IMG/VR virus record: IMGVR_UViG_3300027754_000208 | Location: 1-39,434 of that record | Direction: 5' to 3' (one strand) | Origin: a virus | DNA: 39,434 nt | Shown: positions 1 through 39,434 of the stretch, piece by piece | How positions within the stretch are numbered: the stretch's first letter is position 1 | Layout: each line of letters starts with the position of its first letter | Notes under the pieces: model-generated | The model's database searches: none | What the model was told of the DNA's origin: nothing | What the model saw: the letters and a program-made list of their open reading frames with translations, nothing else | Made by a program: the position numbers and the translations under genes

Positions 1-127
1 ATCTGAAACTAGAAGCACAAGATCAATCTATCTTGCGTATGCGCTATCACGAAAACTTTAAGCTCGCACAGATAGCACAGGTACTAGAGTGTGCTACCTC
101 TACTGCTGATCGTAGATGCACCACTGC
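1..127. repeat. terminal direct repeat, left copy (circular-contig overlap)
   Basis: Bases 1-127 are identical to 39308-39434. A reading frame runs through the join without interruption (the sigma-like gene continues from the right end into 1-176). This is what a circular or circularly permuted genome looks like when the assembler leaves one k-mer of overlap. 127 is a common maximum k-mer size, so I read it as an assembly signature rather than a biological terminal repeat, though a short true terminal redundancy cannot be excluded. Confidence 0.9.
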
Positions 128-176
128 CTTGCGCCACCTGATAGATAAGCTAGGCGGGAACTCTCCCTTTAGATGA
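1..176 (+). CDS. sigma-70-like factor, C-terminal part (gene starts at 38851)
   Basis: This is the C-terminal 58 codons of the gene that begins at 38851 and crosses the contig join. The frame enters at base 3 and ends at TGA 174-176. The segment holds a region-4-like helix-turn-helix: a helix with ILRMRYHENF, then LAQIAQVLECATSTADRR, then an amphipathic tail. This is the usual '-35 recognition' layout of small sigma factors. The stop overlaps the next start as ATGA at 173-176, implying translational coupling. The full description is under 38851. Confidence 0.75.
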   Translation, partial: LKLEAQDQSILRMRYHENFKLAQIAQVLECATSTADRRCTTALRHLIDKLGGNSPFR

Positions 177-556
177 ACGAGCAAGAGTTATTTACTCACC
201 TTAAATCTGAGATGTATCCAGACTTAGTTAAGAGTGAAGGTACTTACGATACCTTTGACTGCATCAGTGATAAGGCTGGTCACTTTATAGAACTCAAGTG
301 CCGTCACACTCATTACTCCGACTTACTTGTTGAGCAGGTTAAGTACCGCGCTCTCATTGAACAGGCAGTAGCACGCAACCTGCTCCCCTTCTACATTAAC
401 TCCACTCCGCAGGGTATCTATTCTTTTGATCTTACCGAGATAGCTGAACCGCAGTGGGTTACTCATCTGATGCCAGCCAGTACTGAGTTTGAGAACAAGG
501 CTAAGGTGCTAAAGATAGTAGGTTACTTCTTAATAGAGGACGCGATTCGATTATGA
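173..556 (+). CDS. small hypothetical protein, possible PD-(D/E)XK-type nuclease fold
   Basis: 127 residues; the start ATG overlaps the stop of the sigma-like gene (ATGA). Residues about 25-45 contain acidic residues followed by FIELKCR, an E-x-K arrangement after a hydrophobic strand that resembles the active-site core of PD-(D/E)XK nucleases. A helix with EQVKYRALIEQ follows, as in small endonucleases of that class. The fold assignment is a motif-level guess; no full catalytic set can be proven by eye. It lies in the early/replication unit, where a small nuclease would fit. Confidence 0.5.
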   Translation: MNEQELFTHLKSEMYPDLVKSEGTYDTFDCISDKAGHFIELKCRHTHYSDLLVEQVKYRALIEQAVARNLLPFYINSTPQGIYSFDLTEIAEPQWVTHLMPASTEFENKAKVLKIVGYFLIEDAIRL

Positions 557-729
557 TCTATGACTATAAGTGTGACCAATGTAAGACTGAGTTAGGTGTT
601 GAACGTAGCATACACGCTGAGGCTAACGCACCTATTTGCTTTGACTGCCACCAGCCTATGAACCGTCTCTTTTCTGCACCAGCTATCTCGTTTAACGCAC
701 CTGGTTTCTACTCCACAGACAATAAGTAA
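553..729 (+). CDS. FmdB-like small zinc-ribbon protein
   Basis: 58 residues, starting with the ATG that overlaps the previous stop (ATGA at 553-556). It begins MIYDYKCDQC, with a second pair of cysteines at 29 and 32 (CFDC) and a tail of the form NRLFSAPAISFN. This matches the FmdB family of single zinc ribbons (Y-x-Y-x-C-x2-C ... C-x2-C followed by KxFSxPAI), which is common in actinobacteria and their phages. The molecular role is unknown. It is the last gene of the plus-strand unit before the hairpin at 731-760. Confidence 0.75.
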   Translation: MIYDYKCDQCKTELGVERSIHAEANAPICFDCHQPMNRLFSAPAISFNAPGFYSTDNK

Positions 730-730
730 A

Positions 731-760
731 GCCACACTGGAAGGCAAGTAACAGTGTGGC
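731..760. terminator. hairpin between converging genes (probable terminator)
   Basis: A perfect 9-bp stem, GCCACACTG (731-739) with CAGTGTGGC (752-760), and a 12-nt loop. It sits two bases after the plus-strand stop at 729 and 28 bases beyond the end of the converging minus-strand gene (789). Only short T runs follow on either strand, so termination strength is uncertain. Position between converging units is the main argument. Confidence 0.6.
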
Positions 761-788
761 CTTACTGACGGAACAGAGAGGTGCTAGA

Positions 789-950
789 TTATTGTAGCAA
801 AGAGATAGCGTGGTGGCAAGGATCGCCACCTTCATCCCACTCTTCGCGTTCTTCCTCGTTCATATATTCATAGTTGCCTTCGTGCGTAGCACAATAAGGC
901 TTGCTTATCCAGCCTCTCTTTATCCCAAACAATAGCCAGTATCTAAACAT
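789..950 (-). CDS. hypothetical small protein, end of the minus-strand operon
   Basis: 53 residues, beginning MFRYWLLFGIKRGW and ending with an acidic middle (NEEEREEWDEGGDPCHH) and a C-terminal ISLLQ. The ATG at 950 overlaps the stop of the transglycosylase gene (TGATG), so it is probably translated by re-initiation; a longer upstream start in the same frame would lie deep inside that gene. The first 12 residues are hydrophobic and aromatic and could touch the membrane. Function not recognised. Confidence 0.55.
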   Translation of the reverse strand: MFRYWLLFGIKRGWISKPYCATHEGNYEYMNEEEREEWDEGGDPCHHAISLLQ

Positions 951-1375
951 CAGTACCAGCCTCGTCTGTTTGAGTGGCTGAGAGCGCGACACGCACTGCC
1001 TCGATAGCGATGGTTAAGGTATCGTAAACCGTGAAGGATTTGTAATTCAGGTTCTCGACTGCGCTCTCTAAGGAGTTGAGCAATTCCGAAAGCTCTTGAC
1101 TTTGGGTTGTCTGCGAGGTGGTCAAGCCTGCTCTCACGGGTCCATAAGGTGATAAGACAGGTTCGCTCTTGTTTACTGTATCCAAGTGCTCGTGAGTAAC
1201 TAACGATAAGTGTCTTGTTCTCACGCTTCTCCTGCATTGTTGCTTTGGTTCTCTCTCTTACCTGTGTTGGCTTGTGTGGCAACAATTCCAAACGCACCGT
1301 TGGCGCGGGTATGAATACCCACAACAAGATTAGTGTTACCAGTAATACCAACCCACTTCTTACCGTTGATCTCAT
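950..1375 (-). CDS. membrane-anchored lytic transglycosylase (SLT-like)
   Basis: 141 residues from ATG 1375 (an in-frame TTG at 1378 is also possible; AGGAG lies 7-10 nt upstream). Residues 8-24 form a hydrophobic segment (LVLLVTLILLWVF) after a basic start, i.e. a signal peptide or signal anchor. Residues about 57-141 match the secreted actinobacterial soluble-lytic-transglycosylase domain: LWTRES with the likely catalytic Glu81, then ADNPKSRAFGIAQLL, a stretch with LRYLNHRYRGSAC, and the terminal SHSNRRGWY (family consensus AHSxxxGWY). Cys73 and Cys129 sit where the family has a conserved pair. It would cleave peptidoglycan glycan strands on the outer side of the membrane. Its first 155 nt overlap the upstream gene in another frame. 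Confidence 0.8.
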   Translation of the reverse strand: MRSTVRSGLVLLVTLILLWVFIPAPTVRLELLPHKPTQVRERTKATMQEKRENKTLIVSYSRALGYSKQERTCLITLWTRESRLDHLADNPKSRAFGIAQLLRERSREPELQILHGLRYLNHRYRGSACRALSHSNRRGWY

Positions 1376-1526
1376 CAAAGGCTTTCTCCTCTGCTAACAG
1401 TTGCCTGTACGTGTCGGGGTAAGCGTGTGTTAGCCTCACCAATGCTCGGTCTCTCGCTCGTCTGTAATTACGGTATGAAATAGCCTGCTTACCGCTTACA
1501 GTCTTGCTCTCCTGCTCATCAGTCAT
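1221..1526 (-). CDS. conserved phage hypothetical protein (basic, overlaps transglycosylase gene)
   Basis: 101 residues from ATG 1526. The core has the form YRNYRRARDRALVRLTHAYP followed by a YRQLLAEEKAFDE helix and then a Ser/Thr/Asn-rich tail ending NNAGEA. I recall this type of small basic helical protein as common in actinophage and freshwater phage genomes without an assigned function. The Arg-rich N-terminal half could bind nucleic acid. Its last 155 nt are shared with the signal-anchor region of the transglycosylase gene in another frame. Confidence 0.7.
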   Translation of the reverse strand: MTDEQESKTVSGKQAISYRNYRRARDRALVRLTHAYPDTYRQLLAEEKAFDEINGKKWVGITGNTNLVVGIHTRANGAFGIVATQANTGKRENQSNNAGEA

Positions 1527-1593
1527 TAAGTTTGTCCTCTGCTACTAGCAATAGGTAGAAGATTACCAGCACAATAGCGATTCCCAGTATCAC
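1519..1593 (-). CDS. 24-residue membrane microprotein (possible)
   Basis: GTG start at 1593 overlapping the previous stop (GTGA), TGA stop at 1519-1521, overlapping the next gene by 8 nt. The peptide is almost entirely one hydrophobic helix (ILGIAIVLVIFYLLLVA) followed by EDKLND. It fills a 63-nt gap that would otherwise be the only one in this stretch of end-to-end genes. There is no clear Shine-Dalgarno, so it would depend on coupling. It might be a small holin-like or regulatory membrane peptide placed just upstream of the transglycosylase; that role is inference. Confidence 0.45.
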   Translation of the reverse strand: MILGIAIVLVIFYLLLVAEDKLND

Positions 1594-1841
1594 AGGACAC
1601 CAGCTAACGTTGCGAATACGATCTTTGTGATATCCATAGGCTGACCTACGAGCATTGCGTCCTCGCCCTCTGCATCCCAGCCTGATACAAGCAGGCGTGA
1701 GTTCACAGGGCTACGCCGTAGCCATTGGACTGCCTCTATTGGGTCGTTGCCTCCCCATACCGCGTTGCCCTCTCCCTCTACCACCTCATAGAAGGTGAAT
1801 AGGGGTGATACTTTCGGGTGAAAGGCTATTACTTCACTCAT
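1590..1841 (-). CDS. conserved hypothetical protein
   Basis: 83 residues from ATG 1841, preceded by AAAGGAGGGAGA, a strong ribosome site located inside the end of the upstream gene. The sequence includes FHPKVSPLFTFYEVVEG, then GGNDPIEAVQWLRRSP and SRLLVSGWDAEGEDAMLVG, suggesting a small alpha/beta protein with no cysteines. It resembles a recurrent small phage protein, but I cannot name a family or function. Stop and downstream GTG overlap (GTGA). Confidence 0.65.
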   Translation of the reverse strand: MSEVIAFHPKVSPLFTFYEVVEGEGNAVWGGNDPIEAVQWLRRSPVNSRLLVSGWDAEGEDAMLVGQPMDITKIVFATLAGVL

Positions 1842-1978
1842 TATTCTCCCTCCTTTGGACAGTCGCTATAAGGGTTCTCTAACCCGTCATTATCCTCACA
1901 GATACACCAATTAAAACGTTCTACTTGTGTGGCGTGAGTTAGTTCTGCCAACTCACTCCAATACATTACTTTATCCAT
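1841..1978 (-). CDS. hypothetical microprotein with three cysteines
   Basis: 45 residues from ATG 1978 (stop TAA 1841-1843, sharing one base with the next start). The sequence includes YWSELAELTHATQVERFNW, then CIC and a late Cys at 40. The last codons (CPKEGE) encode the AAAGGAGGGAG ribosome site for the next gene. Function not recognised. It is supported by frame continuity, overlaps at both ends and shared operon spacing. Confidence 0.55.
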   Translation of the reverse strand: MDKVMYWSELAELTHATQVERFNWCICEDNDGLENPYSDCPKEGE

Positions 1979-2147
1979 TGTTCTTGCCCTCTCTTTCGTT
2001 CGTGATACCCACTCGGCTAAGTGCGTAGACCATACGCTCTAGGTTACGCATAGCTCCTGCGCTATCCGCATTTAATAGCTGATCCATAGCAACCTTCTCG
2101 CATAGTTGCGCTTTTGCTTGCCAGTATTCTTTTGTTGGTTCACTCAT
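1971..2147 (-). CDS. hypothetical helical microprotein
   Basis: 58 residues from ATG 2147, overlapping the upstream stop (CTATGA). It is predicted mostly helical: EYWQAKAQLCEKVAMDQL followed by GAMRNLERMVYALSRVG. The C-terminus (EREGKNNG) again encodes a GAGGG-type ribosome site, and the gene overlaps the next by 8 nt. No family recognised. Confidence 0.55.
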   Translation of the reverse strand: MSEPTKEYWQAKAQLCEKVAMDQLLNADSAGAMRNLERMVYALSRVGITNEREGKNNG

Positions 2148-2320
2148 AGCTTTCCCTCCCTCTTCATTATTTTTATCTTCTCGATTAGTATAGTTTCACA
2201 CTTAGCGCACGTATCAGACTCGTACTCGGACTGATCGAACTCATCACCGCACACGTCGCACACCGCACCGATATAGGTACTATCGAATGCGGGATCTATA
2301 TTGAAATTAGGCTCACTCAT
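2144..2320 (-). CDS. small zinc-ribbon protein (two CxxC)
   Basis: 58 residues from ATG 2320. A CDVC pair (21, 24) and a CAKC pair (38, 41) separated by an acidic loop form a classical zinc ribbon, followed by a basic helix (ILIEKIKIMKREGK). This resembles the small DksA/TraR-like or ribbon microproteins seen in phages, but the specific family cannot be fixed by eye. Its C-terminal KREGKL encodes the GAGGGA ribosome site for the next gene. Confidence 0.6.
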   Translation of the reverse strand: MSEPNFNIDPAFDSTYIGAVCDVCGDEFDQSEYESDTCAKCETILIEKIKIMKREGKL

Positions 2321-2544
2321 AGCTCTATTTCCTCATCCTTTAGTAATAGAGTCACGGTTATATCGTTAATAAGTGTCTCGTCAAAGCGTCCTAACTCATC
2401 TACGATATTGTTTAGCCCGTTAATACGGGCTTGCTCATTCGCCTCATCACTACAATTACCGATAGTGTCGTCTAAATTAAGGCTTACGTTAGTAGTGATA
2501 GTTAAGTAATCGGTTATGAAGGTAACCCTGTAATCGTATTCCAT
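2317..2544 (-). CDS. hypothetical acidic protein
   Basis: 75 residues from ATG 2544 with GAGGGCAAGTA just upstream. It begins with beta-strand-like YRVTFITDYLTITTNVSL, then a helix (DEANEQARINGLNNIVDEL), then a strand (INDITVTLLL) and an acidic end (KDEEIEL). This beta-alpha-beta pattern suggests a compact fold. No recognised family. Confidence 0.6.
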   Translation of the reverse strand: MEYDYRVTFITDYLTITTNVSLNLDDTIGNCSDEANEQARINGLNNIVDELGRFDETLINDITVTLLLKDEEIEL

Positions 2545-2684
2545 TACTTGCCCTCCTTCTCTAATAAATTACTGTTTACCCATACCTCTTCGGGTGCGGA
2601 TAAATCTAATAATTCGTGCCAATTCCATTTATCAGGATTACCCTCTTCAATAGTTAATCGTAAAATAACCTCGTAAGTATTCAT
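2544..2684 (-). CDS. hypothetical microprotein
   Basis: 46 residues from ATG 2684 to TAA 2544-2546, which overlaps the next ATG as TAATG. A starting strand (YEVILRLTIEEG) is followed by DKWNWHELLDL and EEVWVNSNLLEKEGK. The C-terminal EKEGK codons contain the AGAAGGAGGG ribosome site of the following gene. Function unknown. Confidence 0.55.
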   Translation of the reverse strand: MNTYEVILRLTIEEGNPDKWNWHELLDLSAPEEVWVNSNLLEKEGK

Positions 2685-2831
2685 TTACTTGCCCTCTCTC
2701 TCTAGCTCACTTAGGCATATTTTCAAGCCGTCAATTAGTCCCTCGTAGTAATGGAATGAGGCGTCGCCCCCGTCCATTAGTGCTAAATCATCTTGCGCTA
2801 CTTGCAAGTGCTTCTCTAGTAGCTCTTTCAT
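2685..2831 (-). CDS. hypothetical helical microprotein
   Basis: 48 residues from ATG 2831, overlapping the upstream stop (TAATG). It is probably a two-helix hairpin: LLEKHLQVAQDDLALM, then GGDASFHYYEGL and IDGLKICLSELEREGK. The end encodes the GAGAGAGAGGG ribosome site for the next gene. No family recognised. Confidence 0.55.
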   Translation of the reverse strand: MKELLEKHLQVAQDDLALMDGGDASFHYYEGLIDGLKICLSELEREGK

Positions 2832-2974
2832 TAGTTGCCCTCTCCCTCTATTGGATCTAAATTAGTATCGTAGCTAAGCCCGCAATTAGGGCAGTCTATC
2901 TTCATCATCTGCCCGTTACCGTAAGCCTCTAGCGTTAGCGTAATCTCGCTCTCACAATCGTCGCATATATTCAT
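2831..2974 (-). CDS. zinc-finger microprotein (two CxxC)
   Basis: 47 residues from ATG 2974. Cysteine pairs CDDC (4, 7) and CPNC (28, 31) flank a beta-hairpin, a minimal zinc ribbon. The tail PIEGEGN encodes GAGGGAGAGGG, the ribosome site of the next gene. It is the second of several ribbon microproteins in this operon. Function unknown. Confidence 0.6.
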   Translation of the reverse strand: MNICDDCESEITLTLEAYGNGQMMKIDCPNCGLSYDTNLDPIEGEGN

Positions 2975-3540
2975 TACGCCACCTCGCTAGTATCGGTAAT
3001 GGTAATAGGGGAATAGGTACCGTCTATTGTAAATTCATCTTCGTAGTTATCCTCTAAGTAACGGATAGCGCTCTCTTCATCAGTGCTATTTTCAATATAT
3101 TTATAGCCCTTATTGGCTAGATCCTTGCATAAGTCACGTAATTGCCCTTCGATTACGTGGCAATCGTAACCTTCATCTTCATCTTCATTAAAGCCCGATA
3201 CGTTAAAGCTATTGTAATGAGAGTAATGATTACTCCACTGATTACGTGTTAGCTCTACGAATGCCACTCCCTCGGGCCACGTTAGGTTAGGTGCCTCTTC
3301 ACGTGAGATACGGCCATAGATAGCGACGCCGTCTCCTTGCGAATAGCCTAGTGAGTAACGTAATTCGTAAGAGATAGGCTCTCCACCTAAAGCGTCATCT
3401 ATCTGCCCGCTTAGATAATCGGTGATCTCTCTTTCATCTATCCATTCAAGTAAGCGATTACGCATATCTTTAATCGCTCTCTCCCTTGCGTCTCCCTCTA
3501 GTTCACTGAAAGAGTAGCGCTTTACAGTATATTCTTTCAT
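2974..3540 (-). CDS. conserved phage protein, 188 aa, with 'SQGDG' signature
   Basis: Largest gene of the minus operon. The start ATG 3540 is preceded by AGGAGGCAAGGC. It begins YTVKRYSFSELEGDARERAI, and residues about 64-75 read LGYSQGDGVAIYG. This combination (a 'Y-x-F-x-E-L, then S-Q-G-D-G' protein) is a recurrent phage and plasmid family whose members are often labelled antitoxin-like or antirestriction-like without proof. An acidic stretch (NEDEDEGYD) and a C-terminal DNYEDEFTIDG follow. I see no catalytic signature. Strong negative charge would be compatible with DNA mimicry, but that is speculation. Confidence 0.7.
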   Translation of the reverse strand: MKEYTVKRYSFSELEGDARERAIKDMRNRLLEWIDEREITDYLSGQIDDALGGEPISYELRYSLGYSQGDGVAIYGRISREEAPNLTWPEGVAFVELTRNQWSNHYSHYNSFNVSGFNEDEDEGYDCHVIEGQLRDLCKDLANKGYKYIENSTDEESAIRYLEDNYEDEFTIDGTYSPITITDTSEVA

Positions 3541-3586
3541 TGCCTTGCCTCCTAGTTAGTTTATTTAGGGCGATACACCCTCCACC

Positions 3587-3612
3587 GCTCTCTCCCTATC
3601 GAAAGAGAGAGC
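3587..3612 (-). other. intercistronic hairpin in the minus-strand operon
   Basis: GCTCTCTC (3587-3594) pairs with GAGAGAGC (3605-3612), an 8-bp perfect stem with a 10-nt loop. It lies in the only sizeable gap (3541-3645) of the downstream half of the operon, upstream of the 188-aa gene. It could be an mRNA processing or stability element or a weak attenuator; there is no T run. Confidence 0.45.
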
Positions 3613-3645
3613 GATAGATAGCTTACCGCTATAACGTACTATACC

Positions 3646-3774
3646 TTAGATATAGTCGAATAAGTCACCGTCGCCGATAATATCTTCAATATCTGCCATA
3701 GTGTAATCGCCGTCTCCCTCATAGATAAGGGCGTGTAAGTCGTTTACTATCTGCTCTTTAGTGTCGCCTATCAT
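3646..3774 (-). CDS. hypothetical acidic microprotein
   Basis: 42 residues from ATG 3774 to TAA 3646-3648. It overlaps the preceding gene by 4 nt (ATGA type). The sequence includes TKEQIVNDLHALIYEGDGDY and ends with repeated acidic turns (ADIEDIIGDGDLFDYI). It is very acidic, with no motif. It precedes the hairpin-containing gap, so it may end an operon segment. Confidence 0.5.
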   Translation of the reverse strand: MIGDTKEQIVNDLHALIYEGDGDYTMADIEDIIGDGDLFDYI

Positions 3775-3959
3775 TCGTCTGCCTCCCCGCATTCGCATAA
3801 GTGTCCGCACGTATAGCAGACATAAGAGCCGCTAAAGTGAGTACGATAACCGTAACGCCTCTTACCGTCTAGCTCTAAATAGAATCTATCTTTATCATCT
3901 AAGAGCGTAGCGCCTTGCATATGGCGCTCTCTCCCTAGTGTCCACGCGCCGTTATTCAT
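3771..3959 (-). CDS. small cysteine-rich zinc-binding protein
   Basis: 62 residues from ATG 3959. The middle is strand-rich (DRFYLELDGKRRYGYRTHFSG) and the C-terminus carries four cysteines as YVCYTCGHLCECGEADE, likely one zinc site. An in-frame Met at residue 14 offers a shorter form. Function unknown; another member of the operon's zinc-binding set. Confidence 0.55.
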   Translation of the reverse strand: MNNGAWTLGRERHMQGATLLDDKDRFYLELDGKRRYGYRTHFSGSYVCYTCGHLCECGEADE

Positions 3960-4050
3960 CGTCTCCCTCTCCCTCTTGCGTATCCTTATCGTAACCTACG
4001 GGGATAATTGTAACTATTCCCGCCTCTATAAGCGCCTCTAGTGCATTCAT
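3952..4050 (-). CDS. hypothetical microprotein, 32 aa
   Basis: Starts at ATG 4050, overlapping the upstream stop (TAATG), and ends at TAA 3952-3954, overlapping the next start by 8 nt. It encodes MNALEALIEAGIVTIIPVGY and then an acidic tail (DTQEGEGDDE) whose codons hold the GAGGGAGAGGGAG ribosome site. No recognised function; supported by operon geometry only. Confidence 0.45.
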   Translation of the reverse strand: MNALEALIEAGIVTIIPVGYDKDTQEGEGDDE

Positions 4051-4196
4051 TACGCCACTGCCTCCACTGTTAAACCCGCGATCCCGTAGGCTTTAATAAT
4101 CGCCCGCGCTCTCGCCTCGGTTAGCTCTCCCTCTCCCACTATCTCACCCGTTAGCGTATCGCGTAAGCGGGTGTATACCTTAGCTCTTGCCGCCAT
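4050..4196 (-). CDS. hypothetical basic microprotein, 48 aa
   Basis: I chose ATG 4196 because GGAGGCAAGAGA lies directly upstream; a longer frame to 4292 would read through GC-rich hairpins without a ribosome site. The protein starts MAARAKVYTRLRDTLTGE and continues VGEGELTEARARAIIKAYG, a strand-turn-strand plus helix that could be a small nucleic-acid-binding or inhibitor-like fold. Family not recognised. Confidence 0.55.
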   Translation of the reverse strand: MAARAKVYTRLRDTLTGEIVGEGELTEARARAIIKAYGIAGLTVEAVA

Positions 4197-4218
4197 TCTC
4201 TTGCCTCCATTGCCTAAT

Positions 4219-4261
4219 TCTGCCCCTAGTGGCAGATTACCCGCGCCCGCTTTCGCGGGCG
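4219..4261 (-). other. pair of hairpins in an intercistronic leader
   Basis: Two adjacent perfect stems fill the 79-nt gap between genes: TCTGCC/GGCAGA (4219-4224 with 4231-4236, 6-nt loop) and CGCCCGC/GCGGGCG (4244-4250 with 4255-4261). Read on the transcribed minus strand, the second has a GAAA (GNRA-type) tetraloop on a GC-only 7-bp stem. In an operon whose genes otherwise overlap, this suggests an RNA processing, stabilising or attenuation element. There is no T run for classical termination. Confidence 0.5.
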
Positions 4262-4275
4262 GGGATAATACGTCT

Positions 4276-4413
4276 CTAGAGTGTGCATTCAATCAGTGAG
4301 CCTACGCATATGCCTCCCTCATTCCACCATATATGGCCGCTTATCCACCATAGGAGAGCTATACCAATAAAGATAGCTACGGCCCTCACCCGCTTACCGC
4401 GTCGCGTAATCAT
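4276..4413 (-). CDS. small single-pass membrane protein, 45 aa
   Basis: ATG 4413 overlaps the upstream stop (TAATG); stop TAG at 4276-4278. It begins with a strongly basic N-terminus (ITRRGKRVR), followed by a hydrophobic helix AVAIFIGIALLWWISG and an aromatic interface (HIWWNE), then two cysteines near the end. Positive-inside topology would put the C-terminus outside. It may be a superinfection-exclusion, holin-like or toxic membrane peptide; nothing in the sequence decides between them. Confidence 0.55.
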   Translation of the reverse strand: MITRRGKRVRAVAIFIGIALLWWISGHIWWNEGGICVGSLIECTL

Positions 4414-4748
4414 TAGCACGCCTCGCATTCTAAGATATAGCGGGCGTATTCATAGAGCGGGCTATCGTCGCTTAATACGACGGTGGCCGTGTCGTACCAA
4501 TCGCTAAAGCGATAGGTGACTTTAACTATCTCGCTCTTGAAATCATTGCCGTACCATTCAATTTCAAGCTCATCACTAGGGCCACCCCACGAAAGGCAGA
4601 CTTTAGTGAGCTTTATCGTCTCACTAGAGAGAGCGAAATTAGCAATCTCTTCATAGTTATCAGTATCGAATAGCTCTTTAATATCTGCCTCGCGGCTCTT
4701 TAATTCATCACCTATTCGCTGTGAACACTTTAGCTCTTTAGTGCTCAT
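4413..4748 (-). CDS. hypothetical protein, 111 aa
   Basis: Starts at ATG 4748, overlapping the upstream stop (TAATG). The N-terminal third is helical and charged (KSREADIKELFDTDNYEEI). The rest alternates strands (TIKLTKVCLSW, DELEIEWYG, IVKVTYRFSDWYDTATVVL), resembling a small beta-sheet protein. It has five cysteines scattered without a CxxC. No family recognised. Confidence 0.6.
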   Translation of the reverse strand: MSTKELKCSQRIGDELKSREADIKELFDTDNYEEIANFALSSETIKLTKVCLSWGGPSDELEIEWYGNDFKSEIVKVTYRFSDWYDTATVVLSDDSPLYEYARYILECEAC

Positions 4749-4918
4749 TAGTTAGTCTCCTCTTCAGTCATATAATCGGCCCATAAGTCAGTCTCTTCAA
4801 TTCCCTCATAGAGAGAGCTTAGATAGTTAAGCGCGTCGCGCATTCCCTCCTCGTAGCTTGCGCCCTTAATCTGCTCTAGAATTGCGTCAGTCATAGTGTG
4901 CATTCCTTTATCTTGCAT
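4748..4918 (-). CDS. first gene of the minus-strand operon, hypothetical
   Basis: 56 residues from ATG 4918 (AAAGGCAAGGC upstream, the same spacing as before the 188-aa gene). An in-frame ATG at 4894 behind AAAGGA would give 48 residues, and the choice is open. Sequence: DAILEQIKGASYEEGMRDAL then NYLSSLYEGIEETDLWADY, acidic and helical. The promoter candidate at 4964-4991 lies about 45 nt upstream. Function unknown. Confidence 0.55.
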   Translation of the reverse strand: MQDKGMHTMTDAILEQIKGASYEEGMRDALNYLSSLYEGIEETDLWADYMTEEETN

Positions 4919-4963
4919 TGCCTTGCCTTTCGATAGTAGGAGAGCTTTCGCCCGTGTTATCAG

Positions 4964-4991
4964 TGTATACCTTACTATGCCGTATAGGCAA
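4964..4991 (-). promoter_or_regulatory. candidate promoter for the minus-strand operon
   Basis: On the minus strand, TTGCCT (4991-4986) and TATACA (4969-4964) are separated by 16 nt, followed by the first gene at 4918. A run of ten A residues (minus strand, 5015-5006) lies just upstream of the -35, as an UP element would. Each hexamer matches consensus at four of six positions, so this is a moderate prediction. Confidence 0.45.
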
Positions 4992-5016
4992 GCTCTAAAT
5001 AGCTATTTTTTTTTTA

Positions 5017-5029
5017 ACGGCGTGTCGTG
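5017..5029 (+). repeat. 13-bp element shared by both divergent regions, copy 1
   Basis: ACGGCGTGTCGTG occurs here and, identically and in the same orientation, at 31182-31194. Here it is followed after 3 nt by TAATAA (5033-5038), at the second copy after 1 nt by TAGACT. Its placement immediately upstream of a -10-like hexamer in both gene-start regions suggests a promoter or operator element, perhaps for the phage sigma-like factor or WhiB. Confidence 0.6.
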
Positions 5030-5040
5030 GGGTAATAATT

Positions 5041-5166
5041 CCCGTGATCGCGGGAAGAGAGGCGGGGCCTATAAAGGCAAGGCGGGCTGGTGTAGCTCTT
5101 GCCTATCGGGTAAGGCCGTTACTTAATCGGGGCGCTATCGGTTAGAGCTTTACAGCTTAGAGCTGT
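5041..5166 (+). other. nested inverted repeats downstream of the 13-bp element
   Basis: Three structures follow one another: CCCG/CGGG around a GATC centre (5041-5054); an outer GGCCT/AGGCC (5066-5070 with 5113-5117) enclosing AGGCAAG/CTTGCCT (5075-5081 with 5098-5104); and ACAGCT/AGCTGT with a 3-nt loop (5152-5166). If the element at 5017 is a rightward promoter, a transcript starting near 5045 would open with these folds. They could also be protein-binding palindromes in DNA. Confidence 0.5.
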
Positions 5167-5234
5167 TTAATTATGAGATGTTAATAAAGGTTAGGGTGTG
5201 CCGTAGGTACTGCCCGCCCCGCCCTTTTCCCTAG

Positions 5235-5298
5235 CAGAACAATACAGACAAGGCAGACAATAGCGCACAGAAACGCACAGTCAGGGCAAAACGGACAC
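5235..5298 (+). repeat. helically phased short repeats (iteron-like)
   Basis: A 7-base motif of the form CRSACAR recurs at about one helical turn: CAGAACA (5235), CAGACAA (5245), CAGACAA (5254), CGCACAG (5264), CGCACAG (5274), then weaker CAGGGCA (5282) and CGGACAC (5292). Start-to-start distances are 10, 9, 10, 10, 8 and 10 bp, placing all copies on one face of the helix. Phased repeats next to A/T-rich DNA are typical of initiator or terminase binding arrays. The last two copies are poor matches. Confidence 0.5.
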
Positions 5299-5452
5299 CC
5301 CGTGTTGTTAATTTTTGGTGTGTTGTAGTCTATGTACCCGTTATAAATATATTTCCTAAAGTGAACCCCTGATCTAGTAAAACCGCAGGTCAGAGTATAG
5401 ACGGTATGTGATGTGCGTAACAATAATAAAATAAAATAACGGAAAGCGGGAA

Positions 5453-5480
5453 ATGACCTATTTTTCCTGCCTTATATACA
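5453..5480 (+). promoter_or_regulatory. candidate rightward promoter before the hairpin cluster
   Basis: ATGACC (5453-5458) and TATACA (5475-5480) with a 16-nt spacer. The -10 hexamer and spacing equal those of the leftward candidate. Transcription would start near 5487, at the first hairpin of the cluster, and run into the terminase gene. Each hexamer matches consensus at only four of six positions. Confidence 0.35.
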
Positions 5481-5759
5481 GTAGGGGCTGTAAGTTTGGA
5501 AAGCCCCGTCTACTATCTGGTTGGCCTCTTGCGAGGCCCCCTAGGGCTGAGCACTGACTTACCCCTCAGTCGCTGTGACTCCTTCGGGAGTCTACGGCAT
5601 TCCGCAGTCGCGGTTTTTAGTCGGGATAGTTCTATTAATAGTTCGCGCCTAGTAATCATCATCTTCCCTAGTAAAAGGAATCTTTGATTCCGCCTGGCAA
5701 TACCTTGCCTGGTATGAAATGGGCATTCCGCCCAAAAAATTTTTTCGGCGCTTCGCGCC
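5480..5759 (+). ncRNA. structured leader or non-coding RNA candidate (hairpin cluster)
   Basis: At least seven short-loop stems follow one another: AGTAG-GGGCT with AGCCC...CTACT (5480-5514), GGCCTC/GAGGCC (5523-5538), ACTGA/TCAGT (5554-5571), GACTCC-TTCG-GGAGTC with a UUCG tetraloop (5577-5592), CCGC/GCGG followed by TTTTT (5602-5618), GGAATC/GATTCC (5677-5691), ATACC/GGTAT (5700-5715), TGGGC/GCCCA (5720-5734) and GGCGC/GCGCC (5747-5759). An AAAAAATTTTTT palindrome lies at 5734-5745. Uniformly tight 3-5 nt loops on several stems suggest RNA rather than protein-binding sites. The strand is presumed from the downstream genes. I cannot assign it to a known RNA family. Confidence 0.5.
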
Positions 5760-5775
5760 TAATAGGAGATGACAC

Positions 5776-7635
5776 GTGGCAGATAATTCCGCCGACATTG
5801 CCAAAAGAATTATCCTTGGCTGTGTAGCAGAAGGTATGACTATCGAGCAGGCTTGCGCCTCAGCTGGTAAGTCTATGAAGACCTACGAGTACTACCGCAG
5901 AACCGACAAGGTATTCTCCGATAAAGTAGATCGTACTAGGTTAGGACTCAAAGACAAGTCCTTTGCCTCTGGTGACGTCCACGACATTTCCTTCTCTGAA
6001 TTTCGTAAGCGCTTCCTGCACTCCAAAACTTTTCCACATCAGCAAAATCTAATAGATGTAATTGAGGGACGCGAGCCTAGTTGGTTCCATCCTAGTATGA
6101 AGTGGGAAACAGGACTTGCAGATAACCGCATCCTGATTAACATCCCGCCTAACCACGCCAAGTCTATGACCGTAACGGTTGACTATGCCACGTGGCAGGT
6201 AGCTCGTAACCCTAACTTTAGAATCCTAATAGTATCCCAGACTCAGCGCCTAGCGGCAGACTTCTTGTACGCTATCAAGCAAAGACTGACTCATCCCCAG
6301 TATGAGGAACTCCAGCAAGCATACGCCGCAGGTGTTGGCTTTAACTCTAAGTCAGCTTCGTGGCAGGCAACCCGCATCACCTTTGGAGATGAGCTCCGTG
6401 AGTCTGGTGAAAAGGATCCAAACATTGAAGCCGTAGGTATCGGCGGTCAGATTTACGGCAAGCGTGCCGATATGATTATTGTAGACGATGCTGTAACACT
6501 AAGCAACGCTAATGACTTTGAACGTCAAATTAAATGGCTAACGCAGGACGTCCGTTCCCGCCTTAACCCAACAGGTAAGCTCATCATTATTGGAACCCGC
6601 GTGGCTTCCATTGACTTGTACCGCGAACTGCGTAACCCAGATAGATACCCAGGCGGTTTAGTACCTTGGAAGTATCTGGCTATGCCAGCACTGCTGCAGA
6701 CAGATGAAGACCCTGATAAATGGGAAACACTCTGGCCAGCATCCGATGCTCCCTTTGATGGGCAGCTAGATTCTGATAAGACACCAGAAGGACTCTACCC
6801 ACGTTGGAATGGTCGCAACTTATATAACGAGCGCCAGTCTATGGATGCCTCCACGTGGGCTTTGATTTACCAACAACAGGACATTTCAGATGACGCTATT
6901 TTTGACCCTGTATGTGTTCGTGGTTCGATTGACGGAATGCGTAAGGCAGGTGCATTAAATGCGGGCTATCCAGGCCATCCTAAAGACCTTAATGGATTCA
7001 CTTTCATTTGCGGCTTGGATCCTGCTATGGTCGGTGATACTGCCGTTGTTTGTTATGCAATTAATCGTCACGACCATAAGCGCTATATTGTGGATACTCA
7101 TAAAATTACTCGTCCTACTCCAGCGCAGATTAGGCAGCTTATATTTGACTGGACTGAAATCTATAAACCCTCAGAGTGGATTGTAGAAAAGAACGCTTTC
7201 CAGGCTTTCTTAACACAAGACGAAGGAATCCGTCAGCACTTAGCATCACGTGGCGTTCAACTTAAAGAACACCATACTGGTAACAATAAATGGGATGCTG
7301 GCTTCGGTGTGGCTTCTATGTCTACCTTGTTTGGAACAAAGCAAGCAGATGGTAAGCACCACAGAGATAACCTTATACACGTACCTTCAGATCAAACTGA
7401 GAACATCAAAGCCTTAATCGAACAACTTATTACGTGGTCTCCAACTACTAAGGGTAAGACTGACTTAGTAATGGCGCTCTGGTTCTGTGAAATCCGCGCA
7501 CGTGAGATGCTCAACTATGGTCAGTATCAACAAAACCATATGCGTAATCCGTTCCTATCTAGGGCCGAGAAACAAAAACGAGTAGTCGTCAACATTGACG
7601 AACTGATTGCAGCACAAGAGCGACACTTCGTCTAG
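5776..7635 (+). CDS. terL: terminase large subunit with N-terminal helix-turn-helix
   Basis: 619 residues from GTG 5776 (TAGGAG 7 nt upstream). ATP-driven motor and nuclease that packages phage DNA into the procapsid. The ATPase half has a degenerate Walker A, PPNHAKSM (124-131), Walker B MIIVDD (233-238) and the coupling motif IIGTR (271-275). The C-terminal RNase-H-like nuclease has CGLDPAMVGDT (Asp415), VEKNAFQ (Glu471) and a late Asp in KTDLVMALWF. Residues about 7-55 (IAKRIILGCVAEGMTIEQAC, then an aromatic YEYYRR) look like the DNA-binding helix-turn-helix of a small terminase subunit. No separate small subunit gene is seen nearby. First gene of the late operon. Confidence 0.92.
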   Translation: MADNSADIAKRIILGCVAEGMTIEQACASAGKSMKTYEYYRRTDKVFSDKVDRTRLGLKDKSFASGDVHDISFSEFRKRFLHSKTFPHQQNLIDVIEGREPSWFHPSMKWETGLADNRILINIPPNHAKSMTVTVDYATWQVARNPNFRILIVSQTQRLAADFLYAIKQRLTHPQYEELQQAYAAGVGFNSKSASWQATRITFGDELRESGEKDPNIEAVGIGGQIYGKRADMIIVDDAVTLSNANDFERQIKWLTQDVRSRLNPTGKLIIIGTRVASIDLYRELRNPDRYPGGLVPWKYLAMPALLQTDEDPDKWETLWPASDAPFDGQLDSDKTPEGLYPRWNGRNLYNERQSMDASTWALIYQQQDISDDAIFDPVCVRGSIDGMRKAGALNAGYPGHPKDLNGFTFICGLDPAMVGDTAVVCYAINRHDHKRYIVDTHKITRPTPAQIRQLIFDWTEIYKPSEWIVEKNAFQAFLTQDEGIRQHLASRGVQLKEHHTGNNKWDAGFGVASMSTLFGTKQADGKHHRDNLIHVPSDQTENIKALIEQLITWSPTTKGKTDLVMALWFCEIRAREMLNYGQYQQNHMRNPFLSRAEKQKRVVVNIDELIAAQERHFV

Positions 7636-7643
7636 GGAGACAA

Positions 7644-7766
7644 ATGAGCGTAGCAATGCCAATGCCGCCTGTTACACCAGGTCGCAAGGATAGAAATGTT
7701 ATTGTCAAAGTTGCTAAGAAGTCTATGATCAAAAAGGCTGCAACTAAAAAGAAGAGGAAAAAATAA
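7644..7766 (+). CDS. lysine-rich microprotein, 40 aa
   Basis: ATG 7644 follows TAGGGAGACAA after the terminase stop; TAA 7764-7766 overlaps the next ATG (TAATG). A Pro/Met-rich start (SVAMPMPPVTPGRKDR) is followed by a strongly basic end (KKAATKKKRKK). It could bind packaged DNA or the acidic scaffold. No family recognised. Confidence 0.55.
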   Translation: MSVAMPMPPVTPGRKDRNVIVKVAKKSMIKKAATKKKRKK

Positions 7767-7954
7767 TGGGACAAACAAGTTGGATTACTAACTCAGAAGG
7801 CGAAGAAGTCTACGTGGACAAAGGCGCTATCACAATGCCTACTCCATCAGTACAAGGTCGCAAACAGTATATGGAAGCAGAAGCTAAAGCATCTGCAGCA
7901 GACTTTGTTGAGTGGCCTACTATGGTCCAAGGTCAAACAGAACAGGGTATGTAA
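7766..7954 (+). CDS. hypothetical small protein, 62 aa
   Basis: Starts at the ATG overlapping the previous stop. Sequence: WITNSEGEEVYVDKGAITMP, then a helix (RKQYMEAEAKASAADFVEW) and TMVQGQTEQGM. It lies between terminase and portal, so a structural or assembly role is likely. Nothing more can be read. Confidence 0.6.
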   Translation: MGQTSWITNSEGEEVYVDKGAITMPTPSVQGRKQYMEAEAKASAADFVEWPTMVQGQTEQGM

Positions 7955-7956
7955 TT

Positions 7957-8424
7957 ATGTCATCAGCGAGCCGTATTGAAGGAATTGCTGGTGGTGGACG
8001 TGGTCCAGGTGGATACTCATATCGTGGCAGCGAATTAACTGCTGCAGAACGCCGTTCTATGGTTAAGCAAAACAAATCTGCAGAGTCTTTGAAAAATAAA
8101 GATCTTGATAAGATGGATAAAAACAAAGCTAACTATGCTAAACAAAAGCAAGCACGTGCTGACCAACTTGAAGGTTCTTACAAGGTTGGTAAGACAGAAG
8201 GTAAAGTAAAAGCAGCAGTGGCTGCAGTGCCTGTAATTGCAGCAACAGCAAAGATTGCATATAATGCTGGCAAGAAAAAAGGCTCACAAGATAATCACCA
8301 CGTAACAACTGTGCCACCAAAGAAAAACACTATGAATAAATCAGAGCGTGACTTTGAAGCAGGCCAGAAACTCAAGGCTAAAATTACAAAGAAAACTGGC
8401 GTTTATCCAAACACCGCTAATTAA
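7957..8424 (+). CDS. hypothetical basic structural or assembly protein, 155 aa
   Basis: ATG 7957 is chosen as it follows the previous stop by 2 nt; a start at 7912 would overlap that gene. A Gly-rich N-terminus (AGGGRGPGGYSYRG) is followed by a long Lys-rich coiled helix (KNKDLDKMDKNKANYAKQKQ), an Ala/Val-rich stretch at about 84-103 (KAAVAAVPVIAATAKIAYNA) that is hydrophobic enough to touch a membrane, then a basic tail. It lies between terminase and portal. It may be a minor virion or ejection protein; family not recognised. Confidence 0.6.
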   Translation: MSSASRIEGIAGGGRGPGGYSYRGSELTAAERRSMVKQNKSAESLKNKDLDKMDKNKANYAKQKQARADQLEGSYKVGKTEGKVKAAVAAVPVIAATAKIAYNAGKKKGSQDNHHVTTVPPKKNTMNKSERDFEAGQKLKAKITKKTGVYPNTAN

Positions 8425-8434
8425 GGATTAATAA

Positions 8435-10195
8435 TTGTTAAACATTAGAGAGATTACCGCAAAGGTTAATCGTATGCAGACCCGTTACGCAGCGCGTGAC
8501 GGACGTATGCGCGATGTCCTTTCTGTTCGCCAAGGCGACATATCAAAGGTCTATCCCTCTATGTTTTCTGAGGAGTATCCAAAGCCTCTGATTGCAAACC
8601 TTATTGACGTATCAGCTCGTGACTTAGCAGAAGCTATGGCACCACTGCCATCGTTTAACTGCTCAGCATCTAATATGGTCTCTGACGCTGCACGTCGTGC
8701 CGCTGATATGCGTGCTCGTGTTGCTAACTACTATATTGATGAGTCTGATGTTCAGATTCAGATGTACACAGGAGCTGACTGGTTTAATACTTACGGTCAG
8801 TTAATTGCAATGATTGACTTTGATTATGAGAATAACAACCCAATCATTAAGTTTGTTAATCCTTTTGGTGCATACCCAGAAGTAGATCGCTTTGGTCGTT
8901 GTATCTCATTGACTCAAATTGTTGGTATGGATGCTCAGACCCTAGCATCTATGTACCCAGAGTTTGCAGATCAGATTCTAAACAAAAACTCATTTACACC
9001 AGGCTCACCGTATCTATCTTTGATTCGTTATCACGACAAAGATCAAGACACAATTTATCTACCAGAGCGTAAAGATTTAATTCTATCTCGTACACCTAAC
9101 CCAATCGGTGAGTGTTTAGTACGTGTAGCGCAACGCTCATCTATTGATGGTGAGTCACGCGGTCAGTTTGATGACGTACTTGCAGTACAACTTGCTCGTG
9201 CTCGCTTTGCAGTATTGCAGATTCAAGCAGCTGAAAAGTCCATCCAAGCACCTATTGCTATTCCACAAGATGTACAAGAACTAGCACTCGGACCTGATGC
9301 AATTATGCGCTCTGCTAATCCACAAGGTATCCGCCGTGTTCCACTAGAATTACCAGCAGGTGTGTTCCAAGAGTCAAGCATCCTAGAACGTGAACTACGT
9401 ATGGGTGCTCGTTATCCTGAGTCTCGTTCAGGTCAAACAGATGCATCTGTTGTAACAGGTCGCGGTGTACAAGCGCTACAAGCAGGCTTTGATACACAGA
9501 TTAAAGCAGCCCAAGCACAGTTTGCTAAACTCTTTGTTGAAGTTATTGGCTTGTGCTTTAAGGTAGATGAAAAGATTTTTGGTAACAAGGTTAAGGAAAT
9601 TCGCGGCATTGATGACGGCACACCGTACTCAATGAAGTATGTTCCATCCAAGATTATCAATGGTGACTATACAGTAGATGTTCGCTACGGAATTATGTCT
9701 GGTATGGATCCAAACCGTGCAACTATTGCTTTGCTACAAATGCGTTCAGATAAACTCGTATCACGTGACTATGTCCGTCGTGAACTACCAGTTGAGATTA
9801 ACGTTTCACAAGAAGAACAAAAAGTTGATATTGAAGAAATGCGGGATGCACTACGTGTTGCCGTTGCACAATATGCACAGACTATTCCGTTGGTTGCTCA
9901 GCAAGGACAGGATCCATCACAGATTATTACCCGTATCGCCGAAGTAATTAAAGGCCGTCAAAAGGGTAAGCAAATCGAAACTATTGTGGAAGAGGCTTTT
10001 GCCCCAGAACCACAACCACAGGCACCAGCAATGGCGCCTGGGATGATGAATCCAGCAGCAGGTGCGGCCTCCGCTTCTGCCTCGCAGCCAATACAGTCAC
10101 AACCTGGCGGTATGGCCCCTGCTGCTGGTTCACCAGCTCCACAAGAAAAACCAGATATTGCATCATTGCTCGCCTCAATCGGCGGCGCGGCATAA
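8435..10195 (+). CDS. portal protein
   Basis: 586 residues from TTG 8435 (AAGGA 8 nt upstream; a later ATG at 8474 is the alternative). The portal forms the dodecameric ring through which DNA enters and leaves the capsid. Support: position directly after terminase, size, the mixed alpha/beta N-terminal part with FVNPFGAYPEVDRFGR, the central helix region (ASVVTGRGVQALQAGFDTQI) typical of portal stem and crown, and a Pro/Ala/Gln-rich flexible C-terminus (about 520-575). The match is to the general portal pattern rather than to one motif. Confidence 0.8.
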   Translation: MLNIREITAKVNRMQTRYAARDGRMRDVLSVRQGDISKVYPSMFSEEYPKPLIANLIDVSARDLAEAMAPLPSFNCSASNMVSDAARRAADMRARVANYYIDESDVQIQMYTGADWFNTYGQLIAMIDFDYENNNPIIKFVNPFGAYPEVDRFGRCISLTQIVGMDAQTLASMYPEFADQILNKNSFTPGSPYLSLIRYHDKDQDTIYLPERKDLILSRTPNPIGECLVRVAQRSSIDGESRGQFDDVLAVQLARARFAVLQIQAAEKSIQAPIAIPQDVQELALGPDAIMRSANPQGIRRVPLELPAGVFQESSILERELRMGARYPESRSGQTDASVVTGRGVQALQAGFDTQIKAAQAQFAKLFVEVIGLCFKVDEKIFGNKVKEIRGIDDGTPYSMKYVPSKIINGDYTVDVRYGIMSGMDPNRATIALLQMRSDKLVSRDYVRRELPVEINVSQEEQKVDIEEMRDALRVAVAQYAQTIPLVAQQGQDPSQIITRIAEVIKGRQKGKQIETIVEEAFAPEPQPQAPAMAPGMMNPAAGAASASASQPIQSQPGGMAPAAGSPAPQEKPDIASLLASIGGAA

Positions 10196-10212
10196 ATAAA
10201 GGGAGGTGAACA

Positions 10213-10353
10213 ATGAACAAAGGATCACAGGCCCCAGCGCCTATGTCAAAGCCAGTTGAGGGTAAGAAGGATGCTTCTAAGCCAGCAGGCGGAAAGACAT
10301 ACTTCGGAGTAACTCCAGCAGGACGTCCAGGTAAAAAAGTTAGCAAGGGTTAA
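10213..10353 (+). CDS. basic microprotein, 46 aa
   Basis: ATG 10213 has GGGAGGTGAACA upstream. Pro/Lys-rich: APAPMSKPVEGKKDASKPAG, then GKTYFGVTPAGRPGKKVSKG. It belongs to the family of small, low-complexity basic proteins scattered through this late operon. Role unknown; perhaps DNA- or scaffold-binding. Confidence 0.55.
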   Translation: MNKGSQAPAPMSKPVEGKKDASKPAGGKTYFGVTPAGRPGKKVSKG

Positions 10354-10377
10354 TTATTTTAGTGAGGTGGGCTGAAC

Positions 10378-10599
10378 GTGGATAATCGTAATGAAGTTCC
10401 GCGTTCAGTTCATCTTGCAGACTTCCTAGTAATACTTACTGGGTTCCTACATAACATTTCAAATAGCATTACAGCATTTACAGAAGAACTAATGGAACTA
10501 TCCATATACCACGCCACTCGTCAATCACGAGTAAGTAGAGTGTGGGAAGAATTTGCAAACGATTTAGAAAAGATACAGGAGGATACAGATGGCGCTTGA
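10378..10599 (+). CDS. hypothetical helical protein, 73 aa
   Basis: Starts at GTG 10378 with GTGAGGTGGG upstream. Largely helical: HLADFLVILTGFLHNISNSI, then TAFTEELMELSIYHATRQ and an acidic C-terminus. The first helix is hydrophobic and may be membrane- or core-associated. It overlaps the next gene by 11 nt. Family not recognised. Confidence 0.6.
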   Translation: MDNRNEVPRSVHLADFLVILTGFLHNISNSITAFTEELMELSIYHATRQSRVSRVWEEFANDLEKIQEDTDGA

Positions 10600-11008
10600 A
10601 GATGCCAAGAACCCATTAAAGGGTGTATCAGGTCCTGGTAAGTACGCAAAGCGTACAGATAGAATCCCAGCCAATTCATACGGGGATCAAACAGAATTAG
10701 CACAGATTGCATCTGGTGCTCCTATTGCAAAGACTCCTGATACTAAGGGTATGCCAATGGGTCAAGTAGAAGCCGCTGCAGCAAATGCTGCACCACAGAC
10801 TCCAGTAACACCATTGTTTGCACCATCACAACGTCCAGAAGAACCAATTACACAAGGTGCTCCAATAGGACCAGGTGCTGGACCAGAAGCATTAATAATG
10901 AAAAAATCTACAGATAAACTCTCAGATGCTTTAGCACAGATGCTTCCTTATGATACAACTGGTGAAATTGGAATCTTGTATCAGCAGGCATTATCGCGAG
11001 GTATGTAG
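10589..11008 (+). CDS. hypothetical virion-associated protein, 139 aa
   Basis: ATG 10589 follows AGGAGGATACAG. Low-complexity Ala/Pro/Gln-rich middle (GQVEAAAANAAPQTPVTPLF), then GPGAGPEALIMKKSTDKLSD and a C-terminal helix ending ILYQQALSRGM. The stop overlaps the GTG of the giant gene downstream, so the two are probably made in proportion. It may chaperone or accompany the internal virion protein. Unrecognised. Confidence 0.6.
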   Translation: MALEDAKNPLKGVSGPGKYAKRTDRIPANSYGDQTELAQIASGAPIAKTPDTKGMPMGQVEAAAANAAPQTPVTPLFAPSQRPEEPITQGAPIGPGAGPEALIMKKSTDKLSDALAQMLPYDTTGEIGILYQQALSRGM

Positions 11009-14000
11009 TGGCTGGTTCAAATATTAGAGCTGCCGCAGTTCAAGCGCAATTAAACCCAGAGCAAAAAGCAAAAGTAGATGACCTATCTAAATTACTTGAT
11101 ACTCATCGTGCTTTATTAAACTTGCCTTCTGCACAAGCACAACAAAAGTTTCAACAACTTCCACAAGGTCAACAAGATGGTCTTACAACAATGTTTGCCG
11201 ATGACGGCAAAACACAAAAGACTGGTTGGTTTGATACAGTCAAGCATTACTATAATCCAGTATTTGGATTTGGTAAAGCAGCTATTGCAGGTTTAACTGA
11301 AGTTGGCGATCTTATGACTCGCCTTTACCGTACCTCTGAAGTTGCTAGAACACAAGCAGATACCTTGCCTAAAGGTGGTCTAACAGGCATCAAGGCTGCT
11401 TGGGATATTGCAAATGACAAAGGCGAATTAGTACTAGACCCTAAGCGTATTGAAGACGCAAAACAAAAGTATACTCCTGACCGTATATCTGTTGCAATTA
11501 AAGCAGACCAAGGTATGACGTTAGATGAGATTCAGGCAACTGGTACTCCAGCAGAACAAAAGATTGCAGCAGATGCTGCACAAAATAAAGATAACCTTTT
11601 TCAAAGTGCTATTGATGCAGTAAAAGCAGCCAAGTATTCTCCTGGTCGCCAAGTTGCTAATATGCTTCTTCCAGAAAGCCTAGAAGGTTCAGGACCTTTA
11701 TACAAAGGAATCTCTGGCACAGTAGATACTGCTTATCGCGTTTTTGCAGATCCAACACTTGCATTAGGTAAAGCCAAAAAAGCCTATGATGCTGCTAACT
11801 ATGCAATGTTTAAGATTGCTGGCAACGCACAAAACGTAGATAAAGTATTTACCAATCCACGTGTGGTTCAATTCTTTGATACATACGGTGCTCAACTAGA
11901 CGAACTAGGTAAGGCCCGTAAAGGTAAAGACATTCTTAAAGCAACAGAAGCAGCAACTATGCTTCGTCGTATTGCTCCAGAGTTTGGTCCATCAGCGATT
12001 GATGAATTTATTAAAGCTGGTGTAAAGAATGCTGAAACAGCAAAGAACTATCTTGCCAATCACGCAGACGTTAAAGCCATTATTGGTGGTCAAGCAGCAC
12101 GTGTGACTCCATTGATTCCACGCCTTGATATGTCTCGTCAAATTCGTATTAGCGCTTTAACTGCTGGCGATAAAATTCTTAACATTGACAAAGTTGGTCA
12201 AAAGTTAGTGAGCGCTTTATATGGAATTGCTCCTGCTTATGATGATATTAACGCAGGTCTTGTATCAGGTTCAGACCGAGCAGCAATACTTGAAGGTAGA
12301 GTTGGAAAACTCAAAGGACCTACTGGAGTTATTCGTTTTACAACTAACCAGATTCAAGGTCGCCTAGATCGTTTTGCTGCTAAGTTTACAACTATTCCAT
12401 ATTTTCCAAATGGATTCTTTGATGTCGCTTCTCCTAACGCAAGCGACCAGATTTACCGTATCTCACGTTTAACCAATAGCCGTTATCACAGCAAGATTAT
12501 TGCTGAAGCATTTGCTGCTGGTACTGAAGGTCAAAAAAAACAAATCTTCAAAGGTTTATGGAATACCGTAGCTGAAGTACGTGGCGTACCTAAGTCACAA
12601 GCTGGTATGACATATATGGAAGAGTTCGCAGGACGTGGACTTGAAAAGAAATATGCTGCAGACATTGTTGTAGATGGAGTTAACAAGGGAAACCCTGCAA
12701 ACTTTGGTGGACAACAAGTAGCGTTATTTCCATACCAGTTGTCATCTGGTATTGCAGTTCCATCTATTGTAGATCTTGACCGACTATCAGCACGTGCTGG
12801 TCTTATCGGTTGGGTTATGGGTCTATCTCACCAAAAGTGGGTTGAGAAGATGACTTCTCTATGGACTATTGGAACTCTTGCGGGTCCTCGCTTTGCGCTT
12901 CGTAACGCAACAGAAGATCTTATGGTTCACCTTGCTATTGGTGATTCACCTTGGGGAATTGTCAAAGGTCGTTTACTTTCATCTCGTCTGCGCCTAGCAC
13001 GTGGTGGTACAGGCGGAGAAAGTATTGGCAAGGTTCTTAAAAACCAAGCAACACTTAATATGGAATCAGGTGAACTGGGAGTAATCCAGAAACTTGTTCG
13101 TCGCAAAGAACTCGCAGCCTACAAAGCAAAAATTGAAGCAGCAAAAAACGTAGATGAAGTACGTTCTATTATGGCTGAAGCAGTAATGCACAATAGCCTA
13201 GGATATAAAGTAGATCCAGAAGGCGCTAAATATATTGCTGAGTTTGCCAAGTATGGCAACCTTGATAACCTTCTTGCAGATATTTCAGAAGGTGGTAAGA
13301 ACGCTTATAGCGGTGGCGACAAGTTTGTTTCTGCTGCTAACGATGTTGCAAAATACGGCAAGATGGAACCTATTGAAATCAATGGGGCTAAGTATGTTCA
13401 AGCAACTGGAGAAAAGGCATTTACAAATTTCAATCCAGTAGCAAGCGAACAAGCTCGTATGTCTTGGCTTATTCAACTAGGTATTACATCTAACGATGCT
13501 CTTGCTAAGATTGCAGTCAAGAATCTTGAAAATGAAGAAGTAGCACTTCGTGAGATGGCTACATACCTTTCAAAATTACCTAATGCAGAACTCAAGCGTT
13601 TTGAGTTATACTCAGAAGGTCTTGGTGGAAACGTTAATATCCACGCTAAAAAAGCATTTGATGCTGTTAAGAATCTTTACTCAAAACAAAATGGTGAAGT
13701 AAATAAAGACCTTCTTGCTAAGGTACGTAAAGTAGATAAAGATGGTAATGTAGTTGTATCTACAAAAGATCTATCTCTTGAAGATTTACCAACTTCTCAA
13801 GATGTAGCGCTTACACCAATGTATATTTCAGGTCCAACTCTTGTACCTGTTGCTGAAAGCGGTAACTTTGCAGCAAGCCTAACGGATCGTGCGTGGGATG
13901 CTATGGGTGAGGCTAATGCTCGATTCTCACGTGAACCTATTGTTCTTAATGAACTCATTAGATACCGCAAGGAAATGGCTGAATCAGGCTACGAACAGCA

Positions 14001-15705
14001 CGTAATAGATTTCTATACTAAAGGTCTTGAGGGTGAAAAACTTATCAAGGCTCAAGAGTATGCAAGAAAACAAATTCTTGCTACAGCAGAAGACCTTGCT
14101 AAAGGTCGTGTTCTTTCATATGTAGATAATCCTGCAGTTCGTAGCCAACTTGCTATGTCTGCACGTAACTTTGCCCGTTTCTATCGTGCAACAGAAGACT
14201 TCTATCGCCGTGTTTATCGCACAGTACGTTACAACCCAGAGTCAATCCGTCGTGCAACCCTTACTTATGAAGGAATTTCACACTCTGGCTTTGTACAACA
14301 AGATGATAATGGTGACTCATACTTCTTCTACCCAGGATTAACACCTGTGTACCAGACAATGAGTGGTATTGCCTCAATGTTTGGTGCTCCAGAAGCATTT
14401 AAGACTCCAATGCCAGTGGAGTTTGGTGGTAAATTAAATATGATTACCCCATCAATGAACCCAGATTCATTGTTCCCAACATTTGCTGGTCCAGTTGCTG
14501 CAATTCCACTAAAATTTGTATTCAACCTAGTGCCACAATTTGGTAACTTAGAAAAAGCATTACTTGGTAAGTACTCAGAAGACCAACCAATGATTAATGC
14601 TATCTTTCCAGCACACTTAACACGCTTCCTTGCAACAATGGATCGTAATGAACGTAATTCCCAGTACGCATCTGCTATGCGTAAGGCTGCAACATACCTT
14701 GAGGCTACAGGTCACGGTGTAAAACCAACGTGGAACCAAGCAACTCAGCAATGGATTGCTCCTTCACCTGCAGAACTAGAAGCATACAAGAGTAAATTGC
14801 AGGCTTCTGCAACATCTATCTTGGCTGTTCGTTTTATTACTGGCTTCTTTGCTCCAGCATCACCACAGACAACATTAAAATCAGAAATGGCTCAATGGGC
14901 TAGAGATAATGAGCGAGTAAACTTTAAGCAAGTTTATAACAACCTTATTAATCGTTACAATGGTGACATTGACAAGGCTATGGAACAATGGATTGCACTA
15001 TATCCAGACCAAATGCCATACACAGTTGGTGAATCTGAGACAGATACAGTCACATCAGCTCGTGCTATTGATAGCACTATAGGATGGCTAAAAGATAACA
15101 ATGATGTTGTAGGTAAATACCGTGAAGGTTCTATGTTCTTAATGCCTCGTGTTGGTGAGTTTAACTTTGATGCTTACAAGTTGCTTATTTCACAAGGTCT
15201 CACAAAGAGCAAGCGTGTAGAGACATTTTTACAAGATGTTTCAACAGCACGTGACGTGCAGTTCTATTATCAACAAAAAGATAACTTTGATGCACAACTT
15301 GCACAAACATATTCAGACCCAGCAAAGAAAGCCCTTAAAGACAAATGGGACCAATGGTCAACACAGTTCAAGGGTGCTCGTCCATTACTTCAATCTGAAC
15401 TAGGACAAGGGTCTGAACGCGCTATTAAACGCCAGGTTGCTTACAAGGACTTACAGAATATGTTACTTGATTCTTCTGTACGTAAGGCTAACCCAAAGGC
15501 TTTTGATGCAATCCTTGCAATGTCACAGATATATGACCGATATGCCTACAACAAAGACTTAACTGTTGGCTCAGGTGCGTCATCTAATGCGTATAAAGAT
15601 ATTTTACAACAAAACGTAAAAGCGGAACTTCAAAAAATAGCAGAGAGTAATCCAAACGCACTTAATGTGTATAACGTGATTTTCTCAAGATTGGTAGGAG
15701 ACTAG
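11008..15705 (+). CDS. giant internal virion protein, 1565 aa (ejection-type)
   Basis: Largest gene, starting at GTG 11008 overlapping the previous TAG. Long Ala/Lys/Gln-rich helices alternate with compact segments; no signal peptide and no heptad-only architecture. Near residues 1030-1070 an Arg/Phe/Tyr-rich helix (ARNFARFYRATEDFYRRVYR) precedes YNPESIRRATLTYEG and a segment rich in FYPGLTPVYQTMSGIASMFG. Position between portal and scaffold and the size suggest an internal core protein ejected with DNA, as in short-tailed phages. A tape-measure role is less likely because no tail tube, tail assembly chaperone or tail terminator is present. No enzymatic motif found by eye. Confidence 0.7.
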   Translation: MAGSNIRAAAVQAQLNPEQKAKVDDLSKLLDTHRALLNLPSAQAQQKFQQLPQGQQDGLTTMFADDGKTQKTGWFDTVKHYYNPVFGFGKAAIAGLTEVGDLMTRLYRTSEVARTQADTLPKGGLTGIKAAWDIANDKGELVLDPKRIEDAKQKYTPDRISVAIKADQGMTLDEIQATGTPAEQKIAADAAQNKDNLFQSAIDAVKAAKYSPGRQVANMLLPESLEGSGPLYKGISGTVDTAYRVFADPTLALGKAKKAYDAANYAMFKIAGNAQNVDKVFTNPRVVQFFDTYGAQLDELGKARKGKDILKATEAATMLRRIAPEFGPSAIDEFIKAGVKNAETAKNYLANHADVKAIIGGQAARVTPLIPRLDMSRQIRISALTAGDKILNIDKVGQKLVSALYGIAPAYDDINAGLVSGSDRAAILEGRVGKLKGPTGVIRFTTNQIQGRLDRFAAKFTTIPYFPNGFFDVASPNASDQIYRISRLTNSRYHSKIIAEAFAAGTEGQKKQIFKGLWNTVAEVRGVPKSQAGMTYMEEFAGRGLEKKYAADIVVDGVNKGNPANFGGQQVALFPYQLSSGIAVPSIVDLDRLSARAGLIGWVMGLSHQKWVEKMTSLWTIGTLAGPRFALRNATEDLMVHLAIGDSPWGIVKGRLLSSRLRLARGGTGGESIGKVLKNQATLNMESGELGVIQKLVRRKELAAYKAKIEAAKNVDEVRSIMAEAVMHNSLGYKVDPEGAKYIAEFAKYGNLDNLLADISEGGKNAYSGGDKFVSAANDVAKYGKMEPIEINGAKYVQATGEKAFTNFNPVASEQARMSWLIQLGITSNDALAKIAVKNLENEEVALREMATYLSKLPNAELKRFELYSEGLGGNVNIHAKKAFDAVKNLYSKQNGEVNKDLLAKVRKVDKDGNVVVSTKDLSLEDLPTSQDVALTPMYISGPTLVPVAESGNFAASLTDRAWDAMGEANARFSREPIVLNELIRYRKEMAESGYEQHVIDFYTKGLEGEKLIKAQEYARKQILATAEDLAKGRVLSYVDNPAVRSQLAMSARNFARFYRATEDFYRRVYRTVRYNPESIRRATLTYEGISHSGFVQQDDNGDSYFFYPGLTPVYQTMSGIASMFGAPEAFKTPMPVEFGGKLNMITPSMNPDSLFPTFAGPVAAIPLKFVFNLVPQFGNLEKALLGKYSEDQPMINAIFPAHLTRFLATMDRNERNSQYASAMRKAATYLEATGHGVKPTWNQATQQWIAPSPAELEAYKSKLQASATSILAVRFITGFFAPASPQTTLKSEMAQWARDNERVNFKQVYNNLINRYNGDIDKAMEQWIALYPDQMPYTVGESETDTVTSARAIDSTIGWLKDNNDVVGKYREGSMFLMPRVGEFNFDAYKLLISQGLTKSKRVETFLQDVSTARDVQFYYQQKDNFDAQLAQTYSDPAKKALKDKWDQWSTQFKGARPLLQSELGQGSERAIKRQVAYKDLQNMLLDSSVRKANPKAFDAILAMSQIYDRYAYNKDLTVGSGASSNAYKDILQQNVKAELQKIAESNPNALNVYNVIFSRLVGD

Positions 15706-15706
15706 A

Positions 15707-16756
15707 ATGGGATTTGCACCCGATAGCTGGACCACTGGTGGCGTTCCTACACAGTCAACCGCATCTAACTCTGCTCCTAATCCATATGCTGGATTTGGTC
15801 CAACAACTGCAAATACAGTTCAAGATTCCGCAGCTGCACTCTATGCAATGTCTGATGCTGAGCGTAAATTATTTGCCCAAAAGTTAAAAGATGCTGGATA
15901 TAAAGTAAAAGTATCTGGATCTAAAGGCAACACACTTGCTATTGCAGACGCACTTCTATTAGCGCAGCAAGAACAAATAACAGCAGAAACACGTTTAGGT
16001 AAGAAGTACGCAACTGTAGATGAATTTCTTGCAGAAAAAAAGACTGGTGCTACTGGCACTGGCGCTCCAAAAGCATACGCAACTATTTCACCTTTAACAA
16101 CAGCAGCAAGACTTATCAACGATGCCTACCAACGCAACCTTAATCGTGATGCGACTAAGGCTGAGATTGATACCATTACAAAGAAACTTAATGCGGCTGA
16201 AAAGAAAAACCCACAAAAGACTGTTAATGGTCTTACTACTGGTGGAATTGACCGCCCTCAATTCTTGGATGAGATTGTTAAAGCTCGACCTGAATTTAAG
16301 AAGCGCATTGAAAGCAAGACTGCTCTTAATACAGAGACTCTTATGTCTACAGCAAAGGCAAATGGCCTTACTCCTAACCCATTTCAATTACAGGAATGGA
16401 ACAAACGTATTCAAAATGGTGAAGATATTAACGTTATTAAGAAGTCTATTCGTGATACAGCAGCACTTGGTCTACCAGATAACATTAAGAAACTTATGGC
16501 TGATGGAACGGATCTTGAAACAATTTATGCTCCATACAAGAACGTTATGTACCAGACATTAGAATTAAACCCAGATGCTATTAACCTTAATGACCCAACA
16601 CTTCGTAGTGCTATTGGTTCTAATGGTGAAATGCCTATCTATGATTTCCAACGAACACTTCGCAAAGATCCACGTTGGCAATACACAAACAATGCACGTG
16701 AAGATGTTTCCAATTCAGTTACTAAAGTCCTTCAGGACTTTGGATTTGTGGGGTAA
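15707..16756 (+). CDS. virion structural or ejection protein, 349 aa
   Basis: ATG 15707 lies 1 nt after the giant gene's stop with GTAGGAGACTAG upstream. Disordered Ser/Thr/Asn/Pro-rich first 45 residues, then helical blocks (SDAERKLFAQKLKDAGYKVK; NRDATKAEIDTITKKLNAAE) and a compact C-terminal third with ETIYAPYKNVMYQTLELNPD. Late-operon position suggests an internal or head-to-tail component. No family named. Confidence 0.6.
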   Translation: MGFAPDSWTTGGVPTQSTASNSAPNPYAGFGPTTANTVQDSAAALYAMSDAERKLFAQKLKDAGYKVKVSGSKGNTLAIADALLLAQQEQITAETRLGKKYATVDEFLAEKKTGATGTGAPKAYATISPLTTAARLINDAYQRNLNRDATKAEIDTITKKLNAAEKKNPQKTVNGLTTGGIDRPQFLDEIVKARPEFKKRIESKTALNTETLMSTAKANGLTPNPFQLQEWNKRIQNGEDINVIKKSIRDTAALGLPDNIKKLMADGTDLETIYAPYKNVMYQTLELNPDAINLNDPTLRSAIGSNGEMPIYDFQRTLRKDPRWQYTNNAREDVSNSVTKVLQDFGFVG

Positions 16757-16758
16757 TA

Positions 16759-18231
16759 ATGCCTAGAGATGTAAATGACACACCAGTTGTTACTAAAATT
16801 GTTGACGAGCAAGCAAAAGCGGCTGGCTTACGTGCTGCTGCAGTAGATGCTGCGGCTCAAGCAAAAGAACAAGCAGCATACACATCTGGTAAATCTACAA
16901 CAGGGCAAACATTAGCTAAACAAAAGACAACTATTGAAAATCTTGCGGCTCGTGCTAATGAAATTACAGATCCTACTAAAAGAAAAGCATTTGTTGAATC
17001 ATCTAAAGCAGCACTTAGTGATGTTAAACTTGGACTAGAACTTCAAGCAATTATTGATAAAGCAGAGTTTGCTTCTAATATAGCAAAAGATCCAAACAAT
17101 TTAATGAATAGCGATTCTATATTTACTTCATCTGCCAAGACTGGTGTATCTAACTCTGGTAAATATTATGTTCAAGGTAAAGAAGTTAGCCAACAAGAAT
17201 ATGTAAATACTGTAGGTGCAGAAACTGGAGTGGGTAGCGTTGGTGGTGGAGGCGGCACAGGTGGTTCAGGTGCTGAAAATTTAACTGGCACAGGTGGTTC
17301 AGGTGCTGAAAATTTAACTGGCACAGGTGGATCAGGAACACCTGCAGACCAAGCAGCACGTAAATCTGCATATGACATTTTGCTTGAAGAGTTCAACCGT
17401 TATGGTTTAGGTTCTCTAGTAGAACCGCTTAAAGGTCTTATTACTGACAACGTTTCACCTTCAGAATTTGGTCTTCGTCTGCAACAAACAGATGCTTACA
17501 AGAAGCGCTTTAGCGCTAATGCTGACCGTATTGCTAAAGGATTAACAGCATTAGACCCAGCAACATATCTTAAAATGGAAGATCAATACCAAGAAATTAT
17601 GCGTAACTATGGACTTCCTGCTTCTTACTATTCAAAGGATTCACTAGGTACACAGGCTGGGTTTAATCAACTTATCGCTAATGACGTATCTGCTACAGAA
17701 TTAGAAGACCGCGTTATGACTGCACAAAACCGTGTAGTCAATGCTAATCCAGAAGTTTACAAGGCACTCAAGGCTTTCTACCCAGACATTACTAATGGCG
17801 ATATCTTGGCTTATACACTTGACCCAACCAAGGCACTAGATATGATTAAACGTAAAGTTACTGCAGCTGAAATTGGTGGTGCTGCCCTTGCTCAAGGATT
17901 AACAACTGAGGCTACAACAGCAGAAAACTTAGCACGTTATGGAATTACTGGTGCTCAGGCACAGCAAGGCTACGAACAAGTTGCTGGAATGTTGCCACGT
18001 GGTTCAATGCTTGCAGATATTTATAAGCAAGATCCATACACACAAGCAGTAGCAGAAGCAGAAACATTTGGCACTGCAGGATCTGCAGTAGCAAAAGAAA
18101 AGCGCAGAAAATTAACAGCACTTGAAACAGCAGCATTTGCTGGTTCATCAGGCGCTGCTCAAAATGCGTTAAGCCGTGACCGTGCATCAAGTGTCGGTAT
18201 GTACCGCGAATCAGGCGCAGGCGCCTTCTAA
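16759..18231 (+). CDS. virion structural or ejection protein with Gly-rich repeat linker, 490 aa
   Basis: ATG 16759 is 2 nt after the previous stop. Helical N-terminal 130 residues rich in Ala/Lys/Gln, then a glycine-rich linker at about 155-193 with tandem GTGGSGAENLT units (33-bp DNA repeat). A helical C-terminal half follows (YGLGSLVEPLKGLI; LKAFYPDITNGDILAYTLDP; KRRKLTALETAAFAGSSGAA). The last 60 residues (GGxxSALARQRAG-like) resemble the tail end of internal or ejection proteins. Probably the third member of the internal-protein set. Confidence 0.6.
   Translation: MPRDVNDTPVVTKIVDEQAKAAGLRAAAVDAAAQAKEQAAYTSGKSTTGQTLAKQKTTIENLAARANEITDPTKRKAFVESSKAALSDVKLGLELQAIIDKAEFASNIAKDPNNLMNSDSIFTSSAKTGVSNSGKYYVQGKEVSQQEYVNTVGAETGVGSVGGGGGTGGSGAENLTGTGGSGAENLTGTGGSGTPADQAARKSAYDILLEEFNRYGLGSLVEPLKGLITDNVSPSEFGLRLQQTDAYKKRFSANADRIAKGLTALDPATYLKMEDQYQEIMRNYGLPASYYSKDSLGTQAGFNQLIANDVSATELEDRVMTAQNRVVNANPEVYKALKAFYPDITNGDILAYTLDPTKALDMIKRKVTAAEIGGAALAQGLTTEATTAENLARYGITGAQAQQGYEQVAGMLPRGSMLADIYKQDPYTQAVAEAETFGTAGSAVAKEKRRKLTALETAAFAGSSGAAQNALSRDRASSVGMYRESGAGAF
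17254..17336 (+). repeat. 33-bp tandem repeat inside the ejection-protein gene
   Basis: Two identical 33-bp units (17254-17286 and 17287-17319) and a 17-base partial third (17320-17336, one mismatch). In frame, they encode repeated GTGGSGAENLT, extending a Gly-rich linker. Exact identity of the copies suggests recent slippage or recombination, so copy number may vary between relatives. Confidence 0.85.
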
Positions 18232-18242
18232 ACATAGACCTG

Positions 18243-18266
18243 CCACTAGAACGACTGGCCTAGTGG
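18243..18266 (+). other. hairpin upstream of scaffold and capsid genes
   Basis: CCACTAG (18243-18249) pairs with CTAGTGG (18260-18266), 10-nt loop, in the 124-nt gap before the scaffold gene. No T run follows. It is likely an RNA processing or stability element separating the ejection-protein message from the highly expressed scaffold/capsid part. The rest of the gap contains no gene. Confidence 0.45.
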
Positions 18267-18355
18267 AGTGATACCAATACCAGGAGTCAGAGCCATACCC
18301 GTACCCCAACGGAATATGAGGCTGGCGTAATCAAACAATGATAGGGAGATGGACT

Positions 18356-18832
18356 ATGTCCAATAACGACTACGAGGACGACGACTTTGACTTTGAAGAT
18401 TCTTCTTCAAACCAAAACAATGATCTCGTCAAACAACTGCGTAAAGCAGCAAAGCAAAAGGATAAAGAACTTCAAGAGCTTCGTGCTCAATTTGAAGGCG
18501 TATCCAAAGCACAAAGAGAACGAGCTATTAAAGATGTCCTCGAAGCTCGCGGGATAAATAAGAAAATATCTGCATTTATCCCACAGGACATTGACCCAAC
18601 TGAGGAGTCTTTGTCTAAGTGGCTTGACGATTACGGCGACGTATTCGGTATCGAGTCACAAGAATCTAACCAGAACACTGTAGACCCAGCACAAGCTGCT
18701 GCTTACAAGAAGATGAATAACGCTGTCGAATCTGGCTTAACACCAGACTCAGGTGATGACGTTCTTCGTAAACTTATGAGCGCTAACTCAAAAGAGGAAC
18801 TTGACGAAGTCATTCGTAATTCTGGACTCTAA
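18356..18832 (+). CDS. capsid assembly scaffolding protein
   Basis: 158 residues from ATG 18356 (GGGAG 7 nt upstream; an ATG at 18338 in frame lacks a site). Very acidic N-terminus (EDDDFDFEDSSS), a central coiled-coil helix (LVKQLRKAAKQKDKELQELR), an acidic/Gln-rich middle and a C-terminal helix (NSKEELDEVIRNSGL). Composition, length and position directly before the capsid gene are typical of scaffolds, which guide procapsid assembly and then leave. No sequence signature beyond that. Confidence 0.75.
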   Translation: MSNNDYEDDDFDFEDSSSNQNNDLVKQLRKAAKQKDKELQELRAQFEGVSKAQRERAIKDVLEARGINKKISAFIPQDIDPTEESLSKWLDDYGDVFGIESQESNQNTVDPAQAAAYKKMNNAVESGLTPDSGDDVLRKLMSANSKEELDEVIRNSGL

Positions 18833-18857
18833 CAACAATCCGAAAGGCTAACGCTAA

Positions 18858-19784
18858 ATGGCAATTCCAGGTGGTTCATTAACTGGTACCTCGGCGATAA
18901 GCAACCTCGTACAAACAGCATATGATCAATATGTAAGAATGGCACTACGTTCCATTCCTGTTATGCGTGCTCTTGCAGACGTCAAGCCAGTTCAACAGGC
19001 AATGCCAGGATCATCAGTTGTATTCTCAATCTATTCAGATCTAGCTCAAGCTACATCTACATTGACAGAAGCATCTGACGTTTCTTCTATTGCTCTTGGT
19101 AACCCAACACAAGTTGCGGTTACACTACAAGAATACGGCTCAGCCGTAACAACAACAAAGAAGTTAAACCTAACTTCTTTCAACGATGTTGACTCAGCTC
19201 TTGCTGACATCATCGCTTATAACGCTGCAGACTCTATTGATTCTGTTGTAGCTTCTGTTCTAACAGCAGGCTCAAACGCAATCTATGCAGGAACAGCAAC
19301 AAACACAGCAGGTATCAAGGCTGATCAGCTAATGACAGTTTCTGATATCCGTCAAGCTGTAACAGAACTTCGCACAAACAAGGCTTTGCCTCGTATTGGT
19401 GAACTATATGCAGCATACCTACACCCACGTCAGACAGCCGATCTTCGTGCTGAAACTGGTACTGGTGGATTCCAAGAACTTTCAAAGTACGTAGACCGCA
19501 CACCATTCGTGGCTGGCGCTGTTGGCGTAATTGAAGGTGCATTCGTGGTAGAAACACCACGTGTTCCTTACGCTACAAACGGCACAACTAACGTCTACAA
19601 GGCAGTAGTTGCTGGTCGTGAAGCACTTGCAGAAGCAATGGGCCAAGACATCTCAACAGTCATTGGACCACAGATTGACGCGCTCCGTCGCTTCCACACA
19701 ATCGGTTGGTACTACTTCGGCGGATGGTCACTCCTTCGTCAAGCAGCTCTCTACCGTATTGAATCTGCTGCAACAAACGGATAA
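18858..19784 (+). CDS. major capsid protein, N4-gp56-like
   Basis: 308 residues from ATG 18858. N-terminal arm with LVQTAYDQYVRMALRSIPVM (resembling the ...Y...L...P start of the N4-gp56 capsid family), a SSVVFSIYSDLAQATSTLTE block, then KLNLTSFNDVDSALADIIAY, a long domain with AAYLHPRQTADLRAETGTGG and the conserved end GWYYFGGWSLLRQAALYRIE. This order is characteristic of HK97-fold capsids of the N4-gp56 group. The protein assembles the icosahedral shell. It follows the scaffold by 25 nt and precedes a strong hairpin. Confidence 0.85.
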   Translation: MAIPGGSLTGTSAISNLVQTAYDQYVRMALRSIPVMRALADVKPVQQAMPGSSVVFSIYSDLAQATSTLTEASDVSSIALGNPTQVAVTLQEYGSAVTTTKKLNLTSFNDVDSALADIIAYNAADSIDSVVASVLTAGSNAIYAGTATNTAGIKADQLMTVSDIRQAVTELRTNKALPRIGELYAAYLHPRQTADLRAETGTGGFQELSKYVDRTPFVAGAVGVIEGAFVVETPRVPYATNGTTNVYKAVVAGREALAEAMGQDISTVIGPQIDALRRFHTIGWYYFGGWSLLRQAALYRIESAATNG

Positions 19785-19804
19785 TCATTTAGTTGATTAA
19801 CGCG

Positions 19805-19828
19805 GTGGCAGGGGGCAACCCCTGTCAC
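19805..19828 (+). other. GCAA-capped hairpin after the capsid gene
   Basis: GTGGCAGGGG (19805-19814) pairs with CCCCTGTCAC (19819-19828) with one G-U pair, closed by a GCAA (GNRA) tetraloop. It lies 20 nt after the capsid stop. Without a T run it is more likely a 3' stabiliser or processing point that lets capsid mRNA accumulate than a full terminator. Confidence 0.6.
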
Positions 19829-19852
19829 TGAGTCAGTTCACTAAGGAGAACA

Positions 19853-20179
19853 ATGCCATACACATTAACAACGCCTTGGGAAAACCAGACGTGGAACGCA
19901 GGCAAAGCGTGGCCTGATAAGTACTCACGTCTTGCTGGTAAGCCATTAGTTGGTGGTTCTCTTACAGGATCTATCCCAAGTTTTATGACAGACATTGCTC
20001 GTGGTGTAACACTTATTGTCAACGGCACAAGCGTTGAAGCAACACTTTATCCCTACCAGAATACATTGGAAGATGCAGATTATTATTTCCTCGGTGGTCA
20101 CGTTTATACAGTCACGGATGAGCAAGCAGCAGTTCTTATCGCTGCAGGCTATAGCGACTATTTGGAGCCAATAGTATGA
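19853..20179 (+). CDS. hypothetical head protein, 108 aa
   Basis: ATG 19853 is preceded by CTAAGGAGAACA. Strand-rich: LTTPWENQTWNAGKAWPDKY, then ARGVTLIVNGTSVEATLYPY and DYYFLGGHVYTVTDEQAAVL. Beta-rich, small and directly after the capsid gene, it could be a decoration or cement protein. Overlaps the next gene by 4 nt (ATGA). Family not recognised. Confidence 0.6.
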   Translation: MPYTLTTPWENQTWNAGKAWPDKYSRLAGKPLVGGSLTGSIPSFMTDIARGVTLIVNGTSVEATLYPYQNTLEDADYYFLGGHVYTVTDEQAAVLIAAGYSDYLEPIV

Positions 20180-20460
20180 GTAACTGCACATCATCTTGTA
20201 AGACACAAGATCACGTCACCTATGGTGAGTGTATGCGTTCTAATATGCCAATGATTGATGGCGGTGCTACACCTACTAGAAGCGGTGCATCTTTGTCTGC
20301 AGTCAAGAAAGACGAGAAGGAATTGACTTCCTATTACGATGCAATCCGTCAGGGAGTAGAACCAATCTCTACAAAGAAGAAAGATATTGATGCGGCTATG
20401 GCTGTCAGCAATGAAGTAGGCAAAGCCTTTGATGGCAACACAATGGGATTTAGAGACTAA
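20176..20460 (+). CDS. hypothetical small protein with cysteine-rich start, 94 aa
   Basis: Starts with ATG overlapping the previous stop. N-terminus MSNCTSSCKTQDHVTYGEC carries three cysteines, then TPTRSGASLSAVKKDEKEL and a helical C-terminal half (DIDAAMAVSNEVGKAFDGNT). It resembles small head-associated proteins of actinophages, but I cannot give a function. The N-terminal cysteines might bind metal. Confidence 0.6.
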   Translation: MSNCTSSCKTQDHVTYGECMRSNMPMIDGGATPTRSGASLSAVKKDEKELTSYYDAIRQGVEPISTKKKDIDAAMAVSNEVGKAFDGNTMGFRD

Positions 20461-20488
20461 GCGTCACTAAATAGAGATAGAGGAAACT

Positions 20489-20653
20489 ATGAAAAAAATA
20501 AAATCATCTGGTGGCGCTGAGTCCACTAACTTCAAGGGCTTCGGACCAGGAAGTAAGAAGGGGATTACTCCTTCATCTATCTCAGCCTCAACAGGTAAGA
20601 CAAAGGGAAACACAGCCAAGTTCTCTGGCGGTAAGAAGACGGTGAGCAAATAA
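20489..20653 (+). CDS. lysine/serine-rich microprotein, 54 aa
   Basis: ATG 20489 follows ATAGAGGAAACT; stop TAA 20651-20653 overlaps the next ATG. Composition is dominated by Lys, Gly and Ser: KKIKSSGGAESTNFKGFGPG, then KKGITPSSISASTGKTKGNT and FSGGKKTVSK. First of six consecutive tiny, mostly basic genes. Disordered; DNA- or capsid-associated by inference. Confidence 0.55.
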   Translation: MKKIKSSGGAESTNFKGFGPGSKKGITPSSISASTGKTKGNTAKFSGGKKTVSK

Positions 20654-20760
20654 TGTGTGCTGTATGCGGATGCGGTTACGCATCATATGATGATATTGAA
20701 ACAGGCGCTCCAGGCGCTGGTGTCGGTGAAGAAAAAACTGGCGAAAAGGAAAACTACTAA
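20653..20760 (+). CDS. cysteine microprotein, 35 aa
   Basis: TAATG overlaps at both ends. It begins MCAVCGCGYASYDD, i.e. CxxCxC, then an acidic Gly-rich tail (ETGAPGAGVGEEKTGEKENY). Unlike its neighbours it is acidic. A metal site is possible with only three cysteines if it dimerises. Function unknown. Confidence 0.5.
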   Translation: MCAVCGCGYASYDDIETGAPGAGVGEEKTGEKENY

Positions 20761-20936
20761 TGAAGAAAGCACATCCAGGATTCAAAGCTGTTGCTGCGGG
20801 AATCGCAAAGAAGCAAGGTATCTCCAAGGAACGTGCTGGTGCGATTGTTGCAGCAGGTGCTCGCAAGGCGAGCAAGGCTGCAGTTAAAGCAAACCCACGT
20901 TTGAAGAAAGTATCTGGCGTTAAGAAGGGTATGTAA
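20760..20936 (+). CDS. basic Ala/Lys-rich microprotein, 58 aa
   Basis: Starts at ATG 20760 (TAATG) and ends at TAA overlapping the next start. Sequence KKAHPGFKAVAAGIAKKQGI, SKERAGAIVAAGARKASKAA and a basic end with NPRLKKV. Predicted as two or three short basic helices. This type recurs in phage genomes as a small protein of unknown role. Histone-like binding of DNA is conceivable. Confidence 0.6.
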   Translation: MKKAHPGFKAVAAGIAKKQGISKERAGAIVAAGARKASKAAVKANPRLKKVSGVKKGM

Positions 20937-21124
20937 TGGCTAAAGAAATGTACAGCGCAAAGAAAGATATGGCGCAAGACAAGAAAATGACTAAAGGTCT
21001 AAAGCCAAAGCAAAAAGCAGCTTTCAAGAAGGCTGATCTTGCAATGGATAAAAAGAAGCCATCCGCAAAAGCAGATATGAAAATGGATAAGGCTTTAGTA
21101 GTAAAGATTAAAAAGAAGAAATAA
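20936..21124 (+). CDS. highly basic Lys/Met/Asp-rich microprotein, 62 aa
   Basis: TAATG junctions on both sides. Repetitive charged sequence: MAKEMYSAKKDMAQDKKMTK, then LKPKQKAAFKKADLAMDKKK and a C-terminal VVKIKKKK. Low complexity, likely disordered or a single charged helix. Part of the Lys-rich cluster. Confidence 0.55.
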   Translation: MAKEMYSAKKDMAQDKKMTKGLKPKQKAAFKKADLAMDKKKPSAKADMKMDKALVVKIKKKK

Positions 21125-21426
21125 TGGCAAAGACTCCAGCGTGGCAACGCAAAGAGGGACAGAACCCAAAGGGTGGTCTCAATGCTAAGGGACGTGCTAG
21201 TGCTAAGGCACAAGGCAGTAACTTAAAGCCGCCAGTTAAATCTGGAGATAACCCACGCAGAGCAAGTTTTCTTGCTCGTATGGGTAGTGCTGCAGGACCT
21301 GAGCGTAAGCCAAACGGAGAGCCAACCCGCTTGCTTTTATCATTGCAAGCGTGGGGCGCATCTAGTAAAGCAGATGCTAAGAAAAAAGCAGCAGCAATTT
21401 CTAAAAGGAATAAAGGTAAGAAATGA
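21124..21426 (+). CDS. DUF6321-like basic protein, 100 aa
   Basis: Starts at TAATG. Recognisable phage pattern: AWQRKEGQNPKGGLNAKGR, then KPPVKSGDNPRRASFLARMG and PNGEPTRLLLSLQAWGASSK with a basic KKAAAISKRNKGKK end. I recall this as the DUF6321 family common in phages of aquatic bacteria; its function is not established. The Arg/Lys-rich, RxSFLARM core suggests nucleic-acid contact. Overlaps the next gene by 4 nt (ATGA). Confidence 0.7.
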   Translation: MAKTPAWQRKEGQNPKGGLNAKGRASAKAQGSNLKPPVKSGDNPRRASFLARMGSAAGPERKPNGEPTRLLLSLQAWGASSKADAKKKAAAISKRNKGKK

Positions 21427-21584
21427 AAAAGAAAGCATTTTGGGATACAAAAAATCCTAATAAGAAATCAACGCCTTTAAGTCCAAAGCAAAAGGCATCA
21501 GCAAAAGCCAGAGCAAAAGCAGCAGGTAGACCATATCCAAATTTGGTTGATAACGCTGCTGCTAAAAAAACAAAGAAGAAGTGA
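21423..21584 (+). CDS. lysine-rich microprotein, 53 aa
   Basis: ATG 21423 behind AAAGGTAAGAA, overlapping the previous stop; TGA at 21582-21584. Sequence KKKAFWDTKNPNKKSTPLSP, then KQKASAKARAKAAGRPYPNL and a KKTKKK end. Last of the basic cluster. Function unknown. Confidence 0.55.
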   Translation: MKKKAFWDTKNPNKKSTPLSPKQKASAKARAKAAGRPYPNLVDNAAAKKTKKK

Positions 21585-21593
21585 GGGACGTAG

Positions 21594-21880
21594 GTGCCAC
21601 TAGGAGATTTCGGTTCAACGCTCGTAGACGAGTTAAATCGTCTTGCCAATGGTGGCACCTACCCTGCACGTGCTGACTATTTAGATACAGCTGCTGCTGC
21701 TCGTAAATGGGCTGTGACAAGAAGCGTTATACTCGGTAAAGTTACAGACACTGTAGGAGTTATTAACTACATCGGTTCTATTACTAAGCGTTCAGATATG
21801 TTAGACATTGCTGGGATCTGCAACAAAATTGCTGGTACTACAGGACTGGAGCCAGCTGCTGCGCTACGTCAGGTGGCCTC

Positions 21881-21884
<4 letters not shown>
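21594..21884 (+). CDS. hypothetical virion protein, 96 aa
   Basis: GTG 21594 with GAGGGACG upstream. Helical: GDFGSTLVDELNRLANGGTY, then DYLDTAAAARKWAVTRS and LDIAGICNKIAGTTGLEPAA. It occurs just before the fibre genes. Overlaps the next start (GTGA). It may be a head-to-tail or assembly factor; unrecognised. Confidence 0.6.
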
Positions 21885-23615
<1,731 letters not shown>

Positions 23616-23624
23616 GATACTGCT

Positions 23625-24695
23625 ATGAAAGTAGCTGTCTACAGTATTGCGCTTAATGAAGAAAAGCACGTCAAGCGCTGGTTTGAATCTACCAAGGATG
23701 CTGACTATCACGTCATAGCAGATACTGGTTCAACAGATAGAACTATTGAGATAGCCAAGGAACTTGGCATACAGGTTTATACAATCAGTGTAAAGCCTTG
23801 GCGCTTTGATGATGCTAGAAATGCAAGCCTTGCTCTAGTACCAGCTGATGCTGATTACTGTATTGCAATGGACTTGGATGAGATTATGCGTCCAGGTTGG
23901 CGAGCAGAACTTGAGAAGGCTTTTGCCGAAGGTATAGATAAACCACGATACAAGTTTGTTACAGACTTTAATCCAGATGGAACTGAGAAAGCATCGTTTC
24001 TAGGATTTAGAATACATACTAGGCAAAATGTTCGATGGGTCTATCCGATACACGAAGTACCTAGTGGGTACTACCGTGATAAAGAAGAGACATCTAAAGA
24101 GTACGAGATTGAATCGTGGCACCTACCAGATGGTGAGAAGTCACGTGGTAACTATTTACCAATGTTGCAGAAAGCAGCAGAGGAGGATGCCAACGCTCGT
24201 AACCTGTATTACCTAGGTAGAGAATATTTCTATCACAGTATGGCTAAGGAATCTACGGAAACCTTAAAGCGTTACTTAGATGTCAGTATCTTTCCAGCAG
24301 AAAAAAGTTATGCACTGCGTATTTTGTCTAAGACAGATCCTGATAATGCTGAAGAATATTTAATGAAAGCAACTGAAGTTTACCAAAGCAGAGAATCTAT
24401 CTTGGCTCTGGCTAACTACTACTACCACCAGAAACGGTGGGCAGAGTGCAACAAAGTAGCAAAGATTTCTTTAGAACAGACTGTGAGAACATCAGAGTTT
24501 ATGTCTGAAGATTGGGCTTGGTCTCATATGGCAGATGACCTGATAGCAGTATCAGCGTGGAATTTGCAGCAATGGGATGAAGCGTTCGAGTATGGCAAGA
24601 AAGCACTAGAGATATCACCTAATGATGAAAGACTACAAAAGAACGTTACGTTCTACAGGGAGAAAGTAAATGGCAACATTCGCTCAAATGATTGA
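23625..24695 (+). CDS. family-2-like glycosyltransferase with TPR-like C-terminus
   Basis: 356 residues from ATG 23625. GT-A fold at 1-130: MKVAVYSIALNEEKHVKRWF start, nucleotide-binding IADTGSTD (31-38), PWRFDDARNASL, and the metal-binding MDLDE (82-86). Residues about 190-350 are helical repeats (EDANARNLYYLGREYFYHSM, YALRILSKTDPDNAEEYLMK, WDEAFEYGKKALEISPNDER) of TPR type. Such enzymes transfer sugars to proteins or surface polymers. It lies between the collagen-like fibre gene and the tail adaptor, so fibre glycosylation is the simplest guess. Alternatively it alters host surface sugars. Its end overlaps the next gene by 26 nt. Confidence 0.8.
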   Translation: MKVAVYSIALNEEKHVKRWFESTKDADYHVIADTGSTDRTIEIAKELGIQVYTISVKPWRFDDARNASLALVPADADYCIAMDLDEIMRPGWRAELEKAFAEGIDKPRYKFVTDFNPDGTEKASFLGFRIHTRQNVRWVYPIHEVPSGYYRDKEETSKEYEIESWHLPDGEKSRGNYLPMLQKAAEEDANARNLYYLGREYFYHSMAKESTETLKRYLDVSIFPAEKSYALRILSKTDPDNAEEYLMKATEVYQSRESILALANYYYHQKRWAECNKVAKISLEQTVRTSEFMSEDWAWSHMADDLIAVSAWNLQQWDEAFEYGKKALEISPNDERLQKNVTFYREKVNGNIRSND

Positions 24696-25572
24696 TGAAG
24701 TACGGTCTAACCTTGCTGGTTACACCCTGCGTCAAGATCGCATTTCTAATCTTGCCAACATAGGTGGTATTAGTTCTACAGATACAGCAATTAGAATTGG
24801 ATCAGCCGATAACCTTGCTAAAGGTATCATTGAAATTGATAACGAACTTATCTGGATTGACTCATACGATAGAGCTACTTTAACACTTAATGTAATTCCA
24901 GGCTTTGGTCGCGGGTATCAAGGAACTACTCCAGCGCCTCACGCTCAAAACGTTCAAGTGACAATGACTCCAACATTTCCACGATCTACTATTGCTACAG
25001 CGATAAATGATACTATCAACTCATTCTATCCAAAATTATTTTCAACATATTCAACAGTCTTTACCTTCAACGCAGCGCAGGTTGCATACCCGCTACCAGC
25101 AGCTGCTCGTGATGCACTCTTTATTTCGTGGCAAACAGTTGGTCCATCTCGTGAATGGCTTCCAGTTAATCGCTGGCGTATTGACCGTATGGCTAACCAA
25201 GCAGCATTTAATACTACAGCAACGGTGAACCTTTATGAAAAGATTATGCCTGGTCGTAACGTACAAGTATGGTACTCAGCAATACCAAGCAATCTTACCA
25301 ATGCTACTGATGATTTTGCAGAGGTTACAGGCTTGCCACAATCCTGTCAGGATGTCGTTATCCTTGGGGCTTCTTACAGACTCCTCTCATATCTTGATAC
25401 GGGTCGAATTAACCTCACTTCAGCAGAGGCCGATTTAGCAGATGCTAAGTTGCCTTCAACTGCTGGTGCTTCTAGTTCTAAGTATGTCTTTGCTTTATTC
25501 CAGCAACGTCTACAAGAAGAATCAACAAAGTTACAAAACCGTTTCCCAATACGCGTCCACTACTCCAAATAA
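24670..25572 (+). CDS. tail/adaptor protein, 300 aa (head-to-tail connector candidate)
   Basis: ATG 24670, with CAGGGAGAAAGTA upstream, inside the end of the glycosyltransferase gene. Starts MATFAQMIDEVRSNLAGYTL, strand-rich middle (GIIEIDNELIWIDSYDRATL; NVIPGFGRGYQGTTPAPHAQ), then FPRSTIATAINDTINSFYPK and helical segments. Regular occurrence of this helix-sheet-helix plan after head genes suggests a gp4/gp11-like adaptor of short-tailed phages; similarity is by plan, not by a decisive motif. Confidence 0.6.
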   Translation: MATFAQMIDEVRSNLAGYTLRQDRISNLANIGGISSTDTAIRIGSADNLAKGIIEIDNELIWIDSYDRATLTLNVIPGFGRGYQGTTPAPHAQNVQVTMTPTFPRSTIATAINDTINSFYPKLFSTYSTVFTFNAAQVAYPLPAAARDALFISWQTVGPSREWLPVNRWRIDRMANQAAFNTTATVNLYEKIMPGRNVQVWYSAIPSNLTNATDDFAEVTGLPQSCQDVVILGASYRLLSYLDTGRINLTSAEADLADAKLPSTAGASSSKYVFALFQQRLQEESTKLQNRFPIRVHYSK

Positions 25573-25581
25573 GGAAAAATA

Positions 25582-25962
25582 ATGTCAGTACGTAGATATT
25601 CCTCAATCAGTATTGCTACATCACTTGCAGGTGGTGGTATCTCAAACTCTGCTACTTCAATGACTGTAGTAACAGGAACTGGTGCAGCCCTTATGGGTGG
25701 TATCACTCTTACAGCAGGAGATCAATTTACAGTAGCGCTAGATGTAGATACAGCATCTGAAGAGATTGTATTTATTACAGTCCAATCAGTTGACACATTT
25801 ACTATTACTCGTGGTCGTGCTGGAACTACCGCAGTAGCACACGCAAGCGGTGCTGCAGTAAAGCACGTGCTGACAAGTGATGACCTTAATTACTTTAATC
25901 AGGCAATTCAATCAACAACACCGCCTGGTAGTACACCCACTATTGACGGAGGAACGCCGTAA
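25582..25962 (+). CDS. virion protein with 'RGRAGTTAVAHA' motif, 126 aa
   Basis: ATG 25582 behind TAAGGAAAAATA. Strand-rich: SNSATSMTVVTGTGAALMGG, then DTASEEIVFITVQSVDTFTI, and the recognisable TRGRAGTTAVAHASGAAVKH. The last is a common phage tail-region motif (R-G-x-x-G-T-x-A-x-x-H-x-x-G-A-x-V). Probably a small fibre- or adaptor-associated beta protein. The stop overlaps a 15-codon mini-gene. Confidence 0.65.
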   Translation: MSVRRYSSISIATSLAGGGISNSATSMTVVTGTGAALMGGITLTAGDQFTVALDVDTASEEIVFITVQSVDTFTITRGRAGTTAVAHASGAAVKHVLTSDDLNYFNQAIQSTTPPGSTPTIDGGTP

Positions 25963-26009
25963 TGAAAAACTTAATACAGACCGCAATGACAATCGGAGGA
26001 AATAACTAA
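25962..26009 (+). CDS. 15-residue mini-ORF between fibre genes (possible)
   Basis: ATG 25962 overlaps the preceding stop (TAATG) and its own stop overlaps the next ATG at 26009 (TAATG). It encodes MKNLIQTAMTIGGNN. GGAGGAACGCCGTA precedes its start and CGGAGGAAATAACTA precedes the next gene. The shape fits translational coupling across a short leader peptide more than a functional protein. Confidence 0.4.
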   Translation: MKNLIQTAMTIGGNN

Positions 26010-27298
26010 TGCCAGTTCAGACACAGATTCAGGTAAGACGCAGCACAGCTGCTACCTGGACCTCCACCAACCCTACCCTTGCGGCTGGTGAGATAGGTTT
26101 TGAAACAGATACGGGGAAGTTTAAGATAGGTACAGGTTCATCTGTTTGGACTGCTTTATCTTATGCATCTAATACATCACCTCTTACAACCAAGGGTGAT
26201 CTTTATACATACTCAACAGATAACACACGCCTAGCAGTAGGCAACAATGGCGAAAGCCTTGTCGCAGATAGTTCCACTTCAACAGGACTCCGTTGGCAAG
26301 GTAATTACGCTGCTGGTAAAAATAAAATTTTGAATTCTGATTTTAATATAAACCAAAGAAGTGTTACATCTACAACAACCAATGATGCGTTTATCTTTGA
26401 CCGTTGGTCAATGGTAGGTGTTGGTGGAACTACTACAACAACCTCCGAGTCCTTTACGCCTGGAACAGCGCCAGTTACGGGATATGAAGGCAATAAGTTT
26501 ATTAAGCAAGTTATTTCAGGACAAACTACACAAAGTCAATATGCTGCAATCCGTCAAAAGATTGAGGATGTACGTACTTTTGCTAATCAAACTGTTACCT
26601 TTTCATTCTGGGCTAAAGCCGATAGCGGCACACCTTATCTTTGGGTTGAACCTCAACAATACTTTGGTACAGGTGGAAGTCCTAGTGCAACGGCGGTAGC
26701 ACAATTAGGTTCAACAATTACTATTAGTACATCGTGGGCACGCTACTCAGTGACAGGAACTATTGCTTCGATTGCAGGAAAAACAATAGGAACTGATGCT
26801 AACTCTAGTGCTTTACAAATGCTCATTTGGACTTCTTTAGGTTCATCTATTCGCGCTTATACAAATGCTACTTTTCAAAATGCTGGTATTTCAGTATGGG
26901 GAGTACAGATGGAGGCAGGCTCAACAGCCACAGCCTTCCAAACTGCAACAGGAACTATTCAAGGTGAATTGGCTGCTTGCCAAAGGTATTATTTCTTAAA
27001 ATCTACAGGCACAGACCAAAGTTTTGGTATGGCTGCATACAATTCAGCCAGCGATTTACGCGGTAGTTTTTCATTTCCCGTGGAGATGAGAATAGTGCCA
27101 ACTTTAATTGCATCTAGTGGTACCAGTTATTATATTGGTATGAACTCAGATGCTTTTAATAGTCTTACGCAACAATTTTCTAGCAAGACCGAGGCAACTT
27201 GGTATAACGTATCCGAGGTCTCGGGCACCGCAGGTTACGGTATGCCAGTTAGAACTAATAATGCATCATCATCTATTGCTTTAAGTGCGGAGTTATAA
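26009..27298 (+). CDS. tail fibre / receptor-binding protein, 429 aa
   Basis: ATG 26009 with CGGAGGAAATAACTA. Residues about 5-50 match the major-tropism-determinant N-terminal domain (IQVRRSTAATWTSTNPTLAA, GEIGFETDTGKFKIGTGSSV), a trimeric attachment module. Residues about 100-310 form a carbohydrate-binding-like jelly roll (NSDFNINQRS, FIFDRWSM, VTFSFWAKAD, IWGVQMEAGSTATAF-like ending), then CQRYYFLK and a C-terminal strand domain. This layout is frequent in phage fibres with a sugar-binding tip. No reverse transcriptase or template repeat lies nearby, so no diversity-generating system is implied. Confidence 0.8.
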   Translation: MPVQTQIQVRRSTAATWTSTNPTLAAGEIGFETDTGKFKIGTGSSVWTALSYASNTSPLTTKGDLYTYSTDNTRLAVGNNGESLVADSSTSTGLRWQGNYAAGKNKILNSDFNINQRSVTSTTTNDAFIFDRWSMVGVGGTTTTTSESFTPGTAPVTGYEGNKFIKQVISGQTTQSQYAAIRQKIEDVRTFANQTVTFSFWAKADSGTPYLWVEPQQYFGTGGSPSATAVAQLGSTITISTSWARYSVTGTIASIAGKTIGTDANSSALQMLIWTSLGSSIRAYTNATFQNAGISVWGVQMEAGSTATAFQTATGTIQGELAACQRYYFLKSTGTDQSFGMAAYNSASDLRGSFSFPVEMRIVPTLIASSGTSYYIGMNSDAFNSLTQQFSSKTEATWYNVSEVSGTAGYGMPVRTNNASSSIALSAEL

Positions 27299-27299
27299 A

Positions 27300-27428
27300 A
27301 TGAAAAGAGAATATACAGTCGAAGATACAGGCGTTATTTGGTATGAAGAAAATGGGTATCGCTACTCTTTTGGACAAGACCCTGCAAACCCTGATTATCA
27401 GGCATATCTAAAAAGCCTAGAAGCGTAA
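27300..27428 (+). CDS. hypothetical microprotein after the fibre gene, 42 aa
   Basis: ATG 27300 one base after the fibre stop. Sequence REYTVEDTGVIWYEENGYRY, then SFGQDPANPDYQAYLKSLEA; the final 'NPDYQAYLxxL' is common in tail-fibre assembly factors and small fibre-associated proteins. Role inferred from position. Confidence 0.5.
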   Translation: MKREYTVEDTGVIWYEENGYRYSFGQDPANPDYQAYLKSLEA

Positions 27429-27445
27429 GTAATTCCATAGACCTG

Positions 27446-27474
27446 AGTATGTCTCTAAACTGCTCATACTTTTA
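27446..27474 (+). terminator. weak hairpin plus T tract after fibre genes
   Basis: AGTATG (27446-27451) pairs with CATACT (27465-27470), 13-nt loop, followed by TTT within a TTTT run. It lies in the 69-nt gap before the tail protein gene. The short A/T-rich stem would be a leaky terminator at best. Confidence 0.3.
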
Positions 27475-27497
27475 TGCCATAAATCAAAGGAGAATAG

Positions 27498-29468
27498 ATG
27501 CCATTCGGGGACGATATCACTGAGGGTATACCGTTTGTACTCTCCAACCCAGTTAACAATCAAACTTTCGCTTTAACTGGCGTTGCCTATGACATATCTA
27601 TCGGCGGTCAACCATTCTTTTTACAGACAGATGACGAGACTCCTTATCGTCGTGTAACTGCTCAGTACCGCAAACAACAGCTCGATACTACCCGTGAGCC
27701 AGGTGAGCAGACGCTTACTGGTTGGTGGATTAGAAGTCAGTCAACATTTCATTTAGGTCAAGGCATCAAGTTCTTTGAGCCAGCACAAGATGAATCACTA
27801 CGCTTTCAATACACATACAGCAAAGGCTGTGATGTTTGGAGCAAGGGTCAAGTAACCCTGCTCAATGACAGCGTAACTGGCTATGCAACCATTGGTGCTA
27901 TTAGAACTAATAACCGTCCCAACCAATACACACGATCTATCCGTTGGAAGATTAGCACAACAACTTATGATGGTATTCTAGTATCAGATAATTACCTTAT
28001 TAAAAAGATTGATTCAGCTGGCACAGTCACAGCATTCCAAACTTATACTTCAGGCACGCCTGTATTTTCTATGTGTGATGATGGCGTCTATGCCTATTGG
28101 GTTATTAACAATGCAACTACTGGGTTTGTAGAAGTACTCAAGAAACTTCTTTCAGATGACAGCACAGTATCTCCTACATCTATGTTCACATCAGCAACTA
28201 TTATTGCAACTAATGCTGTTATCGAATTTACCAAAGAACGCCTTGTAATGGCAGTTAATAACTCTGTCTATGAGTTTTCTACAACAGCAACAGTCCTACC
28301 TACTGCTGTTTATAGTCACCCAAATACTGGGTTTACTTATACAAGCATTACCTCATCTGGTACTGCTATCTACTTATCTGGATATAGCGGTATCCAATCT
28401 ACAATTCAAAAGTTTATATTGACTACTGCTGGTGCTATGCCTACATTGACTAGCGCTATTACAGCAGCTGAACTGCCAGTAGGTGAAGTTGTATACAAGA
28501 TTTATTACTACCTTGGCTATATGGCTATTGGTACCAATTTGGGTATTCGTATTGCTGCTGTATCTGATACAACAGATGGAGCCGTTTCATATGGCCCATT
28601 ACTTGTAGAGACAAGTCAACCTTGCTATGACTTTGCAGCACGAGATAAATTCCTATGGTGTGCTACTGGAGTAGAAGGTTCACCTGGAGTTATTCGTGTT
28701 AACTTAGGACAAGAAATATCTAGCCTAGTATTTGCCTATGCTTATGATATTTACTACCCAAGCGTAACTTCACGCGTAACAACAGCTTGTGCTTTCTTAG
28801 GAAACCTAGACAGATTATCTTATATATCTTGCAATAACGGTACAACAAACGGTGCTGTGTATTCAGAGTCAGCAACAGTTAAAATTGCTGCAGGTGAATT
28901 ACGTACTGGATTTATCCGCTACAACACACTAGAAGATAAACTATTTAAGAACTTAACTCCACGTTTTAATACTGAAAATGGTGGAATGGTTGTCTATTCA
29001 GTACAAGACGGTGACATTGAATATAATATTGGTACATATCCACAAGGTTCTTTTGTAGATCAAATTGGTATTCCATATCCTACTACAGCTCAACAGTTCC
29101 TTGGATTTAAGTTTACCTTTAGTCGTTCAACTACTGATACAACTAAGGGTCCAGTATTTACTGGATACCAAGTCAACTCCCTACCTTCTATTCCGCGTCA
29201 ACGTCTTATCCAATACCCAGTGATGATGTATGACTATGAAATGGATAAGTTTAATAACCCATCAGGTTATGAAGGCTCAGCCTATAACCGTATGACAACA
29301 TTAGAAAACATTGAAAACATTGGAGATACTATTCGTATCCAAGATTTTCGTACCAATGAAACATACATAGGTCTCATCGAAGAGATGGACTTTACTAACA
29401 AGACACCTACCGATAAACGTTTTGCTGGTTACGGCGGTGTTTTGCTGGTCACTATCCGAAAGGTCTAA
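27498..29468 (+). CDS. large tail protein, 656 aa (beta-propeller-like)
   Basis: ATG 27498 with AAAGGAGAATAG. N-terminal beta domain (FALTGVAYDISIGGQPFFLQ), then repeated blade-like segments containing Trp/Tyr pairs (DDGVYAYWVINNATTG, YLGYMAIGTNLGIRIAAVSD, ARDKFLWCATGVEGSPGVIR). The C-terminal domain (ENIGDTIRIQDFRTNETYIG; FAGYGGVLLVTIRKV) resembles the ends of minor tail proteins. Length and position (last structural gene before lysis) suit a gp12-like tubular or nozzle protein of a short tail, or a distal tail protein. Confidence 0.65.
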   Translation: MPFGDDITEGIPFVLSNPVNNQTFALTGVAYDISIGGQPFFLQTDDETPYRRVTAQYRKQQLDTTREPGEQTLTGWWIRSQSTFHLGQGIKFFEPAQDESLRFQYTYSKGCDVWSKGQVTLLNDSVTGYATIGAIRTNNRPNQYTRSIRWKISTTTYDGILVSDNYLIKKIDSAGTVTAFQTYTSGTPVFSMCDDGVYAYWVINNATTGFVEVLKKLLSDDSTVSPTSMFTSATIIATNAVIEFTKERLVMAVNNSVYEFSTTATVLPTAVYSHPNTGFTYTSITSSGTAIYLSGYSGIQSTIQKFILTTAGAMPTLTSAITAAELPVGEVVYKIYYYLGYMAIGTNLGIRIAAVSDTTDGAVSYGPLLVETSQPCYDFAARDKFLWCATGVEGSPGVIRVNLGQEISSLVFAYAYDIYYPSVTSRVTTACAFLGNLDRLSYISCNNGTTNGAVYSESATVKIAAGELRTGFIRYNTLEDKLFKNLTPRFNTENGGMVVYSVQDGDIEYNIGTYPQGSFVDQIGIPYPTTAQQFLGFKFTFSRSTTDTTKGPVFTGYQVNSLPSIPRQRLIQYPVMMYDYEMDKFNNPSGYEGSAYNRMTTLENIENIGDTIRIQDFRTNETYIGLIEEMDFTNKTPTDKRFAGYGGVLLVTIRKV

Positions 29469-29471
29469 CAA

Positions 29472-29693
29472 ATGTCTATTTCTGACTGGGCAACGACAGT
29501 ATCAGGCGCACTTGCAGTTATCGCAGCTCTTGGCTGGATAGTAAGACGCTACCTAGTAGAACTAAAACCCAACTCAGGATCATCGCTACGCGATGCTGTT
29601 GATTGCATTCAAAGAGATGTCAGCGCTATTAGTGTGGACCTTGCACGACTTGAAGGTAAGTTCGAGCAACACACACAGGAGCACAATAGATGA
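29472..29693 (+). CDS. small membrane protein of the lysis cassette, 73 aa
   Basis: ATG 29472, 3 nt after the tail gene. One hydrophobic helix at about 8-28 (TVSGALAVIAALGWIVRRYL), then a charged coiled coil (DAVDCIQRDVSAISVDLARL, EGKFEQHTQEHNR). This single-span plus coil plan matches DUF2746-type/holin-associated proteins placed next to endolysins in actinophages. Overlaps the endolysin start (ATGA). Holin or spanin-like helper; cannot be decided. Confidence 0.65.
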   Translation: MSISDWATTVSGALAVIAALGWIVRRYLVELKPNSGSSLRDAVDCIQRDVSAISVDLARLEGKFEQHTQEHNR

Positions 29694-30187
29694 CACAGGT
29701 TGAAAAGTTCCTAGAGATTGCCCACAAAGAAGTCGGCACAGTAGAAGAAGGTAATAACCGTACTAAGTACGGCAAGTTTACAAAGCACGATGGCCAGCCT
29801 TGGTGCGGTTCATTCGTGATGTGGTGTGCTAATGAAGCAGGTTTTAAGGGTATGCCTAACTGCGTATTTACACCAGCAGGAGTAGCAGGATTTCAAGGCA
29901 AAGGTGCTTGGTCTAATGCAGCAACAGCCAAGCCAGTACCAGGGGACATAGTTTTCTTTGACTTTACCGAAGGTGGCAACCCAGTTGACCACGTTGGAAT
30001 AGTTGTCAAAGATAATCTTGATGGCACAGTAACTACTATCGAAGGTAACACATCACCTGAGAAAAAACTAAAAGGCTCACAAGCCAATGGTGGAGAAGTA
30101 GCAATACGCACACGTGCTTTCAAGAAGAACAGAGCAGGACTCCCAGTATTCATAGTGGGATTTGGCAGACCGAAATGGAGCAAGTAA
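29690..30187 (+). CDS. CHAP-domain endolysin
   Basis: 165 residues from ATG 29690 (CAGGAGCACAATAG). Residues about 4-125 form a CHAP (NlpC/P60-like) cysteine peptidase/amidase: DGQPWCGSFVMWC with nucleophile Cys39, a central PVPGDIVFFDF, DHVGIVV with His101, and the third polar position in TTIEGNTSP. It degrades peptidoglycan at the end of infection. No separate cell-wall-binding domain is obvious; the basic C-terminus (FKKNRAGLPVFIVGFGRPKW) may bind the wall. No signal sequence, so a holin is required. Confidence 0.88.
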   Translation: MTQVEKFLEIAHKEVGTVEEGNNRTKYGKFTKHDGQPWCGSFVMWCANEAGFKGMPNCVFTPAGVAGFQGKGAWSNAATAKPVPGDIVFFDFTEGGNPVDHVGIVVKDNLDGTVTTIEGNTSPEKKLKGSQANGGEVAIRTRAFKKNRAGLPVFIVGFGRPKWSK

Positions 30188-30378
30188 TGGATACAAAGAA
30201 ACTCAAAGCAATCGCATTGACTTATGTACGTGCAGGTATTGCAGCAACATTAGCTTTATATCTCGCAGGAGAAACAGACGCAAAGAAATTGTTATTGGCT
30301 GCAGTAGCAGCAGTAGCAGGTCCAGTGCTCAAAGCACTAGATCCAAATTCACCAGAGTTTGGTCGCGGTTCTAAGTAA
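30187..30378 (+). CDS. holin-like membrane protein, 63 aa
   Basis: ATG 30187 shares a base with the endolysin stop (TAATG). N-terminal basic start (DTKKLKAIALTYVRAGIAAT), two hydrophobic helices (about 13-28 LALYLAG and 32-48 LLLAAVAAVAGPVL) and a hydrophilic end (DPNSPEFGRGSK). This is the familiar actinophage holin-like plan, and it is the last gene before the terminator. It would permeabilise the membrane to release the CHAP enzyme. Confidence 0.72.
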   Translation: MDTKKLKAIALTYVRAGIAATLALYLAGETDAKKLLLAAVAAVAGPVLKALDPNSPEFGRGSK

Positions 30379-30400
30379 CCGATAGCGCGAGGCACAACAG

Positions 30401-30438
30401 AGGCTCCACCCCGAAAGGGGTGGGGCTTCTTTTTTTAT
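30401..30438 (+). terminator. strong intrinsic terminator of the late operon
   Basis: A GC-rich stem, GCTCCACCCC (30403-30412) with GGGGTGGGGC (30417-30426, one G-U), a GAAA tetraloop and the T-rich stretch CTTCTTTTTTT after it. It lies 22 nt after the holin-like stop. The opposite strand lacks a T run, so it acts rightward only. Confidence 0.92.
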
Positions 30439-30501
30439 TTGTAGGCAGTTTGGCTCATACCCAGGAGCAGCACTCGAAAAGACCATTGGGATCTGTTCTG
30501 G

Positions 30502-30852
30502 CTAAAAAATACCAGAGTTAGAGTCTCCGTGCAAGTGTGTTTTTAGACGGTGGCAATTAGCACACAGGGTGCGTAGGTTGGTTGGGTTATTGTTCCACCT
30601 GTCCCCGTCTACGTGGTCTACGTCGAGCTGTGAGGGGTGAGCAGGGACAAAGCCACAGTGCTCACAGGTATCTTTCTTGTGGACTGCATATGGGTACTGG
30701 GACTTAATTATATTTCTTTTGTATACAGAGATACATCTGTAGCGACTACTCAGTGGATTCTTTGAATCCCTTAGTTTTATTTTTGTTTGACCACATACAG
30801 AGCAGACGCCAGTGCGGGCGTGTTCATCAATCTGACTGAGTTTGTGATCCAT
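30502..30852 (-). CDS. HNH endonuclease
   Basis: 116 residues from ATG 30852. N-terminal Zn pair CSVC (17, 20), second pair CEHC (63, 66), the HNH core DVDHVDGDRWNNNPTNLRTL (His80, Asn92) and CANCHRLK (97-103). This is a classical HNH nicking/cutting domain with structural zinc. It could be a free-standing homing endonuclease or assist DNA packaging as in many tailed phages; its isolation with one zinc protein in a minus-strand pair makes homing-type mobility attractive. Overlaps the upstream gene by 26 nt. Confidence 0.85.
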   Translation of the reverse strand: MDHKLSQIDEHARTGVCSVCGQTKIKLRDSKNPLSSRYRCISVYKRNIIKSQYPYAVHKKDTCEHCGFVPAHPSQLDVDHVDGDRWNNNPTNLRTLCANCHRLKTHLHGDSNSGIF

Positions 30853-31138
30853 CTTTATCCACAGGACAGGGAACTGTTACTAAGTTGCCACAGTTAACGC
30901 AGGTACCGTCCAAGAAATACCAGCTCAGTTCGTAATCTTCAAAGGATGCCATAACAGAAAAGACCTGAGAGCCACAAGGACACACGTGAATTGGTCCTAG
31001 TTCTCGCAGGTCGCTACCGAATTGTTCGGGTATCCTACGTTTGAATTTTCGCAGGGTTGGTAGACGGAACCGCACAGTAACTGTACGGTTACTGCTACGC
31101 CCCATCGAGGGGCGTCCTGCAAATTCGCTCACGCTCAT
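30827..31138 (-). CDS. zinc-ribbon protein, 103 aa
   Basis: I prefer ATG 31138 (MSVSEFAGRP...); an upstream GTG at 31183 would place the start inside the conserved 13-bp element. A basic N-terminal part (SNRTVTVRFRLPTLRKFKRR) is followed by a four-cysteine ribbon: HVCPCGS (53, 55), then ASFEDYELSWYFLDGTCVNC (80, 83) and TVPCPVDK. This CPCG...F-D-Y-E...C-x2-C pattern recurs in phage genomes without known function; DNA or RNA binding is likely. Confidence 0.65.
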   Translation of the reverse strand: MSVSEFAGRPSMGRSSNRTVTVRFRLPTLRKFKRRIPEQFGSDLRELGPIHVCPCGSQVFSVMASFEDYELSWYFLDGTCVNCGNLVTVPCPVDKDGSQTQSD

Positions 31139-31181
31139 ATTGTAATCTCTAGTAGATGCTCGGCCTGGTATCAAAGCATTC

Positions 31182-31194
31182 ACGGCGTGTCGTG
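31182..31194 (+). repeat. 13-bp element shared by both divergent regions, copy 2
   Basis: Identical to 5017-5029. It lies between the minus-strand zinc-ribbon gene and the plus-strand peptidase-like gene, one base upstream of TAGACT (31196-31201). It contains a small dyad (CACG...CGTG, 31181-31194). It probably binds a regulator or forms part of the promoter recognised by one. Confidence 0.6.
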
Positions 31195-31195
31195 A

Positions 31196-31201
31196 TAGAC
31201 T
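31196..31201 (+). promoter_or_regulatory. TANNNT -10 element of a leaderless early transcript
   Basis: TAGACT ends 6 nt before ATG 31208, the distance from a -10 element to its transcription start, and the 13-bp element precedes it directly. There is no Shine-Dalgarno before the ATG (TTCACAT). Leaderless starts with a TANNNT element are common in actinobacteria. Confidence 0.55.
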
Positions 31202-31207
31202 TCACAT

Positions 31208-31774
31208 ATGACTACTCTCGTTGGAATCTCTGGTAAAAACTTCGTGGTGATGGCTGCAGACTCGCAAATCACCGAAGATAACTTACGTACTATTAGTTTA
31301 CTCACGCCAAAAATTATTGAGGTTAACGAGTACATCATCGGCATTACTGGTGATACACGTCCAGGTGATGTGCTTACCTACAACTGGAACCCGCCACAAT
31401 ATAACGGTGAAGATCCCGTTCAATGGATGGGTAAAAAAATTATTCCTAGTATTGTCCGTGCCTTTGATGCAAATGGATACGAGTGGGCTAAGCAAGACAA
31501 AGAAGGTGGCTTTGATTACCTGATTGCTTTTGACGGTAACTTATTTCACATCGCTTGCGATATGAGCTTTATATCCAACCAAGAAGGTAGATACGGCATT
31601 GGCTCTGGTGGTCAGATTGCACTGGGTTATCTATACAGTCTTGCGCCTAGCGCAACCAAGACACTTGCTGCATCCCAGGCCGTGGCACGCAAGGCAATAG
31701 AGATCGCGTCGGTGCTTGACGTCAATACTGCACCACCCGTACAGTTGGTAGTCCAGGAAAGGATATTTGAATAA
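31208..31774 (+). CDS. proteasome/HslV-like Ntn hydrolase
   Basis: 188 residues from ATG 31208. The start MTTLVGISGKNFVVMAADS matches a mature proteasome beta subunit: after Met removal Thr is the N-terminal nucleophile and Asp lies at position 17 of the mature chain. Lys (residue 35) stands one place from the beta-subunit Lys33 position, followed by hydrophobic strands (IIGITGDTRPGD). The second catalytic block GIGSGGQIALGYL (131-142) equals the SGG/GSGG motif, and Asp171 could be the D166 equivalent. No propeptide is present, unlike actinobacterial beta subunits, and no ATPase or alpha subunit is encoded. A threonine peptidase or amidase acting with host partners is plausible; substrate unknown. 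First gene of the early unit. Confidence 0.8.
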   Translation: MTTLVGISGKNFVVMAADSQITEDNLRTISLLTPKIIEVNEYIIGITGDTRPGDVLTYNWNPPQYNGEDPVQWMGKKIIPSIVRAFDANGYEWAKQDKEGGFDYLIAFDGNLFHIACDMSFISNQEGRYGIGSGGQIALGYLYSLAPSATKTLAASQAVARKAIEIASVLDVNTAPPVQLVVQERIFE

Positions 31775-32004
31775 TGGAGAAGACATTAAATTATGCACTT
31801 AACGAAGCGCTTGAAACGGGCTATCGTGCTGGTCGCCTTGGTAACAGTTTTGATGAAGTTGGATTATGTGAAAGAATTGCTCAAGAAATTGAGAGATACA
31901 AAGACAAGTTTGTAGACGAAGCTAAGACAGATGAGTTTTACAAAGGTGTTTGTAACGGTATGTTCTTTGCAGCATCTATAGCACGAGGAGTTTCCATTGA
32001 CTGA
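31774..32004 (+). CDS. hypothetical helical protein, 76 aa
   Basis: ATG 31774 shares a base with the previous stop (TAATG). Helical and acidic: NYALNEALETGYRAGRLGNS, then LCERIAQEIERYKDKFVDEA and VCNGMFFAASIARGVSID. Overlaps the exonuclease start by 8 nt. Might be a small accessory subunit of either neighbour; not recognised. Confidence 0.6.
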   Translation: MEKTLNYALNEALETGYRAGRLGNSFDEVGLCERIAQEIERYKDKFVDEAKTDEFYKGVCNGMFFAASIARGVSID

Positions 32005-32953
32005 TCCTAAAGAATTATTATTAGGTGTGCTGCGTGATAAGGATGCTAAGCGTTCACGTTCAGTACAAACACAAGTAGGTCCATCTGAAATTGGTGGCTG
32101 CGCTCGCAAGGTTTGGTACCGTCTCAACGACCAACCTGCTACTAACGATAACGAATTAAAACTAGCAGCCATTATGGGTACTGCTATTCACGGTGCTATT
32201 GAAGAAGCCATCACTGAGATAGACCCAAAGGGTGAGAAGTATTGGGTTGAAACTGAAGTTGAGTATGGCAATATGAAAGCACACATAGATTTATTTATAC
32301 CAGAGACAGGTGCAGTAGTTGACTGGAAGACCAGCAAGGTACGTAACTTGTCATACTTTCCATCAACACAACAGCGCTGGCAGGTACAACTCTACGGCTA
32401 CCTATTAGAGAAATCTGGTAAGGCTAAGGTCAATACAGTTAACCTTGTTGCTATTGCTAGAGATGGTGATGAACGTGATGTGAAAGTTCACTCTGAACCA
32501 TACGATGAGGCTATTGCAATACAAGCGCTTGGCTGGTTAGCACTTGTTAAAGAAGCAAAAGAACCACCAGCTCCTGAGAAAGATGAGAACTATTGCAAGT
32601 TCTATTGCAAGTACTACGACTCATCAGGTGAGATGGGATGCGTTGGTCTAAAAAAAGGACGTACAGAAGTCAGTGAAATAATCATTCCTGATCCTGATGT
32701 TGACAAGAATGCAGTGTTGTACTTACAGTACGACGCTGCGATTAAAGAACTCGAAAAGAAAAAGGATTCCCTTAAAGCATCATTTGAGGGAGTATTAGGC
32801 ACTACGCTAAGTGGTGCTGAAATAAGCTGGACAACTGTGGCAGGCAGAACTACAGTTGATAGTAATGAAGTCGAGAAGTTACTTGGCTTTGTTCCTAAGT
32901 TAGTAGGCACTGAAACACAGCGCCTATCCATTAAGTTAAACGGAGGAAAGTAA
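31997..32953 (+). CDS. Cas4/RecB-like PD-(D/E)XK exonuclease with Fe-S cysteines
   Basis: 318 residues from TTG 31997 (GAGGAG 7 nt upstream). Order: Cys35 in SEIGGCARKVWY, His65 in GTAIHGAIEE, the nuclease core AHIDLFIPETGAVVDWKTSK (Asp98, Asp109-x-Lys111), QVQLYGYLLEK (motif QxxxY) and a C-terminal cysteine trio (Cys200, Cys204, Cys215). The single early and three late cysteines are the Cas4/AddB arrangement for a 4Fe-4S cluster. The remaining 90 residues are phage-specific. It probably resects DNA ends for recombination-dependent replication. There are no CRISPR genes, so a Cas4 adaptation role is not implied. Confidence 0.85.
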   Translation: MTDPKELLLGVLRDKDAKRSRSVQTQVGPSEIGGCARKVWYRLNDQPATNDNELKLAAIMGTAIHGAIEEAITEIDPKGEKYWVETEVEYGNMKAHIDLFIPETGAVVDWKTSKVRNLSYFPSTQQRWQVQLYGYLLEKSGKAKVNTVNLVAIARDGDERDVKVHSEPYDEAIAIQALGWLALVKEAKEPPAPEKDENYCKFYCKYYDSSGEMGCVGLKKGRTEVSEIIIPDPDVDKNAVLYLQYDAAIKELEKKKDSLKASFEGVLGTTLSGAEISWTTVAGRTTVDSNEVEKLLGFVPKLVGTETQRLSIKLNGGK

Positions 32954-33327
32954 TGGCTGCACCGAGCGACACAAAGTTCCAAGTCAACTATAAGTTGAGC
33001 GATGGAACACTGATTAACCTTTACGCAACAGAAATTAAAGAACTAGAAACAGGACTCAATGATTTATCAATGGTTGCTGCTCTCATTAAATCAACTTCAG
33101 CTGAACTTAGCGGAAGTTCTTACGCTGCTCCTACAGTGGCTTCTGTAACACAACAATTTGCAGCACCAGTACAAGATGTTGCAAGCAGTGCAGGCGCTGC
33201 GCCAGTGTGTAAACACGGGCCTATGACTTATAAGACAGGTACTTCAACCAAGGGACCTTGGCGTGCGTGGATGTGTCCATCACCAAAGGGTGCTGTAGAT
33301 AAGTGCGAGACATCCTGGATTAGATAA
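32953..33327 (+). CDS. hypothetical protein with C-terminal Cys/His motif, 124 aa
   Basis: ATG 32953 shares a base with the exonuclease stop (TAATG). N-terminal 65 residues resemble a small strand-helix domain (TKFQVNYKLSDGTLINLYAT, EIKELETGLNDLSMVAALIK), a Ser/Ala/Pro linker follows, and the end has CKHGPMTYKTG ... WMCPSPKGAVDKCETSWIR, a probable zinc site. This plan (helical domain, linker, C-terminal Cys/His end) occurs beside the exonuclease in related phages. It may be a nucleic-acid-binding partner of the nuclease. Confidence 0.6.
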   Translation: MAAPSDTKFQVNYKLSDGTLINLYATEIKELETGLNDLSMVAALIKSTSAELSGSSYAAPTVASVTQQFAAPVQDVASSAGAAPVCKHGPMTYKTGTSTKGPWRAWMCPSPKGAVDKCETSWIR

Positions 33328-33594
33328 ATGCTGCGGGAGCCACATCAGTTTGAAGCTCCCGCGTGTGCTGAGATTGGTGGGGATTTCTGGTTTCCTGAAA
33401 AGGGAGACGGAAGTAATTCAAGAGAGATGACGTATGCAAAGTCAATTTGCAAACAATGTCCTCATCAATCTGAATGTGCTGAGTGGGGAATTATGAAAGA
33501 AACTCACGGCATCTGGGGTGGCCTAGTGTTTAGGGATCGCCAAAGAATACGTAGGCAAAGAGGAATTAAGTTACAAGGAGGCAACGTTGCTTGA
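33328..33594 (+). CDS. WhiB-family iron-sulfur transcription regulator
   Basis: 88 residues from ATG 33328. Cys13, then CKQC (41, 44) and Cys50 give the four cluster ligands; GIWGG (61-65) is the family's turn; RDRQRIRRQRG forms the basic DNA-contact tail. WhiB proteins are confined to actinobacteria and their phages, where they bind sigma region 4 and redirect transcription. This is the best host marker in the window. It follows the previous stop directly and overlaps the ATPase gene by 8 nt. Confidence 0.93.
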   Translation: MLREPHQFEAPACAEIGGDFWFPEKGDGSNSREMTYAKSICKQCPHQSECAEWGIMKETHGIWGGLVFRDRQRIRRQRGIKLQGGNVA

Positions 33595-34489
33595 CCTATC
33601 CCGTGCTTGGAGTGGTGTGCTTACCAAAGCAACACCGCTACCTGATGTATGGGATGCGTTAAAACGTAAGCAGATTAACTTCCGACGTGGACAAGTATGT
33701 ATGGTTGCTGCTGCACCTAATGCTGGTAAAAGTATGTTTGCTCTTATCTATGCAATGAAAGCAAAAGTACCAACTCTATTCTTCTCAGCCGATACCGATA
33801 CCACAACAGTAATGATGCGTGCGGCAGCGCACGCCTCTGGTCATAGTCAATTATTAGTTGAGAGTAACCTGTCTAGTGACAAGAACTATTACAATAAATA
33901 CTTCGACAAACTCAATCATATTAAGTGGGTCTTTGACTCTTCACCTTCATTGGATGATATCGAACTTGAGATTCGAGCATATGTTGAGTTGTTCGGAGTA
34001 GCACCAGAGTTAATCGTGATAGATAACTTAATGAACGTAGCAGCTGAGACCGACAATGAGTGGGCAGGGCTACGTGCAATTATGATGGAACTCCACGATA
34101 TGGCACGCAAGACAGAAGCGTGTGTACTGGTACTGCACCACGTATCAGAGCAGTCAGAGTATGGATCACCTACTACACCACCTGCTCGTCGAGCGATTCA
34201 CGGGAAAGTGAGTCAACTGCCTAGTCTGATTATCACTTTAGGTTATGACCCGTCCCTTGGTGAACTCAAGATTGCACCAGTAAAGAACCGCTTTGGTCCA
34301 CACGCTGCAGACGGTAAGGACTGGGCTACGCTCTTTGTAAACTACGGAGCGTGTCAGATATCAGACCAAAATGCTTATGGAAGAATGCTTGCTCAAGATG
34401 CACGAGCAGGAGTAGTCACTGCAAATTATTTACCAGAAGAACAGGATGAATATGGTAACGAACTTAGTAATTATCCCTTCGCGGGGTAG
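33587..34489 (+). CDS. DnaB/RecA-type ATPase (helicase domain)
   Basis: 300 residues from TTG 33587, AAGGAGG 6 nt upstream. Walker A AAPNAGKS (42-49), sensor/Asp region FFSADTDTTT, Walker B LIVIDN (142-147), a motif of the type VLVLHHVSEQ (180-189) and a later Arg/Lys-rich KIAPVKNRFGP, all in the order of DnaB or RadA-like RecA folds. The DnaB N-terminal domain is missing, so it is a single ATPase core. With the split primase downstream it probably forms the phage's helicase-primase system. Confidence 0.82.
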   Translation: MLDLSRAWSGVLTKATPLPDVWDALKRKQINFRRGQVCMVAAAPNAGKSMFALIYAMKAKVPTLFFSADTDTTTVMMRAAAHASGHSQLLVESNLSSDKNYYNKYFDKLNHIKWVFDSSPSLDDIELEIRAYVELFGVAPELIVIDNLMNVAAETDNEWAGLRAIMMELHDMARKTEACVLVLHHVSEQSEYGSPTTPPARRAIHGKVSQLPSLIITLGYDPSLGELKIAPVKNRFGPHAADGKDWATLFVNYGACQISDQNAYGRMLAQDARAGVVTANYLPEEQDEYGNELSNYPFAG

Positions 34490-35117
34490 ACCAGACAACA
34501 TTGCTCGTACCGTTGAGCAACTACAACTGCACAGCAAAATCTCTGACATCTGCGTTGCTATTGATGATGATGAAACAGACCTGTACCCACGTATAGACAA
34601 CGTTATTTATGAAGTAAACCCACGTCTGCGTATGAATGGCACGCTGAACCTAGTAGCCAACAAGTATGTAGATGATTACAAAACTATTTATTTTATGGGA
34701 GATGACCACGTAGTACGTACCGAAGGTTGGGATGAGAAGCTCTATGCTCCTATTAAAGAACGTGGCTATGGCCTGTCATATGGTGATGATTTATTCCAGC
34801 GACAGGATTTAGCAACAGCTGTGATGATGAGTACTAATATCATTAAACCATTAGGTTTTATGGCACCGCCTAAGTTGATTCACTTGTATATGGATAACTT
34901 TTGGATGACGTTAGGCCACTCATTAGATGCGTTGAACTATGTACCAGAGGCAATCATTGAGCATATGCACTACCTCAATGGTAAGGCTACGCAAGATGAA
35001 GGCTACACAGATGTCAATTCATCTGAGGTGTACACACACGACAAGATAGTCTTTGATGAATACGCTGCAACGCAACTTAAAGATGACGTACTCAAGGTAG
35101 CTGCATCCCTACTATGA
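34446..35117 (+). CDS. GT-A glycosyltransferase-like protein, 223 aa
   Basis: ATG 34446 (or 34452) lies inside the end of the ATPase gene, a 44-nt overlap. Starts VTNLVIIPSRGRPDNIARTV, then ICVAIDDDETDLYP, GTLNLVANKY, and IYFMGDDHVVRTEGWDEKLY with the metal-binding GDDH at 85-88. This is the GT-A plan of a small nucleotide-sugar transferase. First of three adjacent sugar genes. The acceptor could be DNA, a virion protein or a host polymer; the early position favours DNA or host targets. Confidence 0.75.
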   Translation: MNMVTNLVIIPSRGRPDNIARTVEQLQLHSKISDICVAIDDDETDLYPRIDNVIYEVNPRLRMNGTLNLVANKYVDDYKTIYFMGDDHVVRTEGWDEKLYAPIKERGYGLSYGDDLFQRQDLATAVMMSTNIIKPLGFMAPPKLIHLYMDNFWMTLGHSLDALNYVPEAIIEHMHYLNGKATQDEGYTDVNSSEVYTHDKIVFDEYAATQLKDDVLKVAASLL

Positions 35118-35857
35118 ATCAAGTAATCTCGTACTCACTCTACGGTAAAGACCTGCGCTTTATGGTTGGTGCTATCAAGAATGCACAACTAGCGCAGATG
35201 TTCTTTCCTGACTTTACTGTGCGCTACTACGTTGGTGCATCAGTTCCTACGTGGGTACGGTCAACGCTTGATTTGTTTATGGATGTGGAACAGGTAGAAG
35301 TTGATATGCCTGAGAACCATCTGGCTAAGCTCTGGAGATTTCAGGCTATCTTAGATCCTGAAGTGGATGTAGTACTTAGCCGTGATGTAGATGCAAGACT
35401 TGGACTGCGTGAGGCTTACGCTCACAAGGAGTTCTTAGAATCTGACTATGCGTTCCACATTATGAGAGACCACCCAAAAGGTCATAACTATCTTATCTCT
35501 GCAGGTATGTTTGCAGTTAAGACTGCTAAGGCTGGCATCTTCTTTGAAGAAATGATGACTACACCTTTTCTAGATTTATATACACAGGACCAAGTGTTCT
35601 TAGCTGAGAAGATATACCCACACATAGCAGATAACTGCTTGATACACGATGAGTATTACGACTATGCACCCACACTGCCATCTATTAAGAAGGCTATTGA
35701 CTATGCCAAGGTCAACGAACTCTGTCATATTGGAGCAGCGTTAGATGAGAACGATGTGTATGTATACCGTTCAGACCAAGAGCAGTCATTAAAATTAACA
35801 GGCAACGTGAAGTACATCTACGATTGGGGTAATGATGAAGATACTAATAACGGGTAG
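35114..35857 (+). CDS. glycosyltransferase-like protein with DVD motif, 247 aa
   Basis: ATG 35114 overlaps the previous stop (ATGA). Begins VISYSLYGKDLRFMVGAIKN with N-terminal helix and strand, then KLWRFQAILDPEVDVVLSRD and DVDAR (91-95), a DxD metal/nucleotide-sugar site. FHIMRDHPKGHNYLISAGMF and TQDQVFLAEKIYP follow, as in galactosyl/mannosyl-type small transferases. Second member of the sugar cassette. Exact sugar unknown. Confidence 0.7.
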   Translation: MNQVISYSLYGKDLRFMVGAIKNAQLAQMFFPDFTVRYYVGASVPTWVRSTLDLFMDVEQVEVDMPENHLAKLWRFQAILDPEVDVVLSRDVDARLGLREAYAHKEFLESDYAFHIMRDHPKGHNYLISAGMFAVKTAKAGIFFEEMMTTPFLDLYTQDQVFLAEKIYPHIADNCLIHDEYYDYAPTLPSIKKAIDYAKVNELCHIGAALDENDVYVYRSDQEQSLKLTGNVKYIYDWGNDEDTNNG

Positions 35858-36692
35858 TGAAGGATTCGTAGGTAAGTACTTCAAGCAGAAGCTACAAGAC
35901 CACGACCTTACCTGTATTGATATTAAGAAAGGTGTTGACTGCCGTGCATTCTTTAAGGTAGTAGATACCCAATATGATCTTGTCATTCACTTAGCTGCCA
36001 TTGTTGGTGGACGTGAGCAGATAGAAGGCAGACCACTTGCAGTTGCAGATAACCTATCTATTGACTCTGAGTTCTTTCAGTGGTGCTTGAAGACTCAACC
36101 ACACAAGGTAATTTACTTCTCATCTAGTGCAGCCTACCCAGTGTCACTACAGAATAATCCTGAAACAAGACTGCACGAATCAGATATTAAGTTCGATACC
36201 ATTGGCGCACCTGATATGACCTATGGTTGGGGCAAGTTTATGGGTGAGTATTTGTCCCAATTTGTCTATGATGTCCATATTTTTAGACCCTTTTCTGGAT
36301 ATGCGTGGGACCAAGACAGCACCTATCCGTTCCCAATGTATGTCACACGTGCGCTGCATAAGATGCAAGACTTTGAAGTGTGGGGTCCAGGTACACAGAC
36401 TCGTGACTTTATCCATATGACTGACGTGGTCAATGCAGTGATGACTGCAGTTGAACAGAACGTACAAGGTCCTACCAACTTAGGTTGGGGTAGATCCACT
36501 TCGTTCCTAGAGCTGGCACAGATGTCAATGGATGCAGTTGGATACCAACAGAAGATTGTTACTAGACCTGATAAGCCAGTTGGTTGTATGCACCGCGTAT
36601 CTGATAACACTAAACTGCTATCATTCTACACTCCAAAGATTACACTTGAACAAGGCATAGCAGAGGCGGTGAATGTAATTGGTCAGTACTGA
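35832..36692 (+). CDS. NAD(P)-dependent sugar epimerase/dehydratase (extended SDR)
   Basis: 286 residues from ATG 35832 (or 35835). GSEGFVG (8-14) for the dinucleotide, HLAAIVGG, YFSSSAAYP with the Ser97-99 site, and Tyr131-Gly-Trp-Gly-Lys135 as the catalytic YxxxK. RPFSGYAWDQ and TRDFIHMTDVVNAVM are the substrate/helix motifs of nucleotide-sugar epimerases and GDP-fucose synthases. It would supply an unusual nucleotide sugar for the two adjacent transferases. Overlaps the previous gene by 26 nt. Confidence 0.88.
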   Translation: MMKILITGSEGFVGKYFKQKLQDHDLTCIDIKKGVDCRAFFKVVDTQYDLVIHLAAIVGGREQIEGRPLAVADNLSIDSEFFQWCLKTQPHKVIYFSSSAAYPVSLQNNPETRLHESDIKFDTIGAPDMTYGWGKFMGEYLSQFVYDVHIFRPFSGYAWDQDSTYPFPMYVTRALHKMQDFEVWGPGTQTRDFIHMTDVVNAVMTAVEQNVQGPTNLGWGRSTSFLELAQMSMDAVGYQQKIVTRPDKPVGCMHRVSDNTKLLSFYTPKITLEQGIAEAVNVIGQY

Positions 36693-36837
36693 AATCCAGT
36701 ATGTAAAGAATCAAATCAACGCACTGCGTGAAGAGATGAAGAACTTACTGCTTGCGTTACTAGAGTCTGGACTCATTGAGATTAAAGAAGAAGATGGCAA
36801 GCAGGTCTATAAGATTAACAAGGTTAACAATGGCTAA
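36679..36837 (+). CDS. small coiled-coil protein, 52 aa
   Basis: TTG 36679 with GAGGCGG about 10 nt upstream, overlapping the epimerase end by 14 nt. A single amphipathic helix (YVKNQINALREEMKNLLLAL) is followed by a hairpin (SGLIEIKEEDGKQVYKINKV). The start is uncertain because a TTG is used and an in-frame ATG lies at 36736. Function unknown. Confidence 0.55.
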   Translation: MVSTEIQYVKNQINALREEMKNLLLALLESGLIEIKEEDGKQVYKINKVNNG

Positions 36838-37180
36838 TCCAAATGGTCGCAAAGGTTCTCAGTTCGAGACAGATGTAATGAAATGGCTCCGTAAAATGGG
36901 TGCTATGGCAGAGCGTTTGACTAAGGCTGGGGCAAAAGATGAAGGGGATATGGTTGTTATCATATCGGGGGAAACCTACATCTTAGAACTCAAGAACAGG
37001 GCAACCCTTTCCTTGCCTGAGTTCTGGAGGGAAGCTGAGGTTGAGGCGCTTAACTATGCTAAGGCACGTGGTATCGGGGAAGTACCACTGCACTATGTAA
37101 TTGTTAAGCGTCGCAACTCCAGTATAGAAAACGCTTGGGTAATTCAAGATCTTAAACAATGGTTAAAGGAGAAACAATAA
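36830..37180 (+). CDS. Holliday-junction-resolvase-like PD-(D/E)XK nuclease
   Basis: 116 residues from ATG 36830, chosen over an upstream start at 36776 because it begins the domain and overlaps the small coil gene by 8 nt. NPNGRKGSQFETDVMKWLRK is the basic first helix with its acidic residue; GAKDEGDMVVIISGETYILE carries the DMVVI and E-x-K (LELKNR) active-site strands. A conserved later helix contains FWREAEVEALNYAKARG. This is the Hjc/RecB-like small resolvase plan. Probably resolves branched replication intermediates before packaging. Confidence 0.75.
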   Translation: MANPNGRKGSQFETDVMKWLRKMGAMAERLTKAGAKDEGDMVVIISGETYILELKNRATLSLPEFWREAEVEALNYAKARGIGEVPLHYVIVKRRNSSIENAWVIQDLKQWLKEKQ

Positions 37181-37341
37181 TGTACAAATATCAAGATAGA
37201 GATACTTACCAAGACAGCTGGGTTAAAGGTTTTCTAAAACTGTCTTTTTATGAAACAGAAACAGATGAATATGGAATTACCGATGGATTCACATTTACTT
37301 TCCTTGGTAATAATTTTAACTTTGCAAAGGAAGTCAAATGA
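37180..37341 (+). CDS. hypothetical microprotein, 53 aa
   Basis: ATG 37180 shares a base with the resolvase stop (TAATG). Tyr/Phe/Asp-rich: YKYQDRDTYQDSWVKGFLKL, then FYETETDEYGITDGFTFTFL and GNNFNFAKEVK. It looks like a beta-rich small protein with no cysteines. Overlaps the next ATG (ATGA). Confidence 0.55.
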   Translation: MYKYQDRDTYQDSWVKGFLKLSFYETETDEYGITDGFTFTFLGNNFNFAKEVK

Positions 37342-37454
37342 CACCAACACCTGAAGGATTTATTAACACATCTGATATGTGGCAACCAGCAGAACCAGTA
37401 GTAGAAGTAGTTGAGACGAAAGAGGAAACAGATGATTTGCCTAAGTTGTCGTAA
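37338..37454 (+). CDS. hypothetical acidic peptide, 38 aa
   Basis: ATG 37338 overlaps the previous stop (ATGA); TAA 37452-37454. Sequence TPTPEGFINTSDMWQPAEPV followed by an acidic tail with EVVETKEETDD. It holds the GAGGAAACAG ribosome site of the next gene. Probably disordered; supported only by tight coupling. Confidence 0.45.
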   Translation: MTPTPEGFINTSDMWQPAEPVVEVVETKEETDDLPKLS

Positions 37455-37614
37455 GGCTGGTGAGGAGAACTCACTAGGTCATCTCAAGCGTGCCACACAC
37501 TGGCACGACAAGTGCGAGTACGAAGGAGACTGTGGATGTCAGCACAAGGTTGGTCCAGGGTGGTTCGTAAGCAAAGGTTCAAAGGCGCCGTTGATGCAAA
37601 TACAATCCCCATAG
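37432..37614 (+). CDS. cysteine/histidine-rich zinc-binding protein, 60 aa
   Basis: ATG 37432 with AGAGGAAACAG. MICLSCRKAGEENSLGHLKR, then THWHDKCEYEGDCGCQHKVG: a CxxC, then HxH and C...C-x-C-x-H, ligands for one or two zinc ions. The last 79 nt overlap the primase gene in another frame. Its position beside the CHC2 protein hints at a DNA-replication accessory; unrecognised beyond that. Confidence 0.6.
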   Translation: MICLSCRKAGEENSLGHLKRATHWHDKCEYEGDCGCQHKVGPGWFVSKGSKAPLMQIQSP

Positions 37615-37913
37615 CAGCTATTGTTGCTAACTATGGCGGTGAAGTAAGAGAAGGAAAATCATCTTCTGTGCGGTGTTGTTTACACAACGACAGTAGAAGG
37701 TCAGCAGTAATAAATACATTAGACAATTTGTACTACTGCCACACCTGCGGTAAGGGTGGCAATGCAGTTAACTTGGTGTGCATACTAGAGAACTTGGAGT
37801 TTAAGGATGGCCTCAAACGTGCAATCGAAATTGCTGCTGGAAGCGGCGCTCCAATACGCTCAGGAAATAACTCCAGAAGTAATAGTCGCCCTCGAAGAAC
37901 GTGGGATATCTGA
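37536..37913 (+). CDS. primase zinc-binding (CHC2) subunit
   Basis: 125 residues from ATG 37536 with GAAGGAGA upstream. The zinc-binding core is RCCLHNDSRRSAVINT then YYCHTCGKGGN: Cys47/48, His50, Cys68, Cys71, the CHC2 pattern of DnaG and T7 gp4 primases for reading template. Residues 84-101 (LENLEFKDGLKRAIEIA) match the domain's trailing helix; the tail is Arg/Ser-rich linker. The catalytic half is on the next gene, in another frame and overlapping by 107 nt. Confidence 0.85.
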   Translation: MSAQGWSRVVRKQRFKGAVDANTIPIAAIVANYGGEVREGKSSSVRCCLHNDSRRSAVINTLDNLYYCHTCGKGGNAVNLVCILENLEFKDGLKRAIEIAAGSGAPIRSGNNSRSNSRPRRTWDI

Positions 37914-38460
37914 GCAAGCAGCAGGTCGCTTTCAGTTAGGCACAGTCACTAACCCAATCAACGGTCACGAGATGTATGAGGGTTGGATATCTATTCCATA
38001 CATCACCGCATCTGGTGACTGCGTTGGCTTTAAGTTTAGACGTACCGATGATGGCAAACCTAAGTATGGATCTCCCGCTAATCAAAAATCACATTTGTAT
38101 AACGTATCCGATATCTTATTACAGAGTCCATACATCCTCATCTGCGAAGGTGAGTTAGATACAGTTATTGCATCAGGTGTTCTTGGCATACCAGCAACAG
38201 GTGTTCCTGGTGTTGCTGCTTGGAAGTCACACTTTCCTAAGTTATATAACGGTTACGACACTGTATTTATAGTAGGAGATAACGACATCAAAGAAGATGG
38301 TTCTAATCCTGGAGCTGAGTTTTCTAAGCGTGTCGCAAACGAGGTGATGAACAGCACTATTGTATCCTTACCTGCAGGAATGGACATTACGGACTATTAC
38401 CTTGCAAATGGGGCAGAAGCGACACGTAAGATTCTAATTGGAGGATATGCTGGTGAATGA
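37807..38460 (+). CDS. primase catalytic (TOPRIM) subunit
   Basis: 217 residues from ATG 37807 (GGAG 7 nt upstream), overlapping the CHC2 gene by 107 nt in the +1 frame. ALEERGISEQAAGRFQLGTV is the usual post-zinc region; the TOPRIM core is ILICEGELDTVIASG (Glu114, Asp118) and VFIVGDNDIKEDG (Asp158, Asp160), the metal centre for RNA-primer synthesis. It ends without a helicase domain; the separate RecA-type ATPase at 33587 may supply it. Confidence 0.88.
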   Translation: MASNVQSKLLLEAALQYAQEITPEVIVALEERGISEQAAGRFQLGTVTNPINGHEMYEGWISIPYITASGDCVGFKFRRTDDGKPKYGSPANQKSHLYNVSDILLQSPYILICEGELDTVIASGVLGIPATGVPGVAAWKSHFPKLYNGYDTVFIVGDNDIKEDGSNPGAEFSKRVANEVMNSTIVSLPAGMDITDYYLANGAEATRKILIGGYAGE

Positions 38461-38854
38461 CAAAGGACGAGTGGATCACAATGTTACAGACTTTGCAGCA
38501 TATGGGCTTTCAGATCTTAGAGTTGGATTACCAGAACGAACAGGTGTTAATCAGACCGACACCGACAAGATAACCAATGAGTTTGTTACCGATGTCTGGC
38601 GCATCTTGGACTCAGCAGGCAATCTTCTCATTAAGAAACACCACGACTACGGTCCTAAAAACATTAGCCTTAGTCCAGGTGGACCACTTAATGGTTTGCG
38701 TGTACGTATGTGGGATAAAGTCGCCCGAATTAACAACCTTATTGACTCTAACGTTAACCCTAGTAACGAATCTTTGCGTGATAGTTTCATTGACCTTCTA
38801 AACTATTCAGCTATTGCAATGATGGTCTTAGATGGAACGTGGCCTGAAGAATGA
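38453..38854 (+). CDS. DUF1599-like (nucleotide-modification-associated) protein, 133 aa
   Basis: I use GTG 38453 (GGAGG 8 nt upstream; ATG 38447 is the alternative), overlapping the primase stop. The core IKKHHDYGPKNISLSPGGPL, then VRMWDKVARINNLIDSN and SFIDLLNYSAIAMMVLDGTW, matches the small helical DUF1599 family (K-x3-D-Y-G ... R-x3-K-x-x-R ... D-x-x-N-Y), associated with nucleotide modification or MazG-type pools. Co-occurrence with sugar genes would suit base modification, but that is inference. Confidence 0.65.
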   Translation: MNDKGRVDHNVTDFAAYGLSDLRVGLPERTGVNQTDTDKITNEFVTDVWRILDSAGNLLIKKHHDYGPKNISLSPGGPLNGLRVRMWDKVARINNLIDSNVNPSNESLRDSFIDLLNYSAIAMMVLDGTWPEE

Positions 38855-39434
38855 GCGACCTCAACCCAATACTCTTTGATTTAGTACCGTCAGTTGCTCG
38901 TACTATTCATCGTCGTTTTCATAACTGGGTTGAACTAGAAGATGTAAAGCAAGAGTGTTTTCACTGGGCTACTACTCGCGTTGATTACATCAACGACCAG
39001 TTAGCTGAGCCTGATACTGCTCAACGTAAGCACAATGAGCAGCGCATAGCGTGGCAGATGAGGCGTGTAGCAGAGCGCTACGCACGTAAGGAGAAGGCTA
39101 CTAAGTCTGGCTATCAGTTAGCCGATGAAGCCTATTACGAGAGCGCTACTATCGCTCAGCTTCTACCCTTTGTTATCGCTTCCGTCATTGACGGTACAGT
39201 CCTAGAGCAAGCACAAGAGATGCTTAAAGATGGACAACCTCGTGGCTCATCATCTCCAGCAGAAGGTGGTAACTTGCTTGCTACCTTACTCGACATCAAG
39301 AAGTGTTATCTGAAACTAGAAGCACAAGATCAATCTATCTTGCGTATGCGCTATCACGAAAACTTTAAGCTCGCACAGATAGCACAGGTACTAGAGTGTG
39401 CTACCTCTACTGCTGATCGTAGATGCACCACTGC
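38851..39434 (+). CDS. sigma-70-like factor, N-terminal part (continues at 1-176)
   Basis: ATG 38851 overlaps the previous stop (ATGA). The gene runs off the right end and continues at bases 128-176 on the circle, 210 residues in all. Residues 20-45 (HRRFHNWVELEDVKQECFHW) resemble region 2; residues about 155-205 (LEAQDQSILRMRYHENFKLA, QIAQVLECATSTADRR) form a region-4 helix-turn-helix, with an unusual middle rich in charged residues. It probably reprograms host polymerase to phage promoters, or acts as a sigma-like anti-host regulator. Followed by two small genes and the convergent hairpin. Confidence 0.75.
   Translation, partial: MSDLNPILFDLVPSVARTIHRRFHNWVELEDVKQECFHWATTRVDYINDQLAEPDTAQRKHNEQRIAWQMRRVAERYARKEKATKSGYQLADEAYYESATIAQLLPFVIASVIDGTVLEQAQEMLKDGQPRGSSSPAEGGNLLATLLDIKKCYLKLEAQDQSILRMRYHENFKLAQIAQVLECATSTADRRCTT
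39308..39434. repeat. terminal direct repeat, right copy
   Basis: Identical over 127 bases to 1-127, so the window is one full circle plus this overlap. See the left copy. Confidence 0.9.

Follow-up and report, generated by a model that had tools for sequence, protein, structure and literature searches.

The window analysed here is the whole of viral record IMGVR_UViG_3300027754_000208, a stretch of 39,434 nt. Its first and last 127 nt (1-127 and 39308-39434) are identical, and the record is therefore very probably one complete circularised genome of ~39.3 kb. Small genes run leftward from position 4918, and a rightward series that begins with terL (terminase large subunit) at 5776 and includes portal, capsid, tail and endolysin genes extends to 30378. 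The 857-nt gap between these operons is thus a divergent control region. The coordinates of the main features are collected in Table 1. Terminator-like sites inside the late unit were mildly more frequent than in shuffled sequence (26 versus 14.4, both strands taken together). A WhiB-family gene at 33328-33594 points to an actinobacterial host, a use of whiB that others have made before (PMC6802176). The nearest named relatives of the terL product were found in Streptomyces phages of the Beephvirinae (~41% identity) and in Caudovirales ct2KA10 (47%). We also observed a collagen-repeat protein of 464 aa encoded among the tail genes (22221-23615; Pfam Collagen, E 1e-42).

The gap from 4919 to 5775 proved to be gene-free, as had been claimed, in that no annotated-type gene fits it. 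As for its three short ORFs, close relatives have stops or frame breaks in those at 5496-5687 (plus strand) and 5181-5423 (minus strand) and show no match to that at 4896-5126 (plus strand); judged by sequence comparison, the ORFs across the gap are spurious and not maintained. ARAGORN and Rfam likewise bore out the absence of any tRNA or tmRNA cloverleaf from the window. Hairpins are indeed present, but the earlier view of the entire 857 nt as one structured unit, with a chain of stems from 5480 to 5759 reaching the terL ribosome site, did not survive comparison with relatives. The gap instead divides into a divergent promoter and control region (4919-5480), a structured element of ~155 nt (5481-5635) and a variable spacer (5636-5775). 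Structure is conserved across relatives in the second part only; the palindromes of the spacer are lineage-specific, and close relatives such as L001, L002 and L007 lack the hairpins at 5675-5760 or carry different ones.

Table 1. Positions of features in the gap and in the late unit; all coordinates refer to the window.
Feature	Positions	Strand	Sequence or pairing	Basis or remark
CRP/GlxR-like box	5407-5422	+	TGTGATGTGCGTAACA; relatives TGTGATGTAACTCACA or GTGACGTTAGTCAC	sequence comparison
Dyad just upstream of -10	5447-5471	+	CGGGAAAT..TTTCCTGCC	unique in genome
-10-like sequence directly before RNA	5473-5482	+	TATATACAGT; relatives TATATATAGT; Beephvirinae TATATATATAATG	
Conserved structured RNA element, probable 5' leader of late transcript	5481-5635	+		covariance model R1
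Helix A	5484-5507	+	GGGGCT (5484-5489) with AGCCCC (5502-5507), 12-nt loop	
Helix B	5523-5538	+	GGCCTC-TTGC-GAGGCC	sequence comparison
Helix C	5537-5547	+	CCC/GGG around CTA; short, overlaps helix B	sequence comparison
Helix D	5563-5588	+	CCC (5563-5565) with GGG (5586-5588), UC/UC internal loop, A5568-U5583, G5569-C5582	
UUCG hairpin	5577-5592	+	GACTCC-TTCG-GGAGTC	overlaps helix D 3' strand
Helix G, terminator-like	5602-5618	+	CCGC-AGTC-GCGG (5602-5613), then TTTTT	
Conserved tail	5619-5635	+	AGTCGGGATAGTTCTAT	GGG invariant in 29/29
Direct repeat	5648-5673	+	CCTAGTA twice, 19 nt apart	sequence comparison
terL, terminase large subunit	5776-7635	+		phrog_38, E 3e-65; Pfam Terminase_6C
Strong intrinsic terminator, probable late-unit end	30399-30430	+	14-pair stem, then T-rich tail	

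Conserved DNA on both sides of the element

A promoter-like block abuts the RNA element in all relatives, and its layout is invariant: the dyad CGGGAAAT-N7/8-TTTCCTGCC and TATATATAGTA, or near variants of them, stand directly upstream of the RNA in every case. The dyad (also given as CGGGAAAT..ATTTCCTG) gave one match in the genome with 0.05 expected at 3 mismatches, and the -10 block occurs once in the window. Most relatives carry a TGTGA-N6-TCACA-type box 50-60 nt above the dyad/-10 block; we take the box of the window to match the GlxR/CRP consensus. A protein with a sigma-70 region-4-like C-terminus is encoded across the circle junction (38851-39434 plus 33-176; Pfam Sigma70_r4_2, E 7e-5, just under the family cut-off) and could be a phage factor for the late promoter.

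Further left, the region 4919-5480 holds conserved DNA motifs, for example TACTCCCCAAATAAATATATTTCCTAAAGTGAA (5334-5365). In almost every relative the blocks TACTCCCCAAATAAATAT..CTAAAGTGAA (5334-5365) and GACCCCCC-GTTGTTAA (5294-5311) lie to the left of the promoter; they are a probable leftward promoter, and a GGGTTGTTAA block in the Beephvirinae resembles them. Paired DnaA-box-like sequences (TTATCCACA) were seen in the control region of many relatives in two alternative places, either just before terL (L064, L065, L070, L074 and L076) or left of the promoter (L178, L088, L089, L097 and L100), and possibly mark a replication origin.

In the spacer between the element and terL, the letters of the direct repeat change in step among relatives (CCGGTA, CCACTA or CCAGG, each present twice), and the repeat is a probable protein site. 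The short palindrome GGAATCTTTGATTCC(GGC) occurs at 5677-5691 of the window and, at varying places, in the spacers of L060, L069, L079, L084 and L118, in the manner of a small mobile repeat. Three relatives (L057, L068 and L084) have an insert of ~80 nt after the RNA tail that duplicates TAGTTCTAT at its ends and may be a small mobile element targeting this tail. Another conserved-looking stretch, GTATGTAGGC..CACCTACACGGCGCTGTCAGTCGCTCGGTC, follows the RNA in L106 and L056, and in L056 it stands in place of the RNA's 3' part.

Compensatory changes in the hairpins of the element

Relatives were collected as at least 80 loci found by terL, supplemented by loci that an RNA pattern picked up independently of terL. 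Anchored by TACCCC..UCGGG, the element was present at 190 places among the matches listed, some contigs being counted twice, and in at least 145 distinct full-length relatives in IMG/VR. A covariance model built from 29 relatives (R1) matched the window genome once, at 5481-5635, with 129.8 bits and recovered 18 held-out relatives with E values from 4e-10 to 6e-30.

The stretch 5480-5775 folds with a z of -4.3, better than 200 out of 200 dinucleotide shuffles (opposite strand, -3.25), and the whole 857 nt with a z of -3.1 (20 shuffles). Across 36 relatives, mean z values of the core were weak (~-1.7 on the plus strand and ~-1.9 on the minus strand), and for this reason it is covariation, not folding energy, that carries the case for an RNA.

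Compensatory base changes among relatives, which the first-pass annotation had said would support an RNA, were found beyond controls in helices A and D. For helix A, which in many relatives reads GNAAANC/GNUUUNC flanked by GG-GA and GA-CC, we used 16 distinct sequences picked by their flanking letters only. Pairing was present in 98% of cells, with 18 both-side changes (0/500 shuffles), and the score dropped once the partner strand was slid. Helix D follows the pattern CCC-UC-NN..N'N'-UC-GGG. Its inner pair was C-G in 17 and G-C in 9 of 26 distinct sequences and unpaired in none; the structure score was 0.198 compared with 0.073 in shuffles (0/500), and slid versions gave no both-side changes. 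When 154 members were placed on a terL tree, the inner pair was G-C in 83, C-G in 71 and mispaired in none. It flips at least 14 times on this tree, a number that recombination could inflate, and the 5' and 3' sides need equal numbers of changes. The outer pair was A-U, G-C or A-C, and never G-U, in the 26 sequences (A-U 91, G-C 39 and A-C 23 in the tree set).

The remaining hairpins appear to behave similarly, in that helices B and C vary with pairing retained, as do A, D and G. Helix B is replaced in relatives by CUCGC..GCGAG, CAUCGC..GCGAUG and others, and helix C by GUCC-CUA-GGAC, AUCCC-UAA-GGGAU or GGCC-CCUA-GGCC. The UUCG hairpin exists just as the first-pass annotation gave it. It uses the same GGG strand as helix D, and the two are therefore mutually exclusive; most relatives have lost it, and many carry UCGGGC-GCUAA-GCCCGA instead. 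Pairing in helix G is kept through variants such as GUCGUGC/GCACGAC, GCGGUGC/GCACCGC, GGUGGUGC/GCACCACU and CCCGC/GCGGG, each before UUUU, and its hairpin score averaged 10.9 versus 7.3 in shuffles, with 45% of segments above the shuffle 95th percentile. The U-run is short, and one subgroup (L010, L028, L064 and L065) is without it, so termination at helix G is not universal; L010, L064 and L065 of this subgroup end in UACAC/GUGUA. Conservation extends beyond the U-run (AGUYGGGRURGUUCUAU), and the blocks CUUACCCCUC and CGCUGURGCU are conserved and single-stranded. RNAalifold, applied to one global MAFFT alignment, recovered helix D and a few invariant pairs only, because hairpin lengths differ between subgroups. 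Additional pairings were considered and set aside. Many relatives could form a 5' GGGG/UUACCCC helix, a pseudoknot of loop A with UUACCCC, or a helix between the tail GGG and CCCC, but these pairings are either unchanging or disrupted in other relatives. Loop B could also form a pseudoknot with the letters preceding UUACCCC (for example AAACCUUC/GAAGGUUU in L180 and AAACCUCG/CGAGGUUU in L070), a striking feature of one subgroup that is not general.

Stems that change sequence while pairing is kept indicate a structured RNA and not DNA palindromes bound by protein. Both flanks of the element are rich in conserved DNA motifs, and the Beephvirinae genome end lies ~300 nt left of the same promoter, as might be expected if the palindromes served solely as DNA, either as a cos/pac site or as operators. 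Protein recognition would conserve letters, however, and across sets of 16 to 154 sequences the letters change; a purely DNA-level role is the least probable reading we considered, and the origin or packaging site proposed earlier, taken purely as DNA, fails to account for these stems. We are thus highly confident that 5481-5635 is a structured RNA.

Which strand is transcribed was also weighed. On the minus strand, where the element might act, for instance, as an antisense regulator of the late leader, helix D would have a tandem GA/GA in place of its UC/UC loop and G-U in place of the A-C mismatches of its outer pair, so that it would be fully paired; folding energies favour neither strand. 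Wobble counts were even (G-U 75, A-C 70) and showed no strand preference. The tandem GA/GA of helix A sits on the plus strand, however, the U-run follows hairpin G on the plus strand only, and both the promoter-like block and terL are oriented rightward. We prefer the plus strand on the grounds of promoter, U-run and gene direction, which leaves a minus-strand RNA highly improbable.

The Rfam search that had been suggested as a check matched no family to the region: Rfam 15 gave no hit in the window at gathering thresholds, in the region at E<=5, or in 14 relatives. RAGATH-32 (RF02922) was rejected as a chance alignment to the UUCG hairpin (17.4 bits against a gathering threshold of 41.8; 0/14 relatives). 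A search of 84,980 bacterial and archaeal genomes gave no match to the RNA pattern, the element had no match by DNA similarity in named phages, and a full-text literature search for an earlier account of such an element near a phage terminase returned nothing relevant. With its abundant compensatory changes, the element corresponds to the new structured RNA that the first-pass annotation had raised as one option: it is a previously unlisted RNA family heading the late genes of a large group of uncultured actinophages.

A probable leader of the late transcript

In 186 of the 190 places among the matches listed, terL lies on the same strand, 104-721 nt downstream; the remaining four places are within ~150-230 nt of a contig end. 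Loci found by the RNA pattern without using terL also precede terL, and none of the listed loci with enough sequence has the element away from it. In some relatives the interval holds a tRNA (e.g. L030), an HNH gene or a small basic ORF. These insertions and the variable distance tie the RNA to the start of the unit and not to the terL ribosome site. Its place at the head of a ~25-kb unit, at no fixed distance from terL, speaks for a leader that acts in cis and is linked to transcription instead of to translation of terL. The suggestion of a late-operon leader agrees with this arrangement, in which the element stands between a conserved promoter-like block and late genes that begin with the terminase.

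Two alternatives keep the RNA beside terL and give it another task. The mutually exclusive uses of one GGG (helix D versus the UUCG or GGGC hairpin) and the invariant unpaired blocks would suit a leader that controls terL translation, or that binds a ligand or phage protein in a riboswitch-like or autoregulatory manner. The distance to the terL ribosome site just described, with genes or tRNAs intervening in some relatives, makes this quite improbable. As for a packaging RNA or terminase cofactor with a role like that of phi29 pRNA, the element adjoins terL on the same strand, at the usual place of the small terminase gene, and no separate small terminase gene was seen upstream of terL in the window. 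We nevertheless consider it very improbable: no Rfam pRNA model matched (gathering or E<=5), and terL belongs to the ordinary phrog_38/Terminase_6C family, with an HTH-like N-terminus, and is not of the phi29 ATPase kind.

The main rival is a trans-acting small RNA of ~135 nt that would start at the same promoter and end at hairpin G and its U5 (5602-5618), with terL reached by read-through. Promoter-like sequence and a terminator-like hairpin do bracket the element, the conserved single-stranded blocks could be contact sites, and the distance to terL is free. Conserved sequence nevertheless runs past the U-run, one subgroup is without that run, and the element keeps the company of terL throughout the listed loci with enough sequence; we judge a separate small RNA unlikely and a cis-acting leader the reasonably probable choice of the two.

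The best explanation, to which we give slightly under an even chance, is a cis-acting leader RNA of the late operon that follows a late promoter and probably acts on elongation or termination. Transcription would begin at ~5481-5488 from a late promoter made up of the GlxR/CRP-like box, the dyad and TATATATAGTA, both the transcription and its start site being predicted from sequence. The first ~155 nt would fold into the hairpin series A, B/C, D and G, and polymerase would read on through terL and the genes for portal, capsid, tail and lysis as far as the terminator at 30399-30430. Hairpin G with its U5 at the end of the element, together with the competing uses of GGG, suggests control of elongation or termination, and the leader most likely would act in cis on the elongating polymerase; this part of the proposal we advance tentatively, as somewhat short of an even bet. 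Two routes can be envisaged. By itself or together with a protein of phage or host, the folded RNA might carry polymerase past hairpin G and later stops, which would parallel put RNA or lambda-type late antitermination. Alternatively, the choice between helix D and the UUCG/GGGC hairpin might set how much transcript passes hairpin G.

Comparison with known systems

A kinship with GOLLD/ROOL RNAs had been suggested from the size of the gap. These are also phage-borne structured RNAs whose function is not known, but they are found near tRNA islands and are far larger, many GOLLD RNAs exceeding 800 nt (PMC12286853), whereas the element is simpler and measures ~155 nt in a window without tRNA. With no cmscan match to either in the window, in the region at E<=5 or in 14 relatives, the comparison was dropped.

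The layout is shared by the terL leaders of the Beephvirinae, which are cultivated Streptomyces phages (for example Immanuel3, WRightOn and FlowerPower). There, CRP-like boxes, a CTGTCCC..GGGACAG dyad, TATATATATAATGGGG (also TATATATA, promoter-like and with a GGGG start), hairpins and terL follow one another in the same order. Their promoter must read rightward because the left end of the genome lies ~300 nt upstream of it. One covarying hairpin, CCUC-N..N'-UCGGGAUC (UCGGG), has N-N' as G-C, A-U, C-G, U-G and once A-C; the other hairpins are unlike those of the window RNA. An R1 search of these Streptomyces phage leaders gave no match, so the link to them rests on layout and one hairpin motif, and shared descent is proposed from this resemblance. 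More boldly, and with rather low confidence, the RNA could belong to a new class of RNA-based processive antiterminators or RNA-gated late switches that head the late operons of a very large actinophage group, shared by uncultured phages of aquatic type and cultivated Streptomyces phages, with the CCUC-N..N'-UCGGG hairpin touching the actinobacterial transcription machinery. Late-gene switching in actinobacterial phages is poorly known, and Rfam 15 holds no such element. The present RNA is compact and stands where the late genes begin in well over a hundred distinct phages. Since relatives of the same layout grow on laboratory Streptomyces, as the Beephvirinae phage Abafar does on S. albidoflavus M145 (PMC11536984), a leader role in late-gene reading is directly testable.

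In the phage lambda late leader (pR'-tR', Q-dependent antitermination), the promoter comes first, next a short leader that contains a terminator-like hairpin early on, and then the whole late operon, an order that the window shares. The recognition element for Q is in the DNA, and the lambda leader RNA is not known to be a conserved multi-hairpin fold. In the window, by comparison, no Q-like protein was identified and the element is such a fold. The put RNA of HK022, according to PMC9378689, requires no protein and works on early genes in a lambdoid phage. Both would be structured elements in a nascent phage transcript ahead of a long operon, action on polymerase being a proposal here by analogy. 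The element directly follows its conserved promoter-like block, which would put it at the predicted start of the transcript. It differs from put in its ~155 nt, in its four to five hairpins and in heading the late genes of actinophages.
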